Of a stretch of 64,000 bases of DNA, positions 1 through 64,000 are shown one piece after another (positions within the stretch are counted from its first letter, which is position 1; the number at the start of each line of letters is the position of its first letter). Location of the stretch: positions 4,157,001 to 4,221,000 of the forward strand of contig NZ_CP048796.1 in NCBI RefSeq assembly GCF_010748935.1, given 5' to 3'. Source of the DNA: Providencia vermicola (GTDB lineage: Bacteria; Pseudomonadota; Gammaproteobacteria; Enterobacterales; Enterobacteriaceae). The position numbers and the translations under genes were made by a program. The notes beneath the pieces are model-generated. The model was given only the letters and a program-made list of their open reading frames with translations, was not told the origin of the DNA and searched no databases.

Positions 1-18
1 GCGAAACATAACGGGTAT

Positions 19-258
19 TTAAACTTCTTCCATTTTGCCGAGCAACCCACGCAACTTTTCTTGCCAAGTCTGCTGCTCTTGTTTCAGTTGTTCATTTTCA
101 CGTACGAGTGACTCAGTACCTGATTTCGCGTTATCGAGTTCTTGAACGAGTGCACTATTTTTATCTTTCAGTTCATCGATTTCCATTTGCAACAATGTGA
201 TTGTATCAATCGCTTGTTGGACTTTTGCTTCTAATTTCTCAAATACTTCAAATGACAT
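19..258 (-). CDS. zapB: Cell division protein ZapB
   Basis: Small cytoplasmic coiled-coil protein of 79 residues that joins the Z-ring through ZapA and helps assemble FtsZ. Nearly the whole chain shows heptad-type spacing of Leu/Ile/Val with many Glu, Lys and Gln and no Cys, as in the family. The N-terminal stretch around residues 5-30 ([14 protein letters not shown]) is almost the same as E. coli ZapB, and the length fits (about 80). A strong GGGAGG ribosome site lies about 8 bases before the ATG. It is divergent from glpF, as in E. coli, with a roughly 300 bp shared control region. Identification is secure. Confidence 0.96.
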
Positions 259-562
259 TCTTCTAACCTCCCATGTAAGCTTTATTATCGATTGTAAGTA
301 GCATGATCCCCTGTGTCTAGTAGCTTGACTCTGATTCCCTTAATCACTTATTTTAAAACACTGGTCGGATCACATTGCAAAGGTCGATTACGTCACTATT
401 TTTGGTCGTTCTTTTTCGTTTTGGTGATGTAACACACATATTTCAATTTCGATATTTCTCGTTTGCGCTCATTAACGATAAATTTACACTATAGGTTTTC
501 ACTTTGAAGATCTTAATCTGAAAAACATTACAATAATTTTAATTTTCGTAGGATAGAAAGAT
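259..562. other. zapB-glpF divergent control region
   Basis: About 300 bp without a gene between divergent zapB and glpF. It must hold both promoters. Around 450-460 there is TTTCGATAT, which resembles one half of a GlpR operator (consensus half TGTTCGWTA), and another AACGATAAA near 474-482. Neither forms a full palindrome, so GlpR control, known for glpFK in E. coli, is only suggested. I saw no convincing full CRP site. Confidence 0.4.
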
Positions 563-1405
563 ATGAGCCAAACGACCACAACTACACTTACAGGTCAGTG
601 CATATCAGAATTTTTAGGTACTGCACTCATCGTATTCTTCGGATTAGGCTGCGTTGCTGCCGTCCGTATCGCGGGAGCACAACTCGGTCTCTGGGAAATC
701 AGTATTATTTGGGGCTTTGGTGTTGCTCTCGCTGTATATCTAACAGCCGGTATTTCCGGAGCTCACCTTAACCCAGCTGTAACCATCGCATTATGGTTAT
801 TCGCGAGTTTCGAAAGACATAAAGTTGCCCCTTATATTGTTGCGCAAATGTTAGGCGGCTTTTTTGCTGCTGCCTTAGTTTACGCCATGTACTCCCCTGT
901 ATTCATTGACTACGACCAAGTTCATCACATTGTTCGCGGCACACAAGAAAGTCTCTTTACTGCGGGTGTTTTCTCCACTTACCCAGCACCACAGCTAAGC
1001 GAAATGCATGCCTTCTTTATTGAAGTCGTTATCGCCGCGATTCTACTTTGCCTAATCTTGGCACTCACTGACGATGGTAATGGTATTCCACGCGGTCCTT
1101 TAGCACCTCTTCTAATTGGTATATTAATCGCTGTTATTGGTGGCTCTTTCGGACCACTGACAGGATTTGCCTTAAACCCAGCTCGTGATTTTGGCCCTAA
1201 AGTCGTCGCCTATTTTGCTGGTTGGGGAGACATTGCGCTCACGGGTGGCCGTGAAATTCCTTATTTTCTTGTCCCATTAATTGCTCCTATTGTAGGTGCG
1301 TTAATTGGTGCATTTGGTTATCGCATGCTGATTACTCGTCATTTACCCGGTTTCATTCATACGAAAAAAGACGAGCAATCAAAAACAGCGAGTAAAAACG
1401 TTTAA
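563..1405 (+). CDS. glpF: Glycerol facilitator (aquaglyceroporin) GlpF
   Basis: Inner-membrane channel of the MIP family that lets glycerol diffuse into the cell. The 280 residues carry the two half-helix pore motifs, NPA at 70-72 and NPAR at 205-208. The second is followed by Asp209, which is typical of glycerol channels rather than water-only aquaporins. Six hydrophobic segments are visible. The C-terminal tail (about 260-280) is polar and basic and so probably cytoplasmic. The start has GTAGGA about 10 bases upstream. glpK follows after 24 bp, so the two form an operon: GlpK traps the incoming glycerol as glycerol 3-phosphate. Confidence 0.97.
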   Translation: MSQTTTTTLTGQCISEFLGTALIVFFGLGCVAAVRIAGAQLGLWEISIIWGFGVALAVYLTAGISGAHLNPAVTIALWLFASFERHKVAPYIVAQMLGGFFAAALVYAMYSPVFIDYDQVHHIVRGTQESLFTAGVFSTYPAPQLSEMHAFFIEVVIAAILLCLILALTDDGNGIPRGPLAPLLIGILIAVIGGSFGPLTGFALNPARDFGPKVVAYFAGWGDIALTGGREIPYFLVPLIAPIVGALIGAFGYRMLITRHLPGFIHTKKDEQSKTASKNV

Positions 1406-1426
1406 TCATCACCGGAACAGGTTTAA

Positions 1427-2956
<1,530 letters not shown>

Positions 2957-2985
2957 TTTTCACGCCACGTTTCACTAACCCATAC

Positions 2986-3016
2986 AAAAAGGCAACACTT
3001 CGGTGTTGCCTTTTTT
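2986..3016 (+). terminator. Rho-independent terminator of glpFK
   Basis: Perfect stem GGCAACAC/GTGTTGCC (2991-2998 and 3003-3010) closed by a TTCG tetraloop, preceded by an A-run and followed by six T. It ends the glpFK operon. Confidence 0.93.
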
Positions 3017-3156
3017 ATATGACCGCGCCATCGATTAATTAAATAATTAGCTTATTAGTATATTAATAATAAATTAGACGCCACATTTTAATAACTTAAA
3101 ATATCCAATTGATTTTATAGGGAATAAAAGCCACTGTTCAACAACGGAGATAGGTT

Positions 3157-6100
3157 ATGGATAACCAAAAAGAGGCCGTATCTTTACCACAAGAAGAAAA
3201 AAATGAATCTGGTTTGTTAGCGTTTGTTTATGATATGGCAGATCCAAATCTCCCTGTTATGACACAATCTGTTGCCATTTCGGATTTAAGAAATAACACG
3301 ACGCCTTTAACGGCAAGGCCCTCTCAAAGCCAGTGGGTTTATGAGGGAGTACTCAATGTGCCACGGGATGGAAAATATCTCTTCATGGTTGATCAGCATA
3401 ACACACCGTTATCGCTTGAAATCAATCAGCAAAAAATCGACTTAAGCCAACAACAAATCGCTGATGGTATCACCGTCGACCATCTCAAATCAGGGGAACA
3501 ATACCCCATCCGATTTACCGCCATTACAGATGGCTTAGTGCCACAATTTCGCTTTTATTGGGATGCTGGGAATGGGTTTGAAGTGGTGCCCGACCATGTA
3601 CTTCACCACCCTCAGCATAGAGAAGCCTCTAATATAAACACAACACCTCTCGATCATCCGCAAAATGAAGCCATCAATACCATTATTGTGCATGAAGTTG
3701 AGCAAAAAAAACTACAGCTAGGCTATTACAAGAATCGTGGTCGTGTTGCGGTAATACGCGATGATTCGGCACTACTCGCTGCATTATCTCACCAAGGTCC
3801 AACCGATTCCAAGGTGGGCAATACGGCCTTTCAACTGATCAGTTGGTTAGCAGGAAAACCACGAATTGCTCATGAAAGCCGCAAAACTTACCTATTAAGT
3901 GCGGTCGATACCGAACAATTTTCTGGGTTTGATTTTCACACCAAACACAATCTATTTGTTGATAGCTTTAACTCGCCACACCATTGGCAAGATAACGACC
4001 ATCGAGCCGCAGAGCAACTAGCAGATGCCCTACTCCCCAGTGGTGAATGGCATCGCCATTATGACATCGTCGTATTACCAGCAAATGCGAATCAACAACA
4101 AGTGGCGTTAATCCGCCATTGGATGGAGCTGACTGGCGGCAGTGTTTTTATTTTACACAGCCCAACTCATCATGTTCCCAGCCTAGCCATTCAACAATTA
4201 ATCAGTGACATTCATCCTCAACAAAACCATGAAGAACATGTCACCATTCCAGCGGTCACCCTTAAGAGAAAGGGATTACAAGTGACCGTAAGTGACTGGG
4301 ATCCGCTGACTAACGAAACAACGCGAGTTGCAGAATATATGCTCTCTGCAAACTCAAATGATCCCCTACCTGCTCGTAGCCGACCAACTCAATGGCTATT
4401 TAGTGGTGTAGTCACGGCACCTGAAGATGGTGACTTATGGTTAACCAGCAGAGGTTCAGAGCCCTTCTCTTATCAAATAAACTCAGTCAGCCACATTCAG
4501 GACCCTGAAAGCAATCAAGTTCATAATATAAAATCAAGTGAAAGCTACCCTATTCAAGCCACAATAATGACGCAGGGGGAAGTGCCTCACTTCGCACTTT
4601 ATTGGCAATTAGCTTGTCATGGTGAAGACTATAAACCGGTTCCTGATGACGCCTTAGAGTATGACACCGCTGACGTTCAAGTGAGTTCAGACCCTATTCC
4701 GACAATAACCGAACCTTCATTAAGGCAATCTCATTATCAGCAAACCATTCAGTTGCCTTCAACATCAATAAATACGCTGAATTTAACGGAAGAAATGCTT
4801 GCTCAAACTGAGTACTTTTCACTCACGCTACACACGGCTGAAGCCACGACGCCCTTTATCTTAGAAGATATCCCTCTGTCATCTCACCCTTCATGGCAAT
4901 CATTAGTACAAGAAATAGAACAACACATTAATCAGCGGATCACCGACCACGTGGACACAATGGTATCCGTCAGATATCAAAATAATCATATTATTATTCA
5001 AGGTGATGATGTTTATTTTACTCAATTTCAACTGAAACAAAATCGACCAACCGCCCATATATCCATCAATCCCACACACATAGCATCGACAGAGGATGAA
5101 AATGGCACGACACACACCTTCAAACTGTATGCGAATAGCCTGAAAGAATTAACACATCTTTCTTTATCACTGGCAGGCGAAACGGACAAGCGTGTACATT
5201 TGCTAAAGAGTGAATTTAAATCGCCTGACTTACCGATCACATCATCCGAGCAATTTGTTGCACAATTACAGCATTATCTACGGTCCCAAGCGCAGACCCA
5301 ATCGCTGCATGTAAGCTATGATGAAAATCAGCAGGTGCTATCTCTCTTCGACCCATTAAAGCGTTCCCTTGAAAACTTCAATTTGGGTTTGCAACATCAG
5401 ACATTGCCTTTTGTTATCGCTGAAAATCATAGAGAAGAAGCCGCCTCTTTGGTCATCGGAGCAATAACGGGAAAATTGCCTACTCACCCAGATGTTATTG
5501 AATACCGTTTACTTGAGGAGCCAACATTTGGCAAGGTCAGACTCAACCATCAAACAGGTGAATGGCTCTATCAGGCAAATAGCGATAGCCCTTTTTCAGG
5601 GAGCGATCAATTTGACTTTATGGCCATTTTGAAAAATGGCCAATATTCCGCCCCCATGTCGATTCAACTACAATCAGACGATGCCCCTGTGACAAACTAC
5701 CCGGGGAAAAGAGTCTTTACACTACCTGATCCGATCTACCATGAGCCTGCTGCGCGTGGCAATCACGTACCGGTAGATATGCAAGTTCACACCATCCAGC
5801 TCGCACAGACCCATTTACAAAGCCCCGATGCCCCCTATTTCGTACTCACGGCCAATCGTTGGGCATTATTAAAAGTTGATATCACAAGCCCATCCTCCGC
5901 GAATGCGCCAGACATTACCGCAGTCGTGATGGATAAAGATGACCAAGAAATTGGGCGAATTCGTTTAACTGGACCAGAAAATTTACCTCAGCAATTACCT
6001 GTTATTCCAAATACGCCAACCATAAAAAGCCATGAGCTGCATCAGCAGAGTTATACGGCTCCGCTTCAAGGTCAATGGATACAACCGGGTATGAAATTGC

Positions 6101-8208
6101 AATTATTGGTAGGTGATACCCCGGTGGTGATGCCGTACACCGATCACCACGGTATCTTTACTCCCCAAATTAGCACAAGCAATGACATGGTTTCGCGTGT
6201 CACGAACCATAGCCTTTATCGTCATGGACAAGGTGTTTATGCCTATTCCCCCCTGAGCTGGGGGATGGAAGCCGCAGCCAAGCTGCCCACTAACGCATTT
6301 ACCTTATATAGTTACCCAGCTTTGTCGCAGTTTTTACCTCTCGAGCCACAAATCACACATCGCGCAGCACTTTTTATGCCGACCTATGATAGGTTAAGCG
6401 GCCTTTATCCTCATCACAGCGAACAAATTTCTTGGGGTTCCCATCGCAGCATCGAAACCAGTCGAACAAATGGACTTGATAGTGACTTTAATTACTATTC
6501 ACTGACTCCGACAGGCGTGAGTAGCCTACTTGGCTTAGCATGGAAAAACCAAGGTAGTGGTGTCGCTTATGCCAATGTCATGTGGCACGAAGTGTATGGA
6601 CATGGATTTGGTCTGCACCATACTACGGAGCCTAGCACGGCTTACCCATTTGATAAGAAACACAACGGCTTCAACATCGCATTTGACCAACAGGCACAGT
6701 CATATATGACTTACAAGTACATCAATGCGTATACAGGCCAAGTGGCTGAAGTGTTGCCTATGTTATATCCTTACCTAAGTGATGCAGGCCATGATATTTT
6801 TAATGCATTCACTTCCCACTCCGATTATTTTACTCAGCGTATACAACAATTTCTGAGACAAAAATTACGCTGGCAGCCAAACGCTCTAGAAGGTGAAGAT
6901 ATTGAAGATCATGGTTTCGCTGGTGACGGTTATTATCAGCGTTGGTCAGATAATAGTCATCAATGGGAGACACTCACGGAAGATAATTTCGCGCAGTTTT
7001 ACCCAACGAGTTCTCCCTATGAATTAGCCCATCAACGAGATGTCCCTGTCTATTGGATCAATGCTTCAATCTTAACCATGCCAAATGGTCAGCTTCACCC
7101 CTATAGCACGCTCAAGCCAATACGAACACGTGGTCACCTACCAGCGCCATACCATAATTTAATCACAGCAACAGGTCGGCCTTACAGTGACGACATGCAC
7201 TATGCACTTAAAGTGACCTACGCGACTCAATATGGTCTATTGACCGAACATCTACAAGCGGTCACGGACTTAACAACAATCAACCTCAATCTTCCTGACA
7301 AAGGGGAACTCGTCAAACTTGAATTAGCCAAAATCAATACCGATAAACAACTCGATAAGCCCATTTATACCTACAACAACCCCAATGCTTTGGCAAACCG
7401 CCTATTTAGCCAGTGGGATAGCACATCCCCGACTCCTCAGCTGACGCTCGATGACTATTGGCAAGGCAGTAAACTATTTTGGTCAGCAACAGACACCGCG
7501 TTGATTGATATGTCCACTGGAAAAATCGACAAACAGAAAATAACTCAAGACAGTGTGTTATGTGCTATTTGGGTGAAAGATGGGCAGCGGCAAAAACAAT
7601 ATTTTTCATTACGTGATCCGTGGGGAGAACATGCCTTACCTCACGGTGTGCACACATTTTCACCCATCAATCACTTAGAGCAGGTTATCGATAAATATGT
7701 AACGCCAATAGCTTATGATGTTGAATCAGAGAGTTTACTGCTGTCTGATGCCTATATTAATCAAACCGTGGATATCTCAGCGATGCAACTGCCAGAAGGA
7801 CAATACACTTATTGGCTAACCTTACTGCTGGATGATGGCTCAGGGCAAATTCAAGAGCAAGTTCCCCAAGAGCAATGGATGATATCACGACAGGGAGAGC
7901 AATTATCGATTATCGGCAATATCGACAGTACACCCAAATTAACTATCACAGGGCTTAAGGTTTATATCGATAGGCACTTACAAGACGATATTCATCCTAA
8001 TACATTAATATTAAACCAAAATACATCCATACCGCTCAGTGAGAATACTCAGTGGCTAGATTACAATCGGCCCGTTGTTTTTAATCAGCGAGATCAACAC
8101 ATTGATTTGATTGCTGCGATGGATAACACACCGCTGCATATGCGTGTAGAAAACGACACACTGTGGTCAGCTAGCACCAAGAATTTTTCTGCGCCTTTAA
8201 CTCTCTAA
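3157..8208 (+). CDS. Very large M66 (StcE/TagA)-like metalloprotease with PA14-like repeats
   Basis: A 1683-residue protein. Residues about 10-150 and 375-510 are two related beta-rich modules (each with SQWVYEG or TQWLFSG, then FRFYWD or FALYWQ) resembling PA14/GLEYA carbohydrate-binding domains. About 755-845 is a cadherin/Ig-like module (VRLNHQTGEWLYQ). Residues about 880-1400 resemble peptidase M66, the family of the mucin protease StcE and Vibrio TagA. The putative zinc site is HEVYGHGFGLHH at 1144-1155. Its second part fits the family H-x2-G-x2-H pattern, but there are three residues, not two, between the Glu and the next His. No Sec signal peptide is visible at the N-terminus (polar MDNQKEAVSL), although StcE is exported. 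AACGGAGATAGG precedes the ATG. It is a single-gene unit with hairpins on both sides. Function by homology is mucin or glycoprotein cleavage; activity and export route are open. Confidence 0.72.
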   Translation: MDNQKEAVSLPQEEKNESGLLAFVYDMADPNLPVMTQSVAISDLRNNTTPLTARPSQSQWVYEGVLNVPRDGKYLFMVDQHNTPLSLEINQQKIDLSQQQIADGITVDHLKSGEQYPIRFTAITDGLVPQFRFYWDAGNGFEVVPDHVLHHPQHREASNINTTPLDHPQNEAINTIIVHEVEQKKLQLGYYKNRGRVAVIRDDSALLAALSHQGPTDSKVGNTAFQLISWLAGKPRIAHESRKTYLLSAVDTEQFSGFDFHTKHNLFVDSFNSPHHWQDNDHRAAEQLADALLPSGEWHRHYDIVVLPANANQQQVALIRHWMELTGGSVFILHSPTHHVPSLAIQQLISDIHPQQNHEEHVTIPAVTLKRKGLQVTVSDWDPLTNETTRVAEYMLSANSNDPLPARSRPTQWLFSGVVTAPEDGDLWLTSRGSEPFSYQINSVSHIQDPESNQVHNIKSSESYPIQATIMTQGEVPHFALYWQLACHGEDYKPVPDDALEYDTADVQVSSDPIPTITEPSLRQSHYQQTIQLPSTSINTLNLTEEMLAQTEYFSLTLHTAEATTPFILEDIPLSSHPSWQSLVQEIEQHINQRITDHVDTMVSVRYQNNHIIIQGDDVYFTQFQLKQNRPTAHISINPTHIASTEDENGTTHTFKLYANSLKELTHLSLSLAGETDKRVHLLKSEFKSPDLPITSSEQFVAQLQHYLRSQAQTQSLHVSYDENQQVLSLFDPLKRSLENFNLGLQHQTLPFVIAENHREEAASLVIGAITGKLPTHPDVIEYRLLEEPTFGKVRLNHQTGEWLYQANSDSPFSGSDQFDFMAILKNGQYSAPMSIQLQSDDAPVTNYPGKRVFTLPDPIYHEPAARGNHVPVDMQVHTIQLAQTHLQSPDAPYFVLTANRWALLKVDITSPSSANAPDITAVVMDKDDQEIGRIRLTGPENLPQQLPVIPNTPTIKSHELHQQSYTAPLQGQWIQPGMKLQLLVGDTPVVMPYTDHHGIFTPQISTSNDMVSRVTNHSLYRHGQGVYAYSPLSWGMEAAAKLPTNAFTLYSYPALSQFLPLEPQITHRAALFMPTYDRLSGLYPHHSEQISWGSHRSIETSRTNGLDSDFNYYSLTPTGVSSLLGLAWKNQGSGVAYANVMWHEVYGHGFGLHHTTEPSTAYPFDKKHNGFNIAFDQQAQSYMTYKYINAYTGQVAEVLPMLYPYLSDAGHDIFNAFTSHSDYFTQRIQQFLRQKLRWQPNALEGEDIEDHGFAGDGYYQRWSDNSHQWETLTEDNFAQFYPTSSPYELAHQRDVPVYWINASILTMPNGQLHPYSTLKPIRTRGHLPAPYHNLITATGRPYSDDMHYALKVTYATQYGLLTEHLQAVTDLTTINLNLPDKGELVKLELAKINTDKQLDKPIYTYNNPNALANRLFSQWDSTSPTPQLTLDDYWQGSKLFWSATDTALIDMSTGKIDKQKITQDSVLCAIWVKDGQRQKQYFSLRDPWGEHALPHGVHTFSPINHLEQVIDKYVTPIAYDVESESLLLSDAYINQTVDISAMQLPEGQYTYWLTLLLDDGSGQIQEQVPQEQWMISRQGEQLSIIGNIDSTPKLTITGLKVYIDRHLQDDIHPNTLILNQNTSIPLSENTQWLDYNRPVVFNQRDQHIDLIAAMDNTPLHMRVENDTLWSASTKNFSAPLTL

Positions 8209-8214
8209 GCTAGA

Positions 8215-8239
8215 GCAGGCGGTATTGCGTACCGCCTGC
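8215..8239. terminator. Hairpin between convergent M66-like gene and emrD
   Basis: Perfect 10 bp stem GCAGGCGGTA/TACCGCCTGC with a 5-base loop, lying between two convergent stop codons. There is no clear T-run on either side, so it may work as a bidirectional terminator only weakly. Confidence 0.6.
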
Positions 8240-8248
8240 AACTGAGGA

Positions 8249-9433
8249 TTATACCGTATGTTCAGTCCTATCCATGCGATGTGCTAATGGCAGCCAACAC
8301 AATAAAACAAGTACTGACATCAAGAACATTAATAACCCTAAACTAAACTGCCCATTTTGGGGTAATAACGCGGACACCCAAGTTGCTATGCCGGATCCCA
8401 CATTTTGCATACCGCCGACTAAGGCGCCCGCCGCCCCCGCTAAATAGGGAAAAGGTTCCATGGCCCCCGTTGTAGCAAGCGGGAATAACATACCCGCACC
8501 AAAGAAAAAGACAGAAGCCGGTACCAGTAAAGTCCAGATATTCATTGTGCCAAACCAACCAGGGATCCACATCATTAAGCCAGCTATCAGACAGCAAATG
8601 ACCGATTGCCACATTAACTGATAAAAACTTTTACCATCACGCCCTGCATACCAAGCCCCAAAGAACGCCGCTGGAATAGGAATAATGAATAAAATACTGA
8701 CAGTAATACTGTTAAGGCCCAGTACGCCGCCCATCAACACTCCGCTACTCGCCTCGAAAACGGCAATACCCGCTAATGCGCCAATCAACATGATTAAATA
8801 AGACACAAAAGAACCCGTTGATAATAATTGACGGTATGAAGTGAGCATTTTGTGTTTTTCTGGTGAAACAGGTCTTGTTTCAGGCAACCAGCGATACATG
8901 CTTAACAGTACAGTGGCGCCTAATACAAATAAGAAAATATAACACGCATGCCAGCCCCAGAAGTGGGCTAATAAGCCCCCAAACATCGGTGCCACTAAAG
9001 GACTCACTAATACACCCATATTTAATAAGCTATTCGCATAGCGTAATGAAGTGCCTTTATAAAGATCGCGAGGCATGGTACGAACCATAACACCGGCGAC
9101 GCCAGTTCCCAGACCTTGCAAACCACTCGCGAGCACTAAAATATCCAGTGTAGGCGCAAAAATAGCCAGTAACGTTGAGAGTAAAAAGATCACCATTCCC
9201 ACTAAAATCACGGGACGGCGACCAATTCGGTCTGACAACGGCCCATAGATCAGCTGAGAAAAACCATAAGTAAAGAGATAGGCCGCCATGACGCGTTGCA
9301 CAGAGCCGGACGGTTGTCCAAAATACACGGCAATATCCGCAATGACAGGTACATAAACCGTCTGCGTCATCTGCCCCACTGCCGCTAAAGCAATCAGCAA
9401 GATCAGTAAATTAAAATTTTCCAGTTTTCTCAT
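8249..9433 (-). CDS. emrD: Multidrug efflux MFS transporter EmrD
   Basis: Inner-membrane proton-driven drug exporter of the DHA1 class with 394 residues and 12 hydrophobic segments. The N-terminal region (VGQMTQTVYVPVIADIA) and the loop 2-3 motif GPLSDRIGRRPVIL (about 64-77) are very close to E. coli EmrD, which exports uncouplers and detergents. It is convergent with the M66-like gene and divergent from fpr across about 390 bp. In E. coli emrD sits elsewhere, so its place between glpK and fpr is a rearrangement. The EmrD subgroup is well supported; the substrate range is inferred. Confidence 0.92.
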   Translation of the reverse strand: MRKLENFNLLILLIALAAVGQMTQTVYVPVIADIAVYFGQPSGSVQRVMAAYLFTYGFSQLIYGPLSDRIGRRPVILVGMVIFLLSTLLAIFAPTLDILVLASGLQGLGTGVAGVMVRTMPRDLYKGTSLRYANSLLNMGVLVSPLVAPMFGGLLAHFWGWHACYIFLFVLGATVLLSMYRWLPETRPVSPEKHKMLTSYRQLLSTGSFVSYLIMLIGALAGIAVFEASSGVLMGGVLGLNSITVSILFIIPIPAAFFGAWYAGRDGKSFYQLMWQSVICCLIAGLMMWIPGWFGTMNIWTLLVPASVFFFGAGMLFPLATTGAMEPFPYLAGAAGALVGGMQNVGSGIATWVSALLPQNGQFSLGLLMFLMSVLVLLCWLPLAHRMDRTEHTV

Positions 9434-9823
9434 TTTCTTCTCAAACTAATTTTATCATCCTGAGCGCACAGCCTAGCTGTGTCATTAGACACAAATAACA
9501 TGAAAGCTTTATTTCAGGGGAACACCCCAGAGTGTTATCGATTGTTTTATTTGATAAAGCAGCCGTTATCCCATCGTTAGCTGCTGCGCGACTAAGATAA
9601 CAAATTGAATTTTTTTTTCGAGATAGGATAGCATTTTAATTAGCATGCCAACGTCAGCAAAATTCGCCACATATGGCAATAAAACTGTACATTAAATTTA
9701 GCAGTGCACCATTTAAAAGAATAATTCACTGGAACACTTTATCGATAAGCGCAAATAGTAAACTGATTTAGTATGAAACTCTGATAAGTCGCAAAGCTGA
9801 AAAAAATTCAGAGGTGAAAATTT
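9434..9823. promoter_or_regulatory. emrD-fpr divergent region with a possible SoxS/MarA box
   Basis: Gene-free stretch holding the promoters of emrD and fpr. At 9703-9721 on the + strand, AGTGCACCATTTA keeps the GCAC-x2-W-x2-R core of the MarA/SoxS/Rob box but misses several flanking bases. E. coli fpr is SoxRS-controlled, which makes the match worth noting, yet it is weak. A small inverted repeat AGCAGC/GCTGCT lies near 9560-9586. Confidence 0.3.
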
Positions 9824-10570
9824 ATGGCCAATTGGGTTAACGGAACTGTTATTGAAGCAAAATTTTGGACCGAGTCACTCTTTAGCTTAGTCATCAATGC
9901 CCCCATTAAACCTTTTATCGCTGGTCAATTTGCAAAACTTGCCTTGGAAATCGAGGGAGAACGTGTACAACGCGCCTACTCTTACGTCAATGCTCCCAGC
10001 GATGATCGACTTGAATTCTACTTTGTCGTCGTCCCTAACGGGAAATTAAGCCCTAAACTTGCCCAATTGCGTGTAGGAGATACACTGCAAGTCACTGATG
10101 AGGCGTCTGGTTTCTTTATTTTGGATGAGATCCCTGACTGCCAGCATCTTTGGATGCTCTCAACGGGCACAGCAATAGGTCCTTTTCTCTCTATCTTACA
10201 AGAAGGTAAGGATCTTGAGCGTTTTGAAAAAATTATCCTTTTACATGCCGTCCGCTATCAAAAAGACCTAAGTTATCTTCCTTTAATGAAACAGCTAGCC
10301 GAGCGCTACCCAGAAAAGCTCCATTTGGTGACCGTTGTCAGCCGCGAGCAGTGTGAAGGCGCTTTATATGGGCGAGTGCCTGCATTAATTGAAAACCAGA
10401 TGCTCGAAAACGTTACAGGAGTTTCCCTTGATGCTGCTAGCAGCCACGTAATGCTATGTGGTAACCCTGAAATGGTTAAAGACACACGAGAAGTACTGAT
10501 AAAAACCCGTGATATGCGCAAACATTTACGCCGTAAACCGGGTCATATCAGCAGTGAGCAATATTGGTAG
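9824..10570 (+). CDS. fpr: Ferredoxin/flavodoxin-NADP+ reductase Fpr
   Basis: Soluble FAD enzyme passing electrons from NADPH to flavodoxin or ferredoxin for oxidative-stress repair, Fe-S enzymes and radical-SAM systems. At 248 residues it is the size of E. coli Fpr and very similar along its length. The FAD-binding RAYS motif is at 50-53, the NADP-binding LSTGTAIGPFLS in the middle (about 111-122), and MLCGNPEMV near the end. The C-terminus ends in YW, as in E. coli, where the last Trp stacks on the flavin. It has its own promoter region and a terminator shared with convergent yiiR. Confidence 0.97.
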   Translation: MANWVNGTVIEAKFWTESLFSLVINAPIKPFIAGQFAKLALEIEGERVQRAYSYVNAPSDDRLEFYFVVVPNGKLSPKLAQLRVGDTLQVTDEASGFFILDEIPDCQHLWMLSTGTAIGPFLSILQEGKDLERFEKIILLHAVRYQKDLSYLPLMKQLAERYPEKLHLVTVVSREQCEGALYGRVPALIENQMLENVTGVSLDAASSHVMLCGNPEMVKDTREVLIKTRDMRKHLRRKPGHISSEQYW

Positions 10571-10579
10571 TCATCCTAA

Positions 10580-10608
10580 GATCCCCTTAATGCGTGATAT
10601 AGGGGATC
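10580..10608. terminator. Terminator between fpr and yiiR
   Basis: Inverted repeat GATCCCC/GGGGATC (10580-10586 and 10602-10608) spanning the end of the convergent yiiR gene. Probably bidirectional. Confidence 0.6.
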
Positions 10609-11029
10609 AAGAAAGATAATCAACAGGTTGTGTTTTTTTGCCGTATTGATTTTCAGAATCCATCCCGACAAAAACACCACAGTCTAATAACATAATCATG
10701 GCGATTAAAAGAGGTAAAAAACGCCCAATTCCCCATTGCCAAACAGGTGCTAATTGGCTGACATCCATGGAAAACAAGGCAAATGCAAGAATAATTAATG
10801 CAAACCAGCCGCCGGGTTTTCCTCTATCATGTAGACGTTTGGTAAAAATTGCCGCTAACGGGTATAGCAACAATACAAACAACACGATCACTACGATTTC
10901 AGGTAAGCGCAATGCATTTTGCAAAAGCACAATAACCGTCATTAAAATAAAGCATAAGGCGATGCCCGCCCAAAAAGGTCGACGACCTATTCGCCCTTTG
11001 AAGGAGAAGGCCCATTGTTGTAATGTCAT
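10607..11029 (-). CDS. yiiR: DUF805 inner-membrane protein YiiR
   Basis: Small membrane protein of 140 residues in the DUF805 family, function unknown. It shows the family signature SFKGRIGRRPFW near residues 8-19, then four hydrophobic segments, and RLHDRGKPGGW about residues 64-74, the conserved polar motif. The frame is open for another 52 codons upstream, but that part overlaps divergent yiiQ and does not look like protein. The ATG at 11029 gives the family N-terminus (MTLQQWAFSFKG). It is convergent with fpr and divergent from yiiQ, the same arrangement as in E. coli. Confidence 0.87.
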   Translation of the reverse strand: MTLQQWAFSFKGRIGRRPFWAGIALCFILMTVIVLLQNALRLPEIVVIVLFVLLLYPLAAIFTKRLHDRGKPGGWFALIILAFALFSMDVSQLAPVWQWGIGRFLPLLIAMIMLLDCGVFVGMDSENQYGKKTQPVDYLS

Positions 11030-11081
11030 TACACCAGATCCTGATACACTATTAAAAACCCTAAAATGAGTGGCAAAACAA

Positions 11082-11693
11082 ATGAAACAACCCGCACTCC
11101 GTTCAATCCCTATCATCATAACCGTTTTTCTACTTGGTTTGCCACAACTGACATTTGCACAAAAAGTACCGACACTGCCTAACACGGACTTTGAAGTGGC
11201 TTACTTAGCCCCTGACGCGCCCTCATTCGACCTCACTATCCCTCAGTTACGTAACCAGTTTAATCAAACCAATCCGACGTTACCGCTACATGAATACAAG
11301 GTGATAGCGAGCCAAGATATTTCGGCTCCCTATATTCGTGCCGCTTCTCGAATTAATGCTCACCTATATTCATCCGCTGTTCTTGAGCGTGGAAGCGAAA
11401 AGATTAAAAGTTTACAAGTCACTTTACTGCCAGAAGAGCGTCAAGATACTCAAGCGAATAGGCAATTAGCAGAGCGCTATATTATGGCGATTATCCATCA
11501 ATTTGACCCAAACATTTCTGTCGATAAAGCGCCTGAATTAACCCTCGCATTAAATAAATTTATGGCGAATAAAGATGCCGTCCACGCCGAAGAGGTTCGT
11601 TTAGGCGGTCTACGCTACATTTTAGTAAAAAGTGAAAATAATGTGCTTACTTTTGCTGTTGAACCGATTAAGCTAGAAACAGAAGCGCCTTAA
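11082..11693 (+). CDS. yiiQ: DUF1454 periplasmic protein YiiQ
   Basis: Protein of 203 residues matching the enterobacterial YiiQ (DUF1454) family of unknown function. The first 22 residues form a Sec signal peptide (basic MKQPALR, hydrophobic core, cleavage near TFA-Q), so it is probably periplasmic. I chose ATG 11082; an in-frame GTG at 11070 would add four residues before the same signal, but GAGTGG sits well as the ribosome site for the ATG. It lies just upstream of tpiA in the same order as E. coli. No catalytic motif is evident. Confidence 0.85.
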   Translation: MKQPALRSIPIIITVFLLGLPQLTFAQKVPTLPNTDFEVAYLAPDAPSFDLTIPQLRNQFNQTNPTLPLHEYKVIASQDISAPYIRAASRINAHLYSSAVLERGSEKIKSLQVTLLPEERQDTQANRQLAERYIMAIIHQFDPNISVDKAPELTLALNKFMANKDAVHAEEVRLGGLRYILVKSENNVLTFAVEPIKLETEAP

Positions 11694-11824
11694 ATAGATA
11701 AGGATCACAGCAATCGTCAGCAGCGTGATAAAAAGCAAAGCTATTGTTATGTATTCTCTTTATACTTAACACCTCAATTTTAGGCACAGTGACAGAAACA
11801 TTTTTCTCGTTGCACAAAATGTAA

Positions 11825-12649
<825 letters not shown>

Positions 12650-12668
12650 TTTATTTTTATTGAGAATA

Positions 12669-12698
12669 AACCGTCAATATTTATTGGCGGTTTTTTTA
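12669..12698 (+). terminator. tpiA terminator
   Basis: Stem AACCGTCAAT/ATTGGCGGTT (one G-T pair) with a 4-base loop, followed by a run of T. Confidence 0.88.
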
Positions 12699-13117
12699 TT
12701 TGCTGCCATAATAAAAGAATAATAACGCTAATAAAAAACAATATATTTCCACAATAAAGAAAATTCATTTTATTTATGTGAGTCACAAAAACAAAAACTC
12801 CCTAAAATAAATTATTCCTTTTCGCATTTTATCATCCCTAGAAAAATAAACTATAAATCATCAATATGATTTATTACTTATCCCACTAATAATCTTAAAT
12901 ATTCCTTTCATACCTCTTATCAAGAATACTCGACAAGGCGACTTTTTTTACATTAAATTCACATTGGCTTCGACCTTAAATTATTTACACGTTTTAAAAA
13001 AATGAATGTTAACGATAAATAACACCTTACTGTTAAATAAAAAATGATAACGGCTATTCGTCATCAACATTGCATTATTAATTTTCATCAAATAAAGCAT
13101 TCACGATAAGGATGATT
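12699..13117. other. Long A+T-rich leader before the first KdgM-type porin
   Basis: About 420 bp, very A+T-rich, no gene. It carries an 11-base palindrome TGTGAGTCACA at 12777-12787; this looks like two CRP half-sites but with one spacer base instead of six, so it is not a normal CRP site. A half-site TCACATT lies near 12960. No KdgR-like operator (AAATGAAAC.. type) was seen. The porin promoter must be here. Confidence 0.4.
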
Positions 13118-14065
13118 ATGGAATATTTTAAAGGTTTAATTCTAAGCACAGTCATAATATTACCAACAACCGCTTTTTCCCAAGCCAGTAATGATTATTG
13201 GCATGTAGACACAGATGTTTATGTCGAAGTTGAAGAGTACCAAGGTCAACGAGACAGCTTTAATAACAAAGTATTCGACAAAGTCAGCATGGTAGGTAAG
13301 CTTGCACTGACTAACCCGCAATCATTATGGGGCTTTTATTTCGAACATCGTGAGTCATTAAAAAATTATGGGCATGACTTTTCGAGTTCCCGTGACTCCT
13401 CTATCCGTAATCGAACTCAAATTGGCGCGACCCGCCAGCTCTACCGAAGTGCGGTTGCAGCATTCAGTCTAAATGGAAGTTACCGAAAAGAATCCAATGA
13501 TTCCGCACCAAATACCACCGCGCTTTCATCCAATAGCTTATATTGGTTAATGCCAGCAGGTAGCATTCAAATTAATAAAAAATGGTCTTTTGATTTTTGG
13601 GATGCGCTCTATTACTACAGTAACTTTTTAGCATCAAACTACTATGAGTGGGAAGCTGAACACGGCGTCACTTACAAACACTCGAATGCCGTTACAGCAA
13701 AATTCACTTTATATAACGATAGAGTGTGGGATAAAGATTTCAATCAAGTTTTTGCACGGGATCAAATAAGAGGCTACTTCCCTATTAAGATCAGTGAAAA
13801 ATGGGCGATTACGCCTTATTTTCGCTATTTTTTGAATGACAGCAGTTATGATGGCCAGAAAAATTTAACTCAACGGATCAAAAACGGCTATCGTATTGGA
13901 ACACAAATCGCTTATAACGTGACCCCCAAATTAACACTCTGGGGTGGCGCAGCGATTGAAGCGACACAGTGGAAATACCCCATAAACAATCATATGACAT
14001 CAGGAAGGAGTCATAGTCAAACCTACTACTTGGGGCAAATTGGTATCAAATACTCTTGGCAATAA
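13118..14065 (+). CDS. KdgM/NanC-family oligosaccharide porin (copy 1)
   Basis: Outer-membrane channel of 315 residues in the KdgM family, small 12-strand monomeric barrels that admit acidic or amino-sugar oligosaccharides (KdgM: oligogalacturonate; NanC: sialic acid). It has a signal peptide (hydrophobic 5-17, cleavage near AFS-Q), alternating beta-strand patterns rich in Tyr/Trp/Arg, and a final strand ending YSWQ, an aromatic-containing C-terminus as in outer-membrane barrels. ATG 13118 is preferred over ATG 13112 because AAGGA overlaps the latter. It is longer than KdgM (about 235). The second porin in the window is clearly a paralog (shared RNRTQIGATR, YRKESNDSAP and WDKDFN). Its substrate is unknown, but the glycosidase next door suggests GlcNAc-type oligosaccharides. 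Confidence 0.83.
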   Translation: MEYFKGLILSTVIILPTTAFSQASNDYWHVDTDVYVEVEEYQGQRDSFNNKVFDKVSMVGKLALTNPQSLWGFYFEHRESLKNYGHDFSSSRDSSIRNRTQIGATRQLYRSAVAAFSLNGSYRKESNDSAPNTTALSSNSLYWLMPAGSIQINKKWSFDFWDALYYYSNFLASNYYEWEAEHGVTYKHSNAVTAKFTLYNDRVWDKDFNQVFARDQIRGYFPIKISEKWAITPYFRYFLNDSSYDGQKNLTQRIKNGYRIGTQIAYNVTPKLTLWGGAAIEATQWKYPINNHMTSGRSHSQTYYLGQIGIKYSWQ

Positions 14066-14098
14066 TAAGCGGAACACAACACTTTATTTTAAAAGATA

Positions 14099-14133
14099 AA
14101 AAAGTCGTAATAACAGTAATACGGCTTTTTTAT
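14099..14133 (+). terminator. Terminator after porin copy 1
   Basis: AAAAAGTCGTA pairs with TACGGCTTTTT (one G-T pair), with a T-run. The porin is therefore transcribed separately from the glycosidase gene. Confidence 0.82.
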
Positions 14134-14267
14134 TAAACGCTATATTTTATATTAAAATTAATAATTAAAACATTTTTTACACATTAATCAGAATAAAAAT
14201 TCAGTTTCAATTAATAGTTTAGATAATTAAATCTTTTCACGCAATTCACAGCCTAGATCACATAAGG

Positions 14268-14292
14268 GAATAATTCCAAAGTGGAATTATTC
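14268..14292. promoter_or_regulatory. Perfect 10+5+10 inverted repeat, probable operator of the glycosidase gene
   Basis: GAATAATTCC (14268-14277), spacer AAAGT, GGAATTATTC (14283-14292), a perfect palindrome in an otherwise gene-free leader. Size and A+T-rich arms recall NagC-type (ROK repressor) sites, but it matches no operator consensus I can name. It lies about 190 bp before the glycosidase start and about 128 bp upstream of the CRP site centre: upstream of the predicted core promoter. Confidence 0.55.
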
Positions 14293-14409
14293 TATAGAAA
14301 TATTAAGTATTCCACAAAATTAATCAAACAAAATCAATGCACTACTTAATATAGCACAATTTGTTAAATCGATAACTATTCTTCTTTCATAACAAATAAG
14401 AATAATCTT

Positions 14410-14431
14410 ATCTGTGATTTATCTCACTTTA
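14410..14431 (+). promoter_or_regulatory. CRP (cAMP receptor protein) site of the glycosidase promoter
   Basis: TGTGA-TTTATC-TCACT (14413-14428) matches the CRP consensus TGTGA-N6-TCACA in nine of ten conserved bases. A TATTAT at 14450-14455 would give a start near 14462, placing the site at about -41.5, the class II activator position. An overlapping TATAAT at 14430-14435 is another possible -10. Confidence 0.7.
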
Positions 14432-14484
14432 TAATTAATTAACCCTACTTATTATTCATCGAAAAATAACTTAGGAATAACTCG

Positions 14485-16365
14485 ATGAAAAATCTGACTC
14501 TACTTTCCCTCTGTTTATTGAGCGCCGTGTCGTTGGCTGAACCTATTTCACAAGCACAGCTTGATACTTTGTGGAAAAACAAACAAAAATCTGCTGAAGA
14601 AATTGTCAATAATATGTCTGAAGCCGAAAAAATTGGCCAACTATTTATGTTGGACTTCAGATATTGGAATCAGGATAGCAAAGGCGAGCCAGCTCCATTT
14701 CTGGTCATGAACGAGGAAGTTTCTAAAGTAATTAATCAATACCACTTAGGTTCTGTCATCTTGTTTCGTGAAAATTTAATTGATACCCCCCAAACGGTGG
14801 AATTAATTAACCAGCTACAAGCTTCCCGTAGTAATTTGCCACTCTTTATTGGTACTGACCAAGAAGGCGGCTATGTCACTCGCCTTCGTGTCGGAACCGA
14901 AATGCCCGGTAATATGGCCTTAGGCGCGACCCGTAATCCAGCTCTCGCAGAGCTAACCGGCATGATCCATGGCTATGAATTATCCAGCCTCGGCTTTAAT
15001 ATCAACTTTGGCCCTGTTGTCGATGTGAATAACAATCAAAATAACCCTGTCATTGGTGTGCGCTCCTATTCGGATAATAAAGAGCTGGTCGAACAGCTTT
15101 CGACCAATTACATCAAAGGCATCCATAAATACAATTTATTGACCTCACTAAAACACTTCCCTGGGCATGGTAATGTTTCCTCTGACTCTCACGTAGACTT
15201 ACCTGTCGTGAATTCAAATGAACAAGAGTGGCGCTCTACAGAGTTACCGCCCTTCCAGTATGCACTCAACCATGGCGCAGACGCAGTAATGACGGCGCAC
15301 ATCATTGTGCCTGCCCTCGATAACAGCAAGATCAAAACGCTAACAGGGAAAGAGGTGGGAACACCCGCTACGCTGTCAAAACCTATCCTACACGGCATTT
15401 TACGTGATGAGCTAAATTATGATGGCCTCATCATCACTGACGCCATGGATATGGGAGCGATTGCGGATAATTTTGATATGAATTGGGCTGTAGAAACCTC
15501 TTTATTAGCAGGCTCGGATATCATCCTTATGCCAATCAAAATGTGGGACAGCGAATCAATTACTCGTCTAGACAATATGTATCGCTATCTTGAAAGTGAG
15601 GCTAAGAAAAACCCTGAATTACAAAAACGTATTGATGAGTCGGCTAAACGCGTCATACTGAAAAAATTACAGCAAGAGATCACCGCTCAACCGGTTGATT
15701 TAAAAAATGCTCAACAGATTGTCGCCTCTAAAGGCCATAAAGATCTGGAGAATATGGTTTCAGAGCAAGCGATTACGGTGATCAAAAATGATCATGTTCT
15801 GCCTTATATCTTGAAACCACAAAATAGAATACTCGTCATTTCCGATGAAAAACCACGTAATGAATTAATTCAAAAACACTTAAATGCTATTGCTAATGAA
15901 ACGGGTGTCACTATTGATAGCCAAGAAATCGTGATCAAATTAGCGGAAAACACCCTCACTGAAAAAGATATTAAACCTCGATTAAAAAACCAAGATCTGA
16001 TCTTATTGACCACCTATAACTTAAAAGATAATCCAACTAACGCTCAGATAATCATTGATGAAGCGAATAAAGCAAATATTCCGCTCGTCGTTATTTCCTC
16101 TCGTAACCCTTACGATATCGCCTATTTGAAAGACGTTAAAGCTAACATCGCTATCTACGGCATTACTGGATTTGATATTACGAATAATAACCGTAATTCA
16201 CTGGAAACGAATATTCGTAGTGGATTACGCACATTATTTGCAGACCAACAGACACAACCTTTGAATATGCCTAAGGGGCAACTGCCGGTCAATATCAAGA
16301 ACCCTCAAGGGGATAAAATCCTGTTTCCTTATGGTTACGGTGAAACCTACAACACAACACATTAA
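14485..16365 (+). CDS. Periplasmic NagZ-like GH3 beta-N-acetylhexosaminidase
   Basis: Family 3 glycoside hydrolase of 626 residues. A signal peptide (1-18, cleavage SLA-E) sends it to the periplasm, unlike cytoplasmic enterobacterial NagZ (about 340 residues). The TIM-barrel carries the NagZ signature KHFPGHGNVSSDSH at 223-236, giving the His/Asp pair used by GlcNAc-releasing members, and the nucleophile Asp319 in IITDAMDM. Residues about 410-626 form the GH3 C-terminal domain, so it resembles Bacillus YbbD/NagZ in layout. The probable reaction is removal of terminal beta-GlcNAc from chito- or muropeptide-type oligosaccharides. It sits between two KdgM-type porins, which could deliver the substrate. 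CRP control is likely. Family is firm; substrate is inferred. Confidence 0.87.
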   Translation: MKNLTLLSLCLLSAVSLAEPISQAQLDTLWKNKQKSAEEIVNNMSEAEKIGQLFMLDFRYWNQDSKGEPAPFLVMNEEVSKVINQYHLGSVILFRENLIDTPQTVELINQLQASRSNLPLFIGTDQEGGYVTRLRVGTEMPGNMALGATRNPALAELTGMIHGYELSSLGFNINFGPVVDVNNNQNNPVIGVRSYSDNKELVEQLSTNYIKGIHKYNLLTSLKHFPGHGNVSSDSHVDLPVVNSNEQEWRSTELPPFQYALNHGADAVMTAHIIVPALDNSKIKTLTGKEVGTPATLSKPILHGILRDELNYDGLIITDAMDMGAIADNFDMNWAVETSLLAGSDIILMPIKMWDSESITRLDNMYRYLESEAKKNPELQKRIDESAKRVILKKLQQEITAQPVDLKNAQQIVASKGHKDLENMVSEQAITVIKNDHVLPYILKPQNRILVISDEKPRNELIQKHLNAIANETGVTIDSQEIVIKLAENTLTEKDIKPRLKNQDLILLTTYNLKDNPTNAQIIIDEANKANIPLVVISSRNPYDIAYLKDVKANIAIYGITGFDITNNNRNSLETNIRSGLRTLFADQQTQPLNMPKGQLPVNIKNPQGDKILFPYGYGETYNTTH

Positions 16366-16388
16366 CGCCTATTTTCACTCTGTACTTT

Positions 16389-16424
16389 CCAGCCTCTATA
16401 TCTCCATCGGAAATATAAGGCTGG
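16389..16424 (+). terminator. Hairpin between glycosidase and porin copy 2
   Basis: CCAGCCT/AGGCTGG with an inner TATAT/ATATA pairing and a short loop. No strong T-run follows (GTTATT), so it may reduce rather than stop read-through or protect the upstream message; porin 2 begins 127 bp after the glycosidase stop. Confidence 0.55.
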
Positions 16425-16491
16425 TTATTACACCTCAACAAAAACAAACACTGCTACCTCATAAACAATAATTAAAAATTAAAGGATCATC

Positions 16492-17448
16492 ATGAAAATA
16501 TCATTGAATGGTTTACTCTTTCTCTCTGTTACTAGCCTTGCTACCCCAGTATTAGCGGCTGAGCCTATAAATAACGACTACTGGCGAATTACGTCTAACG
16601 TTTATATGGAATTAGAAAAATTTGAAGGTCACCATAATACCAGTGGCGGCAAGGTATATGACAAAACAACGATGATAGGCCAGCTCTTCTTATCAAACCC
16701 TGAATCTAAATGGAGCTTCTTTCTTGAACACAAAGAGTCTTTAAGAAGCTATAACCATAATTTCTCTACATCAAAAGACTCTTTTATTCGTAACCGTACC
16801 CAAATTGGGGCAACACGTAAAATGTATTCGAGCGATGTAGGGCAATTCAACCTAAACGTGACCTACCGAAAAGAATCAAATGACTCGGCTCCCGGAACGA
16901 TGGCGCGTCCATCGAACACACTATTTTGGTTGATGCCTAGCGGGACTTATAATTTCAACGATAAGTGGGCATTTAATTTCTGGGATGCGTTTTACCACTA
17001 CGATAATTTCCACGCCCCCAATAGTTATGAGTGGGAATCCGAGCACGGTATCGTCTACAAGGTGAATGATTCGGCAACCGCTAAACTCTATATGTACACC
17101 GACTGGACATGGGATAAAGACTTCAATAAAACATGGGAACAAAACCAAATCCGTGGCTACTTCCCAGTTACCCTAAACCAAGAATGGAGTATTATGCCGT
17201 ACTTCCGCTATTACCTAAATGAGCACAATTACGACAGCAACCAACGTACGACCCAGAAAGTGAAAGAGGGTTACCGAGTTGGCACACAAGTTTTCTATAA
17301 TTTAACCCCCAAAATCACATTATGGGGTGGATTCGCTGTTGAACCGAGTACTTGGGAAAATCCGAAAGGTGCCGGCATTACCTCTGGTAGTCATAACCGC
17401 CAAACATTCTACTTAGGCCAATTAGGCGTGAAATACGTCTGGCAATAA
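16492..17448 (+). CDS. KdgM/NanC-family oligosaccharide porin (copy 2)
   Basis: Outer-membrane channel of 318 residues, paralogous to the porin gene 3.4 kb upstream: same length, same order of strands, same C-terminal WQ ending, and repeated blocks such as NRTQIGATR, VTYRKESNDSAPG, WDAFYHY and QIRGYFP. Signal peptide 1-22 (cleavage near VLA-A). AAAGGATCATC before the ATG is a good ribosome site. It probably shares transcription with the glycosidase gene. Two divergent channels around one enzyme suggest different substrate sizes or charges rather than simple gene dosage. Confidence 0.83.
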   Translation: MKISLNGLLFLSVTSLATPVLAAEPINNDYWRITSNVYMELEKFEGHHNTSGGKVYDKTTMIGQLFLSNPESKWSFFLEHKESLRSYNHNFSTSKDSFIRNRTQIGATRKMYSSDVGQFNLNVTYRKESNDSAPGTMARPSNTLFWLMPSGTYNFNDKWAFNFWDAFYHYDNFHAPNSYEWESEHGIVYKVNDSATAKLYMYTDWTWDKDFNKTWEQNQIRGYFPVTLNQEWSIMPYFRYYLNEHNYDSNQRTTQKVKEGYRVGTQVFYNLTPKITLWGGFAVEPSTWENPKGAGITSGSHNRQTFYLGQLGVKYVWQ

Positions 17449-17458
17449 CAGAAAAAAT

Positions 17459-17495
17459 ATTGCTACCGCTCATCCCCTCATTGAGCGGTAGCAAT
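17459..17495. terminator. Strong hairpin between porin copy 2 and sbp
   Basis: Perfect 14 bp stem ATTGCTACCGCTCA/TGAGCGGTAGCAAT with a 9-base loop, placed between convergent genes. There is no T-run, but stem strength is high. Confidence 0.75.
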
Positions 17496-17612
17496 CCACA
17501 AGCATCATAAAGCAACCCCTGTTTCTCCTATGTAACATGCCGTTCGGTGGCTAAAGAACCGGCCATTAGGTGCACAAAAATGATGTCGGCGACTCAAAAT
17601 ATGCCGTGTGTG

Positions 17613-18614
17613 TTAGGGGCGGCGACTAATCTCATCAAAAACGCCCCCATTGGCAAAATGCGTAGATTGCGCTTGAGTCCAACCGCCAAACACATCATCA
17701 ACCGTCAATAGTTTCAGTTTAGGAAAGCGTTGCTGATATTTTTTAGCGACATCCGCATCACGGGGTCGATAATAATTTTTAGCGGCTATTTCTTGCCCTT
17801 CAGGGGAGTATAAATACTCCAAATAGGCTTGTGCGACTTCTCGGCGGTCACGTTTATCGACGGTTTTATCAACCACAGCCACAGTAGGCTCAGCTAAAAT
17901 AGAGATGCTAGGCGTCACAATTTCAAATTCACCATTTTCACCAAGCTCATTAATCGCTAATAACGCCTCGTTTTCCCACGCAATTAATACATCTCCAATT
18001 CCACGTTCCACAAAGCTATTTGTTGCGCCGCGAGCACCAGAATCTAACACCTCAACATTTTGATAGAGTTGTTTAACAAATTGTTTGGCTTTCTCTGGGT
18101 CATGATGATTTTTTTCCAAAGCATATCCCCAAGCCCCAAGATAATTCCAACGCGCTCCGCCTGAGGTTTTGGGATTCGGCGTCACAATCGCAACATCTTG
18201 ACGGATCAAATCATCCCAATCTTGGATATTTTTAGGATTGCCTTTACGGACAAGAAAGACAATTGTTGAAGTGTAAGGTGCGGAATTATCGGGGAGCCGT
18301 TTTATCCAATTTTTATCAATGCGCCCGCTGTCCGCTATGGCATCAACATCATAAGCTAACGCTAGCGTGACGACATCGGCTTCCAAGCCATTAATGACAG
18401 ATGTTGCTTGTTTACCTGAACCACCATGAGACTGACGAATGGTTACCGTATCCCCAGTTTTTCCTTGCCAATACTGGCTAAAAGCTTGGTTATATTGCTG
18501 GTAAAATTCCCGAGTCGGATCATAAGAAACATTTAATAATTGAATGTTTTTCGCCCATGCTCCCGTCGTCAGTATTAATAACAATGCCGTTGCTGACTGC
18601 CATTTTCGTGCCAT
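17613..18614 (-). CDS. sbp: Periplasmic sulfate-binding protein Sbp
   Basis: Substrate-binding protein that captures sulfate and hands it to the CysTWA ABC importer. It has a signal peptide ([21 protein letters not shown]) and the family motifs [14 protein letters not shown] and [16 protein letters not shown] in the N-terminal lobe, where main-chain groups and Ser bind sulfate. I preferred ATG 18614 (333 residues) because GAGG lies nine bases upstream; ATG 18629 would add five. It is monocistronic next to pfkA, as in E. coli. CysB control is expected from the family but I saw no clear site. Confidence 0.95.
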
Positions 18615-18740
18615 TCTTCCATACCTCATTCATTTAAATGTTAAGGCAGGCTGACAGATTTCATAGATAACATGAAATAATTAAAAATGACAATTTATGC
18701 AACAAAAGAATATACCGTGAATTCGATGAGAGAGAACAAA

Positions 18741-18771
18741 CCTGTATCGTGCCGTTAATGCACGATACAGG
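18741..18771 (-). terminator. pfkA terminator
   Basis: Perfect 12 bp stem CCTGTATCGTGC/GCACGATACAGG with a 7-base loop, just beyond the pfkA stop; on the minus strand it is followed by TTTGTT. Confidence 0.8.
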
Positions 18772-18798
18772 AGAGATTTGCAATTGTAGAGGTAAAAA

Positions 18799-19776
18799 TC
18801 AGTACAGTTTTTTCGCTGTATCGTACCAATCTTTCTTAAAGACGCGCTTCATGTTCATTACCGCATCAATAATGTCATGGTGAACCAATTTTTCGTTTTG
18901 GATCCCGACACAACGACCGCCATAGCCCTCTAAAAGGAGCTGAATAGAGTATGCCCCCATACGCGAGGCCAAAATACGGTCATAGGCAACAGGCGATCCA
19001 CCACGTTGAATATGCCCCAGTACCGTTGCACGCGTTTCATGATGGGTTTCTGCTTCAATGTATTTAGCTAATTCATCAACATCGCAAACATGTTCTGTAA
19101 TCGCAACGATAGCATGTCGCTTGCCTTTCTCAATACCTTGTTTGATTTCAGACAACAGCTCTTCACGATCATAAGCCATTTCATTTTCAGGCAAGACTAA
19201 GAACTCACACCCTCCCGCAATCGCCGCGGATAGCGTTAAATCACCACAGTAGCGTCCCATCACTTCAACAATAGAAATACGTTTGTGAGAAGTTGAGGTA
19301 TCACGCAGACGGTCAATCGCTTCAACAACGGTTTCAAGGGCAGTGAAGTAACCAATGGTATAGTCTGTTCCTGCAACGTCATTATCGATAGTGCCGGGTA
19401 GACCAATACATGGGAAACCAGCTTCTGTTAATGCTTTAGCACCGAGATAAGAACCATCACCACCAATCACGACGAGAGCATCAATATGATTTTTTTTCAG
19501 ATTTTCAATGGCAACAGCACGAACTTTTTCATCGCGGAATTGAGGAAAACGCGCAGATCCGAGGAAGGTACCACCGCGGTTAATCATGTCAGAAACACTA
19601 TAACGGTCTAGCTGTTTCATGCGATTTTCATATAAACCTAGATATCCATCATAGATACCCATGACTTCTAACCCTTCGCTCAATGCAGCACGTACCACGC
19701 CGCGGATTGCAGCATTCATACCTGGTGCATCACCACCGCTTGTTAATACCCCAATTCTTTTAATCTGCTTGACCAT
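18799..19776 (-). CDS. pfkA: 6-phosphofructokinase I
   Basis: Main glycolytic phosphofructokinase (fructose 6-phosphate plus ATP to fructose 1,6-bisphosphate), cytoplasmic tetramer. The 325 residues closely follow E. coli PfkA. Visible are the ATP loop [10 protein letters not shown] (12-21), GGDGS (105-109), the catalytic Asp131 in GTIDND, and the substrate motif MGRYCGDL. The end AKKLY is the same as in E. coli. The usual neighbour fieF is absent upstream; a 570 bp gene-free stretch lies there instead. Confidence 0.98.
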
Positions 19777-20139
19777 GATGACCTCTGATTAATGAATATA
19801 AATTGCAAATCGATAAAAGACACAACACCTGCGCTTTTCTACATCAAATTCGATTATAAACCATCGTGCTGAATTGATTCACCTACCACTATAATACGGT
19901 AAAGGTACTGATATACCTGTTTTCCATCAAGTTTTGATACTTTATTGTGATCCAGTCTACACAATTTTAGTTCATAAAATGGATTACCGTAAAAACACAG
20001 GCTCACTATAGCGGTTGTTGCCTTACTTCGAAACAAAAATTAAGTCTCCATCATAGCATTGATATGAAATAGAAAGTTAACCTTGCGAGTTAAACATCAG
20101 CGGCAGTCACTCGCACGGTTATCTATATTCACATGATAA
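19777..20139. other. Gene-free stretch upstream of pfkA
   Basis: Contains the pfkA promoter (minus strand) and, on the plus strand, the expected upstream part of the candidate small RNA. A TATAAT occurs near 19890 on the plus strand without a convincing -35. No protein-coding sequence is credible here. The E. coli gene fieF, which would lie here, has left no recognisable trace. Confidence 0.4.
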
Positions 20140-20317
20140 AGCGCCATTATTCACGGGTGTTAAGGAAGCCAAGGTGAACCTCCTTGCATCATTCCCCAGT
20201 AGCGTGAGGACGACAACATGCCGTCGTTGGGTTGCTAAACACACCAACTGTCGCGAGGTATAAAATTTGATAGGCTTTAGTTGAGTGCTTGACCCGCGCG
20301 GGTTCAAGCACTTTTTT
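20140..20317 (+). ncRNA. Candidate small RNA upstream of pfkA
   Basis: The plus strand ends in a textbook terminator: stem AGTGCTTGA/TCAAGCACT (20284-20292 and 20304-20312) capped by CCCGC/GCGGG, then six T. No plus-strand gene precedes it, so it must end an unannotated RNA. Upstream are further hairpins (AAGGA/TCCTT near 20162-20188 and ACGAC/GTCGT near 20210-20229) and an ACCTCCTT motif near 20182, complementary to a Shine-Dalgarno sequence, as in Hfq-type regulators. The 5' end is a guess; no good promoter was found. It matches no sRNA I know by sequence. Confidence 0.5.
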
Positions 20318-20349
20318 CATTTTGGAGTTAATCGAACACAGAAGCCAAA

Positions 20350-21294
20350 TTACGTATAAAAATAACGTGTTAAGTGAAAGAATATTGGCGCTGCGAAACA
20401 TAACGAGTCGATACGGTCTAACATGCCACCATGCCCTTCAATAATTGCGCCGAAATCTTTAATACCACTATCACGTTTGATCGCCGACATACATAACCCC
20501 CCGACGAATCCCATTAAAGTGATCGCAAGAGACATCAATCCTGCAACCCACCAACTGAAAGGCGTTACCCAATATAAACAGATCCCGATAAGCACCGAAG
20601 AGAGTATGCCGCCGATAAAGCCTTCAATTGTTTTATTAGGACTTAATTTTGGCACTATCGGATGTTTGCCAAACAATTTCCCAAACACATACTGCAACAC
20701 ATCAGAAAGTTGGGTCACAACAATTAAAAACAGGAGTAATTTTACATTCTCGCCTTCATAACCTTGAATATCTAACATCAATAAAGCAGGAACATGACTT
20801 AAACAAAACACCGCAACTAACATGCCCCACTGAATTTTGGCTGTGCGTTCAAGAAAATGATAAGTATCCCCCGCTAAAGCGATACGTGTCGGTAGGAAAA
20901 GAAATACGAATACCGGTACAAAAATAGAAAACATGCCATACCACTGAATACCAACCAAAACATATTGCAACGGCAGGAATATAAAAAAGCACCAAAATAA
21001 CGCTTCATGATCACTACGTCGAGTTGGCGTTAAAGTAATAAACTCTCTCAATGCGAAAAATGAAATTAGCGCAAATAAAATCACAACACCGATATTGCCT
21101 ATCACAACGGCCAATACACACACGATACACATCAACCACCATGCACGTATTCTGGCATTTAAATTGTCGATTGTAGGATTGCTCTTTTCTCCTGAATAGC
21201 GATAAGCAAGGATCCCACCAATGATACTGGCTACCACGAGTATACTGAATACACCCGATAGCAATAACACGATCTCGCTATCCCAAAGGCTCAT
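20350..21294 (-). CDS. CdsA-like phosphatidate cytidylyltransferase
   Basis: Integral membrane enzyme (314 residues, about eight hydrophobic segments) of the CdsA family, which makes CDP-diacylglycerol from phosphatidate and CTP. The C-terminal signature is intact: SAIKRDSGIKDFG, then GHGGMLDRIDS (about 275-300), holding the catalytic Asp residues. It is more like the accessory E. coli YnbB type than the housekeeping cdsA, which normally lies with uppS and rseP. Its start overlaps the stop of the upstream acyltransferase gene by 4 bp (ATGA), so they are co-translated. Together they could convert a lysophosphatidate-type substrate to a CDP-activated lipid. Confidence 0.88.
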   Translation of the reverse strand: MSLWDSEIVLLLSGVFSILVVASIIGGILAYRYSGEKSNPTIDNLNARIRAWWLMCIVCVLAVVIGNIGVVILFALISFFALREFITLTPTRRSDHEALFWCFFIFLPLQYVLVGIQWYGMFSIFVPVFVFLFLPTRIALAGDTYHFLERTAKIQWGMLVAVFCLSHVPALLMLDIQGYEGENVKLLLFLIVVTQLSDVLQYVFGKLFGKHPIVPKLSPNKTIEGFIGGILSSVLIGICLYWVTPFSWWVAGLMSLAITLMGFVGGLCMSAIKRDSGIKDFGAIIEGHGGMLDRIDSLCFAAPIFFHLTRYFYT

Positions 21295-21932
21295 GGCATC
21301 AACTCCTCTAATGCAGATTTAGCGCGTTGTAAAAATTCAGCTTTAGATTCATCCTCGCCTAATGGCGAGAGAGGCGCTCCCACTACTGCGGAACAAATAA
21401 CGGGAACCACGAGCTTGGAGCCTTTTGGCAACACACGGTTTAAATTTTCAAGATAAACAGGAACCACTTCGACATGAGGAAATTTTTTAGCTAGGTGGTA
21501 AATACCACTTTTGAAATGACTTAATTCTTCGCCATCGCCGCGAGTGCCTTCCGGAAAGAGGATCAATGATTGTTGCTGTACTAACACCGCTTCTAGCGGC
21601 GCTAATATATTGTCTTTGGCGGCCCCCTCCCCTTTTCGATCAACCAATACGGCTCGGAATACTTTATTAACCAAATAACGTCTAAACGGTGTTTTATCCC
21701 AATAATCTTTTGCTGCCACAGGATGGACGGTATGGCGCATTAAAGGAGGTAAGCCAGACCAAATAACAAGACCATCAAGGTGACTAGAGTGATTCGCATA
21801 ATATATACGAGACGTCATCGTTGGTTGACAACCGACCCAACGCGTACGTACACCGGTTAATAAGCGGCAAGTAAATGATAATAACATCCCCATTCCTTTT
21901 GCCATCAAAGAAACTCTTTGAGCTTTTTCCAT
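21291..21932 (-). CDS. PlsC-like 1-acyl-glycerol-3-phosphate acyltransferase
   Basis: Membrane-associated acyltransferase of 213 residues. Motif I (HSSHLD, the H-x4-D charge relay) is near residue 49-54, and LFPEGTRGDGEE (about 130-141) is the phosphate-binding motif III of the PlsC family. The predicted reaction is acyl transfer to lysophosphatidate. ATG 21932 was chosen over an in-frame start five codons upstream because AAGGA lies about seven bases before it. Overlap with the following CdsA-like gene indicates a two-gene module making an activated phospholipid. This is an extra, not the housekeeping plsC. Confidence 0.85.
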   Translation of the reverse strand: MEKAQRVSLMAKGMGMLLSFTCRLLTGVRTRWVGCQPTMTSRIYYANHSSHLDGLVIWSGLPPLMRHTVHPVAAKDYWDKTPFRRYLVNKVFRAVLVDRKGEGAAKDNILAPLEAVLVQQQSLILFPEGTRGDGEELSHFKSGIYHLAKKFPHVEVVPVYLENLNRVLPKGSKLVVPVICSAVVGAPLSPLGEDESKAEFLQRAKSALEELMP

Positions 21933-22144
21933 CTTTATTCCTTGCAAAGCGTTTTTCTATTTTTCTACCCAGTTCTTAGTCAGAAGGGATAAATATTTTT
22001 TAATTAACACATCAGAAATGAAAATTAAGACTTAAGCTAAACGGGTTTATTTATTAGCACAACAGGGAAGCTCTGAATTCCTCTTATTTGAGATTACACT
22101 CGCAGACACGCTGCAAATTCTCTGAAAAAACTCACAAAAAATGC

Positions 22145-22182
22145 AAAAAAAAGTGCAGCGATGGATTCACCATAGCTGCACT
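22145..22182 (-). terminator. loiP terminator
   Basis: On the minus strand: AGTGCAGC...ATGG stem pairing with CCAT...GCTGCACT (one internal mismatch), followed by eight T. Confidence 0.87.
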
Positions 22183-22211
22183 TCAATATGATTGTTGACT
22201 AACAAAAAGGC

Positions 22212-22964
22212 TTATTTATCAGCCGCAATACGGTCACGGATATGTTGAGCACGTTCAGCTGACGGTGGATGCGAGTCAAACATGCTGCTTTCGCTATCGC
22301 CCAGTTTTGCTAATTTCTCAAAACTGGTTGCCAGACCTTCGGTTTTAATTCCACGCTTTTTCAGCAGATCATAAGAGAAATCATCCGCCTGACTTTCTTG
22401 GTGTTGAGAGAACTGAGAGTTAACCAGTTTTTCACCCAATGCAGCAACCTGAGACGCGCTCAATTGCTCAACCACGCCACCTGCTGAAGCCGCTGCGGTG
22501 CGGGCAGCAACAGCGGCATAAGCAACTTGCATAGCTTTACGTGAGTGACCCAGTGCAACGTGGCCCATTTCGTGGCCTAATACACCTTCAACTTCATTAT
22601 CATTCATCATATCCATCAAACCGCTATAAACACGCACACAGCCATTCGCCATTGCCCACGCATTTACTTCATCGGTCAGATAAACTTTATAGTTAACAGG
22701 AGTGCCATCGATTTCATTGCCTAATGCTTTAGCAATTTTATCTAAGCGCTTCGAGTATTTGCTAGAAGCAGGTGCAATTTTATTTTGTGCATCCATCTCT
22801 TTACATGACTGGTCACTTAATTGCTTCACGTCACCGTCAGTTAAAGTAGCAGCTTGCAGTAATTGCATACCCGAGTTTGTTAGCATGCCCTGATCTAAGT
22901 TTTTACATCCCGTCAAAATCACGGCTGAAACAGCGACTGCAACAAGCGCCTTCATCTTCATCAT
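22212..22964 (-). CDS. loiP: M48 metalloprotease lipoprotein LoiP (YggG)
   Basis: Zinc protease anchored as a lipoprotein, probably in the outer membrane, and known in E. coli to act with BepA in envelope quality control and low-osmolarity growth. About 250 residues. Lipobox LTGC near residues 17-20; zinc motif HEMGH near 133-137; the downstream ESQADD helix supplies the third ligand. Blocks such as MANGCVRVYSGLMDMM and EKLVNSQFSQ match E. coli LoiP. AAAGGA lies six bases before ATG 22964. In E. coli the gene is far from cpx; here it is next to it, which fits a role in the same stress response. Confidence 0.93.
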   Translation of the reverse strand: MMKMKALVAVAVSAVILTGCKNLDQGMLTNSGMQLLQAATLTDGDVKQLSDQSCKEMDAQNKIAPASSKYSKRLDKIAKALGNEIDGTPVNYKVYLTDEVNAWAMANGCVRVYSGLMDMMNDNEVEGVLGHEMGHVALGHSRKAMQVAYAAVAARTAAASAGGVVEQLSASQVAALGEKLVNSQFSQHQESQADDFSYDLLKKRGIKTEGLATSFEKLAKLGDSESSMFDSHPPSAERAQHIRDRIAADK

Positions 22965-23260
22965 ATTTTTTCCTTTGCAATACACATAACCATTCTTTTT
23001 AAGGTTTTAAAGACTATAAAGTCTGCAAAAAATAACAATAGGAATATAGTAAGAATCGACTTATAAAGTGAAGTTCATCTGTTTTTTATCTCAATAGTAG
23101 AATTTGCAGCAGAATAAATCACGATAGACTAAATAATATGATTAAAATTAAATAACAGGAAAGCTCTATCCCGATATTAACCTGTGCACAATTCAACTGT
23201 TCATATTCATTAAATCAGTCTTTTTTGGATTTATAAGGCCTATGATACATAGTAATAGGC
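22965..23260. other. loiP leader region
   Basis: About 300 bp between the start of loiP and CpxQ. A+T-rich, no gene; it must contain the loiP promoter. No GTAAA-N5-GTAAA CpxR site in either direction was seen close to loiP. Confidence 0.4.
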
Positions 23261-23320
23261 AAAAAAATAGCCCCAAGAAGGGGCTGTAAAAGACAGGGAT
23301 GGTGTCTATGGCAAGGAAAA
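23261..23320 (-). ncRNA. cpxQ: CpxQ small RNA (3' UTR of cpxP)
   Basis: The 3' UTR of cpxP holds TTTTCCTTGCCATAGACACC followed by ATCCCTGTCTT, essentially the same as E. coli/Salmonella CpxQ. It ends in a stem AGCCCC/GGGGCT (loop TTCTT) with seven T. In those species RNase E cuts this roughly 60-nt RNA from cpxP mRNA, and with Hfq it represses envelope-protein mRNAs. The terminator stem differs from E. coli while the seed is conserved, the expected pattern for a functional sRNA. Ends are set by comparison. Confidence 0.88.
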
Positions 23321-23389
23321 ACTTCACTTATTGCTACTTCACTACTACGATCAAGAGAATTTCGAATTAAACAACTTCAACAAAACTAT

Positions 23390-23929
23390 TTACTGTAAAG
23401 CCTGAAATTGAGACATCTTCTGTTGATGGATCTGCTCAAGTTGGGCTTTCTGCTCAGGTGTTAATAGCTGGTACAACTCATGGTGAATACGCGCCATTTC
23501 AACACGCTGGGCCAATTCTTTTTGCATATGTTTTTCTAACTGGTCACGAACCGCTTTTTCATCAAAATCATCGGCGATGATTAAATTGTGCAGTGCTTCA
23601 CGCTCTTGCATGGAAACTGGGTTATCAAATTGATAACGACGCTGTGTTGCCATTAAATCTCGCAATTGCTGACGCTGTTTTTCATTTAACGTGATACCAT
23701 TAAACATAAATGTACTTGTGCGTTCTGCATTACCAAACAGCTCATGGTGCTGAAGCTGAGCAACTACTGATGGAGACTCCGGCTCATTTTGCATTTGTAA
23801 CATTAGGGGAGTCGATGAATCACCAGTTTGAATAATATTTTCTGGTGTATCCCCAAAAGCCGTCACTGATCCGATAATAAATGCAGAGGTTAACGTCAAC
23901 ATAACTGTTGTTTGTGCTGTTCTTTGCAT
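23390..23929 (-). CDS. cpxP: Periplasmic Cpx regulator/chaperone CpxP
   Basis: Periplasmic adaptor that dampens the CpxA sensor and delivers misfolded proteins to DegP. 179 residues; signal peptide (MQRTAQTTVMLTLTSAFIIG..., cleavage near AFG-D); all-helical body with two LTxxQ-type motifs, LNEKQRQQL (around 80) and LTPEQKAQL (around 158), the family hallmark. ATG 23929 has AAGGAG seven bases upstream; a TTG six bases earlier is less likely. It is divergent from cpxR with a CpxR box between, giving strong autoregulation. The 3' UTR encodes CpxQ. Confidence 0.94.
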   Translation of the reverse strand: MQRTAQTTVMLTLTSAFIIGSVTAFGDTPENIIQTGDSSTPLMLQMQNEPESPSVVAQLQHHELFGNAERTSTFMFNGITLNEKQRQQLRDLMATQRRYQFDNPVSMQEREALHNLIIADDFDEKAVRDQLEKHMQKELAQRVEMARIHHELYQLLTPEQKAQLEQIHQQKMSQFQALQ

Positions 23930-24012
23930 TCCCAACTCCTTGTTCTCGGACAGTGCTCGTGATTCAATGTAGACAACTATACGCTGGTGGCTGCAAACTA
24001 GCGTCAGAGCAT

Positions 24013-24027
24013 GTAAAAGAACGTAAA
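24013..24027 (+). promoter_or_regulatory. CpxR binding box between cpxP and cpxRA
   Basis: GTAAA-AGAAC-GTAAA, a perfect match to the CpxR consensus GTAAA-N5-GTAAA, in the cpxP/cpxR divergent region 70 bp before cpxR. It should mediate induction of cpxP and autoregulation of cpxRA. Confidence 0.9.
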
Positions 24028-24082
24028 GTCATGGAATCGTGAAGATTGTTATCGTATTTTGGCAGCTGGAGGACTTAAACAC

Positions 24083-24781
24083 ATGCATAAAATCCTATTA
24101 GTTGATGACGACCGTGAACTCACGTCGCTCTTAAAAGAACTGCTCGAAATGGAAGGTTTCAACGTTGTCATCGCCTATGATGGTGAACAGGCTTTACAAC
24201 AACTTGATTCGTCCATTGACCTGTTATTACTCGATGTCATGATGCCAAAGAAAAATGGTATTGAGACATTAAAAGAGCTACGTCAAATCCACCAAACCCC
24301 CGTTATTATGTTGACTGCCCGCGGAAGCGAACTCGACAAAGTATTAGGGTTAGAATTAGGTGCTGACGACTATTTGCCTAAGCCTTTTAATGACCGTGAA
24401 TTAGTCGCGCGTATCCGTGCATTATTGCGCCGCTCTAATTGGAGTGAACAAAACCAAGGAGATAACAGCAATACACCGGTATTACAGGTGGATAAACTAC
24501 AATTGAATCCAGGCCGCCAAGAAGCTAGCTTTGACAATGAAATTCTTGACCTAACAGGTACCGAATTCACGTTACTGTATTTATTAGCACAGCACCTTGG
24601 TCAAGTTGTTTCAAGAGAACATTTAAGTCAAGAAGTGCTCGGTAAGCGGTTAACACCGTTTGACCGTGCAATTGATATGCACATATCTAACTTACGCCGT
24701 AAACTCCCAGAACGTACAGATGGTCAACCTTGGTTTAAAACCTTGCGTGGCCGTGGATACTTGATGGTTTCAGCAACATGA
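24083..24781 (+). CDS. cpxR: Response regulator CpxR
   Basis: OmpR-family transcription factor for envelope stress. 232 residues, the same as E. coli CpxR. Receiver domain 1-120 with acidic pocket DDD (8-10), phosphoacceptor Asp51, Thr79-type switch in MLTARGS, and Lys in LPKPF. The winged-helix DNA-binding domain spans about 130-232 (FDRAIDMHISNLRRKL). GGAGG lies about nine bases before ATG 24083; the frame is open upstream but that extension is not family-like. It overlaps cpxA by 4 bp. Confidence 0.98.
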   Translation: MHKILLVDDDRELTSLLKELLEMEGFNVVIAYDGEQALQQLDSSIDLLLLDVMMPKKNGIETLKELRQIHQTPVIMLTARGSELDKVLGLELGADDYLPKPFNDRELVARIRALLRRSNWSEQNQGDNSNTPVLQVDKLQLNPGRQEASFDNEILDLTGTEFTLLYLLAQHLGQVVSREHLSQEVLGKRLTPFDRAIDMHISNLRRKLPERTDGQPWFKTLRGRGYLMVSAT

Positions 24782-26148
24782 TAAATAGCTTAACCGCGAG
24801 AATATTTGCGATTTTCTGGTTTACCCTCGCACTAGTTTTAATGCTAGTGCTGATGGTACCCAAGCTAGACTCTAGGCAGCTCACTTCCCTACTGGAAAGT
24901 GAGCAACGCCAAGGGGAGATGCTTGAGCAACACATCGAAGCCGAACTTGCACAGGCACCGATGAACGACCTACTTTGGTGGCGACGTATTTCTAACTCCA
25001 TCAAAAAATGGGCTCCCCCGGGGCAACGTCTCATCATTGTGACCAGTGAAGGACGTGTTATCGGTGCGATGCCCAGTGAAATGCAAGTGATCCGTAACTT
25101 TATCGGGCAATCCGACAACGCCGATCACCCGAAAAAGAAAAAATACGGACGAGCCGAAATTCTTGGACCGTTTTCCATTCGCGACGGTGAAGATCACTAT
25201 CAACTCTATTTAGTACGACCGGCAAATAGCCCGCAATCAGACTTTATTAACTTATTGTTTGATAGACCATTCCTGCTGTTAATTGCCACCATGTTAATCA
25301 GTGCTCCGTTACTACTTTGGCTATCATGGAGTCTGGCTCGCCCTGCTCGTAAATTAAAAATGGCAGCTGACGATGTCGCAAAAGGCAATTTACGTCCACA
25401 CCCTGAACTTGAATCTGGACCTCAAGAATTTCTTTCTACAGGTAATAGTTTTAACCAGATGATCAGTGCGCTTGATGGCATGGTCACCGCCCAACAACGT
25501 TTAATTTCTGATATCTCACACGAATTACGAACGCCATTAACTCGATTGCAGTTGGCAACGGCACTATTACGTCGTCGCCACGGTGAAAGTAAAGAGTTAG
25601 AACGCATCGAAACCGAAACCCATCGCTTAGATAGCATGATCAACGACTTATTGGTGTTATCACGTAGCCAACACAAAAATGAAATCCTCAGGGAGAACAT
25701 TAAAGCCGATGATTTATGGGGAGATATTTTAGAGGATGCTCGCTTTGAAGCAGAGCAAATGAATAAAACGTTGGATGTAACCGCACCGCCCGGCCCATGG
25801 CCTATCTACTGCAACCCATCGGCAATTGGCAGTGCATTTGAAAACATTGTTCGTAATGCCCTTCGTTACTCTAATACACACATTGCGGTGAATTTTAAAG
25901 AGGAAAACAACGGCATATTAATCACTGTTGATGATGATGGCCCTGGGGTTAGCCCAGCAGACCGTGAAAATATTTTCCGCCCGTTCTATCGCACTGATGA
26001 AGCTCGTGATAGAGAAACCGGAGGCACGGGGTTAGGTTTGGCGATTGTTGAAACAGCGATATCACAACATAAAGGTTGGGTAAAAGCTGACGATAGCCCA
26101 CTTGGTGGTTTACGTTTACAGATTTGGTTACCCGAACATGGTCGATAA
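24778..26148 (+). CDS. cpxA: Sensor histidine kinase CpxA
   Basis: Inner-membrane envelope-stress sensor phosphorylating CpxR. 456 residues: membrane segment 8-28, periplasmic domain about 30-162, second membrane segment 163-185, HAMP linker, dimerisation helix with phospho-His248 in SDISHELRTPLTR, then the ATP domain with the N box (NIVRNALRYS), DDDGPGVS and GGTGLGLAI. The periplasmic part closely follows E. coli (NADHPKKKKYGR). Translationally coupled to cpxR through ATGA. Confidence 0.98.
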   Translation: MINSLTARIFAIFWFTLALVLMLVLMVPKLDSRQLTSLLESEQRQGEMLEQHIEAELAQAPMNDLLWWRRISNSIKKWAPPGQRLIIVTSEGRVIGAMPSEMQVIRNFIGQSDNADHPKKKKYGRAEILGPFSIRDGEDHYQLYLVRPANSPQSDFINLLFDRPFLLLIATMLISAPLLLWLSWSLARPARKLKMAADDVAKGNLRPHPELESGPQEFLSTGNSFNQMISALDGMVTAQQRLISDISHELRTPLTRLQLATALLRRRHGESKELERIETETHRLDSMINDLLVLSRSQHKNEILRENIKADDLWGDILEDARFEAEQMNKTLDVTAPPGPWPIYCNPSAIGSAFENIVRNALRYSNTHIAVNFKEENNGILITVDDDGPGVSPADRENIFRPFYRTDEARDRETGGTGLGLAIVETAISQHKGWVKADDSPLGGLRLQIWLPEHGR

Positions 26149-26174
26149 TCTTATCCAGCCATAAGCTTTATTTT

Positions 26175-26217
26175 AAGCCCTTTAAATAAGATTATTTAAA
26201 GGGCTTACTTTTTATTT
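26175..26217 (+). terminator. cpxRA terminator
   Basis: Near-perfect 15 bp stem AAGCCCTTTAAATAA/TTATTTAAAGGGCTT with a minimal loop, followed by ACTTTTTATTT. It separates cpxRA from the polysaccharide locus. Confidence 0.9.
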
Positions 26218-26646
26218 CGCAATATTGATACCTCACTCACGCCCACCTATTTACTTAAGCATTCTTGCTTATTTCAATATCAACACGTTTTATCATCATT
26301 TTTTGATAGGAATTAAAAGCCATTTAAAAACAATAAATAGGAAGTTCTCATATTAATAAAAATGAATACTCGATATTAATCCCTCAATTTCTATTTATCT
26401 CGTGATCTATAATCATAAACAGACAAAATACCGGATATATTGATAATCTGCTTTTTATTTACTCAAAGATTACCTATTATATTGATATAGAACGCAGCAC
26501 GCATGTCTAATCAATACGACAAATATCCCTGTAATCTCAGCGTGGCAATTATCACTCTTAATTTGCGTTCAATTTGAATTATTTTATAGGCAATTGTTTG
26601 CATCAAGACACAAAAAATTAGACGACTCAACTCAACGGATTCATCA
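26218..26646. other. Gene-free A+T-rich region before wzi
   Basis: About 430 bp, A+T-rich, no gene on either strand. It must contain the wzi promoter. I saw no clear regulator site and no second JUMPstart element. Confidence 0.4.
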
Positions 26647-28086
26647 ATGAAAAAAATTAAGCTTACCAAGTTGGCCATCCTAACGTTATTGAGTGCAATG
26701 AGTGGTAACGCTCTTGCTGGAGGACTCGTATTACCCGATAACAATCTACGTAACGACCTCGCCTGGTTATCAGAGCGTAATGTTATCCAAATTAGTCTTT
26801 CAACATGGCCTTTATCGGCAGAAGAAATAACCCGCTCACTAAATAATGCCAATATCACCAATAGTGAACAAGAAGCGATAGTACAACGTATTAAGCAGCA
26901 ACTAAACCGCACGAAAAATAGTGTTCAATTACAAACCTATTTATCCACTGGTAAGCCTTCCATGCCACAAGGATTCGCCCAAAGCGAATACAGTGATTTC
27001 CGTTACACCGTTGAAGGCAACTATAGTACCGACGATGTTGACTTAAATCTAAAAGCCAACGCTGAACGAGCGCTACGTGTTGAAAATGGCTCTGATTACA
27101 ACCTTAATGGTTCTTATGGTGGTGTAAAAATTTGGAACCAATGGGTAAGTTTCGGTGAAATCCCTCAATGGTGGGGACCTGGTCATGATGGTAGTTTGAT
27201 TCGTACTGATGCAGCACGTCCAGTTACTGGTTTCCTTATGCAGCGTGCAGACCAAAGTCCATTTGAGACCCCTTGGCTGTCATGGATTGGTTCATGGCAA
27301 TATCAGCTGACTGCTGGGCAAATTAAGCAATATCCTGTCCAATCAGGAGTGAAACTAATTGGCCTACGTGTAACAATGAATCCAACTGACTTTTTTGAAT
27401 TAGGTGGGGCTAGAACAATTATGTGGGCTGGTGATGGTCGCCCTAGTTCAGCAAGCTCATTTTGGGATGCAATGACAGGCCATTCCAATACAACCGATAA
27501 ATCCAAAGATCCAGGCAACCAATTAGCAGGATTTGATTTCAAACTTAAATTATACCCATTAATTAACTTACCACTTAGCGTATATGGGCAATATACAGGA
27601 GAAGATGAAGCTGGCTATCTCCCATCTCATAATGCTTATATGATGGGACTTGAAGGATACCATTCGTTGGCTGGTAACCCTCTTAGTTGGTACATAGAGG
27701 CAGCTAATACACGAACCGAATGGAATAACTACAATGTTATGTATATGCATTCAGTATATAAAGCAGGCTATTACCAGCAAGGATACCCTTTAGGGCATGC
27801 TATGGGGGGAGATGGAAGGATGCTGTCAACGAAAATAGAATATACTTTAGATGATAGTAACCGTATCAGTACTCGATTAATGTATGCAAAAGTAAATCCC
27901 AAAAACCAATGGCAAAATAAAGCATTCCCTGAGTCAGAAACGATTAAAGGTCTTGATTTAGGCTGGTGGCATAATTTTGACGACCGAGTTAGTACAGACG
28001 CTAAAGTCTGGGTTTCGAAAACCGATTACGATACCCGTGATGATATCGGTGCTTCCGTGATGGTGACACTGCCATTCAAGTGGTAA
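26647..28086 (+). CDS. wzi: Outer-membrane capsule-anchoring protein Wzi
   Basis: 18-strand beta-barrel lectin that in group 1 capsule strains holds polymer at the cell surface. 479 residues; signal peptide 1-24 (NALA-G); then the Wzi-type helical N-terminal part (PDNNLRNDLAWLSERNVI) and a long barrel with repeated Trp/Tyr-rich strands (QWWGPGHDGSLIRTDAARP is a family block). It ends PFKW, with a terminal aromatic. It has its own promoter and terminator, lying upstream of the wbp-wza cluster. Its presence with Wza/Wzb/Wzc argues that at least part of the polymer is a capsule. Confidence 0.92.
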   Translation: MKKIKLTKLAILTLLSAMSGNALAGGLVLPDNNLRNDLAWLSERNVIQISLSTWPLSAEEITRSLNNANITNSEQEAIVQRIKQQLNRTKNSVQLQTYLSTGKPSMPQGFAQSEYSDFRYTVEGNYSTDDVDLNLKANAERALRVENGSDYNLNGSYGGVKIWNQWVSFGEIPQWWGPGHDGSLIRTDAARPVTGFLMQRADQSPFETPWLSWIGSWQYQLTAGQIKQYPVQSGVKLIGLRVTMNPTDFFELGGARTIMWAGDGRPSSASSFWDAMTGHSNTTDKSKDPGNQLAGFDFKLKLYPLINLPLSVYGQYTGEDEAGYLPSHNAYMMGLEGYHSLAGNPLSWYIEAANTRTEWNNYNVMYMHSVYKAGYYQQGYPLGHAMGGDGRMLSTKIEYTLDDSNRISTRLMYAKVNPKNQWQNKAFPESETIKGLDLGWWHNFDDRVSTDAKVWVSKTDYDTRDDIGASVMVTLPFKW

Positions 28087-28110
28087 TACTCCCCCTTATC
28101 TAAAAGACAT

Positions 28111-28157
28111 ACCCTAGCAGCCTTTCCATGCAGCTAGGGTATTATTCATTTTTTGAC
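28111..28157 (+). terminator. wzi terminator
   Basis: ACCCTAGC (28111-28118) pairs with GCTAGGGT (28133-28140), followed by ATTATTCATTTTTTG. Moderate stem with a long loop and a late T-run. Confidence 0.7.
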
Positions 28158-28166
28158 ACCTTCTCA

Positions 28167-28195
28167 TTCGCAATTAGTTAAGGCCACACTATAAT
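28167..28195 (+). promoter_or_regulatory. Candidate promoter of the polysaccharide operon
   Basis: TTCGCA, 17-base spacer, then a consensus TATAAT at 28190-28195. It would give a transcript with a leader of about 700 bases before wbpA, containing the JUMPstart element. Another TATAAT at 28475-28480 has no good -35. Confidence 0.45.
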
Positions 28196-28703
28196 TAACA
28201 CGAGAAATCGCTTATTGAGTGTTCTTGAGTTATTACATCAAAAATTAATTATCTTAATTTATCAATTAAACGCCTTTTACGAATATTCATTGGCAACCAA
28301 AAAATAAAAATGATGTATATCTCAATTATTCAAGTTATCTTAACGCGATACTCTTGTAACGAGAGAGTTATTAGTTTAATTAAGATAATACCTCGACAAA
28401 AAATAGGGTTATTTTATCTCTCTTAAAATAAAATGTTGCCAATTATCAAACGTTATTTAGGAAAAATATAACCTTATAATTTAAAAGAATTTATATGATT
28501 TACAAAACCAATAAGACTATTCTTTAAGACTATCACATTAATAGTCATAACCTATATTTAGTGTTATTATTAGTGGCTTTCGCTTGACCGAGTCAGCGTA
28601 GAGGCATACCCTCTCGGGGGGTAAAAACGATAAGAAATGCTTATCAATTGAGCAGTTGCATAAAAATGTAATGTTATCAATTAATAAGCATAGATATAGA
28701 ATT
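28196..28703 (+). other. Long untranslated leader region of the polysaccharide operon
   Basis: Gene-free. It contains GACTAT/ATAGTC (28528-28533 and 28541-28546, perfect), a hairpin ACCCTC-TCG-GGGGGT (28608-28622, one T-G pair), and a 14-base inverted repeat with one mismatch (28638-28651 and 28677-28690). These surround and precede the RfaH loading site and may shape the nascent RNA or bind a regulator. Confidence 0.45.
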
Positions 28704-28745
28704 CAATGGTGCTCTGGGACCCGACAACCCAGTGCGGTAGCTATG
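28704..28745 (+). promoter_or_regulatory. JUMPstart element with ops site (RfaH loading)
   Basis: GGTGCTCTGGGACC then GCGGTAGCTATG (28734-28745) follows the JUMPstart consensus found ahead of enterobacterial capsule, O-antigen and core operons. The inner CTGGG/CCCAG (28714-28718 and 28728-28732) makes the usual small stem. The ops core GCGGTAG is intact. RfaH would load here and allow RNA polymerase to read through the long, rho-prone 15 kb operon. Confidence 0.9.
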
Positions 28746-28906
28746 GCTATATCTCATAATATACAACATGGCTTAGCCACTATAAATTTGTATGAAACTC
28801 AATCAACATGAATGACTATAACTATAAAAATTAAGATTTTAAATTAGTTTATAGTTCATCTTTATTCTATTAAATAATCTCATTATTAAAATTTGTAAGG
28901 TTAGAT

Positions 28907-31203
<2,297 letters not shown>

Positions 31204-31220
31204 AGATGACGGTAGACACC

Positions 31221-31802
31221 ATGAGTTATTATCAACATACTAGTGCAATCATTGATGAGGGAGCACAAATAGGATCTGGCTCTCGGGTATGGCATTTTGT
31301 CCATATATGTAGTGGAGCAAAAATTGGAGAAAATGTCTCATTAGGTCAAAATGTTTTTGTTGGTAATAAAGTTATTATTGGCAACAAATGCAAAATTCAA
31401 AATAATGTCTCAGTATACGATAATGTTATTCTTGAAGAAGGCGTGTTTTGTGGTCCAAGCATGGTGTTTACTAATGTCTACAACCCTCGCTCATTAATTG
31501 AACGTAAAGACCAATATAAAAATACGCTCGTAAAAAAAGGGGCAACTTTAGGTGCTAACTGTACAATAGTTTGTGGCGTGACTATTGGGGAATTTGCTTT
31601 TATTGGCGCAGGAGCAGTAGTTAATAAAGATGTTCCTAATTATGCTTTAATGGTAGGCGTACCTGCTAAGCAAATAGGTTGGATGAGCGAATTTGGTGAA
31701 CAGCTAGATATACCATTAAATGGTAATGCCGAATCTATTTGTCCACATACTGGTGATAAGTATGTGCTAACAGGTAATCGCCTTCAAAAAATAAAAGCTT
31801 AA
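31221..31802 (+). CDS. wbpD: UDP-2-acetamido-3-amino-glucuronate N-acetyltransferase (WbpD type)
   Basis: Left-handed beta-helix acetyltransferase (hexapeptide repeats from about 12 to 160, with I/V-G-x4 periodicity) using acetyl-CoA to acetylate the 3-amino group, giving UDP-GlcNAc3NAcA. 193 residues from ATG 31221, which reproduces the WbpD N-terminus (MSYYQHT). An ATG at 31206 is also in frame, three bases after the wbpB stop, and would add five residues. Blocks [16 protein letters not shown] and [18 protein letters not shown] are close to Pseudomonas WbpD. Confidence 0.93.
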
Positions 31803-31823
31803 AAATTAATAACGAGAAAAATT

Positions 31824-32903
31824 ATGCAATTTATCGACCTAATTACACAACAAGCACGTATAAAAGATAAAATTAATAAAGGTATTCAAAATGTTTTAAC
31901 TCATGGGCAATACATCTTAGGCCCTGAAGTTAATGAGTTAGAAGAAAAATTAGCTATCTATACAGGTTCTAAATACTGTATTAGTGTTGCAAATGGTACA
32001 GACGCATTACAAATAGCTTTAATGGCCTTCAATATTAAACCAGGAGATGAGGTGATTACCCCTGGCTTTACTTATATTGCTACAGCTGAAACTGTTGCGC
32101 TATTAGGTGCAAAACCTGTTTATGTAGACATAAACCCAAAAACTTATAATTTGGATCCGACAAAACTTGAAGCTGCAATAACACCGAGAACAAAAGCCAT
32201 CATACCTGTATCATTATATGGGCAATGTGCTGACTTTGATACAATAAACGCAATTGCTGCCAAGTATAAAATTCCTGTCATTGAAGATGCAGCCCAAAGC
32301 TTTGGAGCTTCATATAAAGGCAAAAAATCCTGCAACTTAAGTACAATTGCTTGTACTAGTTTTTTTCCAAGTAAGCCCTTAGGTTGTTATGGTGATGGTG
32401 GAGCTATTTTTACAAACGATGACCAACTAGCATTAATCATGAGACAAATTGCCCGTCATGGTCAAGATAAACGTTATCATCATATCAGAGTTGGTATCAA
32501 TAGCCGTTTAGATACATTGCAAGCCGCTATTTTACTATCTAAACTAGAAATTTTTACGGAAGAAATTGAATTACGAAATAAAGTTGCACAAATGTATACT
32601 TTATTGCTGAATGATATAGGAATAATAACGACTCCTTATATTGAAGAGCATAATATCAGTGCATGGGCACAATATACTATTCGGGTCAAAGATCGAAATT
32701 TGATTCAAGAAAAATTAAAATCTCTAGGAATCCCTACTGCTGTACACTATCCTACTCCATTAAATAAACAACCAGCTGTTGCTGATCAAAATGTATTATT
32801 ACCAATAGGGGATGAAATAGCAAAAGAAGTGATGAGCTTACCAATGCATCCTTATATGACTGAGGAAAATATAAAAAAAGTAGTATCGTCACTGAAAAAT
32901 TAA
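31824..32903 (+). CDS. wbpE: UDP-3-oxo-GlcNAcA 3-aminotransferase (WbpE type)
   Basis: PLP-dependent aminotransferase of the DegT/DnrJ/EryC1 family, 359 residues. The PLP lysine is Lys184 in FFPSKPLGCYGDGGA; ANGTDAL (56-62) binds the cofactor phosphate; EDAAQSFGA (154-162) has the Asp that contacts the pyridine nitrogen. It transfers the amino group from glutamate to C3 of the sugar made by WbpB, and the 2-oxoglutarate formed recycles WbpB. It sits 21 bp after wbpD and 7 bp before wzx. Confidence 0.94.
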   Translation: MQFIDLITQQARIKDKINKGIQNVLTHGQYILGPEVNELEEKLAIYTGSKYCISVANGTDALQIALMAFNIKPGDEVITPGFTYIATAETVALLGAKPVYVDINPKTYNLDPTKLEAAITPRTKAIIPVSLYGQCADFDTINAIAAKYKIPVIEDAAQSFGASYKGKKSCNLSTIACTSFFPSKPLGCYGDGGAIFTNDDQLALIMRQIARHGQDKRYHHIRVGINSRLDTLQAAILLSKLEIFTEEIELRNKVAQMYTLLLNDIGIITTPYIEEHNISAWAQYTIRVKDRNLIQEKLKSLGIPTAVHYPTPLNKQPAVADQNVLLPIGDEIAKEVMSLPMHPYMTEENIKKVVSSLKN

Positions 32904-32910
32904 ATTTAAA

Positions 32911-34176
32911 ATGGCATTATTCAATAAAGCAAAACTTCTTAAGAATCCATTTTTACGCCGTGTCAGCCTATTAGTAGGAGGCACGGCTATTGGACAATTT
33001 ATTAGCGTAATATCTTTACCTATATTAACTCGACTATATTCCCCAGAAGCTTTTTCTAATCTCGCTATATATGTATCTATATTGTCATTACTTACGGCAA
33101 TCTCCTGTATGAGGTTAGAAATTGCAATTCCACTACCTAAATCAAATAAAATAGCAGCTGCTCTTTGCACTCTTTCTATTATAAGTACAATTTCATTTAG
33201 TATATTAATAACTCTAGTAATCCTATATTTACCAGATTTATTTATTATATTAACTGATAATAAAATTAAAAATTTTATTTGGTTAATTCCTTTGGGTGTA
33301 TTAGCGGTTGGTATATATAATGCACTACAATACTGGAGTACTAGAAATAAAAAATTCAACTTAATTTCAAAAACAAGGATCACACAATCAATAGGTGGAA
33401 ATAGTATCAAATTAGGGTCCGGTTTTTTATTTAATGGTTCTATCACAGGACTAATTCTAGGTCAGTTTTTATCACAAAGCGTTGGTTTTATTAGTTTAGG
33501 CTTATCCTTAATAAAAAATGACTGGAATATATTTAAAAAACTTAAATTTAATCACTTAAAAATAGCATTAAAGCGTTATGATAAATTCCCTAAATATTCA
33601 ATTTTAGAGGCTTTTGCTAATATAGGAAGTATACAAATTCCTATACTAATAATAGCATCTTATTACATAACCTCCGAAACTGGTTATTTAATGATTGCAA
33701 TGCAAATACTTGCCATACCCATGACACTGATTGGAAGTGCGGTCTCACAAGTATATCTTGCTGATGCATCTCAATATTTTCACCAAGGAAAACTAAAACA
33801 ATTTACACGACGTACCATAATTAATTTATCCAAGCTAGCATTTTTTCCATTACTACTCACCGCAATAATTTCTCCGTTTGCAATACCCTATATCCTAGGA
33901 GATGAATGGCAACGTACAGGAATTTTAATTAGCTGGATGGTTCCCTGGTTTTTCATGCAATTTATTACATCTCCAATATCTATGTCATTACATATAACAG
34001 GAAACCAGAAAATAGCTTTATTTTTACAAGTTTTTGGTTTAGCAATTAGAGTTGGTTTAGTATCATTTGCTTTAAAATTTCATAGTTCATATATAGGAGA
34101 ATATTATGCGTTATCTGGTTTTATTTTCTATTTAATATATCAGTTCACTATTCTATCTATAATTAACAAAAAATAA
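32911..34176 (+). CDS. wzx: O-unit flippase Wzx
   Basis: Integral membrane protein of 421 residues with about 12 hydrophobic segments, of the polysaccharide (RfbX/MATE-like) transporter family. Family features include the N-terminal amphipathic LRRVSLLVGGTAIGQ stretch and PILTRLYSPEAFSN near residue 40. It should flip undecaprenyl-diphosphate-linked oligosaccharide to the periplasmic face. Strongly A+T-rich and typical of acquired, serotype-specific genes. Follows wbpE by 7 bp. Confidence 0.88.
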   Translation: MALFNKAKLLKNPFLRRVSLLVGGTAIGQFISVISLPILTRLYSPEAFSNLAIYVSILSLLTAISCMRLEIAIPLPKSNKIAAALCTLSIISTISFSILITLVILYLPDLFIILTDNKIKNFIWLIPLGVLAVGIYNALQYWSTRNKKFNLISKTRITQSIGGNSIKLGSGFLFNGSITGLILGQFLSQSVGFISLGLSLIKNDWNIFKKLKFNHLKIALKRYDKFPKYSILEAFANIGSIQIPILIIASYYITSETGYLMIAMQILAIPMTLIGSAVSQVYLADASQYFHQGKLKQFTRRTIINLSKLAFFPLLLTAIISPFAIPYILGDEWQRTGILISWMVPWFFMQFITSPISMSLHITGNQKIALFLQVFGLAIRVGLVSFALKFHSSYIGEYYALSGFIFYLIYQFTILSIINKK

Positions 34177-34208
34177 TCTTTTTAATTAAAAAATTAAAAA
34201 CATAAATC

Positions 34209-35558
34209 ATGTATATAATAATTTCAATATTTGTACTTATAATTTCTAGTTTTTTGTTTAAACGTGCTGCTGGAACCCTCAGCATATTTAAGCCTAATTT
34301 AATAAGTTATATTTTCTATTATAATATAATTATAGAGGTTTTCTTAGCATCTATACTCGTAATTTTATATTTTGATAATCACTACATTATAAATAGAGTG
34401 GGTGCTGATGTACGATTTAATGCTTGGCTATCAGTCATGTACATGATGATAGCATTTCCAATAGGAATGTTGCTCTCTAAATCGATTTTTTTAAAGAAAA
34501 AATCGATGAAATCCTTTTTAGAGCAATATGTATCTTCTCCTATTCTTATTACAGGATCATCAGGTAATGCCTTAAAGTATTCAATATGGTGTTTTACTAT
34601 TATTTCAACTTTATCTTGTCTTTATACATTCTTACAAATTGGATATTATCCTTTTTTAAAAGCTATCACTAGTAGCTCATCTGAATTAGCTTCTATTCGT
34701 ATATCTGTATCACGAAATTTTTCTGGAGATGTATATATCCGAAATTTCTTTGCATTAATAATGATGCCTATACTTTCTTATGTTTGGCTTTTTTATTATA
34801 TCGCGAACAAAAAAACATTAGATCTTTTAATGACCCTTTTTACTGTCTTTCTTTCAGTCTCAATTTTATATTATAATTTTTCAAAAAGTCCATTACTTTG
34901 GTATATATTGAGTTTTATTTTTGTTTATTATTATGGATTAGGTAAATTTAAAATTTTGCATTTAATTATACTAATTACAATAGTTATAATTAGTATAATA
35001 ATAATGTATTCTATTGGTGGCGTATCTTCAGATCATATTTTAAATTATAATACAGGTCCTATTGGGCGAGTAATTCTAAGTCAAGCAGCAGGTCTTTATA
35101 TCATGTTTGACATATTCCCCAACCCACATGATTTTATTGGTTTCTCATCTATATCACAGTTTTTATCTGATTTATTTGATTATGAATATGTTGATCGAGC
35201 AGCACGTATAGCTATGACCTCATTTAATCCAAGAGGAGTTGAAGATGGCACCGCTGGGGTGATGAATTCTATATTTATAGCTGAAGCATGGGCTAATTTT
35301 GGTATTCTAGGTGTTTTATTATCTCCTCTCTGGGTTGGTTTTATTATACAAACTCTTTATATATTTTTTTTAAAACGCCCTAAGAATCCCCTATACTTGG
35401 CATTTTTTGTTAGTTTTTCATTTGGAGGTTCTATAACTGGCGGTTTTAATGATTATATCTATAATCCTGGGCTTTTGATGATGATTATTCTGTTTCTTCT
35501 GATAATAAGCTTAGCTGCTGTTTTTAAAAAATACTCTCGTTTTACATCGACCAGATAA
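34209..35558 (+). CDS. wzy: O-antigen/capsule polymerase Wzy
   Basis: Membrane protein of 449 residues with about 11-12 hydrophobic segments and a large periplasmic loop (about 265-365, including PHDFIGFSSISQF and NPRGVEDGTAG). This topology and its place next to wzx mark it as Wzy, which joins flipped repeat units into polymer. Sequence similarity across Wzy proteins is low, so assignment rests on topology and context. One of the most A+T-rich genes in the window. Confidence 0.83.
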   Translation: MYIIISIFVLIISSFLFKRAAGTLSIFKPNLISYIFYYNIIIEVFLASILVILYFDNHYIINRVGADVRFNAWLSVMYMMIAFPIGMLLSKSIFLKKKSMKSFLEQYVSSPILITGSSGNALKYSIWCFTIISTLSCLYTFLQIGYYPFLKAITSSSSELASIRISVSRNFSGDVYIRNFFALIMMPILSYVWLFYYIANKKTLDLLMTLFTVFLSVSILYYNFSKSPLLWYILSFIFVYYYGLGKFKILHLIILITIVIISIIIMYSIGGVSSDHILNYNTGPIGRVILSQAAGLYIMFDIFPNPHDFIGFSSISQFLSDLFDYEYVDRAARIAMTSFNPRGVEDGTAGVMNSIFIAEAWANFGILGVLLSPLWVGFIIQTLYIFFLKRPKNPLYLAFFVSFSFGGSITGGFNDYIYNPGLLMMIILFLLIISLAAVFKKYSRFTSTR

Positions 35559-35566
35559 TAATCTAT

Positions 35567-36661
35567 ATGAATATAATTTTTCACACACCTTTGCCTTTAA
35601 ATACAAAAGCAACATCAGCAAGTGGCATTCGTCCATTAAAAATGTTATCAGCCTTTCAAGAACTTGGTTACCATGTTGACCTAATAACAGGCTATTCAAA
35701 TGAGCGAAGAAAGTGCATTAAACAAATAAAGAAAAACATTAGAAATGGCAAGAAATATGATTTTGTTTATTCCGAATCATCAACAATGCCAACTATATTA
35801 ACTGATACTCATCATTTACCGCTACATCCTTTAACAGATTATTTTTTCTTCAAATTTTGTAATAAAAATAATATTCCTATAGGCTTATTCTATCGCGATA
35901 TTTATTGGTTGTTTGATAGTTATGGTAAAAATCTTAGCCCTCTTAAGCGATTTATTGCTAAAACTTCCTACAAATTTGATCTCTGGGTTTACAAAAAAAC
36001 ATTAAAAACACTTTATCTTCCATCTACTGAGATGGGGAAATATATTCCTACAGTTCCAACTGAAATTTTCAAAACACTTCCACCAGGTCATTCTACCTCC
36101 AATATTAATTACTCTTCAAAGACTACACTTACAAACGGAAATTTAAGATTATTTTATGTTGGTGGTTTCTCTGATCATTACAAAATGCATAAATTGTTTG
36201 ATGCTATCCAACAACTACCCAAGGTTGAATTAACAATTTGTACACGTGAGATAGAATGGCTTTCAGCAAAACGAGAATATCCCTATATTCCAGAAAATAT
36301 AAAAATTGTTCACTTATCTGGAGAGGAAATGGAAAAAAAACTCAGTGCAAGTGATATAACAATGTTATTTGTAGAACCACATGAGTATTGGACTTTTGCA
36401 TCTCCAGTGAAATTATATGAATACTTAGGATATCAAAAGCCTATTATATCCAGTAAAGGAACTTTAGCTGGAAGCTTTATTAAAAATAATAATATAGGTT
36501 GGGTCATTCCATATGATACAAATATATTAATTAATTTATTAACTAATATTATTAATGATCCTAGCCAATTAGATAGCATACATGAAAATTTAAAAAAACT
36601 AGCACCTAATCACTCTTGGCAATCAAGAGCTAAACAAGTATGTAAGGATCTAACCCAGTGA
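35567..36661 (+). CDS. GT-B fold glycosyltransferase 1 of the polysaccharide locus
   Basis: Cytoplasmic glycosyltransferase of 364 residues with a GT4-like layout: N-terminal domain beginning MNIIFHTPLPLNTKATSASGI, C-terminal nucleotide-sugar domain from about 205 (LRLFYVGGFSDHYK), and an SPVKLYEYLGYQKPIISS motif (about 275-293), the place of the usual E-x7-E. Starts 8 bp after wzy and overlaps the next transferase by 4 bp. Donor and acceptor cannot be told from sequence. Confidence 0.8.
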   Translation: MNIIFHTPLPLNTKATSASGIRPLKMLSAFQELGYHVDLITGYSNERRKCIKQIKKNIRNGKKYDFVYSESSTMPTILTDTHHLPLHPLTDYFFFKFCNKNNIPIGLFYRDIYWLFDSYGKNLSPLKRFIAKTSYKFDLWVYKKTLKTLYLPSTEMGKYIPTVPTEIFKTLPPGHSTSNINYSSKTTLTNGNLRLFYVGGFSDHYKMHKLFDAIQQLPKVELTICTREIEWLSAKREYPYIPENIKIVHLSGEEMEKKLSASDITMLFVEPHEYWTFASPVKLYEYLGYQKPIISSKGTLAGSFIKNNNIGWVIPYDTNILINLLTNIINDPSQLDSIHENLKKLAPNHSWQSRAKQVCKDLTQ

Positions 36662-37761
36662 AAATTGTTCTTCTTTCTGCAGCTTCATCTATACATACGG
36701 TTCGATGGGCAAATGGCTTAGATTCAATCGGCCATGAGGTTCATGTAATTAGCCAGCACCCGGCTATAGATTCTTTTAATCCTACCGTTAAAGTACACCT
36801 TTTACCTTATCGTGGAGCGCTTGGCTATTTTACATCAGTTCTTTCTGTTAGAGCGTTACTAAACAAAATTAATCCTCATATTGTCAACGCTCATTATGCA
36901 AGTGGCTATGCGACTACAGCAAGATTAGCTGGCTACCATCCTTGGTTACTATCTGTTTGGGGAAGTGATATATATGATTTCCCTAATAAAACTTATATTC
37001 ATAAATGGCTAGTCCAAAAAAACTTGCGTGCGGCTGATCATGTTGCTTCAACTAGTTATTGTATGGCTGATGAAACCCGTAAACTAGTACCTGAACTAAA
37101 TGATATATCTATCACACCCTTTGGTGTTAATTTAAATGATTACTCTAATTTACCGCCTTTATCATCAAAACAAGAAGGGAAATTAGTTATAGGAACAGTC
37201 AAAACCATGAAACCTAAATATGGTATTGATACTCTTATAGAGGCTTATAGTATTTTAACGAAACGCTTTCAAAATAATCCTGAACTGATTCTTCCTCGGC
37301 TAGAATTAAGATTAGTTGGTGGTGGTGAGCAAACAAAACAATTACAATTATTAGCAGCTAACCTAGGTATCTCAGATAGCGTTAAATTTATTGGGCAAGT
37401 GCCTCACTCTTGTGTTCCTCAAGAATTAGCGAAACTAGATATATACGTAGCGTTGAGTCGATTAGATAGTGAAAGTTTTGGTGTTGCTATTGTAGAAGCA
37501 AGCGCATCAGCACGCCCAGTGATAGTTTCTGATGCAGGAGGTCTACCTGAAGTTACTGTTAATGGTGAAACTGGTATCATAGTACCTCGGGACGATCCTG
37601 AAGCGGCGGCGGATGCTCTTGAGAAATTAATATTAAATCCAGAGCTACGTCATAGTATGGGAATCAATGGGCGCTTACACGTATCTAAATATTATTCTTG
37701 GGATCAGTGTATTAGTACGATGCTTGATACTTATAAAAAAACAATACAAAATTATAAATAA
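36658..37761 (+). CDS. GT4 glycosyltransferase 2 of the polysaccharide locus
   Basis: 367-residue GT-B transferase, family 4. C-terminal donor domain has the clear ESFGVAIVEASASARPVIVS motif (E-x7-E type, about 280-299) and GGLPEVTVNGETG. N-terminal acceptor domain carries SVWGSDIYDFP. The ATG overlaps the previous stop (GTGAAA/ATG overlap of 4 bp), so it is co-translated with transferase 1. Its sugar specificity is unknown. Confidence 0.86.
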   Translation: MKIVLLSAASSIHTVRWANGLDSIGHEVHVISQHPAIDSFNPTVKVHLLPYRGALGYFTSVLSVRALLNKINPHIVNAHYASGYATTARLAGYHPWLLSVWGSDIYDFPNKTYIHKWLVQKNLRAADHVASTSYCMADETRKLVPELNDISITPFGVNLNDYSNLPPLSSKQEGKLVIGTVKTMKPKYGIDTLIEAYSILTKRFQNNPELILPRLELRLVGGGEQTKQLQLLAANLGISDSVKFIGQVPHSCVPQELAKLDIYVALSRLDSESFGVAIVEASASARPVIVSDAGGLPEVTVNGETGIIVPRDDPEAAADALEKLILNPELRHSMGINGRLHVSKYYSWDQCISTMLDTYKKTIQNYK

Positions 37762-37972
37762 TGTATAATGATAAAACATTTTCCAAATTCAAATATTTTA
37801 TTATTTTTCTTAACGAAGCCTAAATTAAACGTTTGAATTAATAGTTCAGCGTAAAGAATGAAAGTTACAATATTATTCTAGTCAGTAAAATTAAAAATAT
37901 TTTATATTTTACTTAAAAGGCTTAATTTATAAAACATAAAAAATTAATAAATTTTCTATTAAAGGTAAGTTA

Positions 37973-39196
37973 ATGAGTAAGACTATTTGGATAGTTCATC
38001 AGTATGCATCTACGCCGGAAACAGGTATGGGAGGTAGACATTACTATCTGGGAAGTGAATTAGCTAAACAAGGCTATACTGTTTATCTTATAGCGTCAGC
38101 CTCAAATCATTTATTAAGACATCCCCCTGAGATAAATACATCATATCAAATTCAGACTATTTCTAATAACTTTCATTTTGTTTGGGTTAAAATGCCTTTA
38201 TATGATAATGCTCATAGTAAGCAACGAGCTATAAATTGGTTTTTATTCCCATTGCGTATACAAAAATTAGCTAAAGCTATCACTCAAAAACCTGATGCCA
38301 TTCTATCATCATCTCCCTCTCCTTTTGCATTTTGGGGAGCTCGTAGACTAGCAAATAAATATACTGCTCGTTTAATATTTGAAGTTAGAGATATCTGGCC
38401 ATTAACACTCACCGAAATAGGTGGATATTCTACTAGGAACCCCTTTATTCGACTGATGCAATGGACTGAAGATAAGGCTTATTATTATTCTTCTTCTGTG
38501 GTTTCAAATCTTCCTAATTCAATTGAACACATGGCTCAACATGGTATGGACAGAAAAAAATTCTCTTGGATTCCTAATGGATTTTCTTTAGATGAAGTGA
38601 ATAAAAAAACTCCTTTGAATTTAATAGCCTGTAATCAATTACCTAAAAATAAATTTATTGTTGGCTATACAGGCACTATTGGTATAGCTAATGCTTTAGA
38701 TAACCTCTTAGAAGCTGCATATAGATTACGAGACAATGCTGAAATATCTTTCGTTTTAGTTGGTGATGGTAAAGAAAAACAAACTTTACAAAGAAAAGCC
38801 CAAGAAATGAATCTAAATAATGTATTTTTCATAGACCCAATACCAAAGATTGAAATTCAATCTATGTTAAACTTATTTGATGTATGCTTTATTGGCTGGT
38901 TAGATGACCCCCTCTATAAGTTTGGGATTGGCGCAAATAAAATTCCGGAATACCTCTACTCAGGTAAACCAATTATACATGCATACTCCGGCTCCGATGA
39001 TCCAATAAAAGAAGCTAAAGCAGGTATTCAAGTACCTGCCAATAATCCACAGCAACTTGTTGAAGCTATATTAAAACTTTATAATATGACTTCACAAGAA
39101 AGGAATATTATGGGAGCTAATGGTCGAAAAGCAGCCTTAGAATTATATGAGTATTCTCAACTATCTAAGAAACTAGCTGACATTGCATTTCGTTAG
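37973..39196 (+). CDS. GT4 (WbuB-like) glycosyltransferase 3 of the polysaccharide locus
   Basis: 407-residue GT-B transferase resembling the WbuB group: IWIVHQYASTPETGMGGRHY (5-24) at the N-terminus, FEVRDIWPLTL (about 134-144), and GANKIPEYLYSGKPII (about 320-335). Such enzymes often transfer N-acetyl amino sugars; the specific donor is unknown. TAAAGGTAAGTT precedes the ATG. A 211 bp A+T-rich gap separates it from transferase 2, with no gene in it. Confidence 0.84.
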   Translation: MSKTIWIVHQYASTPETGMGGRHYYLGSELAKQGYTVYLIASASNHLLRHPPEINTSYQIQTISNNFHFVWVKMPLYDNAHSKQRAINWFLFPLRIQKLAKAITQKPDAILSSSPSPFAFWGARRLANKYTARLIFEVRDIWPLTLTEIGGYSTRNPFIRLMQWTEDKAYYYSSSVVSNLPNSIEHMAQHGMDRKKFSWIPNGFSLDEVNKKTPLNLIACNQLPKNKFIVGYTGTIGIANALDNLLEAAYRLRDNAEISFVLVGDGKEKQTLQRKAQEMNLNNVFFIDPIPKIEIQSMLNLFDVCFIGWLDDPLYKFGIGANKIPEYLYSGKPIIHAYSGSDDPIKEAKAGIQVPANNPQQLVEAILKLYNMTSQERNIMGANGRKAALELYEYSQLSKKLADIAFR

Positions 39197-39266
39197 TCTA
39201 TAAGCCTAATTATATTTTGACTACTACAGGTTTAACTATTCTCACACTACCTTTGGAATGTAAACC

Positions 39267-39295
39267 TTGGTCTAAAGATAATTTCTAATTAGAAT
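39267..39295 (+). promoter_or_regulatory. Possible internal promoter before wza
   Basis: TTGGTC, 17-base spacer, TAGAAT (39290-39295), in the 158 bp gap between the last transferase and wza. The -10 is good (5/6), the -35 weak (3/6). It would let the export genes be expressed apart from the serotype-specific part. Confidence 0.3.
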
Positions 39296-39354
39296 AAAAT
39301 CGTATAGTATTTAGTTTATACTTTTATAATTATAAACATATATAGGATAATTAT

Positions 39355-40509
39355 GTGACCAGTAAACGCTTATCTATTTCATTCTTAGCCTTCAGTATAT
39401 TACTCACTGGCTGTACCGTTACTCCCGGTGTCTATATGTCCACATCAGGCAAAAACGTCGTCGATACTGGCGATCGTGATATTTCTAAATTTGTGGATAT
39501 CTACCCGATCTCACCAAAACTATTAGATGAGATGTATACCCCACAGGTTATTGCAAAACCTAACCCAACCTTAGAGAAGCAGCTTGCCACCTATGAATAC
39601 CGTGTTGGTGTAGGTGATGTATTAACCATTACTGTCTGGGATCACCCTGAGCTCACCATCCCCGCCGGTTCTTACCGTAGCGCTGCGGACTCCGGTAACT
39701 GGGTACATTCAGACGGCACTATCTACTATCCGTATATTGGTAAAGTGAAAGTCATTGGTAAAACCGTCACTGAAATCCGTAATTTAGTGAGTAACCGCCT
39801 TGCAACTTATATTGAATCTCCGCAAGTGGATGTCAGTATCGCCGCCTTCCGCTCACAAAAAATGTATGTATCTGGCGAAGTTTCTAAACCAGGCACATTA
39901 CCAATTACCAACGTACCATTAACGGTTTTAGAAGCCTTTAATAATGCCGGTGGTCTAACTGAAAAGGCCGATTGGGACAATGTCGTACTAACCCGTAATG
40001 GCAAAGAAATTAAAATCTCACTGCAAGCATTAGTTCAGTATGGCGACCTAACCCAGAACCATCTGATGCTACCGGGTGATGTGTTATACGTACCACGTAA
40101 CGATGGGCAAAAAGTGTTTGTGATGGGGGAAGTCGGTCAGCCAAATACCCTAACCATTGACCGTGCCGGTATGAGTATCACCGAAGCTCTCAGTAAAGCA
40201 GGCGGTACAGATCAAACTACCGCTAATGCAACGGGTGTATTTGTTATCCGTCCAATTAAAAACCAAACCTCCGGTGATAAAGAATTAGACGCCCTACTGC
40301 CGAAGAAAATGGCAGCGGTTTATCAGTTAGATCTCTCTGATGCCACCTCCATGGTGATGGGAACAGAATTTAAGTTACAACCTTATGACCTGGTTTATGT
40401 CACTGCTGCCCCAGTGGTACGTTGGAACCGTCTAATCACTCAATTGTTACCAACCATCGCAACTTATAATCAATTAACCGAAGGGACTAAACGTATTCAC
40501 GACTGGTAA
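39355..40509 (+). CDS. wza: Polysaccharide export outer-membrane lipoprotein Wza
   Basis: Octameric outer-membrane translocon for capsule. 384 residues; lipoprotein signal with LTGC at 17-20 (acylated Cys20). Poly-export domain ([19 protein letters not shown], about 82-100), SLBB domains ([26 protein letters not shown]) and a C-terminal amphipathic helix ([18 protein letters not shown]), which forms the pore in E. coli Wza. The start is GTG 39355; an ATG overlapping it at 39353 is followed at once by TGA. Higher G+C than the genes before it. Confidence 0.95.
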
Positions 40510-40514
40510 TCCGT

Positions 40515-40943
40515 ATGTTTAACAATATTCTTGTTGTTTGTATGGGAAATATATGCCGCTCCCCCACTGGGGAGCGTTTATTACAAGCTCATTTTCCCAA
40601 TAAAAAGATCCATTCCGCAGGCATTATCGCCAAAGAGGATCGCCCCGCGTATGATAGCGCTGTCCGTATTGCACAGAACCACAATCTCTCTTTAGATAAT
40701 CACCAATCACGTCGTTTAACCAGTGAGTTATGTAAAGAAGCAGACTTAATCCTAGTGATGGAAAACGATCATATTGATAGAATCCATCAACAGTTCCCCG
40801 AAACACGTGGCAAAGTCATGTTGTTCGGCCAATGGCTAAATAAAACCGAGATCCCAGATCCGCATAAACGCAGTGATGAAATGTTTGAGCATGTTTATCA
40901 ACTGATGGAAAAAGCCGTTATACAGTGGCAAGGGAAAATTTAA
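40515..40943 (+). CDS. wzb: Low-molecular-weight protein-tyrosine phosphatase Wzb
   Basis: 142-residue cytoplasmic phosphatase that removes phosphate from the Tyr tail of Wzc, cycling capsule export. P-loop CMGNICRS at 9-16 with nucleophile Cys9 and Arg15, and the general acid Asp in IPDPHKR (about 115-121). Starts five bases after wza and 33 bp before wzc. Size and motifs fit E. coli Wzb. Confidence 0.96.
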   Translation: MFNNILVVCMGNICRSPTGERLLQAHFPNKKIHSAGIIAKEDRPAYDSAVRIAQNHNLSLDNHQSRRLTSELCKEADLILVMENDHIDRIHQQFPETRGKVMLFGQWLNKTEIPDPHKRSDEMFEHVYQLMEKAVIQWQGKI

Positions 40944-40976
40944 TTTTACTATTTGAAGGCTTAACGTTAATTGATT

Positions 40977-43055
40977 ATGAACACGACAAAAACCAGTTCC
41001 GCTGCCTCGGACGAAATCGATCTGCTGGCGCTGTTTAAGGTACTCAAATCCAGTTATCTTAAAATCGGCTTTTTTACCCTCTTTTTTATTGTCATTGGCG
41101 CCGCTTATAGCTTTTTAGCCACGCCTATTTATCAAGCCAATGCGACACTGCAATACGATAAAATGAGCCAAGTTTCATTGTTAGATCAAATGAGCGACGT
41201 GATGCCATTTGCTAATAGTAATAGCCAAGTAGATTCCGAGATCGAAGTAATTAAGTCTCGGATGGTGCTCGGCAAAACGGTTACGGACCTTAATTTAGAT
41301 ACCCAAATTGCACCGGCTGGTTTTTTCGATAAACTTTGGGGAGATAAATCCTCTGTTGCTATTTCCCTCTATTTTGTACCAGAATCTCTTATTGGTGAGC
41401 CTGCAATCCTCACTTATTTAGGTGAAAATCGTTATGCGCTTCACATTGATAACCAAACCGTTGAAGGTAAAGTGGGCGAGCTACTTAAGCAAAATGACAT
41501 CAGCCTATTAATCTCTTCAATCAACGCAGAAGTTGGACAAGAATTTACCTTATCTAAAGATGCCCGTTATTCAACCATTGAAAACCTACGTAAAACCTTA
41601 GCTATAGCTGAAGTCGGTAAAGGAACTGGCATTATCAGCATGGAAATTAAAGGTACCGATAAAGTGGAAAATGTGCAAATTTTGAATAACATAATTCAAA
41701 ATTATGTGGATCAAAATACCGAGCGCAAAAAAGAGGTTACCAATAATACCTTATTATTCTTAGATGAATATTTACCAAAAGTAAAAGCTAAATTGGATAA
41801 CTATGAAAACCAATTGAATACTTTCCGTAAAAAGAATGAATCTATTGATCTGTCCTTAGAGGCTAAATCGGCTCTTGACAGCGCCTTACAAGTTGAAGAG
41901 AAACTCAATGAGTTAACCTTTAAAGAAGTTGAAATCCAGCAGCTCTATACCCGCAACCACCCCGCTTACCAATCATTGCTCGATAAGCGTCAGCAACTGT
42001 TACGTGAAAAAGAGAAAATCAGCAAAAATATTCAAAAACTCCCTAACACCCAACAGCAGATTGTACGTTTAACCCGTGATGTCGAGTCCGAACAAGCTAT
42101 CTACAATCAATTGGTGGCCAAACAACAAGAACTCAGTGTACTCAACTCAGGTATTACAGCTGATGTGCGTATTATTGACTCCGCGGAATCTCAACCCAAT
42201 GCAGTCGCCCCTAAAAAGGCGTTAATACTTGTTCTTGCCACTATCCTTGGCTTTATTGTGGGCTGTGCGTATGTGATTGCCCGTGAGTTCTTCAATAATA
42301 AAATTAAAGGTACTGAGGATATCGATGCGCTAGGCGTTAACGTCTATGCCACCATCCCATTCTCTACCTATGAGAAAAAACTGATTGCCGAGGGCAATAA
42401 ACATCCTTTGGCGTTAGAAAACCCTGCCGATACGGCTGTAGAAGCCATTCGTTCTTTACGAACTAGCGTTTACTTCTCGGTGATGAACCAAGGGAATAAC
42501 CTTGTGATGATTACCAGTGCTTCACCAGGTGTCGGTAAGAGCTTTGTCACCTCCAATATGGCGGTTGTATTGGCTAATGCTGGCAAAAAAGTCCTGTTAA
42601 TTGATACCGACTTACGTAAAGGCCGTATCCATAAAGCATTTGGCTTAAGTAATAAAATGGGCTTATCTGATTACTTAGCTCAGCAAGATGCCAACCAGCC
42701 AAATATTCATCGTCATGTCATTGAAAACTTGGATGTGATTTGCCGAGGTAAAAATGTCACTCACTCCTCTGAGCTTTTAATGGGGGAACGCTTTAAGCAT
42801 TTACTCGACACGATGAAAGGTCAATACGATATTGTGGTTATCGATACTGCCCCAATCTTAGCGATCACTGACGCTGCAATTATCGGTAAATATGTCGGTA
42901 CCTCACTGCTTATTGCCTACTATGGTGTCAATACCGTAAAAGATGTTGAGCTATCACTAAAACGCTTTAAACAAAACGATATCGAAATTACTGGCGTGAT
43001 CCTCAATGGTATCGATGCGAAATCAGACGACTATAACTATGTTTATGAATATTAA
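40977..43055 (+). CDS. wzc: Tyrosine autokinase / chain-length regulator Wzc
   Basis: Inner-membrane PCP-2a protein controlling polymerisation and export through Wza. 692 residues. Wzz domain at the N-terminus, two membrane segments (about 30-50 and 420-440) around a periplasmic coiled-coil region, then a cytoplasmic BY-kinase with Walker A SASPGVGKSF (about 512-521), Walker A' LLIDTDLRKGR, Walker B IVVIDTAPI, and a Tyr-rich tail DDYNYVYEY (four Tyr). I preferred ATG 40977; a TTG six bases earlier is in frame and better spaced from GAAGG. No separate Wzz is in the window. Confidence 0.95.
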   Translation: MNTTKTSSAASDEIDLLALFKVLKSSYLKIGFFTLFFIVIGAAYSFLATPIYQANATLQYDKMSQVSLLDQMSDVMPFANSNSQVDSEIEVIKSRMVLGKTVTDLNLDTQIAPAGFFDKLWGDKSSVAISLYFVPESLIGEPAILTYLGENRYALHIDNQTVEGKVGELLKQNDISLLISSINAEVGQEFTLSKDARYSTIENLRKTLAIAEVGKGTGIISMEIKGTDKVENVQILNNIIQNYVDQNTERKKEVTNNTLLFLDEYLPKVKAKLDNYENQLNTFRKKNESIDLSLEAKSALDSALQVEEKLNELTFKEVEIQQLYTRNHPAYQSLLDKRQQLLREKEKISKNIQKLPNTQQQIVRLTRDVESEQAIYNQLVAKQQELSVLNSGITADVRIIDSAESQPNAVAPKKALILVLATILGFIVGCAYVIAREFFNNKIKGTEDIDALGVNVYATIPFSTYEKKLIAEGNKHPLALENPADTAVEAIRSLRTSVYFSVMNQGNNLVMITSASPGVGKSFVTSNMAVVLANAGKKVLLIDTDLRKGRIHKAFGLSNKMGLSDYLAQQDANQPNIHRHVIENLDVICRGKNVTHSSELLMGERFKHLLDTMKGQYDIVVIDTAPILAITDAAIIGKYVGTSLLIAYYGVNTVKDVELSLKRFKQNDIEITGVILNGIDAKSDDYNYVYEY

Positions 43056-43071
43056 TCGCATTTAAATGTAG

Positions 43072-44097
43072 ATGAAGCAAACAAAAGTGTTAGTCACAGG
43101 CGGCCTTGGCTACATTGGTAGCCATACCTGTGTACAGATGATTGAACAAGGCATGCAACCCGTTATTTTGGATAATCTCTGCAATGCTAACCCTGAGGTT
43201 TTAAAACGTATTGAAACTATCACAGGTACAAAACCCGTGTTTTATGTCGGTGATGTTCGTGATGCCGCGATTCTGGATACGATTTTTGCTGAGCACCAGA
43301 TCACATCGGTGATCCACTTTGCTGGGCTAAAAGCCGTTGGTGAGTCAGTTCAAAAGCCAATTGAGTATTATGATAACAACGTCAATGGCACCTTAGTGTT
43401 AGTCTCTTGTATGCAAAAAGCCGGTGTGAAGAGTCTTATTTTTAGCTCATCAGCCACTGTGTATGGCGAACCAGAACATATTCCATTAACGGAAGAAGCG
43501 TCTGTTGGTAATACTAATAGCCCCTATGGCACCAGTAAGTATATGGTTGAACGTATTTTATCTGACTTAGTCGTTTCCGATCCGACATGGTCAGCTGTGT
43601 TGCTTCGTTATTTCAATCCAGTCGGTGCACATAGCTCTGGTTTGATGGGAGAAGATCCTAATGGCATTCCAAATAATCTAACACCGTTTATTGCTCAGGT
43701 TGCGGTAGGCCGCCGACCAGAGCTCACTGTATTTGGGGGAGACTATCCAACCAAAGATGGTACAGGTGTGCGTGATTATATTCACGTCATGGATTTAGCC
43801 GATGGACATATTGCAGCCTTAAATTGTGTTAGTCAAAAAGCAGGTTTGCATATTTATAACTTAGGCACAGGTACAGGCACTAGCGTATTTGAAGTTATTG
43901 CTGCTTTTGAAAAGGCTGTAGGCAGACCCATTCCTTATAAAGTCGCAGAACGCCGCCCTGGTGATATTGCTGAGTATTGGTCAACCCCCGCTAAAGCACA
44001 GCATGATCTTAATTGGACTGCCAAATACTCTATTCAAGATATGGCTAACGACGTTTGGCGCTGGCAATCTCAAAACCCTAATGGCTATAAGCAATAG
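43072..44097 (+). CDS. galE: UDP-glucose/UDP-GlcNAc 4-epimerase GalE
   Basis: NAD-dependent SDR epimerase of 341 residues: GGLGYIGSH (10-18), SSSATVYG (catalytic Ser region), YGTSKYMVE (Tyr-x3-Lys), RYFNPVGAH. Very like E. coli GalE. Last gene of the polysaccharide operon, 16 bp after wzc, so it probably supplies UDP-Gal or UDP-GalNAc for this polymer. Which of the two sugars cannot be settled here. A strong terminator follows. Confidence 0.94.
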
Positions 44098-44122
44098 TCG
44101 TTAGCTAGCGTCGATTCACATA

Positions 44123-44153
44123 AAGCGGGTTCCATATCGAACCCGCTTTTTTA
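44123..44153 (+). terminator. Terminator of the polysaccharide operon
   Basis: Perfect stem AAGCGGGTTC/GAACCCGCTT, 6-base loop, then TTTTTATT. Confidence 0.93.
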
Positions 44154-44259
44154 TTGCGCTCATTTTAGTATTCACAATGACATGCAACTTGCATCATTTG
44201 CGCGTAAAATCCTTTACCACTGTTTCATTTAAATTTACTGTTTAACACAGTCATTCGTT

Positions 44260-44763
44260 ATGCCACATATTGTTTTATTCGAACCTGAAATTCCGCCAAA
44301 TACGGGCAATATCATTCGCCTTTGTGCTAACACAGGCTTTAGCTTACACCTGATCCATCCGTTAGGTTTTACTTGGGATGACAAGCGGCTACGCCGTGCG
44401 GGTTTAGACTATAGTGAATTTGCTGACATCAAACACCATCATGATTATTTTGCTTTCTTAGCAAGCGAAGGATTAAATCCAGATAATAATCAATCTGCTC
44501 GTGGTGCCCGTGTCTTTGCGTTAACCACTAAAGGTAAACCAAGCCACAGTAATGTGAGTTATCAACAAGATGATTATTTAATGTTTGGTCCTGAGACGCG
44601 GGGACTACCGCCATACGTCCTCGATAATATGCCAATGGAACAAAAAATTCGTATCCCGATGTTGGCAGATAGTCGTAGTATGAATCTATCAAACTCAGTC
44701 GCCGTGGTAGTGTTCGAGGCATGGCGACAATTGGGTTACGCAGGAGCATTATTACGCGACTAA
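44260..44763 (+). CDS. trmL: tRNA (cytidine/uridine-34-2'-O)-methyltransferase TrmL
   Basis: SPOUT-family methyltransferase (formerly YibK) of 167 residues modifying the wobble base of tRNA-Leu. N-terminal [19 protein letters not shown] (7-25) and the knot region [11 protein letters not shown], then [19 protein letters not shown]. It flanks the polysaccharide cluster opposite cpxA. Confidence 0.96.
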
Positions 44764-44802
44764 TTTAGCAGCATGCATACTGAACTTTCCTTATAACGCC
44801 AT

Positions 44803-44832
44803 TATACTTGTACAGAATAAAGTACAAGTATA
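44803..44832. promoter_or_regulatory. Operator of yefM-yoeB
   Basis: Perfect inverted repeat with 11-base arms, TATACTTGTAC (44803-44813) and GTACAAGTATA (44822-44832), 8-base spacer, ending nine bases before the yefM start. The TTGTAC/GTACAA core agrees with the TGTACA core known for YefM-YoeB operators. It should bind the YefM dimer for autorepression. Confidence 0.85.
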
Positions 44833-44841
44833 GCGCGGTAA

Positions 44842-45096
44842 ATGAAAACAATTTCATTTAGTGAGGCTAGAAATAATCTAAAATCGGTATTAGATAGAGT
44901 TGTTGATGATACAGATACAACTATCATCACTCCTCGTGACTCAGAGGATGCTGGAGTTATGTCTTTAGAATATTACAATAGCCTAATGGAAACGGTTTAT
45001 TTATTACACTCACCAGCAAATGCCGAACATTTAAATAAATCAATTGCTCAATTTAAAGCCGGAAAAGTAAAGAAAAGAGAGCTTATAAATGAGTAG
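44842..45096 (+). CDS. yefM: Antitoxin YefM
   Basis: 84-residue Phd/YefM antitoxin. Residues 1-55 form the DNA-binding dimer fold (ISFSEARNNLKSVLDRV, like E. coli ISYSEARQNL), the rest is the flexible YoeB-binding tail including YLLHSPANAEHL. The family motif MSLEEYNSL appears as MSLEYYNSL. It overlaps the toxin start by 8 bp and is preceded by a perfect palindromic operator, so the pair is a typical autoregulated operon inserted between trmL and cysE. Confidence 0.95.
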   Translation: MKTISFSEARNNLKSVLDRVVDDTDTTIITPRDSEDAGVMSLEYYNSLMETVYLLHSPANAEHLNKSIAQFKAGKVKKRELINE

Positions 45097-45346
45097 ATTT
45101 TTAATATGGACTGACCAAGGATGGGAAGGCTATCTATACCGGCAAATCCAAGACAAAAAAACGCTCAAACGCATTAATAAGCTCATTGACGAGACTAAAA
45201 GAACACCTTTTTATGGGATAGGAAAACCAGAACCACTAAAAGAAAACTTAGCTGGCTTCTGGTCTAGACGAATAGATGAAACAAATAGGCTCATTTATTC
45301 AATAGATGATGAGGGTTTAACTATTATTGCTTGTCGTTATTATTAA
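45089..45346 (+). CDS. yoeB: Toxin YoeB, altered C-terminus
   Basis: 85-residue RelE-fold ribosome-dependent mRNA interferase. GKPEPLKENLAGFWSRRI (45-62) matches E. coli closely, keeping the Glu (Glu48) and Arg (Arg67) equivalent to catalytic Glu46 and Arg65. E. coli ends CRYHY with catalytic His83; here the end is CRYY, so the His is missing or replaced by Tyr. The reading frame is otherwise full. The toxin may be weakened or inactive, which would make the pair an antitoxin-led relic. Confidence 0.93.
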   Translation: MSRFLIWTDQGWEGYLYRQIQDKKTLKRINKLIDETKRTPFYGIGKPEPLKENLAGFWSRRIDETNRLIYSIDDEGLTIIACRYY

Positions 45347-45459
45347 TAAGGTTCAACAAATTGTGATACAGTAACATGAAATAACTCATCTGTATGGCTA
45401 GTGTATTCATCCATATCTTTTAGCCGTTTCAGCTCAGATACAATAATGACTCTTCTCAA
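45343..45459 (-). pseudogene. Short protein-like open stretch between yoeB and cysE
   Basis: On the minus strand, overlapping the cysE stop, a TTG-started frame of 38 codons reads RRVIIVSELKRLKDMDEY and so on, ending FVEPY. Composition looks protein-like, but there is no good ribosome site and I recognise no family. It may be a remnant of a gene lost when the toxin-antitoxin pair arrived, or chance. Confidence 0.2.
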
Positions 45460-46277
45460 ATCCCATCACCGTCTTCAAAACCATAAATCGAGCCATTAAA
45501 GTTTTGGTCCATCTCTAACGATGGCTTATCACTATTTGGTTTACCGACGACACGAGCAGGTACACCCGCTACCGTAGTATGAGGAGGAACGGGGTGAAGG
45601 ACAACTGAACCCGCGCCTATTTTTGCACCACGCCCAATCTCAATATTACCAAGGATCTTCGCTCCCGCACCGATCATCACGCCTTCACGAACTTTAGGGT
45701 GACGGTCACCGCAAGTCTTACCCGTACCGCCTAAAGTCACGGATTGCAGAATAGAAACATCGTTCTCAACAACCGCCGTTTCACCAATCACAATTCCTGT
45801 TGCATGGTCTAACATGATGCCACAACCAATGCGAGCGGCTGGGTGAATATCAACAGCAAAGGTGACTGAAATCTGATTTTGCAAATAAATGGCAAGTGCT
45901 TGACGACCTTCTTTCCATAGCCAATGCCCGATACGATAGGCTTGTAACGCATGGAAACCTTTCAGGTATAACAAGGGGGTAGAATATTTATCAACCGCCG
46001 GGTCACGCAGACGCACGGCGGATAAATCCATCGCAGCAGAAAAAATCATTTGTTCGTCATTACGATAGGCTTGTTCAACAATTTCTCTCACTTCCATGGC
46101 TGGCATGATAGGTGAACTGAGTTTGTTGGCTAGCATATAACTGAGTGCACTACCTAAGTTATCGTGCTTAAGCAAGGTTGCATTAAAGAAACTGGCTAAC
46201 AGAGGCTCACAATCGGCAAGTGACTTTGCTTCATCTTTAATGAATCCCCAGATTCTATCCAATTCTTCTCGCGACAT
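45456..46277 (-). CDS. cysE: Serine O-acetyltransferase CysE
   Basis: First enzyme of cysteine synthesis, making O-acetylserine from serine and acetyl-CoA. 273 residues, the same as E. coli. Helical N-terminal domain 1-140, then the hexapeptide beta-helix (VDIHPAARIGCGIMLDHATG with the catalytic Asp/His region) and VLHPVPPHTTVAGVPARVVG. The C-terminus ends DGDGI, with the terminal Ile that inserts into CysK. Downstream of gpsA by 25 bp in one operon. Cysteine feedback inhibition is expected from the conserved site. Confidence 0.97.
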   Translation of the reverse strand: MSREELDRIWGFIKDEAKSLADCEPLLASFFNATLLKHDNLGSALSYMLANKLSSPIMPAMEVREIVEQAYRNDEQMIFSAAMDLSAVRLRDPAVDKYSTPLLYLKGFHALQAYRIGHWLWKEGRQALAIYLQNQISVTFAVDIHPAARIGCGIMLDHATGIVIGETAVVENDVSILQSVTLGGTGKTCGDRHPKVREGVMIGAGAKILGNIEIGRGAKIGAGSVVLHPVPPHTTVAGVPARVVGKPNSDKPSLEMDQNFNGSIYGFEDGDGI

Positions 46278-46302
46278 AATGACTCACTTAAAATTTGATT
46301 TT

Positions 46303-47331
46303 TTAGTCCTTCGATGTTGGCATGTCAGCAATTTCATCTTTAGTCGCTCGCCCTAATAGCGCTTGTGCTGCTTCTAGGACATTTTTTTGGCGATAAAGGA
46401 TTTGATAAATTTGCTCCGTGATTGGCATCTCAACCCCTGCACGCTCAGCAAGTGCCTTCACTTCTTTGGTATTGCGATAACCTTCCACCACTTGGCCAAT
46501 TTCTTTTTCAGCTTCGCTCACACTAATACCATCGCCAAGCATCATGCCAAAGCGACGGTTACGTGATTGATTATCGGTACAGGTTAACACTAAATCACCC
46601 AGTCCCGCCATGCCCATAAAGGTGGAGGGGTCAGCACCTAATGCAGCACCTAATCGACTCATTTCCGCTAGACCACGCGTGATCAAGGCTGTCCGTGCGT
46701 TAGCGCCAAAGCCCATACCATCCGAGATGCCCGCACCAATTGCAATCACATTTTTTACTGCCCCACCCAGCTGTACACCAACCATATCAGGGTTTTTGTA
46801 CACACGGAAACTTTTGCCACAATGGAAAAGCTGTTGCAGTTCATCACCAAATTGGCTGTCAGTTGCGGCAACTGAAATTGCCGTTGGCATACCCGCAGCT
46901 AATTCTTTGGCAAACGTGGGGCCGGATAACACAGCAAGTGGAATTTCATTGCCTAATACTTCACGCGCCACATCTTGTAATAAACGCCCTGTATCTCTTT
47001 CTAAGCCTTTCGTTGCCCAGATAATACGTGAGTCAGCTCGGAGATAAGGTTGAATTTGTTTGAGCACATCACCAAAAACATGGCTTGGTACTACAATCAA
47101 GATATTTGGACTCGCTTCCACGGCACGTTTAAGGTCCGTTTCGAGAGATAAACTATCAGGGAAAGAAACGCCAGGCAAAAATGCCTGATTACTACGTTCT
47201 TGTTGTAATTTACGCACATGCTGAGGGTCATGTCCCCACAGCATAACCTGATGGCCATTACGTGCTAACGTAATCGCTAAAGCGGTGCCGTAAGAACCGG
47301 CACCGATGACTGTCATTGAAGCAGTTTTCAT
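46303..47331 (-). CDS. gpsA: Glycerol-3-phosphate dehydrogenase [NAD(P)+] GpsA
   Basis: Makes sn-glycerol 3-phosphate from dihydroxyacetone phosphate for phospholipid synthesis. 342 residues; [11 protein letters not shown] (10-20) binds NADPH; catalytic Lys in [15 protein letters not shown]; NxxR-type [15 protein letters not shown]. Lies between secB (8 bp upstream) and cysE, the E. coli order. Confidence 0.97.
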
Positions 47332-47339
47332 TAAGCGTC

Positions 47340-47807
47340 CTATTGAACTTCGCTATTCTGCGCTGGCTCGCCTTGCTGCTGTTGCAAATAATTCATGAAC
47401 AGAGCATCAAAGTTAACTGGCGCTAGGTTCAGTTGAGGGAATGTACCGCGGCTCACCATGCTAGTGATTGCTTCACGTGCATATGGGAACAGAATATTTG
47501 GGCAGTATGCACCTAAACAATGTGCCATTTGAGTCCCATCAATACCTTCGATAGAGAATACGCCAGCTTGTTGAACTTCACACAGGAATGCGGTTTCTTC
47601 GCCCAGTTTTGCTGTTGTGGTAACACGCAAAACAACTTCATAAACACCTTCAGTCAATTGGGTAGATGAAGTATCCAAATCCAATTTAATTTCTGGCTGC
47701 CACTCGTGTTGGAAAATATGTGGTGCATTAGGTGCTTCGAATGAAACATCCTTTGTATAGATACGTTGGATCTGGAATACCATTTCAGAGTTGTTTTGTT
47801 CTGACAT
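47340..47807 (-). CDS. secB: Export chaperone SecB
   Basis: Tetrameric cytosolic chaperone keeping preproteins unfolded for SecA. 155 residues from ATG 47807 ([20 protein letters not shown]), the E. coli start; AAAAGG lies about 11 bases before it. An upstream open stretch of 26 codons is not family-like. Conserved [16 protein letters not shown] near residue 105. In E. coli grxC lies upstream of secB; it is absent here. Confidence 0.97.
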
Positions 47808-47926
47808 AATTTTAATACCTTTTAACTTCCATATGAATTTGACTGTATAGACCGGCAGACGTTCAAATAATGTGTTACCACACAAATGTTATCGTTAGGT
47901 TTATTACAATTTACATGTCGGATAAA

Positions 47927-48361
47927 TTACTTCTTACCACGAGCTAACGGCAGATTCTCACCTGACCAGCCAGCAATCCCTTCTTTCAGGACAAAGACTT
48001 TTTCAAAACCGTGTTGCACTAAATGCTCAGCCGGTTTACCCGATTCCATGCCACTCGCCGAAACCACAATTATTGGTTTTTGCTTGTGTTTTTCTAGCTC
48101 ACCTAAATTATTCTCTTTAATTTCAGATGGCGTTAAATTGATAGAATCAATAATATGCCCTTTGCGGAAGTCGTCACGTGTACGCAAATCCACAATGACG
48201 GCTTCTTCTTTATTAATCAGAGCAATCGCCTGTGCGCGCGTGATCACTTTTGATTTAGAGAACAGACCTTTAAAGGTCATTACGACCACCGCGACAAATA
48301 GCGCGATCCAAACCAGACTCAACAACATGTTCCGGCTGACGAATTGCATGATTTCTTGCAT
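47927..48361 (-). CDS. yibN: Rhodanese-domain membrane protein YibN, without active-site Cys
   Basis: 144-residue protein with one N-terminal membrane helix (about 9-27) and a cytoplasmic rhodanese fold ([33 protein letters not shown]). The active-site loop reads [16 protein letters not shown], and the protein contains no Cys at all, so it cannot do sulfur transfer. E. coli YibN, as I recall it, has a Cys in this loop. ATG 48361 gives the MQEIMQFV family start. A structural role at the membrane is more likely. Confidence 0.93.
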
Positions 48362-48860
48362 CATGGGGGGCAATCACTCCCGTTAGTTAAAAACGAATAT
48401 CAAAGGGTTCAGAGTATACCTTTGTGTTGAGCTAATTACAGCCAGTTAGCGCAAACTAGATGGATTTTTTTGCGAAACAGTACGCAGAAATAATCTCTTT
48501 TCCCAACAAAATATCATTTGTCTATCAAGATAGACACTTTTGCTATTTTACCATAAGCCCTAGTCGTCACCAAAAATAGCCTATGTACAATCCGTATTCG
48601 CAAGATTAAAAAGCACCCTAAGCACTAACAGATCCTGATAATATTTGATTTAATGCTACAAAATGATGTAAGACACGATACAATCAATGGAATGACAAAT
48701 GATTATGATTGCATCACTACCAAATCGTTTATCTTTCATAAGATAATTGAAACCGCTTGGTTGAATGTTATTTGTTACGATATTCAGAATAGGGTGCTGG
48801 TAACTATCGCTATCAGATGAAATAATCAGCTATCGCATTTATTCGAGGTTTTCTATCAGA
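48362..48860. other. Gene-free region between yibN and envC (gpmM missing)
   Basis: About 500 bp. In E. coli gpmM (phosphoglycerate mutase) lies here and leads the envC operon; no trace is seen. It contains an 18-base palindrome (48529-48546) and a weak Fur-like A+T-rich stretch near 48695-48715. The envC and yibN promoters must be here. Confidence 0.45.
48529..48546. promoter_or_regulatory. Perfect 18-base palindrome
   Basis: TGTCTATC-AA-GATAGACA, 8-base arms with a 2-base centre. Operator-like size; no regulator recognised. Confidence 0.4.
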
Positions 48861-50153
48861 ATGGCCAATAAACATAACTGGATGAAAATAGCCGTTATTC
48901 GTCAAGCTATTACCTCAACGCTGTTCGCTTGTGGTTTCATCGCACTCTTGCCGATGCAAGCAATAGCGGCCAATCAGATCACAGAAAACAAAGATCAACT
49001 GCAAAATTTGCTGCAAAATATCGCTGAAAAAGAAAAAAGCGTAAAAGACCAGCAGGCCAAGCGATCCGCACTACTCAATCAGCTCCAACAACAAGAAAAA
49101 AGTATTTCAGCAGCAGGACGCGAACTGCATAACACACAAGCTCAGCTTAAACAATTAGACAAAGACATTGCTGAGTTAAATAGCAACATTAATCGATTAC
49201 AAAAACAAAAAAGTGAGCATGAAAAATTACTGGCGGAACAACTCGATGCCGCATTTCGATTAGGTAAACACCAAGGTTTATCATTATTTTTAAAGGGTGA
49301 AGAAGGCCAGCGTGAAGAGCGCATTTTGGCTTACTACAGCTATCTCAACCAAGCACGCGAAAAAAATATTAAACAGCTTGAAGCCACGACTCTGGAACTT
49401 AATCAGCAAAAGCAACTTGAACAGAAAAAACAAGCTGAACAAAAAACAGCCTTAGCACGTCAGCAACAAGAAAAACGTAAATTAGATAATGCGCAAGCTG
49501 CACGTAAGCAAACACTCTCAGCGCTTGAAAGTACGTTGAAAGAAGATCAAAAAAATCTGGCTGTGATGAAACAAAACGAGTCAAGGCTAAGAGATAAGAT
49601 AGCGCGTGCAGAACGTGAAGCCAAAGCGAGAGCAGAACGAGAAGCGCGTGAGGCGGCTCGTATCCGTGCGGAGGTTGCCGAAAAAGAACGTAAAGCGAAA
49701 CAAACAGGTTCAACTTATAAGCCATCAGAGAGTGAGCGTTCACTAATGTCTCGAACCGGTGGCTTAGGTCGTCCTGCGGGGCAAGCTTTATGGCCAGTAC
49801 GTGGACAGACGCTACATAATTATGGCGATGCCATTTCAGGTGAGCTGCGCTGGAAAGGTATGGTGATCGGAGCCAATGAAGGGACTCAAGTCAAAGCCAT
49901 TGCAGATGGCCGCGTACTACTTGCTGACTGGTTACAAGGCTACGGCCTTGTTGTTGTCGTGGAGCATGGTAAAGGCGACATGAGTTTATATGGCTATAAC
50001 CAAAGCGCACTCGTGAATGTTGGACAAGAAGTTCGGGCTGGGCAACCTATCGCACTTGTGGGAAGTAGTGGCGGGCAGGAACGCCCCGCGCTGTACTTCG
50101 AAATTCGCCGGCAGGGTAAAACTGTTAACCCTCGCCCTTGGTTAGGTAAATAA
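48861..50153 (+). CDS. envC: Murein hydrolase activator EnvC
   Basis: Periplasmic protein that, recruited by FtsEX, activates AmiA/AmiB amidases to split septal peptidoglycan. 430 residues: signal peptide (about 1-36), long coiled coil (about 40-275, rich in Gln, Lys, Glu), and a C-terminal LytM domain (about 305-430). As in E. coli EnvC the LytM domain is degenerate: the zinc ligands are absent (VEHGKGDMSLYGYN instead of the usual HxH pair), so it regulates rather than cuts. yibQ follows after 26 bp. Confidence 0.95.
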   Translation: MANKHNWMKIAVIRQAITSTLFACGFIALLPMQAIAANQITENKDQLQNLLQNIAEKEKSVKDQQAKRSALLNQLQQQEKSISAAGRELHNTQAQLKQLDKDIAELNSNINRLQKQKSEHEKLLAEQLDAAFRLGKHQGLSLFLKGEEGQREERILAYYSYLNQAREKNIKQLEATTLELNQQKQLEQKKQAEQKTALARQQQEKRKLDNAQAARKQTLSALESTLKEDQKNLAVMKQNESRLRDKIARAEREAKARAEREAREAARIRAEVAEKERKAKQTGSTYKPSESERSLMSRTGGLGRPAGQALWPVRGQTLHNYGDAISGELRWKGMVIGANEGTQVKAIADGRVLLADWLQGYGLVVVVEHGKGDMSLYGYNQSALVNVGQEVRAGQPIALVGSSGGQERPALYFEIRRQGKTVNPRPWLGK

Positions 50154-50179
50154 CCAAGCAAACAGTTAGGAAGATAATT

Positions 50180-51175
50180 ATGTTAAAACACCGGCCTTTT
50201 AAGCGACTCATTGGGTTATCTCTATTGATAATGAGTCTTCAGGCTAGTGCAGCACAATTGGCGATAGTCATTGATGATTTTGGCTATCGCACCAAAGAAG
50301 ATAACCAAATATTGGCACTGCCAACGCCAATCACCATTGCCATCCTACCTGATTCACCTCATGGGCAGCTCGTTGCGAACAAAGCGCATCAACAAGGGCG
50401 AGAAATTTTGATCCACATGCCGATGAAGCCACTTAGTCAGCAACCTTTAGAAAAAAATACGCTTGCCCCCTCAATGAGCGCAGAAGAGGTTGACCGTATT
50501 ATTCAACGGGCGATAAGTAAAGTTCCTCATGCCACAGGCATGAATAATCATATGGGCAGTGAGATGACTTCCAGCCTGCCAGGTATGCGTAATGTCATGC
50601 GTTCACTTTCCCGCTCAAATTTTTTCTTTTTAGACAGCGTGACGATTGGCAATACCCAAGTTGCGAAAGCCGCTAAAGAATTTGGCGTTCCCACCGTCCG
50701 ACGTCATCTCTTTCTTGATAACCATCAATCTGAAGAAGAGACACGGACGCAGCTGAATAAAGCGGTTGCCTACGCGCGTAAACACGGTAATGCCATTGCA
50801 ATTGGCCATCCACACCCATCCACCGTACGGGCATTGCAGAAATTTTTACCCCAACTACCCAGCGATATTGAGTTAGTTAACGTCAGCACCCTATTAAATC
50901 GTGCTCAGCAGCCTCAAGAGCAACAACCACTTAAAATGCAACCTGAAGAGCCTAAGCAGTTGTCAAAAGACTCACCTAACGGTACGCAAACCACGCCAAC
51001 AACCCCTGTTGAAATTGGCATTTGTGAATTTGAGCTACCGAACAACACCTCAGCAACTCAACTTGAAGGCATCCATTTTTTGATGTTTGTTGTTGAATCC
51101 ATTTATCAAGATAAAACGTTACGGCCTCTATTATCAAATAAAAAGCCGTCACTGTTTACCCAACAAAAACCTTAA
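50180..51175 (+). CDS. yibQ: Divergent polysaccharide deacetylase family protein YibQ
   Basis: 331 residues; signal peptide 1-24 (QASA-A); NodB-like barrel from about 25 to 240 with LAIVIDDFGY (27-36, metal-site Asp pair), IHMPMKP, MNNHMGS and IGHPHPST. It belongs to PF04748, whose role in enterobacteria is unclear but tied to envC. After about 240 comes a Gln/Pro/Thr-rich linker and an extra roughly 60-residue tail, seemingly species-specific. Same order as in E. coli. Confidence 0.92.
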   Translation: MLKHRPFKRLIGLSLLIMSLQASAAQLAIVIDDFGYRTKEDNQILALPTPITIAILPDSPHGQLVANKAHQQGREILIHMPMKPLSQQPLEKNTLAPSMSAEEVDRIIQRAISKVPHATGMNNHMGSEMTSSLPGMRNVMRSLSRSNFFFLDSVTIGNTQVAKAAKEFGVPTVRRHLFLDNHQSEEETRTQLNKAVAYARKHGNAIAIGHPHPSTVRALQKFLPQLPSDIELVNVSTLLNRAQQPQEQQPLKMQPEEPKQLSKDSPNGTQTTPTTPVEIGICEFELPNNTSATQLEGIHFLMFVVESIYQDKTLRPLLSNKKPSLFTQQKP

Positions 51176-51181
51176 TCATCC

Positions 51182-51218
51182 TGCCAGTTGCTTACACACG
51201 CTAGCCACTGGCATTTTT
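51182..51218. terminator. Terminator between yibQ and tdh
   Basis: TGCCAGT/ACTGGCA with inner GCT/AGC after one mismatch, followed by TTTTTATC on the plus strand. It serves yibQ and perhaps convergent tdh. Confidence 0.75.
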
Positions 51219-51219
51219 A

Positions 51220-52248
51220 TCATTTATCCCAATTCAATATCACTTTACCTGATTGCCCCGAACGCATGATATCAAAGCCTTGCTGGAAATCATCGATAGC
51301 AAATTGATGAGTAATCATTGGGGTGAGATCTAGGCCAGACTGTACTAACGTTGCCATCTTATACCAAGTTTCAAACATCTCTCGACCGTAGATGCCTTTG
51401 ATAAAGAGTCCCTTAAAGATCACTTTTCCCCAGTCAATGGCCATTTCAGAAGAGGGAATACCTAATAATGCAATACGACCACCATGATTCATCGTATCTA
51501 ACATCGTATGAAATGCCGCGGGAGAACCAGAAACCTCTAAAGCAACATCAAAGCCTTCTTGCATACCCAACTCTTTCATCACATCTTGTAGATTTTCTCG
51601 CCCGACATTCACGGCTCGAGTAACGCCCATTTTTTTCGCTAAATCCAGTCGATAGTCATTGATGTCAGTGATCACGACATGTCGAGCTCCAACATGTCGG
51701 CAGACGGCTGCGGCCATAATACCTATTGGCCCCGCCCCCGAAACCAGCACATCTTCCCCGACTAAATCAAACGATAATGCTGTATGCACTGCGTTGCCAA
51801 AAGGATCAAATATCGCGGCAATTTCATCCGGAATATTATCGGGGATTTTAAAGGCATTGAATGCCGGCAGTACAAGGTATTCAGCAAAACAGCCAGGGCG
51901 ATTCACGCCGACACCTATCGTGTTACGGCATAAATGGGTACGCCCTCCCCGACAATTACGACAATGTCCACAAGTGATATGCCCTTCACCTGAAACGCGG
52001 TCACCAATTTTAAAGCCCTTAACCTCCTGTCCTATTTCAACAATTTCCCCAACATATTCATGACCGACGACCATAGGTACAGGAATGGTCTTTTGTGACC
52101 ACTCATCCCAATTATAGATATGCACATCCGTACCACAGATTGCAGTTTTACGGATTTTAATCATCACATCATTGTGCCCGAGTTCCGGTTTTGGAACATC
52201 TGTCATCCATATACCTGGTTCTGCTTTTAATTTGGACAGTGCTTTCAT
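51220..52248 (-). CDS. tdh: L-threonine 3-dehydrogenase
   Basis: Zinc, NAD-dependent medium-chain dehydrogenase converting threonine to 2-amino-3-ketobutyrate. 342 residues; catalytic zinc ligand Cys38 in [11 protein letters not shown] at about 63-65; structural zinc Cys cluster [15 protein letters not shown] (about 93-107); NAD loop [10 protein letters not shown]. kbl lies 23 bp upstream in the same operon and uses the product. Confidence 0.97.
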
Positions 52249-52271
52249 AGAACGGCCTTATTTAGTTACCA

Positions 52272-53468
52272 TTAAGAAATGACATTCAGTTTTTTACCAA
52301 TACGTGTAAATGCATCAACAACTCGTAAAATATCGTCCTCTGTATGCGCCGCAGACATTTGTGTACGGATACGTGCTTGCCCTTGAGGAACAACAGGATA
52401 GAAGAATCCCGTAACATAAATCCCTTCTTCCAGTAGCTCATTCGCAAAAACTTGCGCCAGCGCCGCATCCCCTAACATCACAGGGATAATGGCATGATCC
52501 GCACCAGCAAGGGTGAAACCCGCTTCAGTCATTTTTTCACGAAATAGTGTCGCGTTGTGCCATAACCGCTCACGTAGCTCATCCCCCTCACTCATCATAT
52601 CGATGACTTTAATCGAGGCTGCAACGATGGCGGGTGCTAATGAGTTGGAAAATAAGTAGGGACGAGAGCGTTGGCGTAACCACTCAACGACTTCTTTTTT
52701 TGCCGCGGTATAGCCGCCAGAAGCCCCGCCAAGTGCTTTCCCCAGCGTCCCTGTAATAATGTCTACTCGCCCCATCACATCACAATATTCATGGGTGCCT
52801 CGACCATTTTTACCAACAAAACCAACAGCATGGGAGTCATCTACCATGACAAGAGCTTGGAATTCATCAGCGAGGTCACAGATGGCTTTCAGATCAGCAA
52901 TCACGCCATCCATTGAGAACACACCATCTGTCGCAATCAAGATATGGCGTGCCCCCGATGCTTTAGCTTCCTCTAGACAACGTCGTAGTTCCGCCATGTT
53001 ATTATTAGAATAACGATAGCGTTTTGCCTTACACAGGCGTATTCCATCGATGATGGATGCGTGGTTTAACGCATCGGAAATGACAGCGTCTTCAGGGCCT
53101 AATAAGGTTTCAAACAATCCCCCATTCGCATCGAAACAAGAGGAATAGAGAATGGCATCCTCCATACCTAAGAAATCGGCTAATTTTTTCTCGAGTTGTT
53201 TATGACTATCTTGTGTTCCACAAATAAAGCGGACAGATGCCATACCGAAACCGTGGCTATCCATCCCCTGCTTTGCCGCTTCGATAAGTTCAGGATGATT
53301 AGCTAAGCCAAGGTAATTATTCGCACAAAAATTGATAACGTGTTGACCACCAACGATTTCAATGTCAGAACCTTGTGATGACGTTATTATCCGTTCATGC
53401 TTGAATAAACCTTCGGATTCCGTTTGCACTAATTGTTCTTTAATCTGCTGATAAAATAACTCTGACAT
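52272..53468 (-). CDS. kbl: 2-amino-3-ketobutyrate CoA ligase (glycine C-acetyltransferase)
   Basis: PLP enzyme splitting 2-amino-3-ketobutyrate with CoA to glycine and acetyl-CoA. 398 residues, as E. coli. [12 protein letters not shown] (about 49-60), DDSHAVGF, and the PLP Lys in [15 protein letters not shown] (about 240-254). First gene of kbl-tdh, the threonine-to-glycine route; Lrp control is known in E. coli. Confidence 0.97.
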
Positions 53469-53646
53469 AACTTATTCCTGTTATAATTCAATTTTTAGAG
53501 TTTAATCATAGATACTAGAACTCGCGACAGCTACAGCATAAATAAATCAAGTTTGTAGCCAAGATCACGCTCATTAGCCTATAAAAAATGTCACTTCTAG
53601 AATGTTTGTCTATTCGTTATGGTGTCGTCAGCGCAGAGAAATGCTA
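53469..53646. promoter_or_regulatory. kbl leader region
   Basis: A+T-rich, gene-free; the kbl promoter (minus strand) should be here. No specific site resolved. Confidence 0.35.
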
Positions 53647-53769
53647 TACTCGTCATACTTCAAGTTGCAGCGTTGTTGACTTCATTCATTCACACGAGTC
53701 GCATACTTATATATGCGCCTAGCGACCCATTCACTTATCGCCTAGCTGCACCTCGAAACATTTAGAGTA
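53647..53769. repeat. ERIC-like palindromic element (about 123 bp)
   Basis: Imperfect palindrome between kbl and hldD. Ends TACTC/GAGTA; next, CTTCAAGTTGCAGC near the left end faces GCTGCACCTCGAAA near the right (11 of 14 pair); centre GCATA..TATGC. The arm-and-centre plan and length recall ERIC and related non-autonomous palindromic elements of enterobacteria. I see no second copy in this window. Confidence 0.6.
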
Positions 53770-53822
53770 AATTATGGATAGATTCATGTTCCATATGTCA
53801 TTAACCACTTGAGGTACACCCG

Positions 53823-54761
53823 ATGATCATTGTCACTGGCGGAGCTGGTTTTATTGGTAGCAATATTGTAAAAGCATTAAACGATGCAGGTCGTACAGAC
53901 ATCCTAGTCGTAGATAACCTGAAAGATGGAACTAAATTCGCCAATCTTGTTGACCTCGATATTACTGATTATATTGATAAAGAAGATTTTATTGCCGGTA
54001 TTATGGCTGGTGATGACTTTGGTGATATCGATGTGGTCTTCCATGAAGGTGCTTGCTCATCCACGACAGAGTGGGATGGTAAGTATATGATGGATAACAA
54101 TTACCAATATTCAAAAGAGTTACTGCACTTTTGTCTAGAGCGTGAAATTCCTTTCCTTTATGCTTCCTCCGCAGCCACTTATGGCGGCCGCAGTGATAAC
54201 TTCATCGAAGAACGTGAATTTGAGAAACCACTTAATGTTTATGGTTACTCTAAGTTCCTGTTTGACCAATATGTACGTGAAATTTTACCTGAAGCACAAT
54301 CACAGATTTGTGGCTTTCGCTATTTCAACGTATATGGCCCCCGTGAAAACCATAAAGGCAGCATGGCAAGTGTTGCCTTCCATCTAAATAAACAGATTAA
54401 TGAAGGGCAGCAACCAAAACTCTTTGAAGGTAGCGATGGTTTTCGCCGTGACTTTATTTATGTTGGTGATGTGGCAGCCGTTAATTTATGGTTCTGGCAG
54501 AATAATGTTTCTGGGATCTTTAACTGTGGAACAGGCCGTGCGGAATCATTCCAAGCGGTGGCAGATGCCGTAACACACTTCCATAATGACAAAAATGTTG
54601 CTATTGAATACATTGAATTCCCAGAAAAACTCAAAGGCCGCTATCAGAGCTTCACTCAAGCGGATATGACTAAATTACGTGCGGCTGGCTACAAAGCCCC
54701 CTTCAAAACGGTTGCTGAAGGTGTTGCCGAATATATGCAATGGCTGAATAAAGAAGACTAA
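53823..54761 (+). CDS. hldD: ADP-L-glycero-D-manno-heptose 6-epimerase
   Basis: SDR enzyme (RfaD) finishing the activated heptose for LPS inner core. 312 residues; NADP loop [10 protein letters not shown] (5-14); SSAATYGG and YGYSKFLFD (Tyr-x3-Lys); [18 protein letters not shown] identical to E. coli. Leads the hldD-waaF-waaC operon, 10 bp before waaF. Confidence 0.98.
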
Positions 54762-54771
54762 TACATACTTT

Positions 54772-55818
54772 ATGAAAATATTGGTGATCGGCCCCTCTTG
54801 GGTAGGGGATATGATGATGTCACAGAGCCTATATCGCACAATCAAGGCTCAATATCCTCAAGCACAAATTGATGTGATGGCTCCGCAATGGTGCCGTCCA
54901 CTATTAGCCAAAATGCCCGAGGTCAATGCAGCCATCCCAATGCCATTAGGTCATGGTGCGCTCGCTATCGGTGAGCGTCGCCAGCTTGGTCTTAGCTTAC
55001 GCCATAATGGTTATGACCAAGCGATTGTTCTCCCTAATTCCTTTAAATCTGCGCTCGTGCCTTTCTTTGCTAAAATTGCTAAACGGACCGGCTGGCGTGG
55101 TGAGATGCGTTATGGATTACTCAATGACCTACGTATATTAGATAAGAGCGCATTTCCATTAATGGTACAGCGCTATGTGGCATTGGCTTATGATAAGCAC
55201 ACTATTCATAGTGCAGCAGATATTCCTGAGCCTATTTTATGGCCCAAACTTGTCGTTAACGAACAAGAAGTTACCGATGCGATGAATGTTTTTAGCATCG
55301 ATACAACGCGCCCCATCATTGGCTTTTGCCCCGGCGCCGAATTTGGCCCGGCAAAACGCTGGCCCCATTATCATTATGCCGCCCTCGCTGAACAACTGAT
55401 CAGTGAAAAAGGCTATCAAGTTCTCTTATTTGGCTCACAAAAAGATCATGATGTAGGCGAAGAAATTCGCGCAAGCCTAACAGACAGTGCCAACGAACAT
55501 TGCAGTAACCTTGCGGGAAAAACATCTTTAGAGCAAGCTGTCAGCCTTATTGCCAGTTGCCAAGCGGTTATTAGTAATGATTCCGGATTAATGCATATCG
55601 CCGCTGCATTAGGTAAACCGCTTGTCGCACTCTATGGCCCGAGTAGCCCCGATTTTACACCTCCACTATCCCATCAAGCAGAAGTGATTCGTTTAATCAG
55701 TGGCTACCATAAAGTCCGTAAAGGTGATGGGGAAAGTGGCTATCACCAAAGCTTAATTGATATTCAACCGCAATTAGTGATTGAGGCATTAGCGCGATTA
55801 CACATAGGTGTCGATTAA
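54772..55818 (+). CDS. waaF: LPS heptosyltransferase II
   Basis: GT9 enzyme adding the second heptose to the LPS inner core at the cytoplasmic membrane face. 348 residues; N-terminal IGPSWVGDMMMSQSL (6-20), donor domain SNDSGLMHIAAALGKPLVALYG (Asn/Asp contacting ADP-heptose). Its stop overlaps the waaC start by one base. Confidence 0.97.
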   Translation: MKILVIGPSWVGDMMMSQSLYRTIKAQYPQAQIDVMAPQWCRPLLAKMPEVNAAIPMPLGHGALAIGERRQLGLSLRHNGYDQAIVLPNSFKSALVPFFAKIAKRTGWRGEMRYGLLNDLRILDKSAFPLMVQRYVALAYDKHTIHSAADIPEPILWPKLVVNEQEVTDAMNVFSIDTTRPIIGFCPGAEFGPAKRWPHYHYAALAEQLISEKGYQVLLFGSQKDHDVGEEIRASLTDSANEHCSNLAGKTSLEQAVSLIASCQAVISNDSGLMHIAAALGKPLVALYGPSSPDFTPPLSHQAEVIRLISGYHKVRKGDGESGYHQSLIDIQPQLVIEALARLHIGVD

Positions 55819-56780
55819 TGCGTGTACTGTTAGTTAAAACCTCATCGATGGGCGATGTTTTACACTCCCTACCGGCATTAACGGATGCACAACTGGCCTT
55901 CCCAGAGATTCAATTTGGCTGGGTAGTAGAAGAAGGCTTTGCCCAGATCCCAACATGGCACAGCGCCGTTCATCAAGTGATCCCTGTCGCCATTCGTCGT
56001 TGGCGTAAGAATTGGTTCTCTGCGCCAATCCGAGCCGAACGTGCTCAATTTCGCCAGCAGCTTACCGCGACGCATTATGATGCCATTATTGATGCACAAG
56101 GCTTATTAAAAAGCGCATTTCTGGTCACTCGCCTCGCAGATGGTCCGAAACATGGCTATGATCGCCATAGTATTCGGGAACCAATTGCCAGTTTTTTTTA
56201 CGACTATAAATATCAAATCAGTAAGCAACAACACGCAGTAGAGCGTATTCGCCAACTATTTGCCGCAAGCCTTGGCTATGATTGCCCCAACACACAAGGT
56301 GACTACGCAATCGCTCAACATTTTTTACATGCACCGACGGTCACAACAGATGATTACGTCGTATTTTTGCATTCAACGACCCGTGATGATAAACACTGGC
56401 CTGAAAGCCACTGGCGGGAACTTATTGCATTAATGGCGGAAAGTGGTTTAAGAATAAAGCTGCCATGGGGTGCTGAACATGAACGCCAAAGAGCATTACG
56501 CCTCGCGGATGGATTTAATTTTGTCGACGTTTTGCCTAAATTAACCTTAGCGGAAGTGGCTCTACAGATTGCTAATGCGAAGGCGGTCGTCTCTGTTGAT
56601 ACAGGTCTTAGCCATTTAACCGCGGCCTTAGATAAACCAAATTTCACCCTATTCGGCCCAACAGACCCTGGGTTAATTGGTGGCTACGGTTTAGAGCAAC
56701 ATGAAATTAAGTCGGATAAACACACGATGGACACTATCGAAGCGGCTACTGTCTTTGCTCAATTAAAAGACTCTCTTTAA
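55818..56780 (+). CDS. waaC: LPS heptosyltransferase I
   Basis: GT9 enzyme adding the first heptose to Kdo2-lipid A. 320 residues; LVKTSSMGDVLHSLPALTDA (5-24) is the classic WaaC start with catalytic Asp13; SVDTGLSHLTAALDKPNF in the ADP-heptose domain. Coupled to waaF by stop/start overlap (TAATG). Confidence 0.97.
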   Translation: MRVLLVKTSSMGDVLHSLPALTDAQLAFPEIQFGWVVEEGFAQIPTWHSAVHQVIPVAIRRWRKNWFSAPIRAERAQFRQQLTATHYDAIIDAQGLLKSAFLVTRLADGPKHGYDRHSIREPIASFFYDYKYQISKQQHAVERIRQLFAASLGYDCPNTQGDYAIAQHFLHAPTVTTDDYVVFLHSTTRDDKHWPESHWRELIALMAESGLRIKLPWGAEHERQRALRLADGFNFVDVLPKLTLAEVALQIANAKAVVSVDTGLSHLTAALDKPNFTLFGPTDPGLIGGYGLEQHEIKSDKHTMDTIEAATVFAQLKDSL

Positions 56781-56824
56781 TCCGTTTACTGCTTATTATG
56801 AGCCATCATCGCTTAGTGTAAAAA

Positions 56825-56850
56825 AATAAGCGGCAATATCGCCGCTTATT
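56825..56850. terminator. Bidirectional terminator after waaC
   Basis: Perfect 10 bp stem AATAAGCGGC/GCCGCTTATT with a 6-base loop. Seven T follow on the minus strand; GTCGTTTATTT on the plus strand. Serves waaC and the convergent GT39 gene. Confidence 0.88.
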
Positions 56851-56855
56851 GTCGT

Positions 56856-58322
56856 TTATTTGGACTTCTCAGGCGCGATAAAGCCAAAACACATGGTTTC
56901 AGGTTCGGCATCCGGCTCAGAGCGGTAAATAACATCTTCTTTTTCTATCCTGAACTGTGGCCAATATTTACGAACTTTATCAAAGTTTTCATGAGCACAG
57001 TCATCATACTTACGCCCCAATAAGATAGCGCCATGCTGGCGAATTTCTTCTTCGGTAATGCCACGGTTATACACATTTGGCGGCATATGATGCTCAAGAG
57101 TCCAAGGCTGGATCACATGTGGTCTATCTTTAGCATAAATAATAAACCATTGGTGTAAGTTATCTTCCCCTCCAACATATTTTAAGGGAACCCCATAACG
57201 TTGATACCAACGCTCTTCACCTTCTGCAATCAGCGTTTTTACACCAATAAACTTTTGGCCTGCCCCTCGGATATTTGCGGCCTGCACAATGCAGTAGCCT
57301 AACAAAACAACGACACCAAAAATGGCTAAGCCAATGAGTGGTTTTCTTAACGACTTCGTTGGCATAACCGTTATCGAACCAATAAATAACGGAGCACAGG
57401 CCGCCATAAAGGGTTGTAGCCACTCAGTAATACGACCACCATCATGGAAGGAAAACCAACCATAAATAACGATAAGAGGGAAAAGGACTAAAAAATTTGC
57501 CATTCGATTCGCCAGAGTTTTTGGCCAACCTAATTTCCCACCGCAACAATACAAAATAATTGCCGCAATAATTAAAGGATAAAATACGCTTAACGCGGCT
57601 TGGGTCGTATGTAAATTAAAACCTGGGTCGATCTGTGAATCTACCCACTTAAAGGCAGAAAAATCACTGGCCATTAGCCAAAAGAAGTTAGGTAGTACAA
57701 TGGCGAACCAAAGGGCTATCGCTAAATAGAAAACAGGATAGCGATAACTTTGACGAACTTGCTTAACGAATAACGTCAAGAGAAATACTGAGCCTACAAG
57801 TGATAACGTGGAGTATTTACCCATTGTCGCTAACCCAGCACATAGCGCGAATAACAGCCACCATGTTGGGTTTTCATAAACAGCACGTAGGAAGAAATAG
57901 ATTATCCAAGCCCAGAAAGTGACTAAAATATAGTTATCATTATAAGGGATGATATCAAAATTAATGACACCCGATAAATTCAACATGAGCATCGCGAACC
58001 ACGCTAAATCACGACGTTCTGTTAAATAATAGGCTAATTTCCAAACGCCTAATAAACCGAAGGCAATACCGACAAAATGAATAAAGTACCAATAAAAGCT
58101 GTAGGATATACCTAAGTGGATAGCTGGCCACATAAGTGCACCAACAAACCAAGGATTTTTAGGTGATCCCCACTCCCCATTCATCCCCCAGTTAACGGCC
58201 TCTACCGTATCATAAGGTACAGTGGGGTCTAAATAGAAACTGGCTAAAATCCATGCAACCGCATAGCCAATGACCCATAAATAAACATATTTGTTTGATG
58301 TTGATTGATTGATTGTTGGCAT
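56856..58322 (-). CDS. GT39 (ArnT/PMT-like) membrane glycosyltransferase of the LPS core region
   Basis: 488-residue inner-membrane protein with about 10-11 hydrophobic segments in the first 350 residues and a soluble periplasmic C-terminal part. The first periplasmic loop holds YDTVEAVNWGMNGEWGSPKN (about 37-56), with an acidic D-x2-E pair like the catalytic loop of the PMT/ArnT family, which uses undecaprenyl-phosphate sugars. YNDNYI and LATMGKYSTLSL are further family-like blocks. E. coli K-12 has no such gene at this site. It likely decorates the LPS core or lipid A in the periplasm; sugar unknown. Confidence 0.8.
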   Translation of the reverse strand: MPTINQSTSNKYVYLWVIGYAVAWILASFYLDPTVPYDTVEAVNWGMNGEWGSPKNPWFVGALMWPAIHLGISYSFYWYFIHFVGIAFGLLGVWKLAYYLTERRDLAWFAMLMLNLSGVINFDIIPYNDNYILVTFWAWIIYFFLRAVYENPTWWLLFALCAGLATMGKYSTLSLVGSVFLLTLFVKQVRQSYRYPVFYLAIALWFAIVLPNFFWLMASDFSAFKWVDSQIDPGFNLHTTQAALSVFYPLIIAAIILYCCGGKLGWPKTLANRMANFLVLFPLIVIYGWFSFHDGGRITEWLQPFMAACAPLFIGSITVMPTKSLRKPLIGLAIFGVVVLLGYCIVQAANIRGAGQKFIGVKTLIAEGEERWYQRYGVPLKYVGGEDNLHQWFIIYAKDRPHVIQPWTLEHHMPPNVYNRGITEEEIRQHGAILLGRKYDDCAHENFDKVRKYWPQFRIEKEDVIYRSEPDAEPETMCFGFIAPEKSK

Positions 58323-58530
58323 ACTGTCTTAAATAATCAAGTAAAGGTACCCACTATCTATTCAGCCCTTTTATAACTTACAGAAACATAAGGCGAATAG
58401 TCGTAATGGAAATTAAACGGCAGATTCTACTATAGTTTATAGTGAATAATAAGAAGAGTAGACAAATAGTCATTATCTATTGTCGTTTTATTCAAGTTAA
58501 AAAATTCTGAATTAAAGATAATGACTAAAA

Positions 58531-59808
58531 TTATTGTTCTCTAGGAGGTAAATAAGGCTGTAACAGCTTGAGCAACCGTTGTAATGCGCCTTGATTTTCA
58601 TGCAATACTTCTGCTGCATGACGCCCATAATACAAACGATAATCTTCATCTGATAAAAGACTTGTCACGGCTTGTGTCATCGAATCACTGTCAGTCACCG
58701 TGATTAGGCCATCCGCTTGCTTTAACTTTCCACAAATATCTTTAAAGTTAAATGTATGTGGCCCCATTAATACAGGTAATGCATGAGCGGCTGCCTCAAG
58801 GGGATTATGTCCACCGGTTTCCACAAGGCTGCCACCGACAAACGCCAAATCCGCAATTCCATACAGCAACATCAATTCGCCCATCGTATCGCCGATCACG
58901 ACTTGTGTCTCTGCGGTAGGAACAATCCCCTCACTGCGCCGGATGAATTTTAGTCCTGCTTTACGTGTCAACTCTTCCGCTTTGCTAAAACGTTCAGGAT
59001 GACGAGGCACTAAAATTAATAATAAATCAGGGAACTGGGTAAGTAGCTGTTGATGGGCATCTAAAACAATGGCTTCCTCACCTTCGTGAGTACTCGTTGC
59101 GATCCAAACGGGCCGATGTGCTGCCCATTGCCGACGCAATGTGACTGCACGAACAGCAAGTTCCGGTGTCACCGAAATATCAAACTTCAAGCTACCCGTC
59201 ACATTCAATTGCACCCGTCTTAAACCAAGCTTAATGAAGCGTTCCCCATCTTCTTGATGTTGTGCTGCTACCATCGTGACATTCCGCAACATACGCTTCA
59301 CGAAACTACCCAGTTTTTGGTAACCCGCGGCAGAACGTTCTGATAACCGTGCATTAGCAATCACTAATGGAATTTGTCGGCGATTAAGCTGATTAATCAT
59401 ATTAGGCCATAATTCCGTTTCCATAATGATGACCAGCTTAGGGTCAACGTGGTTGAGGAAACGGCGCATCGAGCCAGGAAGGTCATAAGGGAGATAAACA
59501 TGATAAACATCATCACCAAATGCGGATACCACACGTTCAGAACCCGTTGGGGTCATCGTTGTCACTGTTATTGGTAATGATGGGTAGTGATGTCGTAGTG
59601 CTCTTACTAAAGGCACAGCAGCAAGTGTTTCACCAACAGAGACGGAATGTAACAGAATACCACCTGGCGCAACTTTACCGGCGCAAAAGCCATAGCGTTC
59701 TCCCCAGCGTTTACGATACGCGGGAGCCTTGCGACCTCGCACTAATAGACGAATCCAAATGAGTGGTTGGATAAGATAAAGCAGTACCTGATATAAACGC
59801 AATAACAT
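58531..59808 (-). CDS. waaA: Kdo transferase WaaA
   Basis: Adds Kdo residues to lipid IVA, an essential LPS step. 425 residues, as E. coli. N-terminal membrane anchor 1-20; LLHSVSVGETLAAVPL (about 53-68) carries the catalytic Glu; MGELMLLYGIADLAFVGGSL and GGHNPLEAAAHALPVLMG in the CMP-Kdo domain. Upstream of coaD in opposite orientation. Confidence 0.97.
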   Translation of the reverse strand: MLLRLYQVLLYLIQPLIWIRLLVRGRKAPAYRKRWGERYGFCAGKVAPGGILLHSVSVGETLAAVPLVRALRHHYPSLPITVTTMTPTGSERVVSAFGDDVYHVYLPYDLPGSMRRFLNHVDPKLVIIMETELWPNMINQLNRRQIPLVIANARLSERSAAGYQKLGSFVKRMLRNVTMVAAQHQEDGERFIKLGLRRVQLNVTGSLKFDISVTPELAVRAVTLRRQWAAHRPVWIATSTHEGEEAIVLDAHQQLLTQFPDLLLILVPRHPERFSKAEELTRKAGLKFIRRSEGIVPTAETQVVIGDTMGELMLLYGIADLAFVGGSLVETGGHNPLEAAAHALPVLMGPHTFNFKDICGKLKQADGLITVTDSDSMTQAVTSLLSDEDYRLYYGRHAAEVLHENQGALQRLLKLLQPYLPPREQ

Positions 59809-60017
59809 TCGATCTGATTCACTTACTAAAATTGGCGCTATCTTAACATAAACCTTTTATGAAAGTGTGCAGAATATGCACCTAAAAATAGACTTGAAAT
59901 TAACTTAAGCGGCTATTCGTGAGTTGCAACTCCCCTTAATAGTCGATAATGTTGATGATATGCACATATTACTTAATTTAAATTCATATAAATAAGTATT
60001 AATAAACAACGAGATAA

Positions 60018-60509
<492 letters not shown>

Positions 60510-60510
60510 A

Positions 60511-61320
60511 TTATTTTTGGCATTGAGGGCAATAAAAAGTAGTGCGTTGACCTTGTTTGATACTCATAATCGGCGTCCCGCACATCAAACAAGGTTCCCC
60601 TTTTTTACCATAAACAAATAATTCTTGAGCAAAGTAACCAGGCTTACCATCAGACTGTAAAAAGTCTTTCAACGTTGTTCCACCTTGTTCAATGGAACGC
60701 CGCAATACTTTCTTAATTTGTGTAACCAAACCCTCTGATTGCTCAAGCGTTAATGTATTCGTGATTTTTTCTGGCGAAATACCTGCCGCAAATAGCGCTT
60801 CATTCGCATAAATATTCCCCACCCCGACGACCACCTTGTTATCCATCAGCCAAGGCTTGATGGCAATTTTTCGTTTTGCTGCCTGCTCAAATAAATATTG
60901 AGCATTAAACTCATCCGAAAGAGGTTCAGGCCCTAAATGTGCCAAGACAGAGCTCGTCGCAAGGTCGTCACACCATAACCAAGCCCCGAAGCGTCTCGGG
61001 TCGGTATAACGCAAAACCTTGCCATCCTTTAATACTAAATCAATATGGTCATGCTTTTCTTCAGGCAACTCTTCTAACAAAATGCGTAAGCTGCCCGACA
61101 TACCGAGATGAATGACTATCCAACCTTGTCGTAGTTCAATTAATAGATATTTCGCACGCCTTTGAACACTTAAAATAACCTCATCAGATAAACTTTTGAT
61201 CTGTTCTGAAACAGGCCAACGTAACCGGCCATTACGCACTACGGCATATTGGATAATATTACCGACGAGATGAGGCTCTATGCCTCTGCGGCTGGTTTCA
61301 ACCTCGGGTAGCTCTGGCAT
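60511..61320 (-). CDS. mutM: Formamidopyrimidine-DNA glycosylase
   Basis: Excises 8-oxoguanine and ring-opened purines, with AP-lyase activity. 269 residues from ATG 61320, giving the required N-terminal PELPEVET (catalytic Pro after Met removal, Glu next); longer in-frame starts would block the Pro. C-terminal zinc finger C-x2-C-x16-C-x2-C around residues 244-267. The order coaD-mutM is that of E. coli. Confidence 0.98.
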
Positions 61321-61524
61321 GAATAGATCCTTAAACAGCGATATGATTAATATCAAAATCAAAATACCTTAAACGAACTGGCCATGTTAACCCACTGATC
61401 AACTGGACATTCAAGTATATGATAAATACAATTCGCCTATTAGCAATCAAAGATCCGTTATCTAACACAATATCGTCACTTTTGATCACCGACAAAAATC
61501 TGACAGCAATCGATAGGCAAACTT

Positions 61525-62763
61525 GTGAATATAAAAAACTATATTATTAGTCAATTTCCTTTTTTATTAGTTTCCCTTGTCATATTGGGTATGTTTACAA
61601 ATGATACTCAAGGCGTGTTAAATATTTCTGCTGTCTTACTCTTTCTCTATACTGTCTATACCATTATTAAAAATAAAATAAATATCAAAGATGACCTTAT
61701 TCAGTTAGTTAGAGGACGAAAAGTATTCTTTTTATTTAGCTTATGGTGCATTTTATGCGCGATATTTTTTACTTACTCTCAATTTACACTAGAAGCGCTG
61801 AAAGAATTTTTCAATGACTGGCGCTATGTCATTATCATTACGTTATTTTTAATCGCATTCAAAAATAACGAATCAAAATCAATAAAAACAATAAGTTATG
61901 CCTTGATTGCCACTTTGGCATTTACTCTTTTTATATCTCCAATATTAAAACAATTTAAAGATAGTGACTTACCTCTATTTTTACAGCTTAGGTATGGTTT
62001 TGCTCACTATACAACATTGCTTTTTCCATTTACCTTCGCTGCCTTATTTATTTTTAAAAATAATCTATTAAAAGTAGCAATGTTTATTTTATCCATTTTT
62101 GCATTTTGTTTTTTACTTTATACTGGTAGTCGTGGAGGCGTACTTGCTGTAGTTATTGAAACATTAATTATTTTATTTTTGTTTTCTCAAAGTATTAAAA
62201 AATTTACTTTATACATTGTTATTTTTGCCATTGCCTCTTTAAGTGTTACAACCATCGCTTATACCACCATTCCTCAAGTAAAAAATAAGATAAACCAAAC
62301 TCTATACGCAAAAAACATTTCATCAGGTAGAGACAAAATTGTGATGACACGTTTCCCTATTTTTATGAATCAAACTAAAAATATTCTATTTGGTGTTGGG
62401 TATGGTTCTGTCTCTTACAACCAGTATCTGAATGATAATAATGCAGAAAGATTTCGTGGTGGCGGAAAATTTTCACAACGCAAAAATGAATATGTACATA
62501 ATAATGATGACCCATTTTTCTTAAACATCTTATATAATGTAGGTTTAGGTGGGTTGCTATTATTTATTATTGCTTATGTTATTAACTTAAAAGATTTAAT
62601 GAGAAATATAAAATCGCAAAAAAATATTTTAAATGTGGGTATCTTTGCCTCCTCTATTGGCTATTTTTTAATCTACTGCCTCTTTGAATTTATATTTTTA
62701 GATATTTTCTTCCTATACAATATTCTCGTTGCTATCTTAATTAACCAAAAGCGCATCCATTAG
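61525..62763 (+). CDS. waaL: O-antigen ligase WaaL
   Basis: 412-residue membrane protein with about 12 hydrophobic segments and a large periplasmic loop (about 255-345) in the Wzy_C/WaaL family. It joins undecaprenyl-diphosphate-linked O polymer to lipid A-core. YTGSRGGVLAV (about 207-217) and the periplasmic VHNNDDPFFLNILYNVGLGG (with the family His) are seen. The start is GTG 61525 with AGG upstream. Being in the LPS core region beside a core transferase supports ligase over polymerase. A+T-rich. Confidence 0.88.
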   Translation: MNIKNYIISQFPFLLVSLVILGMFTNDTQGVLNISAVLLFLYTVYTIIKNKINIKDDLIQLVRGRKVFFLFSLWCILCAIFFTYSQFTLEALKEFFNDWRYVIIITLFLIAFKNNESKSIKTISYALIATLAFTLFISPILKQFKDSDLPLFLQLRYGFAHYTTLLFPFTFAALFIFKNNLLKVAMFILSIFAFCFLLYTGSRGGVLAVVIETLIILFLFSQSIKKFTLYIVIFAIASLSVTTIAYTTIPQVKNKINQTLYAKNISSGRDKIVMTRFPIFMNQTKNILFGVGYGSVSYNQYLNDNNAERFRGGGKFSQRKNEYVHNNDDPFFLNILYNVGLGGLLLFIIAYVINLKDLMRNIKSQKNILNVGIFASSIGYFLIYCLFEFIFLDIFFLYNILVAILINQKRIH

Positions 62764-62770
62764 TCATATT

Positions 62771-62791
62771 CATGCTGACAATGTCAGCATG
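62771..62791. terminator. Hairpin between waaL and GT8 gene
   Basis: Perfect 9 bp stem CATGCTGAC/GTCAGCATG with a 3-base loop between convergent stops. No T-run; probably bidirectional. Confidence 0.7.
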
Positions 62792-62794
62792 ATA

Positions 62795-63775
62795 TCAATG
62801 AAATATTTTCTTGTTTATATATTCAACTGTTGCTAATAAAAATTGAAAAAACTTTCTATTTTTTCTTAGATGTGATTTTTTGCGAGATAATTGCTTGTAA
62901 TTTTCGGCTTTGAGCAAGGGAATATTCTTCCAAGGCGAATTCTGTCGTGCAATATCAAAAAACTGATACTCTTTATAGAAAATAGCCCATTCATGAAATG
63001 GCTTAGTTAAACCAACAAAGTGAATAAAAACAACATCATTTGGTATATTATTAGTGCTTCTTTTGCTAGTAATATACCAATCTAAAGAAAACATAAAGTT
63101 GAAATTTTCACTTATATTAACCAGTTTATCATTTAATAAAATATTCAATGCATCCTGATCTGGATGAGTAAAATTATTATTTTTTACTAATTCAATAACT
63201 CTGTTGGGTATGTCTGCTTTCACCATTTCCTGAATCGACATATATAAAAACCCAGAGTTAAAGTATTTGCTCATATCCATAGGCAACTGTTTCTTTTCAC
63301 TGCAAAATTTATCTTTTACAGCATAAAGGTAAACATGCTCATTAAATTCTAATGTTTTTAGATATTCGAGATTGCCTTTACAAATAATATCCGCATCTAA
63401 ATACAATAATTTATCGATTGATTGAGACAGATAATCAATAATCACTAATCTAAAGTAGATGGCGTGGCTCCAAGCAGGTGATGGCAATGGTAAGCGTTTA
63501 AATTCTTGGATGTCGATCAGATAAACCGTGATTTTATGGTAACTATTTGCAATTAACTGCTGAAAAAGATTCTCGTCAACTAAGCTATCAACTAAAATAT
63601 GGAAATGAAAATGCGTCTCTTTATTGTTAAGGAGTATCGAAGAGATTGATGTACCAACACCGTAGAGGAACTTTTCATCAACCCCATAAGCAATATGAAA
63701 ATACGCTTTATCACCATCACTAGCTTTGCTACCACTTATTTCAACTAGAGATTTGATCATTTCATGGCTTAACAT
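62795..63775 (-). CDS. GT8 LPS core glycosyltransferase (WaaO/WaaJ type)
   Basis: 326-residue GT-A enzyme. FHIAYGVDEKFLYGVGTSISS (about 26-46) binds UDP; LLYLDADIICKGNL (about 126-139) has the metal-binding D-x-D; PDQDALN and HFVGLTKPFHEW complete the family set; the C-terminal 60 basic residues match the GT8 C-terminal membrane-binding region seen in WaaO/WaaJ. It should add glucose or galactose to the LPS core. A+T-rich like waaL, with which it converges. Confidence 0.88.
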   Translation of the reverse strand: MLSHEMIKSLVEISGSKASDGDKAYFHIAYGVDEKFLYGVGTSISSILLNNKETHFHFHILVDSLVDENLFQQLIANSYHKITVYLIDIQEFKRLPLPSPAWSHAIYFRLVIIDYLSQSIDKLLYLDADIICKGNLEYLKTLEFNEHVYLYAVKDKFCSEKKQLPMDMSKYFNSGFLYMSIQEMVKADIPNRVIELVKNNNFTHPDQDALNILLNDKLVNISENFNFMFSLDWYITSKRSTNNIPNDVVFIHFVGLTKPFHEWAIFYKEYQFFDIARQNSPWKNIPLLKAENYKQLSRKKSHLRKNRKFFQFLLATVEYINKKIFH

Positions 63776-64000
63776 TTTGTTGACCTTACTGAATATTATT
63801 GTTCGATACCTGTTTTGTAACCGGAAGACTGTTTTTATTTTCAGTCCAAATCAAACAACTACAGAACATACAAAAATTCTATCATAACCTAGTATCTATT
63901 CATAATATTCTGAAAATATATAAATCGAAATGTTAACATCTACAATAATATTGATATACGATAAAAATCAAGACATTATGATGCTACCTTAACTCAATCG
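63776..64000. other. A+T-rich leader of the GT8 gene
   Basis: 225 bp to the window end without a gene. It presumably holds the promoter for the GT8 gene. No JUMPstart/ops element in it. Confidence 0.35.

What the first reader, a model, noticed from the sequence alone, without database searches (positions are those of the whole stretch)
13118..17448. Porin-glycosidase-porin oligosaccharide uptake locus
Seen: two clearly paralogous KdgM-type porins flank a signal-peptide-bearing NagZ-like GH3 enzyme. Known: KdgM and NanC admit charged or amino-sugar oligomers; NagZ-type GH3 removes GlcNAc. Inference: a scavenging system for GlcNAc-containing oligosaccharides (chitin, host glycan or peptidoglycan pieces) with periplasmic trimming. 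I know of no described system with this order.
Basis: partly seen in the sequence, partly recalled or inferred. Interest (0 to 1): 0.72.

Follow-up and report, generated by a model that had tools for sequence, protein, structure and literature searches.

The report
Porin-and-enzyme peptidoglycan fragment salvage locus
A Providencia chromosome carries two outer-membrane pore genes around an enzyme gene that most likely let the cell take in and trim fragments of bacterial cell wall as food; relatives of the same genes in other bacteria sit inside the known operon for eating the cell-wall sugar MurNAc.

Summary
The three genes are real: porin 13112-14065, signal-peptide GH3 14485-16365, porin 16492-17448, + strand, in a Providencia chromosome. 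Two corrections. The porins are OmpG-type, not KdgM-type (profile matches PDB OmpG at E 6e-14; model with 14 strands). The GH3 is the two-domain NagZ of Bacillus subtilis type, not the one-domain cytoplasmic NagZ. Of 12 GH3 orthologue loci held from outside Providencia, 12 have an adjacent porin, 10 murR, 9 murQ plus murP, 5 NamZ and 2 a GHL10 hydrolase. A GH3-only search of 295 genomes of the order gave six strong matches outside Providencia; all six are mur-linked and porin-linked. MurR-type boxes precede GH3 in four loci. In Providencia the genes lie apart from murQP and lack that box, but 12 of 12 genomes with this GH3 carry a CRP-like site before it. Best reading: catabolite-controlled uptake of GlcNAc-MurNAc fragments, periplasmic removal of GlcNAc, and MurNAc import by MurP: a diderm variant of the B. 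subtilis MurNAc cluster. The porins' substrate is inferred, not shown.

The parts
13112..14065 (+). porin 1, OmpG-like, 317 aa, signal peptide by eye; fast-evolving paralogue of porin 2
   Evidence: ORF; 53% identical to porin 2; sister clade to porin 2 inside Providencia; 54-73% identity among four Providencia against 88-93% for porin 2 (printed before that script failed)
14485..16365 (+). exported two-domain GH3 beta-N-acetylglucosaminidase, B. subtilis NagZ (YbbD) type, 626 aa
   Evidence: PF00933; PDB 3bmx E 1.7e-119 over residues 28-623; D234, H236 and D319, aligned with 3bmx D232, H234 and D318, are invariant in 14 of 14 sequences
16492..17448 (+). porin 2, OmpG-like, 318 aa, signal peptide by eye; the conserved partner downstream of the GH3
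   Evidence: profile against PDB OmpG E 6.4e-14; AlphaFold pLDDT 84, 14 strands; adjacent to GH3 in 12 of 12 genus genomes with this GH3
14413..14428 (+). CRP-like site TGTGATTTATCTCACT, 72 bp before the GH3 start
   Evidence: present with at most 1 mismatch at -67 to -74 in 12 of 12 Providencia upstreams of this GH3, exact in 8, one mismatch (as here) in 4
14450..14455 (+). possible -10 element TATTAT, placed so that the CRP site would centre near -41.5 (class II)
   Evidence: sequence; TATTAT at this place in 6 of 8 upstreams aligned; inference, no mapped start
14288..14404 (+). TATTC(C/T) half-sites at about -197, -177 and -108 and inverted at -86; possible repressor sites, not the canonical MurR box
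   Evidence: about -197, -108 and -86 in 12 of 12 upstreams, about -177 in 10 of 12; function unknown
14095..14134 (+). hairpin with T run after porin 1, probable terminator that would make porin 1 a separate unit from GH3-porin 2
   Evidence: read by eye; not listed by the pattern scan

Best explanation
The locus is the outer-membrane and periplasmic half of a pathway for eating peptidoglycan sugars. OmpG-type porins let muro-oligosaccharides (above all GlcNAc-MurNAc, the lysozyme or muramidase product) through the outer membrane. The exported two-domain NagZ-type GH3 removes the non-reducing GlcNAc in the periplasm. The freed MurNAc is imported and phosphorylated by MurP and turned by MurQ into GlcNAc-6-phosphate; the GlcNAc goes through the GlcNAc PTS (its genes were not looked for). 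GH3-porin 2 is switched on by cAMP-CRP, as murQP is in Vibrio cholerae. Shown here: the genes, families, conserved residues, linkage to mur genes in other taxa, MurR-type boxes before GH3 in four loci, the CRP-like site, and a murR-murQP operon elsewhere in this genome. Inferred: substrate, porin selectivity, periplasmic place of the enzyme, regulation.
For: Of 12 GH3 orthologue loci held from outside Providencia (52-62% identical), 10 have murR, 9 murQ and murP, 5 NamZ, 2 a GHL10 hydrolase (families confirmed for representatives). A GH3-only search of 295 genomes of the order gave six non-Providencia matches above 890 bits; all six are in mur neighbourhoods with a porin, while three weaker GH3s (33-40% identical) with 16-17 kb examined show neither. 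The GHL10 protein of one Serratia locus matches C. difficile Cwp19 (E 4.5e-85; species recalled), and DigH of E. coli, recalled as a GHL10 member, degrades denuded glycans (PMC12288456, passages). GGAAT-N5-ATTCC is upstream of murQ in 24 of 24 Providencia and exactly so before GH3 in 4 of 4 of L034-L037, with only 8, 3 and 12 sites in the three of these genomes that were counted. CRP-like site in 12 of 12; V. cholerae murQP has a CRP site at -41.5 (PMC10328515, passages). The same gene set without the porin is the B. subtilis murQ-murR-murP-amiE-nagZ-ybbC cluster (PMC5061867, passages; ybbC = namZ is recalled). This genome has murR and murQ-murP.
Against: In Providencia the GH3 and porins lie apart from murQP (about 0.48 Mb if the contig is circular; positions), and the MurR-type box (at most 1 mismatch) is absent from all 10 Providencia GH3 upstreams scanned, as well as from those of L033, L038, L075, L112 and L113. 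The box itself is assigned to MurR by place only; outside Providencia it is exact before murQ in 3 of 10 regions, one mismatch off in 5 and two off in 2. The CRP-like site was not found before GH3 in L033-L038 or L075. NamZ is missing in 21 of 24 Providencia. A porin of the porin 1 kind persists without the GH3 in 10 of 24 genomes, so it has some use of its own. The two Serratia loci lack mur genes in the 16-17 kb held. Proteus mirabilis, a relative, has a mur-like operon yet did not grow on MurNAc (PMC13289894, passages). I know of no enzyme or transport data for these proteins.
Confidence: 0.73

Rival explanations
1. The same proteins serve recovery of the cell's own wall fragments that escape into the medium or periplasm, not scavenging of foreign peptidoglycan.
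For: Mur genes are discussed as recycling genes in the passages seen (PMC5061867; PMC10328515); an exported NagZ would act on any periplasmic GlcNAc-MurNAc.
Against: Own turnover products in Gram-negatives are mostly anhydro-muropeptides taken up by AmpG and trimmed by cytoplasmic NagZ (recalled), for which this genome has a second GH3 of 349 aa; an outer-membrane pore and a CRP-like site suit uptake of food better.
Confidence: 0.2
2. A chito-oligosaccharide or host N-glycan scavenging locus: porins admit chitobiose or GlcNAc-tipped glycans and the GH3 cuts off GlcNAc.
For: NagZ-type GH3 enzymes can cut chito-oligomers to some degree (recalled); PDB relatives include GH3 glucosaminidases named for GlcNAc (6k5j, 4zm6).
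Against: No chitinase, chitoporin, sialidase or mannosidase was recognised beside any orthologue, though the neighbours were not searched family by family; the closest solved relatives are YbbD/NagZ and the neighbours are mur genes.
Confidence: 0.08
3. The porins are unspecific OmpG-like channels used for various sugars under catabolite control; their neighbourhood to the GH3 is a matter of shared regulation only.
For: E. coli ompG lies at the end of a sugar gene run (ycjM to ycjU, two pseudogenes, ompG) and is recalled as an unspecific pore; a porin 1-like gene stands without the GH3 in 10 of 24 genomes.
Against: Two porin types, distantly related (hhalign probability 97%), occupy the same place after the GH3 in mur clusters, which suggests selection for a pore for this substrate.
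Confidence: 0.25

Closest known systems
B. subtilis murQ-murR-murP-amiE-nagZ-ybbC(namZ) MurNAc recovery cluster
   Same: MurQ, MurP, MurR, exported two-domain NagZ and, in five loci, NamZ are found together in relatives; the window GH3 is of the same NagZ type
   Different: an outer-membrane porin stands in the cluster; no AmiE-like gene was recognised, though none was searched for; in Providencia nagZ and porins lie apart from murQP, and NamZ is absent in 21 of 24
E. coli murR / murQ-murP-yfeW divergon
   Same: homologous murR, murQ and murP; similar box half-sites with 32 bp spacing
   Different: no exported NagZ or porin beside it in E. coli K-12
E. coli OmpG
   Same: family and predicted 14-strand barrel; both lie in sugar loci
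   Different: remote in sequence; other operon; the substrate proposed here is peptidoglycan sugars
KdgM/NanC oligosaccharide porins
   Same: small outer-membrane channels near sugar genes (recalled)
   Different: no sequence match found and 14 instead of 12 strands
Tannerella forsythia MurNAc scavenging
   Same: a diderm that depends on external MurNAc; its extracts release GlcNAc-MurNAc from peptidoglycan (PMC7670621, abstract start, passages)
   Different: MurP is absent and AmpG is the transporter studied in that paper; no OmpG-type porin was mentioned in the passages seen

Membership tests
KdgM/NanC porins | sequence match to the KdgM family or its solved members | tested here: not met
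   KdgM not among the 7 Pfam families matched by 18 porins at E<=1; no KdgM/NanC chain at E<=1 with the profile
KdgM/NanC porins | 12-strand barrel (recalled) | tested here: not met
   14 strands in the AlphaFold model of porin 2, pLDDT 84
OmpG porins | sequence match to OmpG | tested here: met
   profile of 18 against PDB OmpG E 6.4e-14; Pfam Porin_OmpG matched in 11 of 18 members at E<=1, but not in the window's porin 1 (E<=0.001) or porin 2 alone
OmpG porins | 14-strand barrel (recalled) | tested here: met
   comparison of folds was not possible
Two-domain NagZ (BsNagZ type) | full-length match over both domains with catalytic Asp-His pair and Asp nucleophile | tested here: met
   residues 28-623 against 3bmx; D234, H236, D319 invariant in 14 of 14; roles of the residues recalled
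Two-domain NagZ (BsNagZ type) | release of GlcNAc from GlcNAc-MurNAc | not testable with these tools
   needs an enzyme assay
One-domain NagZ (NF003740) | score above the curated cut-off | tested here: not met
   185.7 against 207 bits
MurNAc catabolic cluster | murQ and murP in the same neighbourhood | tested here: not met
   not in the window; met in 9 of 12 orthologue loci elsewhere; murQ-murP present elsewhere in this genome
MurR regulon | MurR-type box upstream (assigned by its place before murQ) | tested here: not met
   0 of 10 Providencia GH3 upstreams at <=1 mismatch; exact in 4 of 4 of L034-L037, one mismatch in L114 and L115, none in L033, L038, L075, L112, L113; the short GH3 upstream of L032 was not scanned with this pattern

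The most novel reading that the evidence does not exclude
A portable operon module (exported NagZ plus a dedicated outer-membrane porin, often with NamZ) equips some Gram-negative gammaproteobacteria to feed on peptidoglycan of other bacteria; its OmpG-like and 361-aa porins would be the first outer-membrane channels assigned to muro-oligosaccharides, as far as my searches go. In Providencia a plasmid form (GH3, 361-aa porin, NamZ) and a chromosomal form (porin, GH3, porin) both exist.
Probability: 0.45. Interest if true: 0.74.

Novelty: new variant of a known kind. Interest (0 to 1): 0.57.

Why it matters
None of the passages seen here names an outer-membrane channel by which peptidoglycan fragments from outside enter Gram-negative bacteria. 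A porin linked to NagZ, NamZ and the MurNAc PTS makes that question directly testable, proposes a function for a porin now annotated 'hypothetical protein', and suggests that some enterobacteria can feed on wall debris. It also means that 'NagZ' calls in enterobacteria can cover two enzymes, a cytoplasmic one tied to beta-lactamase induction (recalled) and an exported, probably catabolic one.

Tried and rejected
KdgM/NanC membership: rejected. Chitin or host-glycan locus: no supporting neighbour recognised, kept only as a rival. A shared MurR-type box in Providencia: sought by eye, by pattern and over 10 GH3 upstreams; a tempting palindrome near 14268 in the window is largely shared only by L028 and does not have the murQ box's spacing. 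Surface-loop diversification of porin 1: its divergence is not confined to loops (pair identity 0.60 in strands, 0.58 and 0.48 between strands), so rejected. Two-domain GH3 in a class sample of 369 genomes: at E<=1e-120 only the own genome and three distant ones (36-38% identical), without a porin in the 4.6 kb held. Of the ten weaker GH3 matches in the order sample (344 to 632 bits) only three were looked at. Of 18 plasmid records with a GH3 match only the two Providencia ones were looked at. A third porin of this kind in the own genome: none at E<=0.001. NCBIfam did not name the NamZ; Pfam did. Literature: ten searches gave no paper that joins OmpG with NagZ or with peptidoglycan, GlcNAc and uptake; the one paper with NagZ, KdgM and porin was seen in the listing only. 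No paper was read whole. The library lacks most subscription journals; the source papers on NamZ, on the MurR operator and on B. subtilis NagZ were not seen.
Full report
WHAT IS THERE. The window lies in a Providencia chromosome (relatives of the locus by name: P. stuartii, P. rettgeri, P. heimbachae, P. alcalifaciens; porin 2 is 95% identical to that of P. stuartii NCTC11800). Between an ORF at 11879-12649 that reads as tpiA (by eye) and a convergent substrate-binding-protein gene (17613-18629, -) lie three + strand genes: porin 1 (13112-14065), GH3 (14485-16365) and porin 2 (16492-17448). The porins are paralogues, 53% identical; no third one is in the genome at E<=0.001. A hairpin with a T run after porin 1 (by eye) and a 419-base gap suggest two units: porin 1 alone, and GH3-porin 2.

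THE ENZYME. It is GH3 (PF00933, E 1.4e-88). By sequence its nearest solved relatives are three chains of YbbD/NagZ (E 1.7e-119 to 4.1e-118; B. subtilis is recalled), then other GH3 glucosaminidases (6k5j, 3.1e-76), with one-domain NagZ chains far below (5g1m, 7.7e-33). D234 and H236 align with 3bmx D232 and H234, and D319 with D318, which the two other YbbD sequences show as Asn; all three are invariant in 14 of 14 orthologues aligned. That these are the catalytic residues is recalled. The N-terminus looks like an ordinary signal peptide; in L034-L037 it looks like a lipoprotein signal (by eye). The genome has a second GH3 in a 349-aa frame, presumably the cytoplasmic NagZ.

THE PORINS. Porin 1 found no PDB relative by itself at E<=0.001. 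A profile of 18 porins finds seven OmpG sequences (E 6.4e-14 to 1.1e-12) and otherwise one chance-level ribosomal protein. Pfam's OmpG model is matched by 11 of 18 members at E<=1, and clearly by three distant members (2e-17 to 1.2e-20); the window's porin 2 matches only DUF2490, below its cut-off. The AlphaFold model of porin 2 (18 sequences, mean pLDDT 84.1, pTM 0.77) has 14 strands. KdgM is therefore rejected. In some relatives a different protein of about 361 aa takes the porin's place; it is homologous at profile level (hhalign probability 97.2%, E 4.3e-11, 249 columns) and has no convincing solved relative by sequence.

DISTRIBUTION. In an order sample the porin-2 query matched 3 of 295 genomes, own included, so it is rare. 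In the genus sample 22 of 24 genomes have a porin match. The GH3 search gave 15 of 24 at E<=1e-100: 12 genomes with scores above 1160 bits, all with porin 2 next to the GH3 (coordinates); G298, G310 and a second copy in G313 with the 361-aa-porin type; and G296 with a weaker GH3 (356 bits). Of the 12, 10 also have porin 1 (interrupted in G314). Ten genomes have a single porin 47-54% identical to porin 2 and no GH3 of this kind; in the four looked at (L120-L123) it groups with porin 1 and lies in the same slot between tpiA and the binding-protein gene; the other six were not looked at. G298 and G310 have no match to this porin. The porin tree puts porin 1 and porin 2 together within Providencia (97/96; porin 1 100/100; the porin 2 group 88/92), in line with a duplication in that lineage. 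The GH3 tree groups the window's GH3 with those of the 361-aa-porin type (96/96) rather than with those of other OmpG-like-porin loci, so porin and enzyme partners may have been exchanged; two very long branches in that tree call for care.

THE NEIGHBOURHOOD ELSEWHERE. The table gives, for all 12 loci held from outside Providencia with a GH3 52-62% identical: L032 Psychromonas murR < > murQ-murP-GH3-porin-NamZ; L075 murQ-murP-GH3-porin < murR; L034 Cedecea, L035 uncultured Enterobacteriaceae and L037 Klebsiella sp. BIGb0407 GH3-porin, then murR < > murQ-murP; L036 Hafnia GH3-porin-murR (no murQ before the end of the contig held); L112, L113 murP-murQ < > murR-GH3-361aa porin-NamZ; L114, L115 murP-murQ < > murR, then NamZ-361aa porin-GH3 read from the other strand; L033, L038 Serratia GH3-porin-GHL10. 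So an adjacent porin in 12 of 12, murR in 10, murQ and murP in 9, NamZ in 5, GHL10 in 2. L032-L038 and L075 were first found with the porin as query, so their porin linkage is not independent; the mur linkage is. The GH3 search of the order sample (17 of 295 at E<=1e-100) had six non-Providencia matches above 890 bits: G217 (the Psychromonas locus), G278 (L075), G258, G198, G169, G221 (L112-L115), all six with porin and mur genes. Of the ten weaker ones (344 to 632 bits), three were looked at with 16-17 kb (L116, L118, L119; 33-40% identical): no porin, no mur gene; seven were not looked at. Family identities were confirmed for representatives: MurQ and MurP over their cut-offs in L032 and L034, MurR-like below the equivalog cut-off in L032, L034 and L004, NamZ_N/NamZ_C in L032, L073, L074 and GHL10 in L033, L038. 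GHL10 of L033 matches Cwp19.

REGULATION. GGAAT-N5-ATTCC lies 54 bp before murQ in the own genome and at about the same place in 24 of 24 Providencia; it is one of only two exact sites in the 4.43-Mb own genome. Outside Providencia the pattern before murQ is exact in 3 of 10 regions (L113-L115), one mismatch off in 5 (L032, L034, L035, L037, E. coli) and two off in 2 (L075, L112). The box is exact at -81 or -88 before GH3 in 4 of 4 of L034-L037, with a second, one-mismatch box 32 bp downstream; E. coli murR-murQ has weaker boxes with the same 32-bp step. The genomes of L034, L036 and L037 hold 8, 3 and 12 exact sites (reversed-pattern control 5, 9 and 3; the genome of L035 was not counted), so the pattern is not enriched overall, but a site in a given 400 bases is unlikely by chance. 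These four loci are closely related, so they are not four independent cases. L114 and L115 have a one-mismatch box before GH3. No such box (at most one mismatch) precedes GH3 in 10 of 10 Providencia upstreams, nor in L033, L038, L075, L112, L113. Instead 12 of 12 Providencia upstreams of the window's type of GH3 carry TGTGA-N6-TCACA (8 exact, 4 with one mismatch) at -67 to -74; similar one-mismatch sites precede GH3 in L112-L115 and L117, none in L033-L038 or L075, and none precedes porin 1 or porin 2 of the window. With the TATTAT at 14450 this would be a class-II CRP promoter (inference). In V. cholerae such a site at -41.5 activates murQP (PMC10328515, passages). Whether MurR controls the Providencia genes is open.

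READING. A GlcNAc-removing enzyme in the periplasm, an outer-membrane channel and the MurNAc PTS together make sense for GlcNAc-MurNAc from lysozyme- or muramidase-cut peptidoglycan. B. subtilis uses such enzymes outside the cell (PMC5061867, passages); a diderm needs a pore as well. In S. aureus the physiological substrate of MurP is MurNAc-GlcNAc, which BsNagZ did not cut (PMC6262408, abstract and passages), so the orientation of the substrate must be tested. A caution: Proteus mirabilis has a mur-like operon but did not grow on MurNAc (PMC13289894, passages).

VERDICT. New variant of a known kind; interest 0.57.

Noticed in passing
window 13112-14065: Porin 1 evolves far faster than its neighbours: 54-73% identity among four Providencia against 88-93% (porin 2), 83-87% (GH3), 94-98% (tpiA), 80-92% (binding protein); divergence is not confined to loops.
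   Followed up: partly
window 14485-16365 and L073, L112-L115, L117: The window's GH3 groups with GH3s that have the 361-aa porin, yet its own partner is the OmpG-like porin: a possible exchange of porin partners.
   Followed up: partly
window 3157-8208: A 1683-aa ORF with only sub-threshold matches to Peptidase M66 and PA14 and 43-48% identical partial relatives at the same place in other Providencia.
   Followed up: no
L127 and L128 (Providencia plasmids): Plasmid-borne GH3, 361-aa porin and NamZ set near fimbrial genes and an lpxL gene; L073 and L117 also show usher-like and fimbria-like neighbours by eye.
   Followed up: partly
L033 and L038 (Serratia): A GHL10 protein of 700-711 aa with a lipoprotein-like start (by eye) directly follows GH3-porin; that of L033 is Cwp19-like.
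   Followed up: partly
L073, L074, L112-L115, L117: The 361-aa porin type has a charged, coiled-coil-like stretch after its signal peptide (by eye); of the two scanned, one has no Pfam match and one a weak DUF2490 match.
   Followed up: no
L074 (G310) and G314 porin 1: The GH3 of G310 and the porin 1 of G314 are interrupted; intact copies exist in relatives.
   Followed up: no
Genus sample: 19 of 24 Providencia genomes have a second MurQ-like gene over the cut-off at another place; its role was not looked at. The own genome has only one over the cut-off.
   Followed up: no
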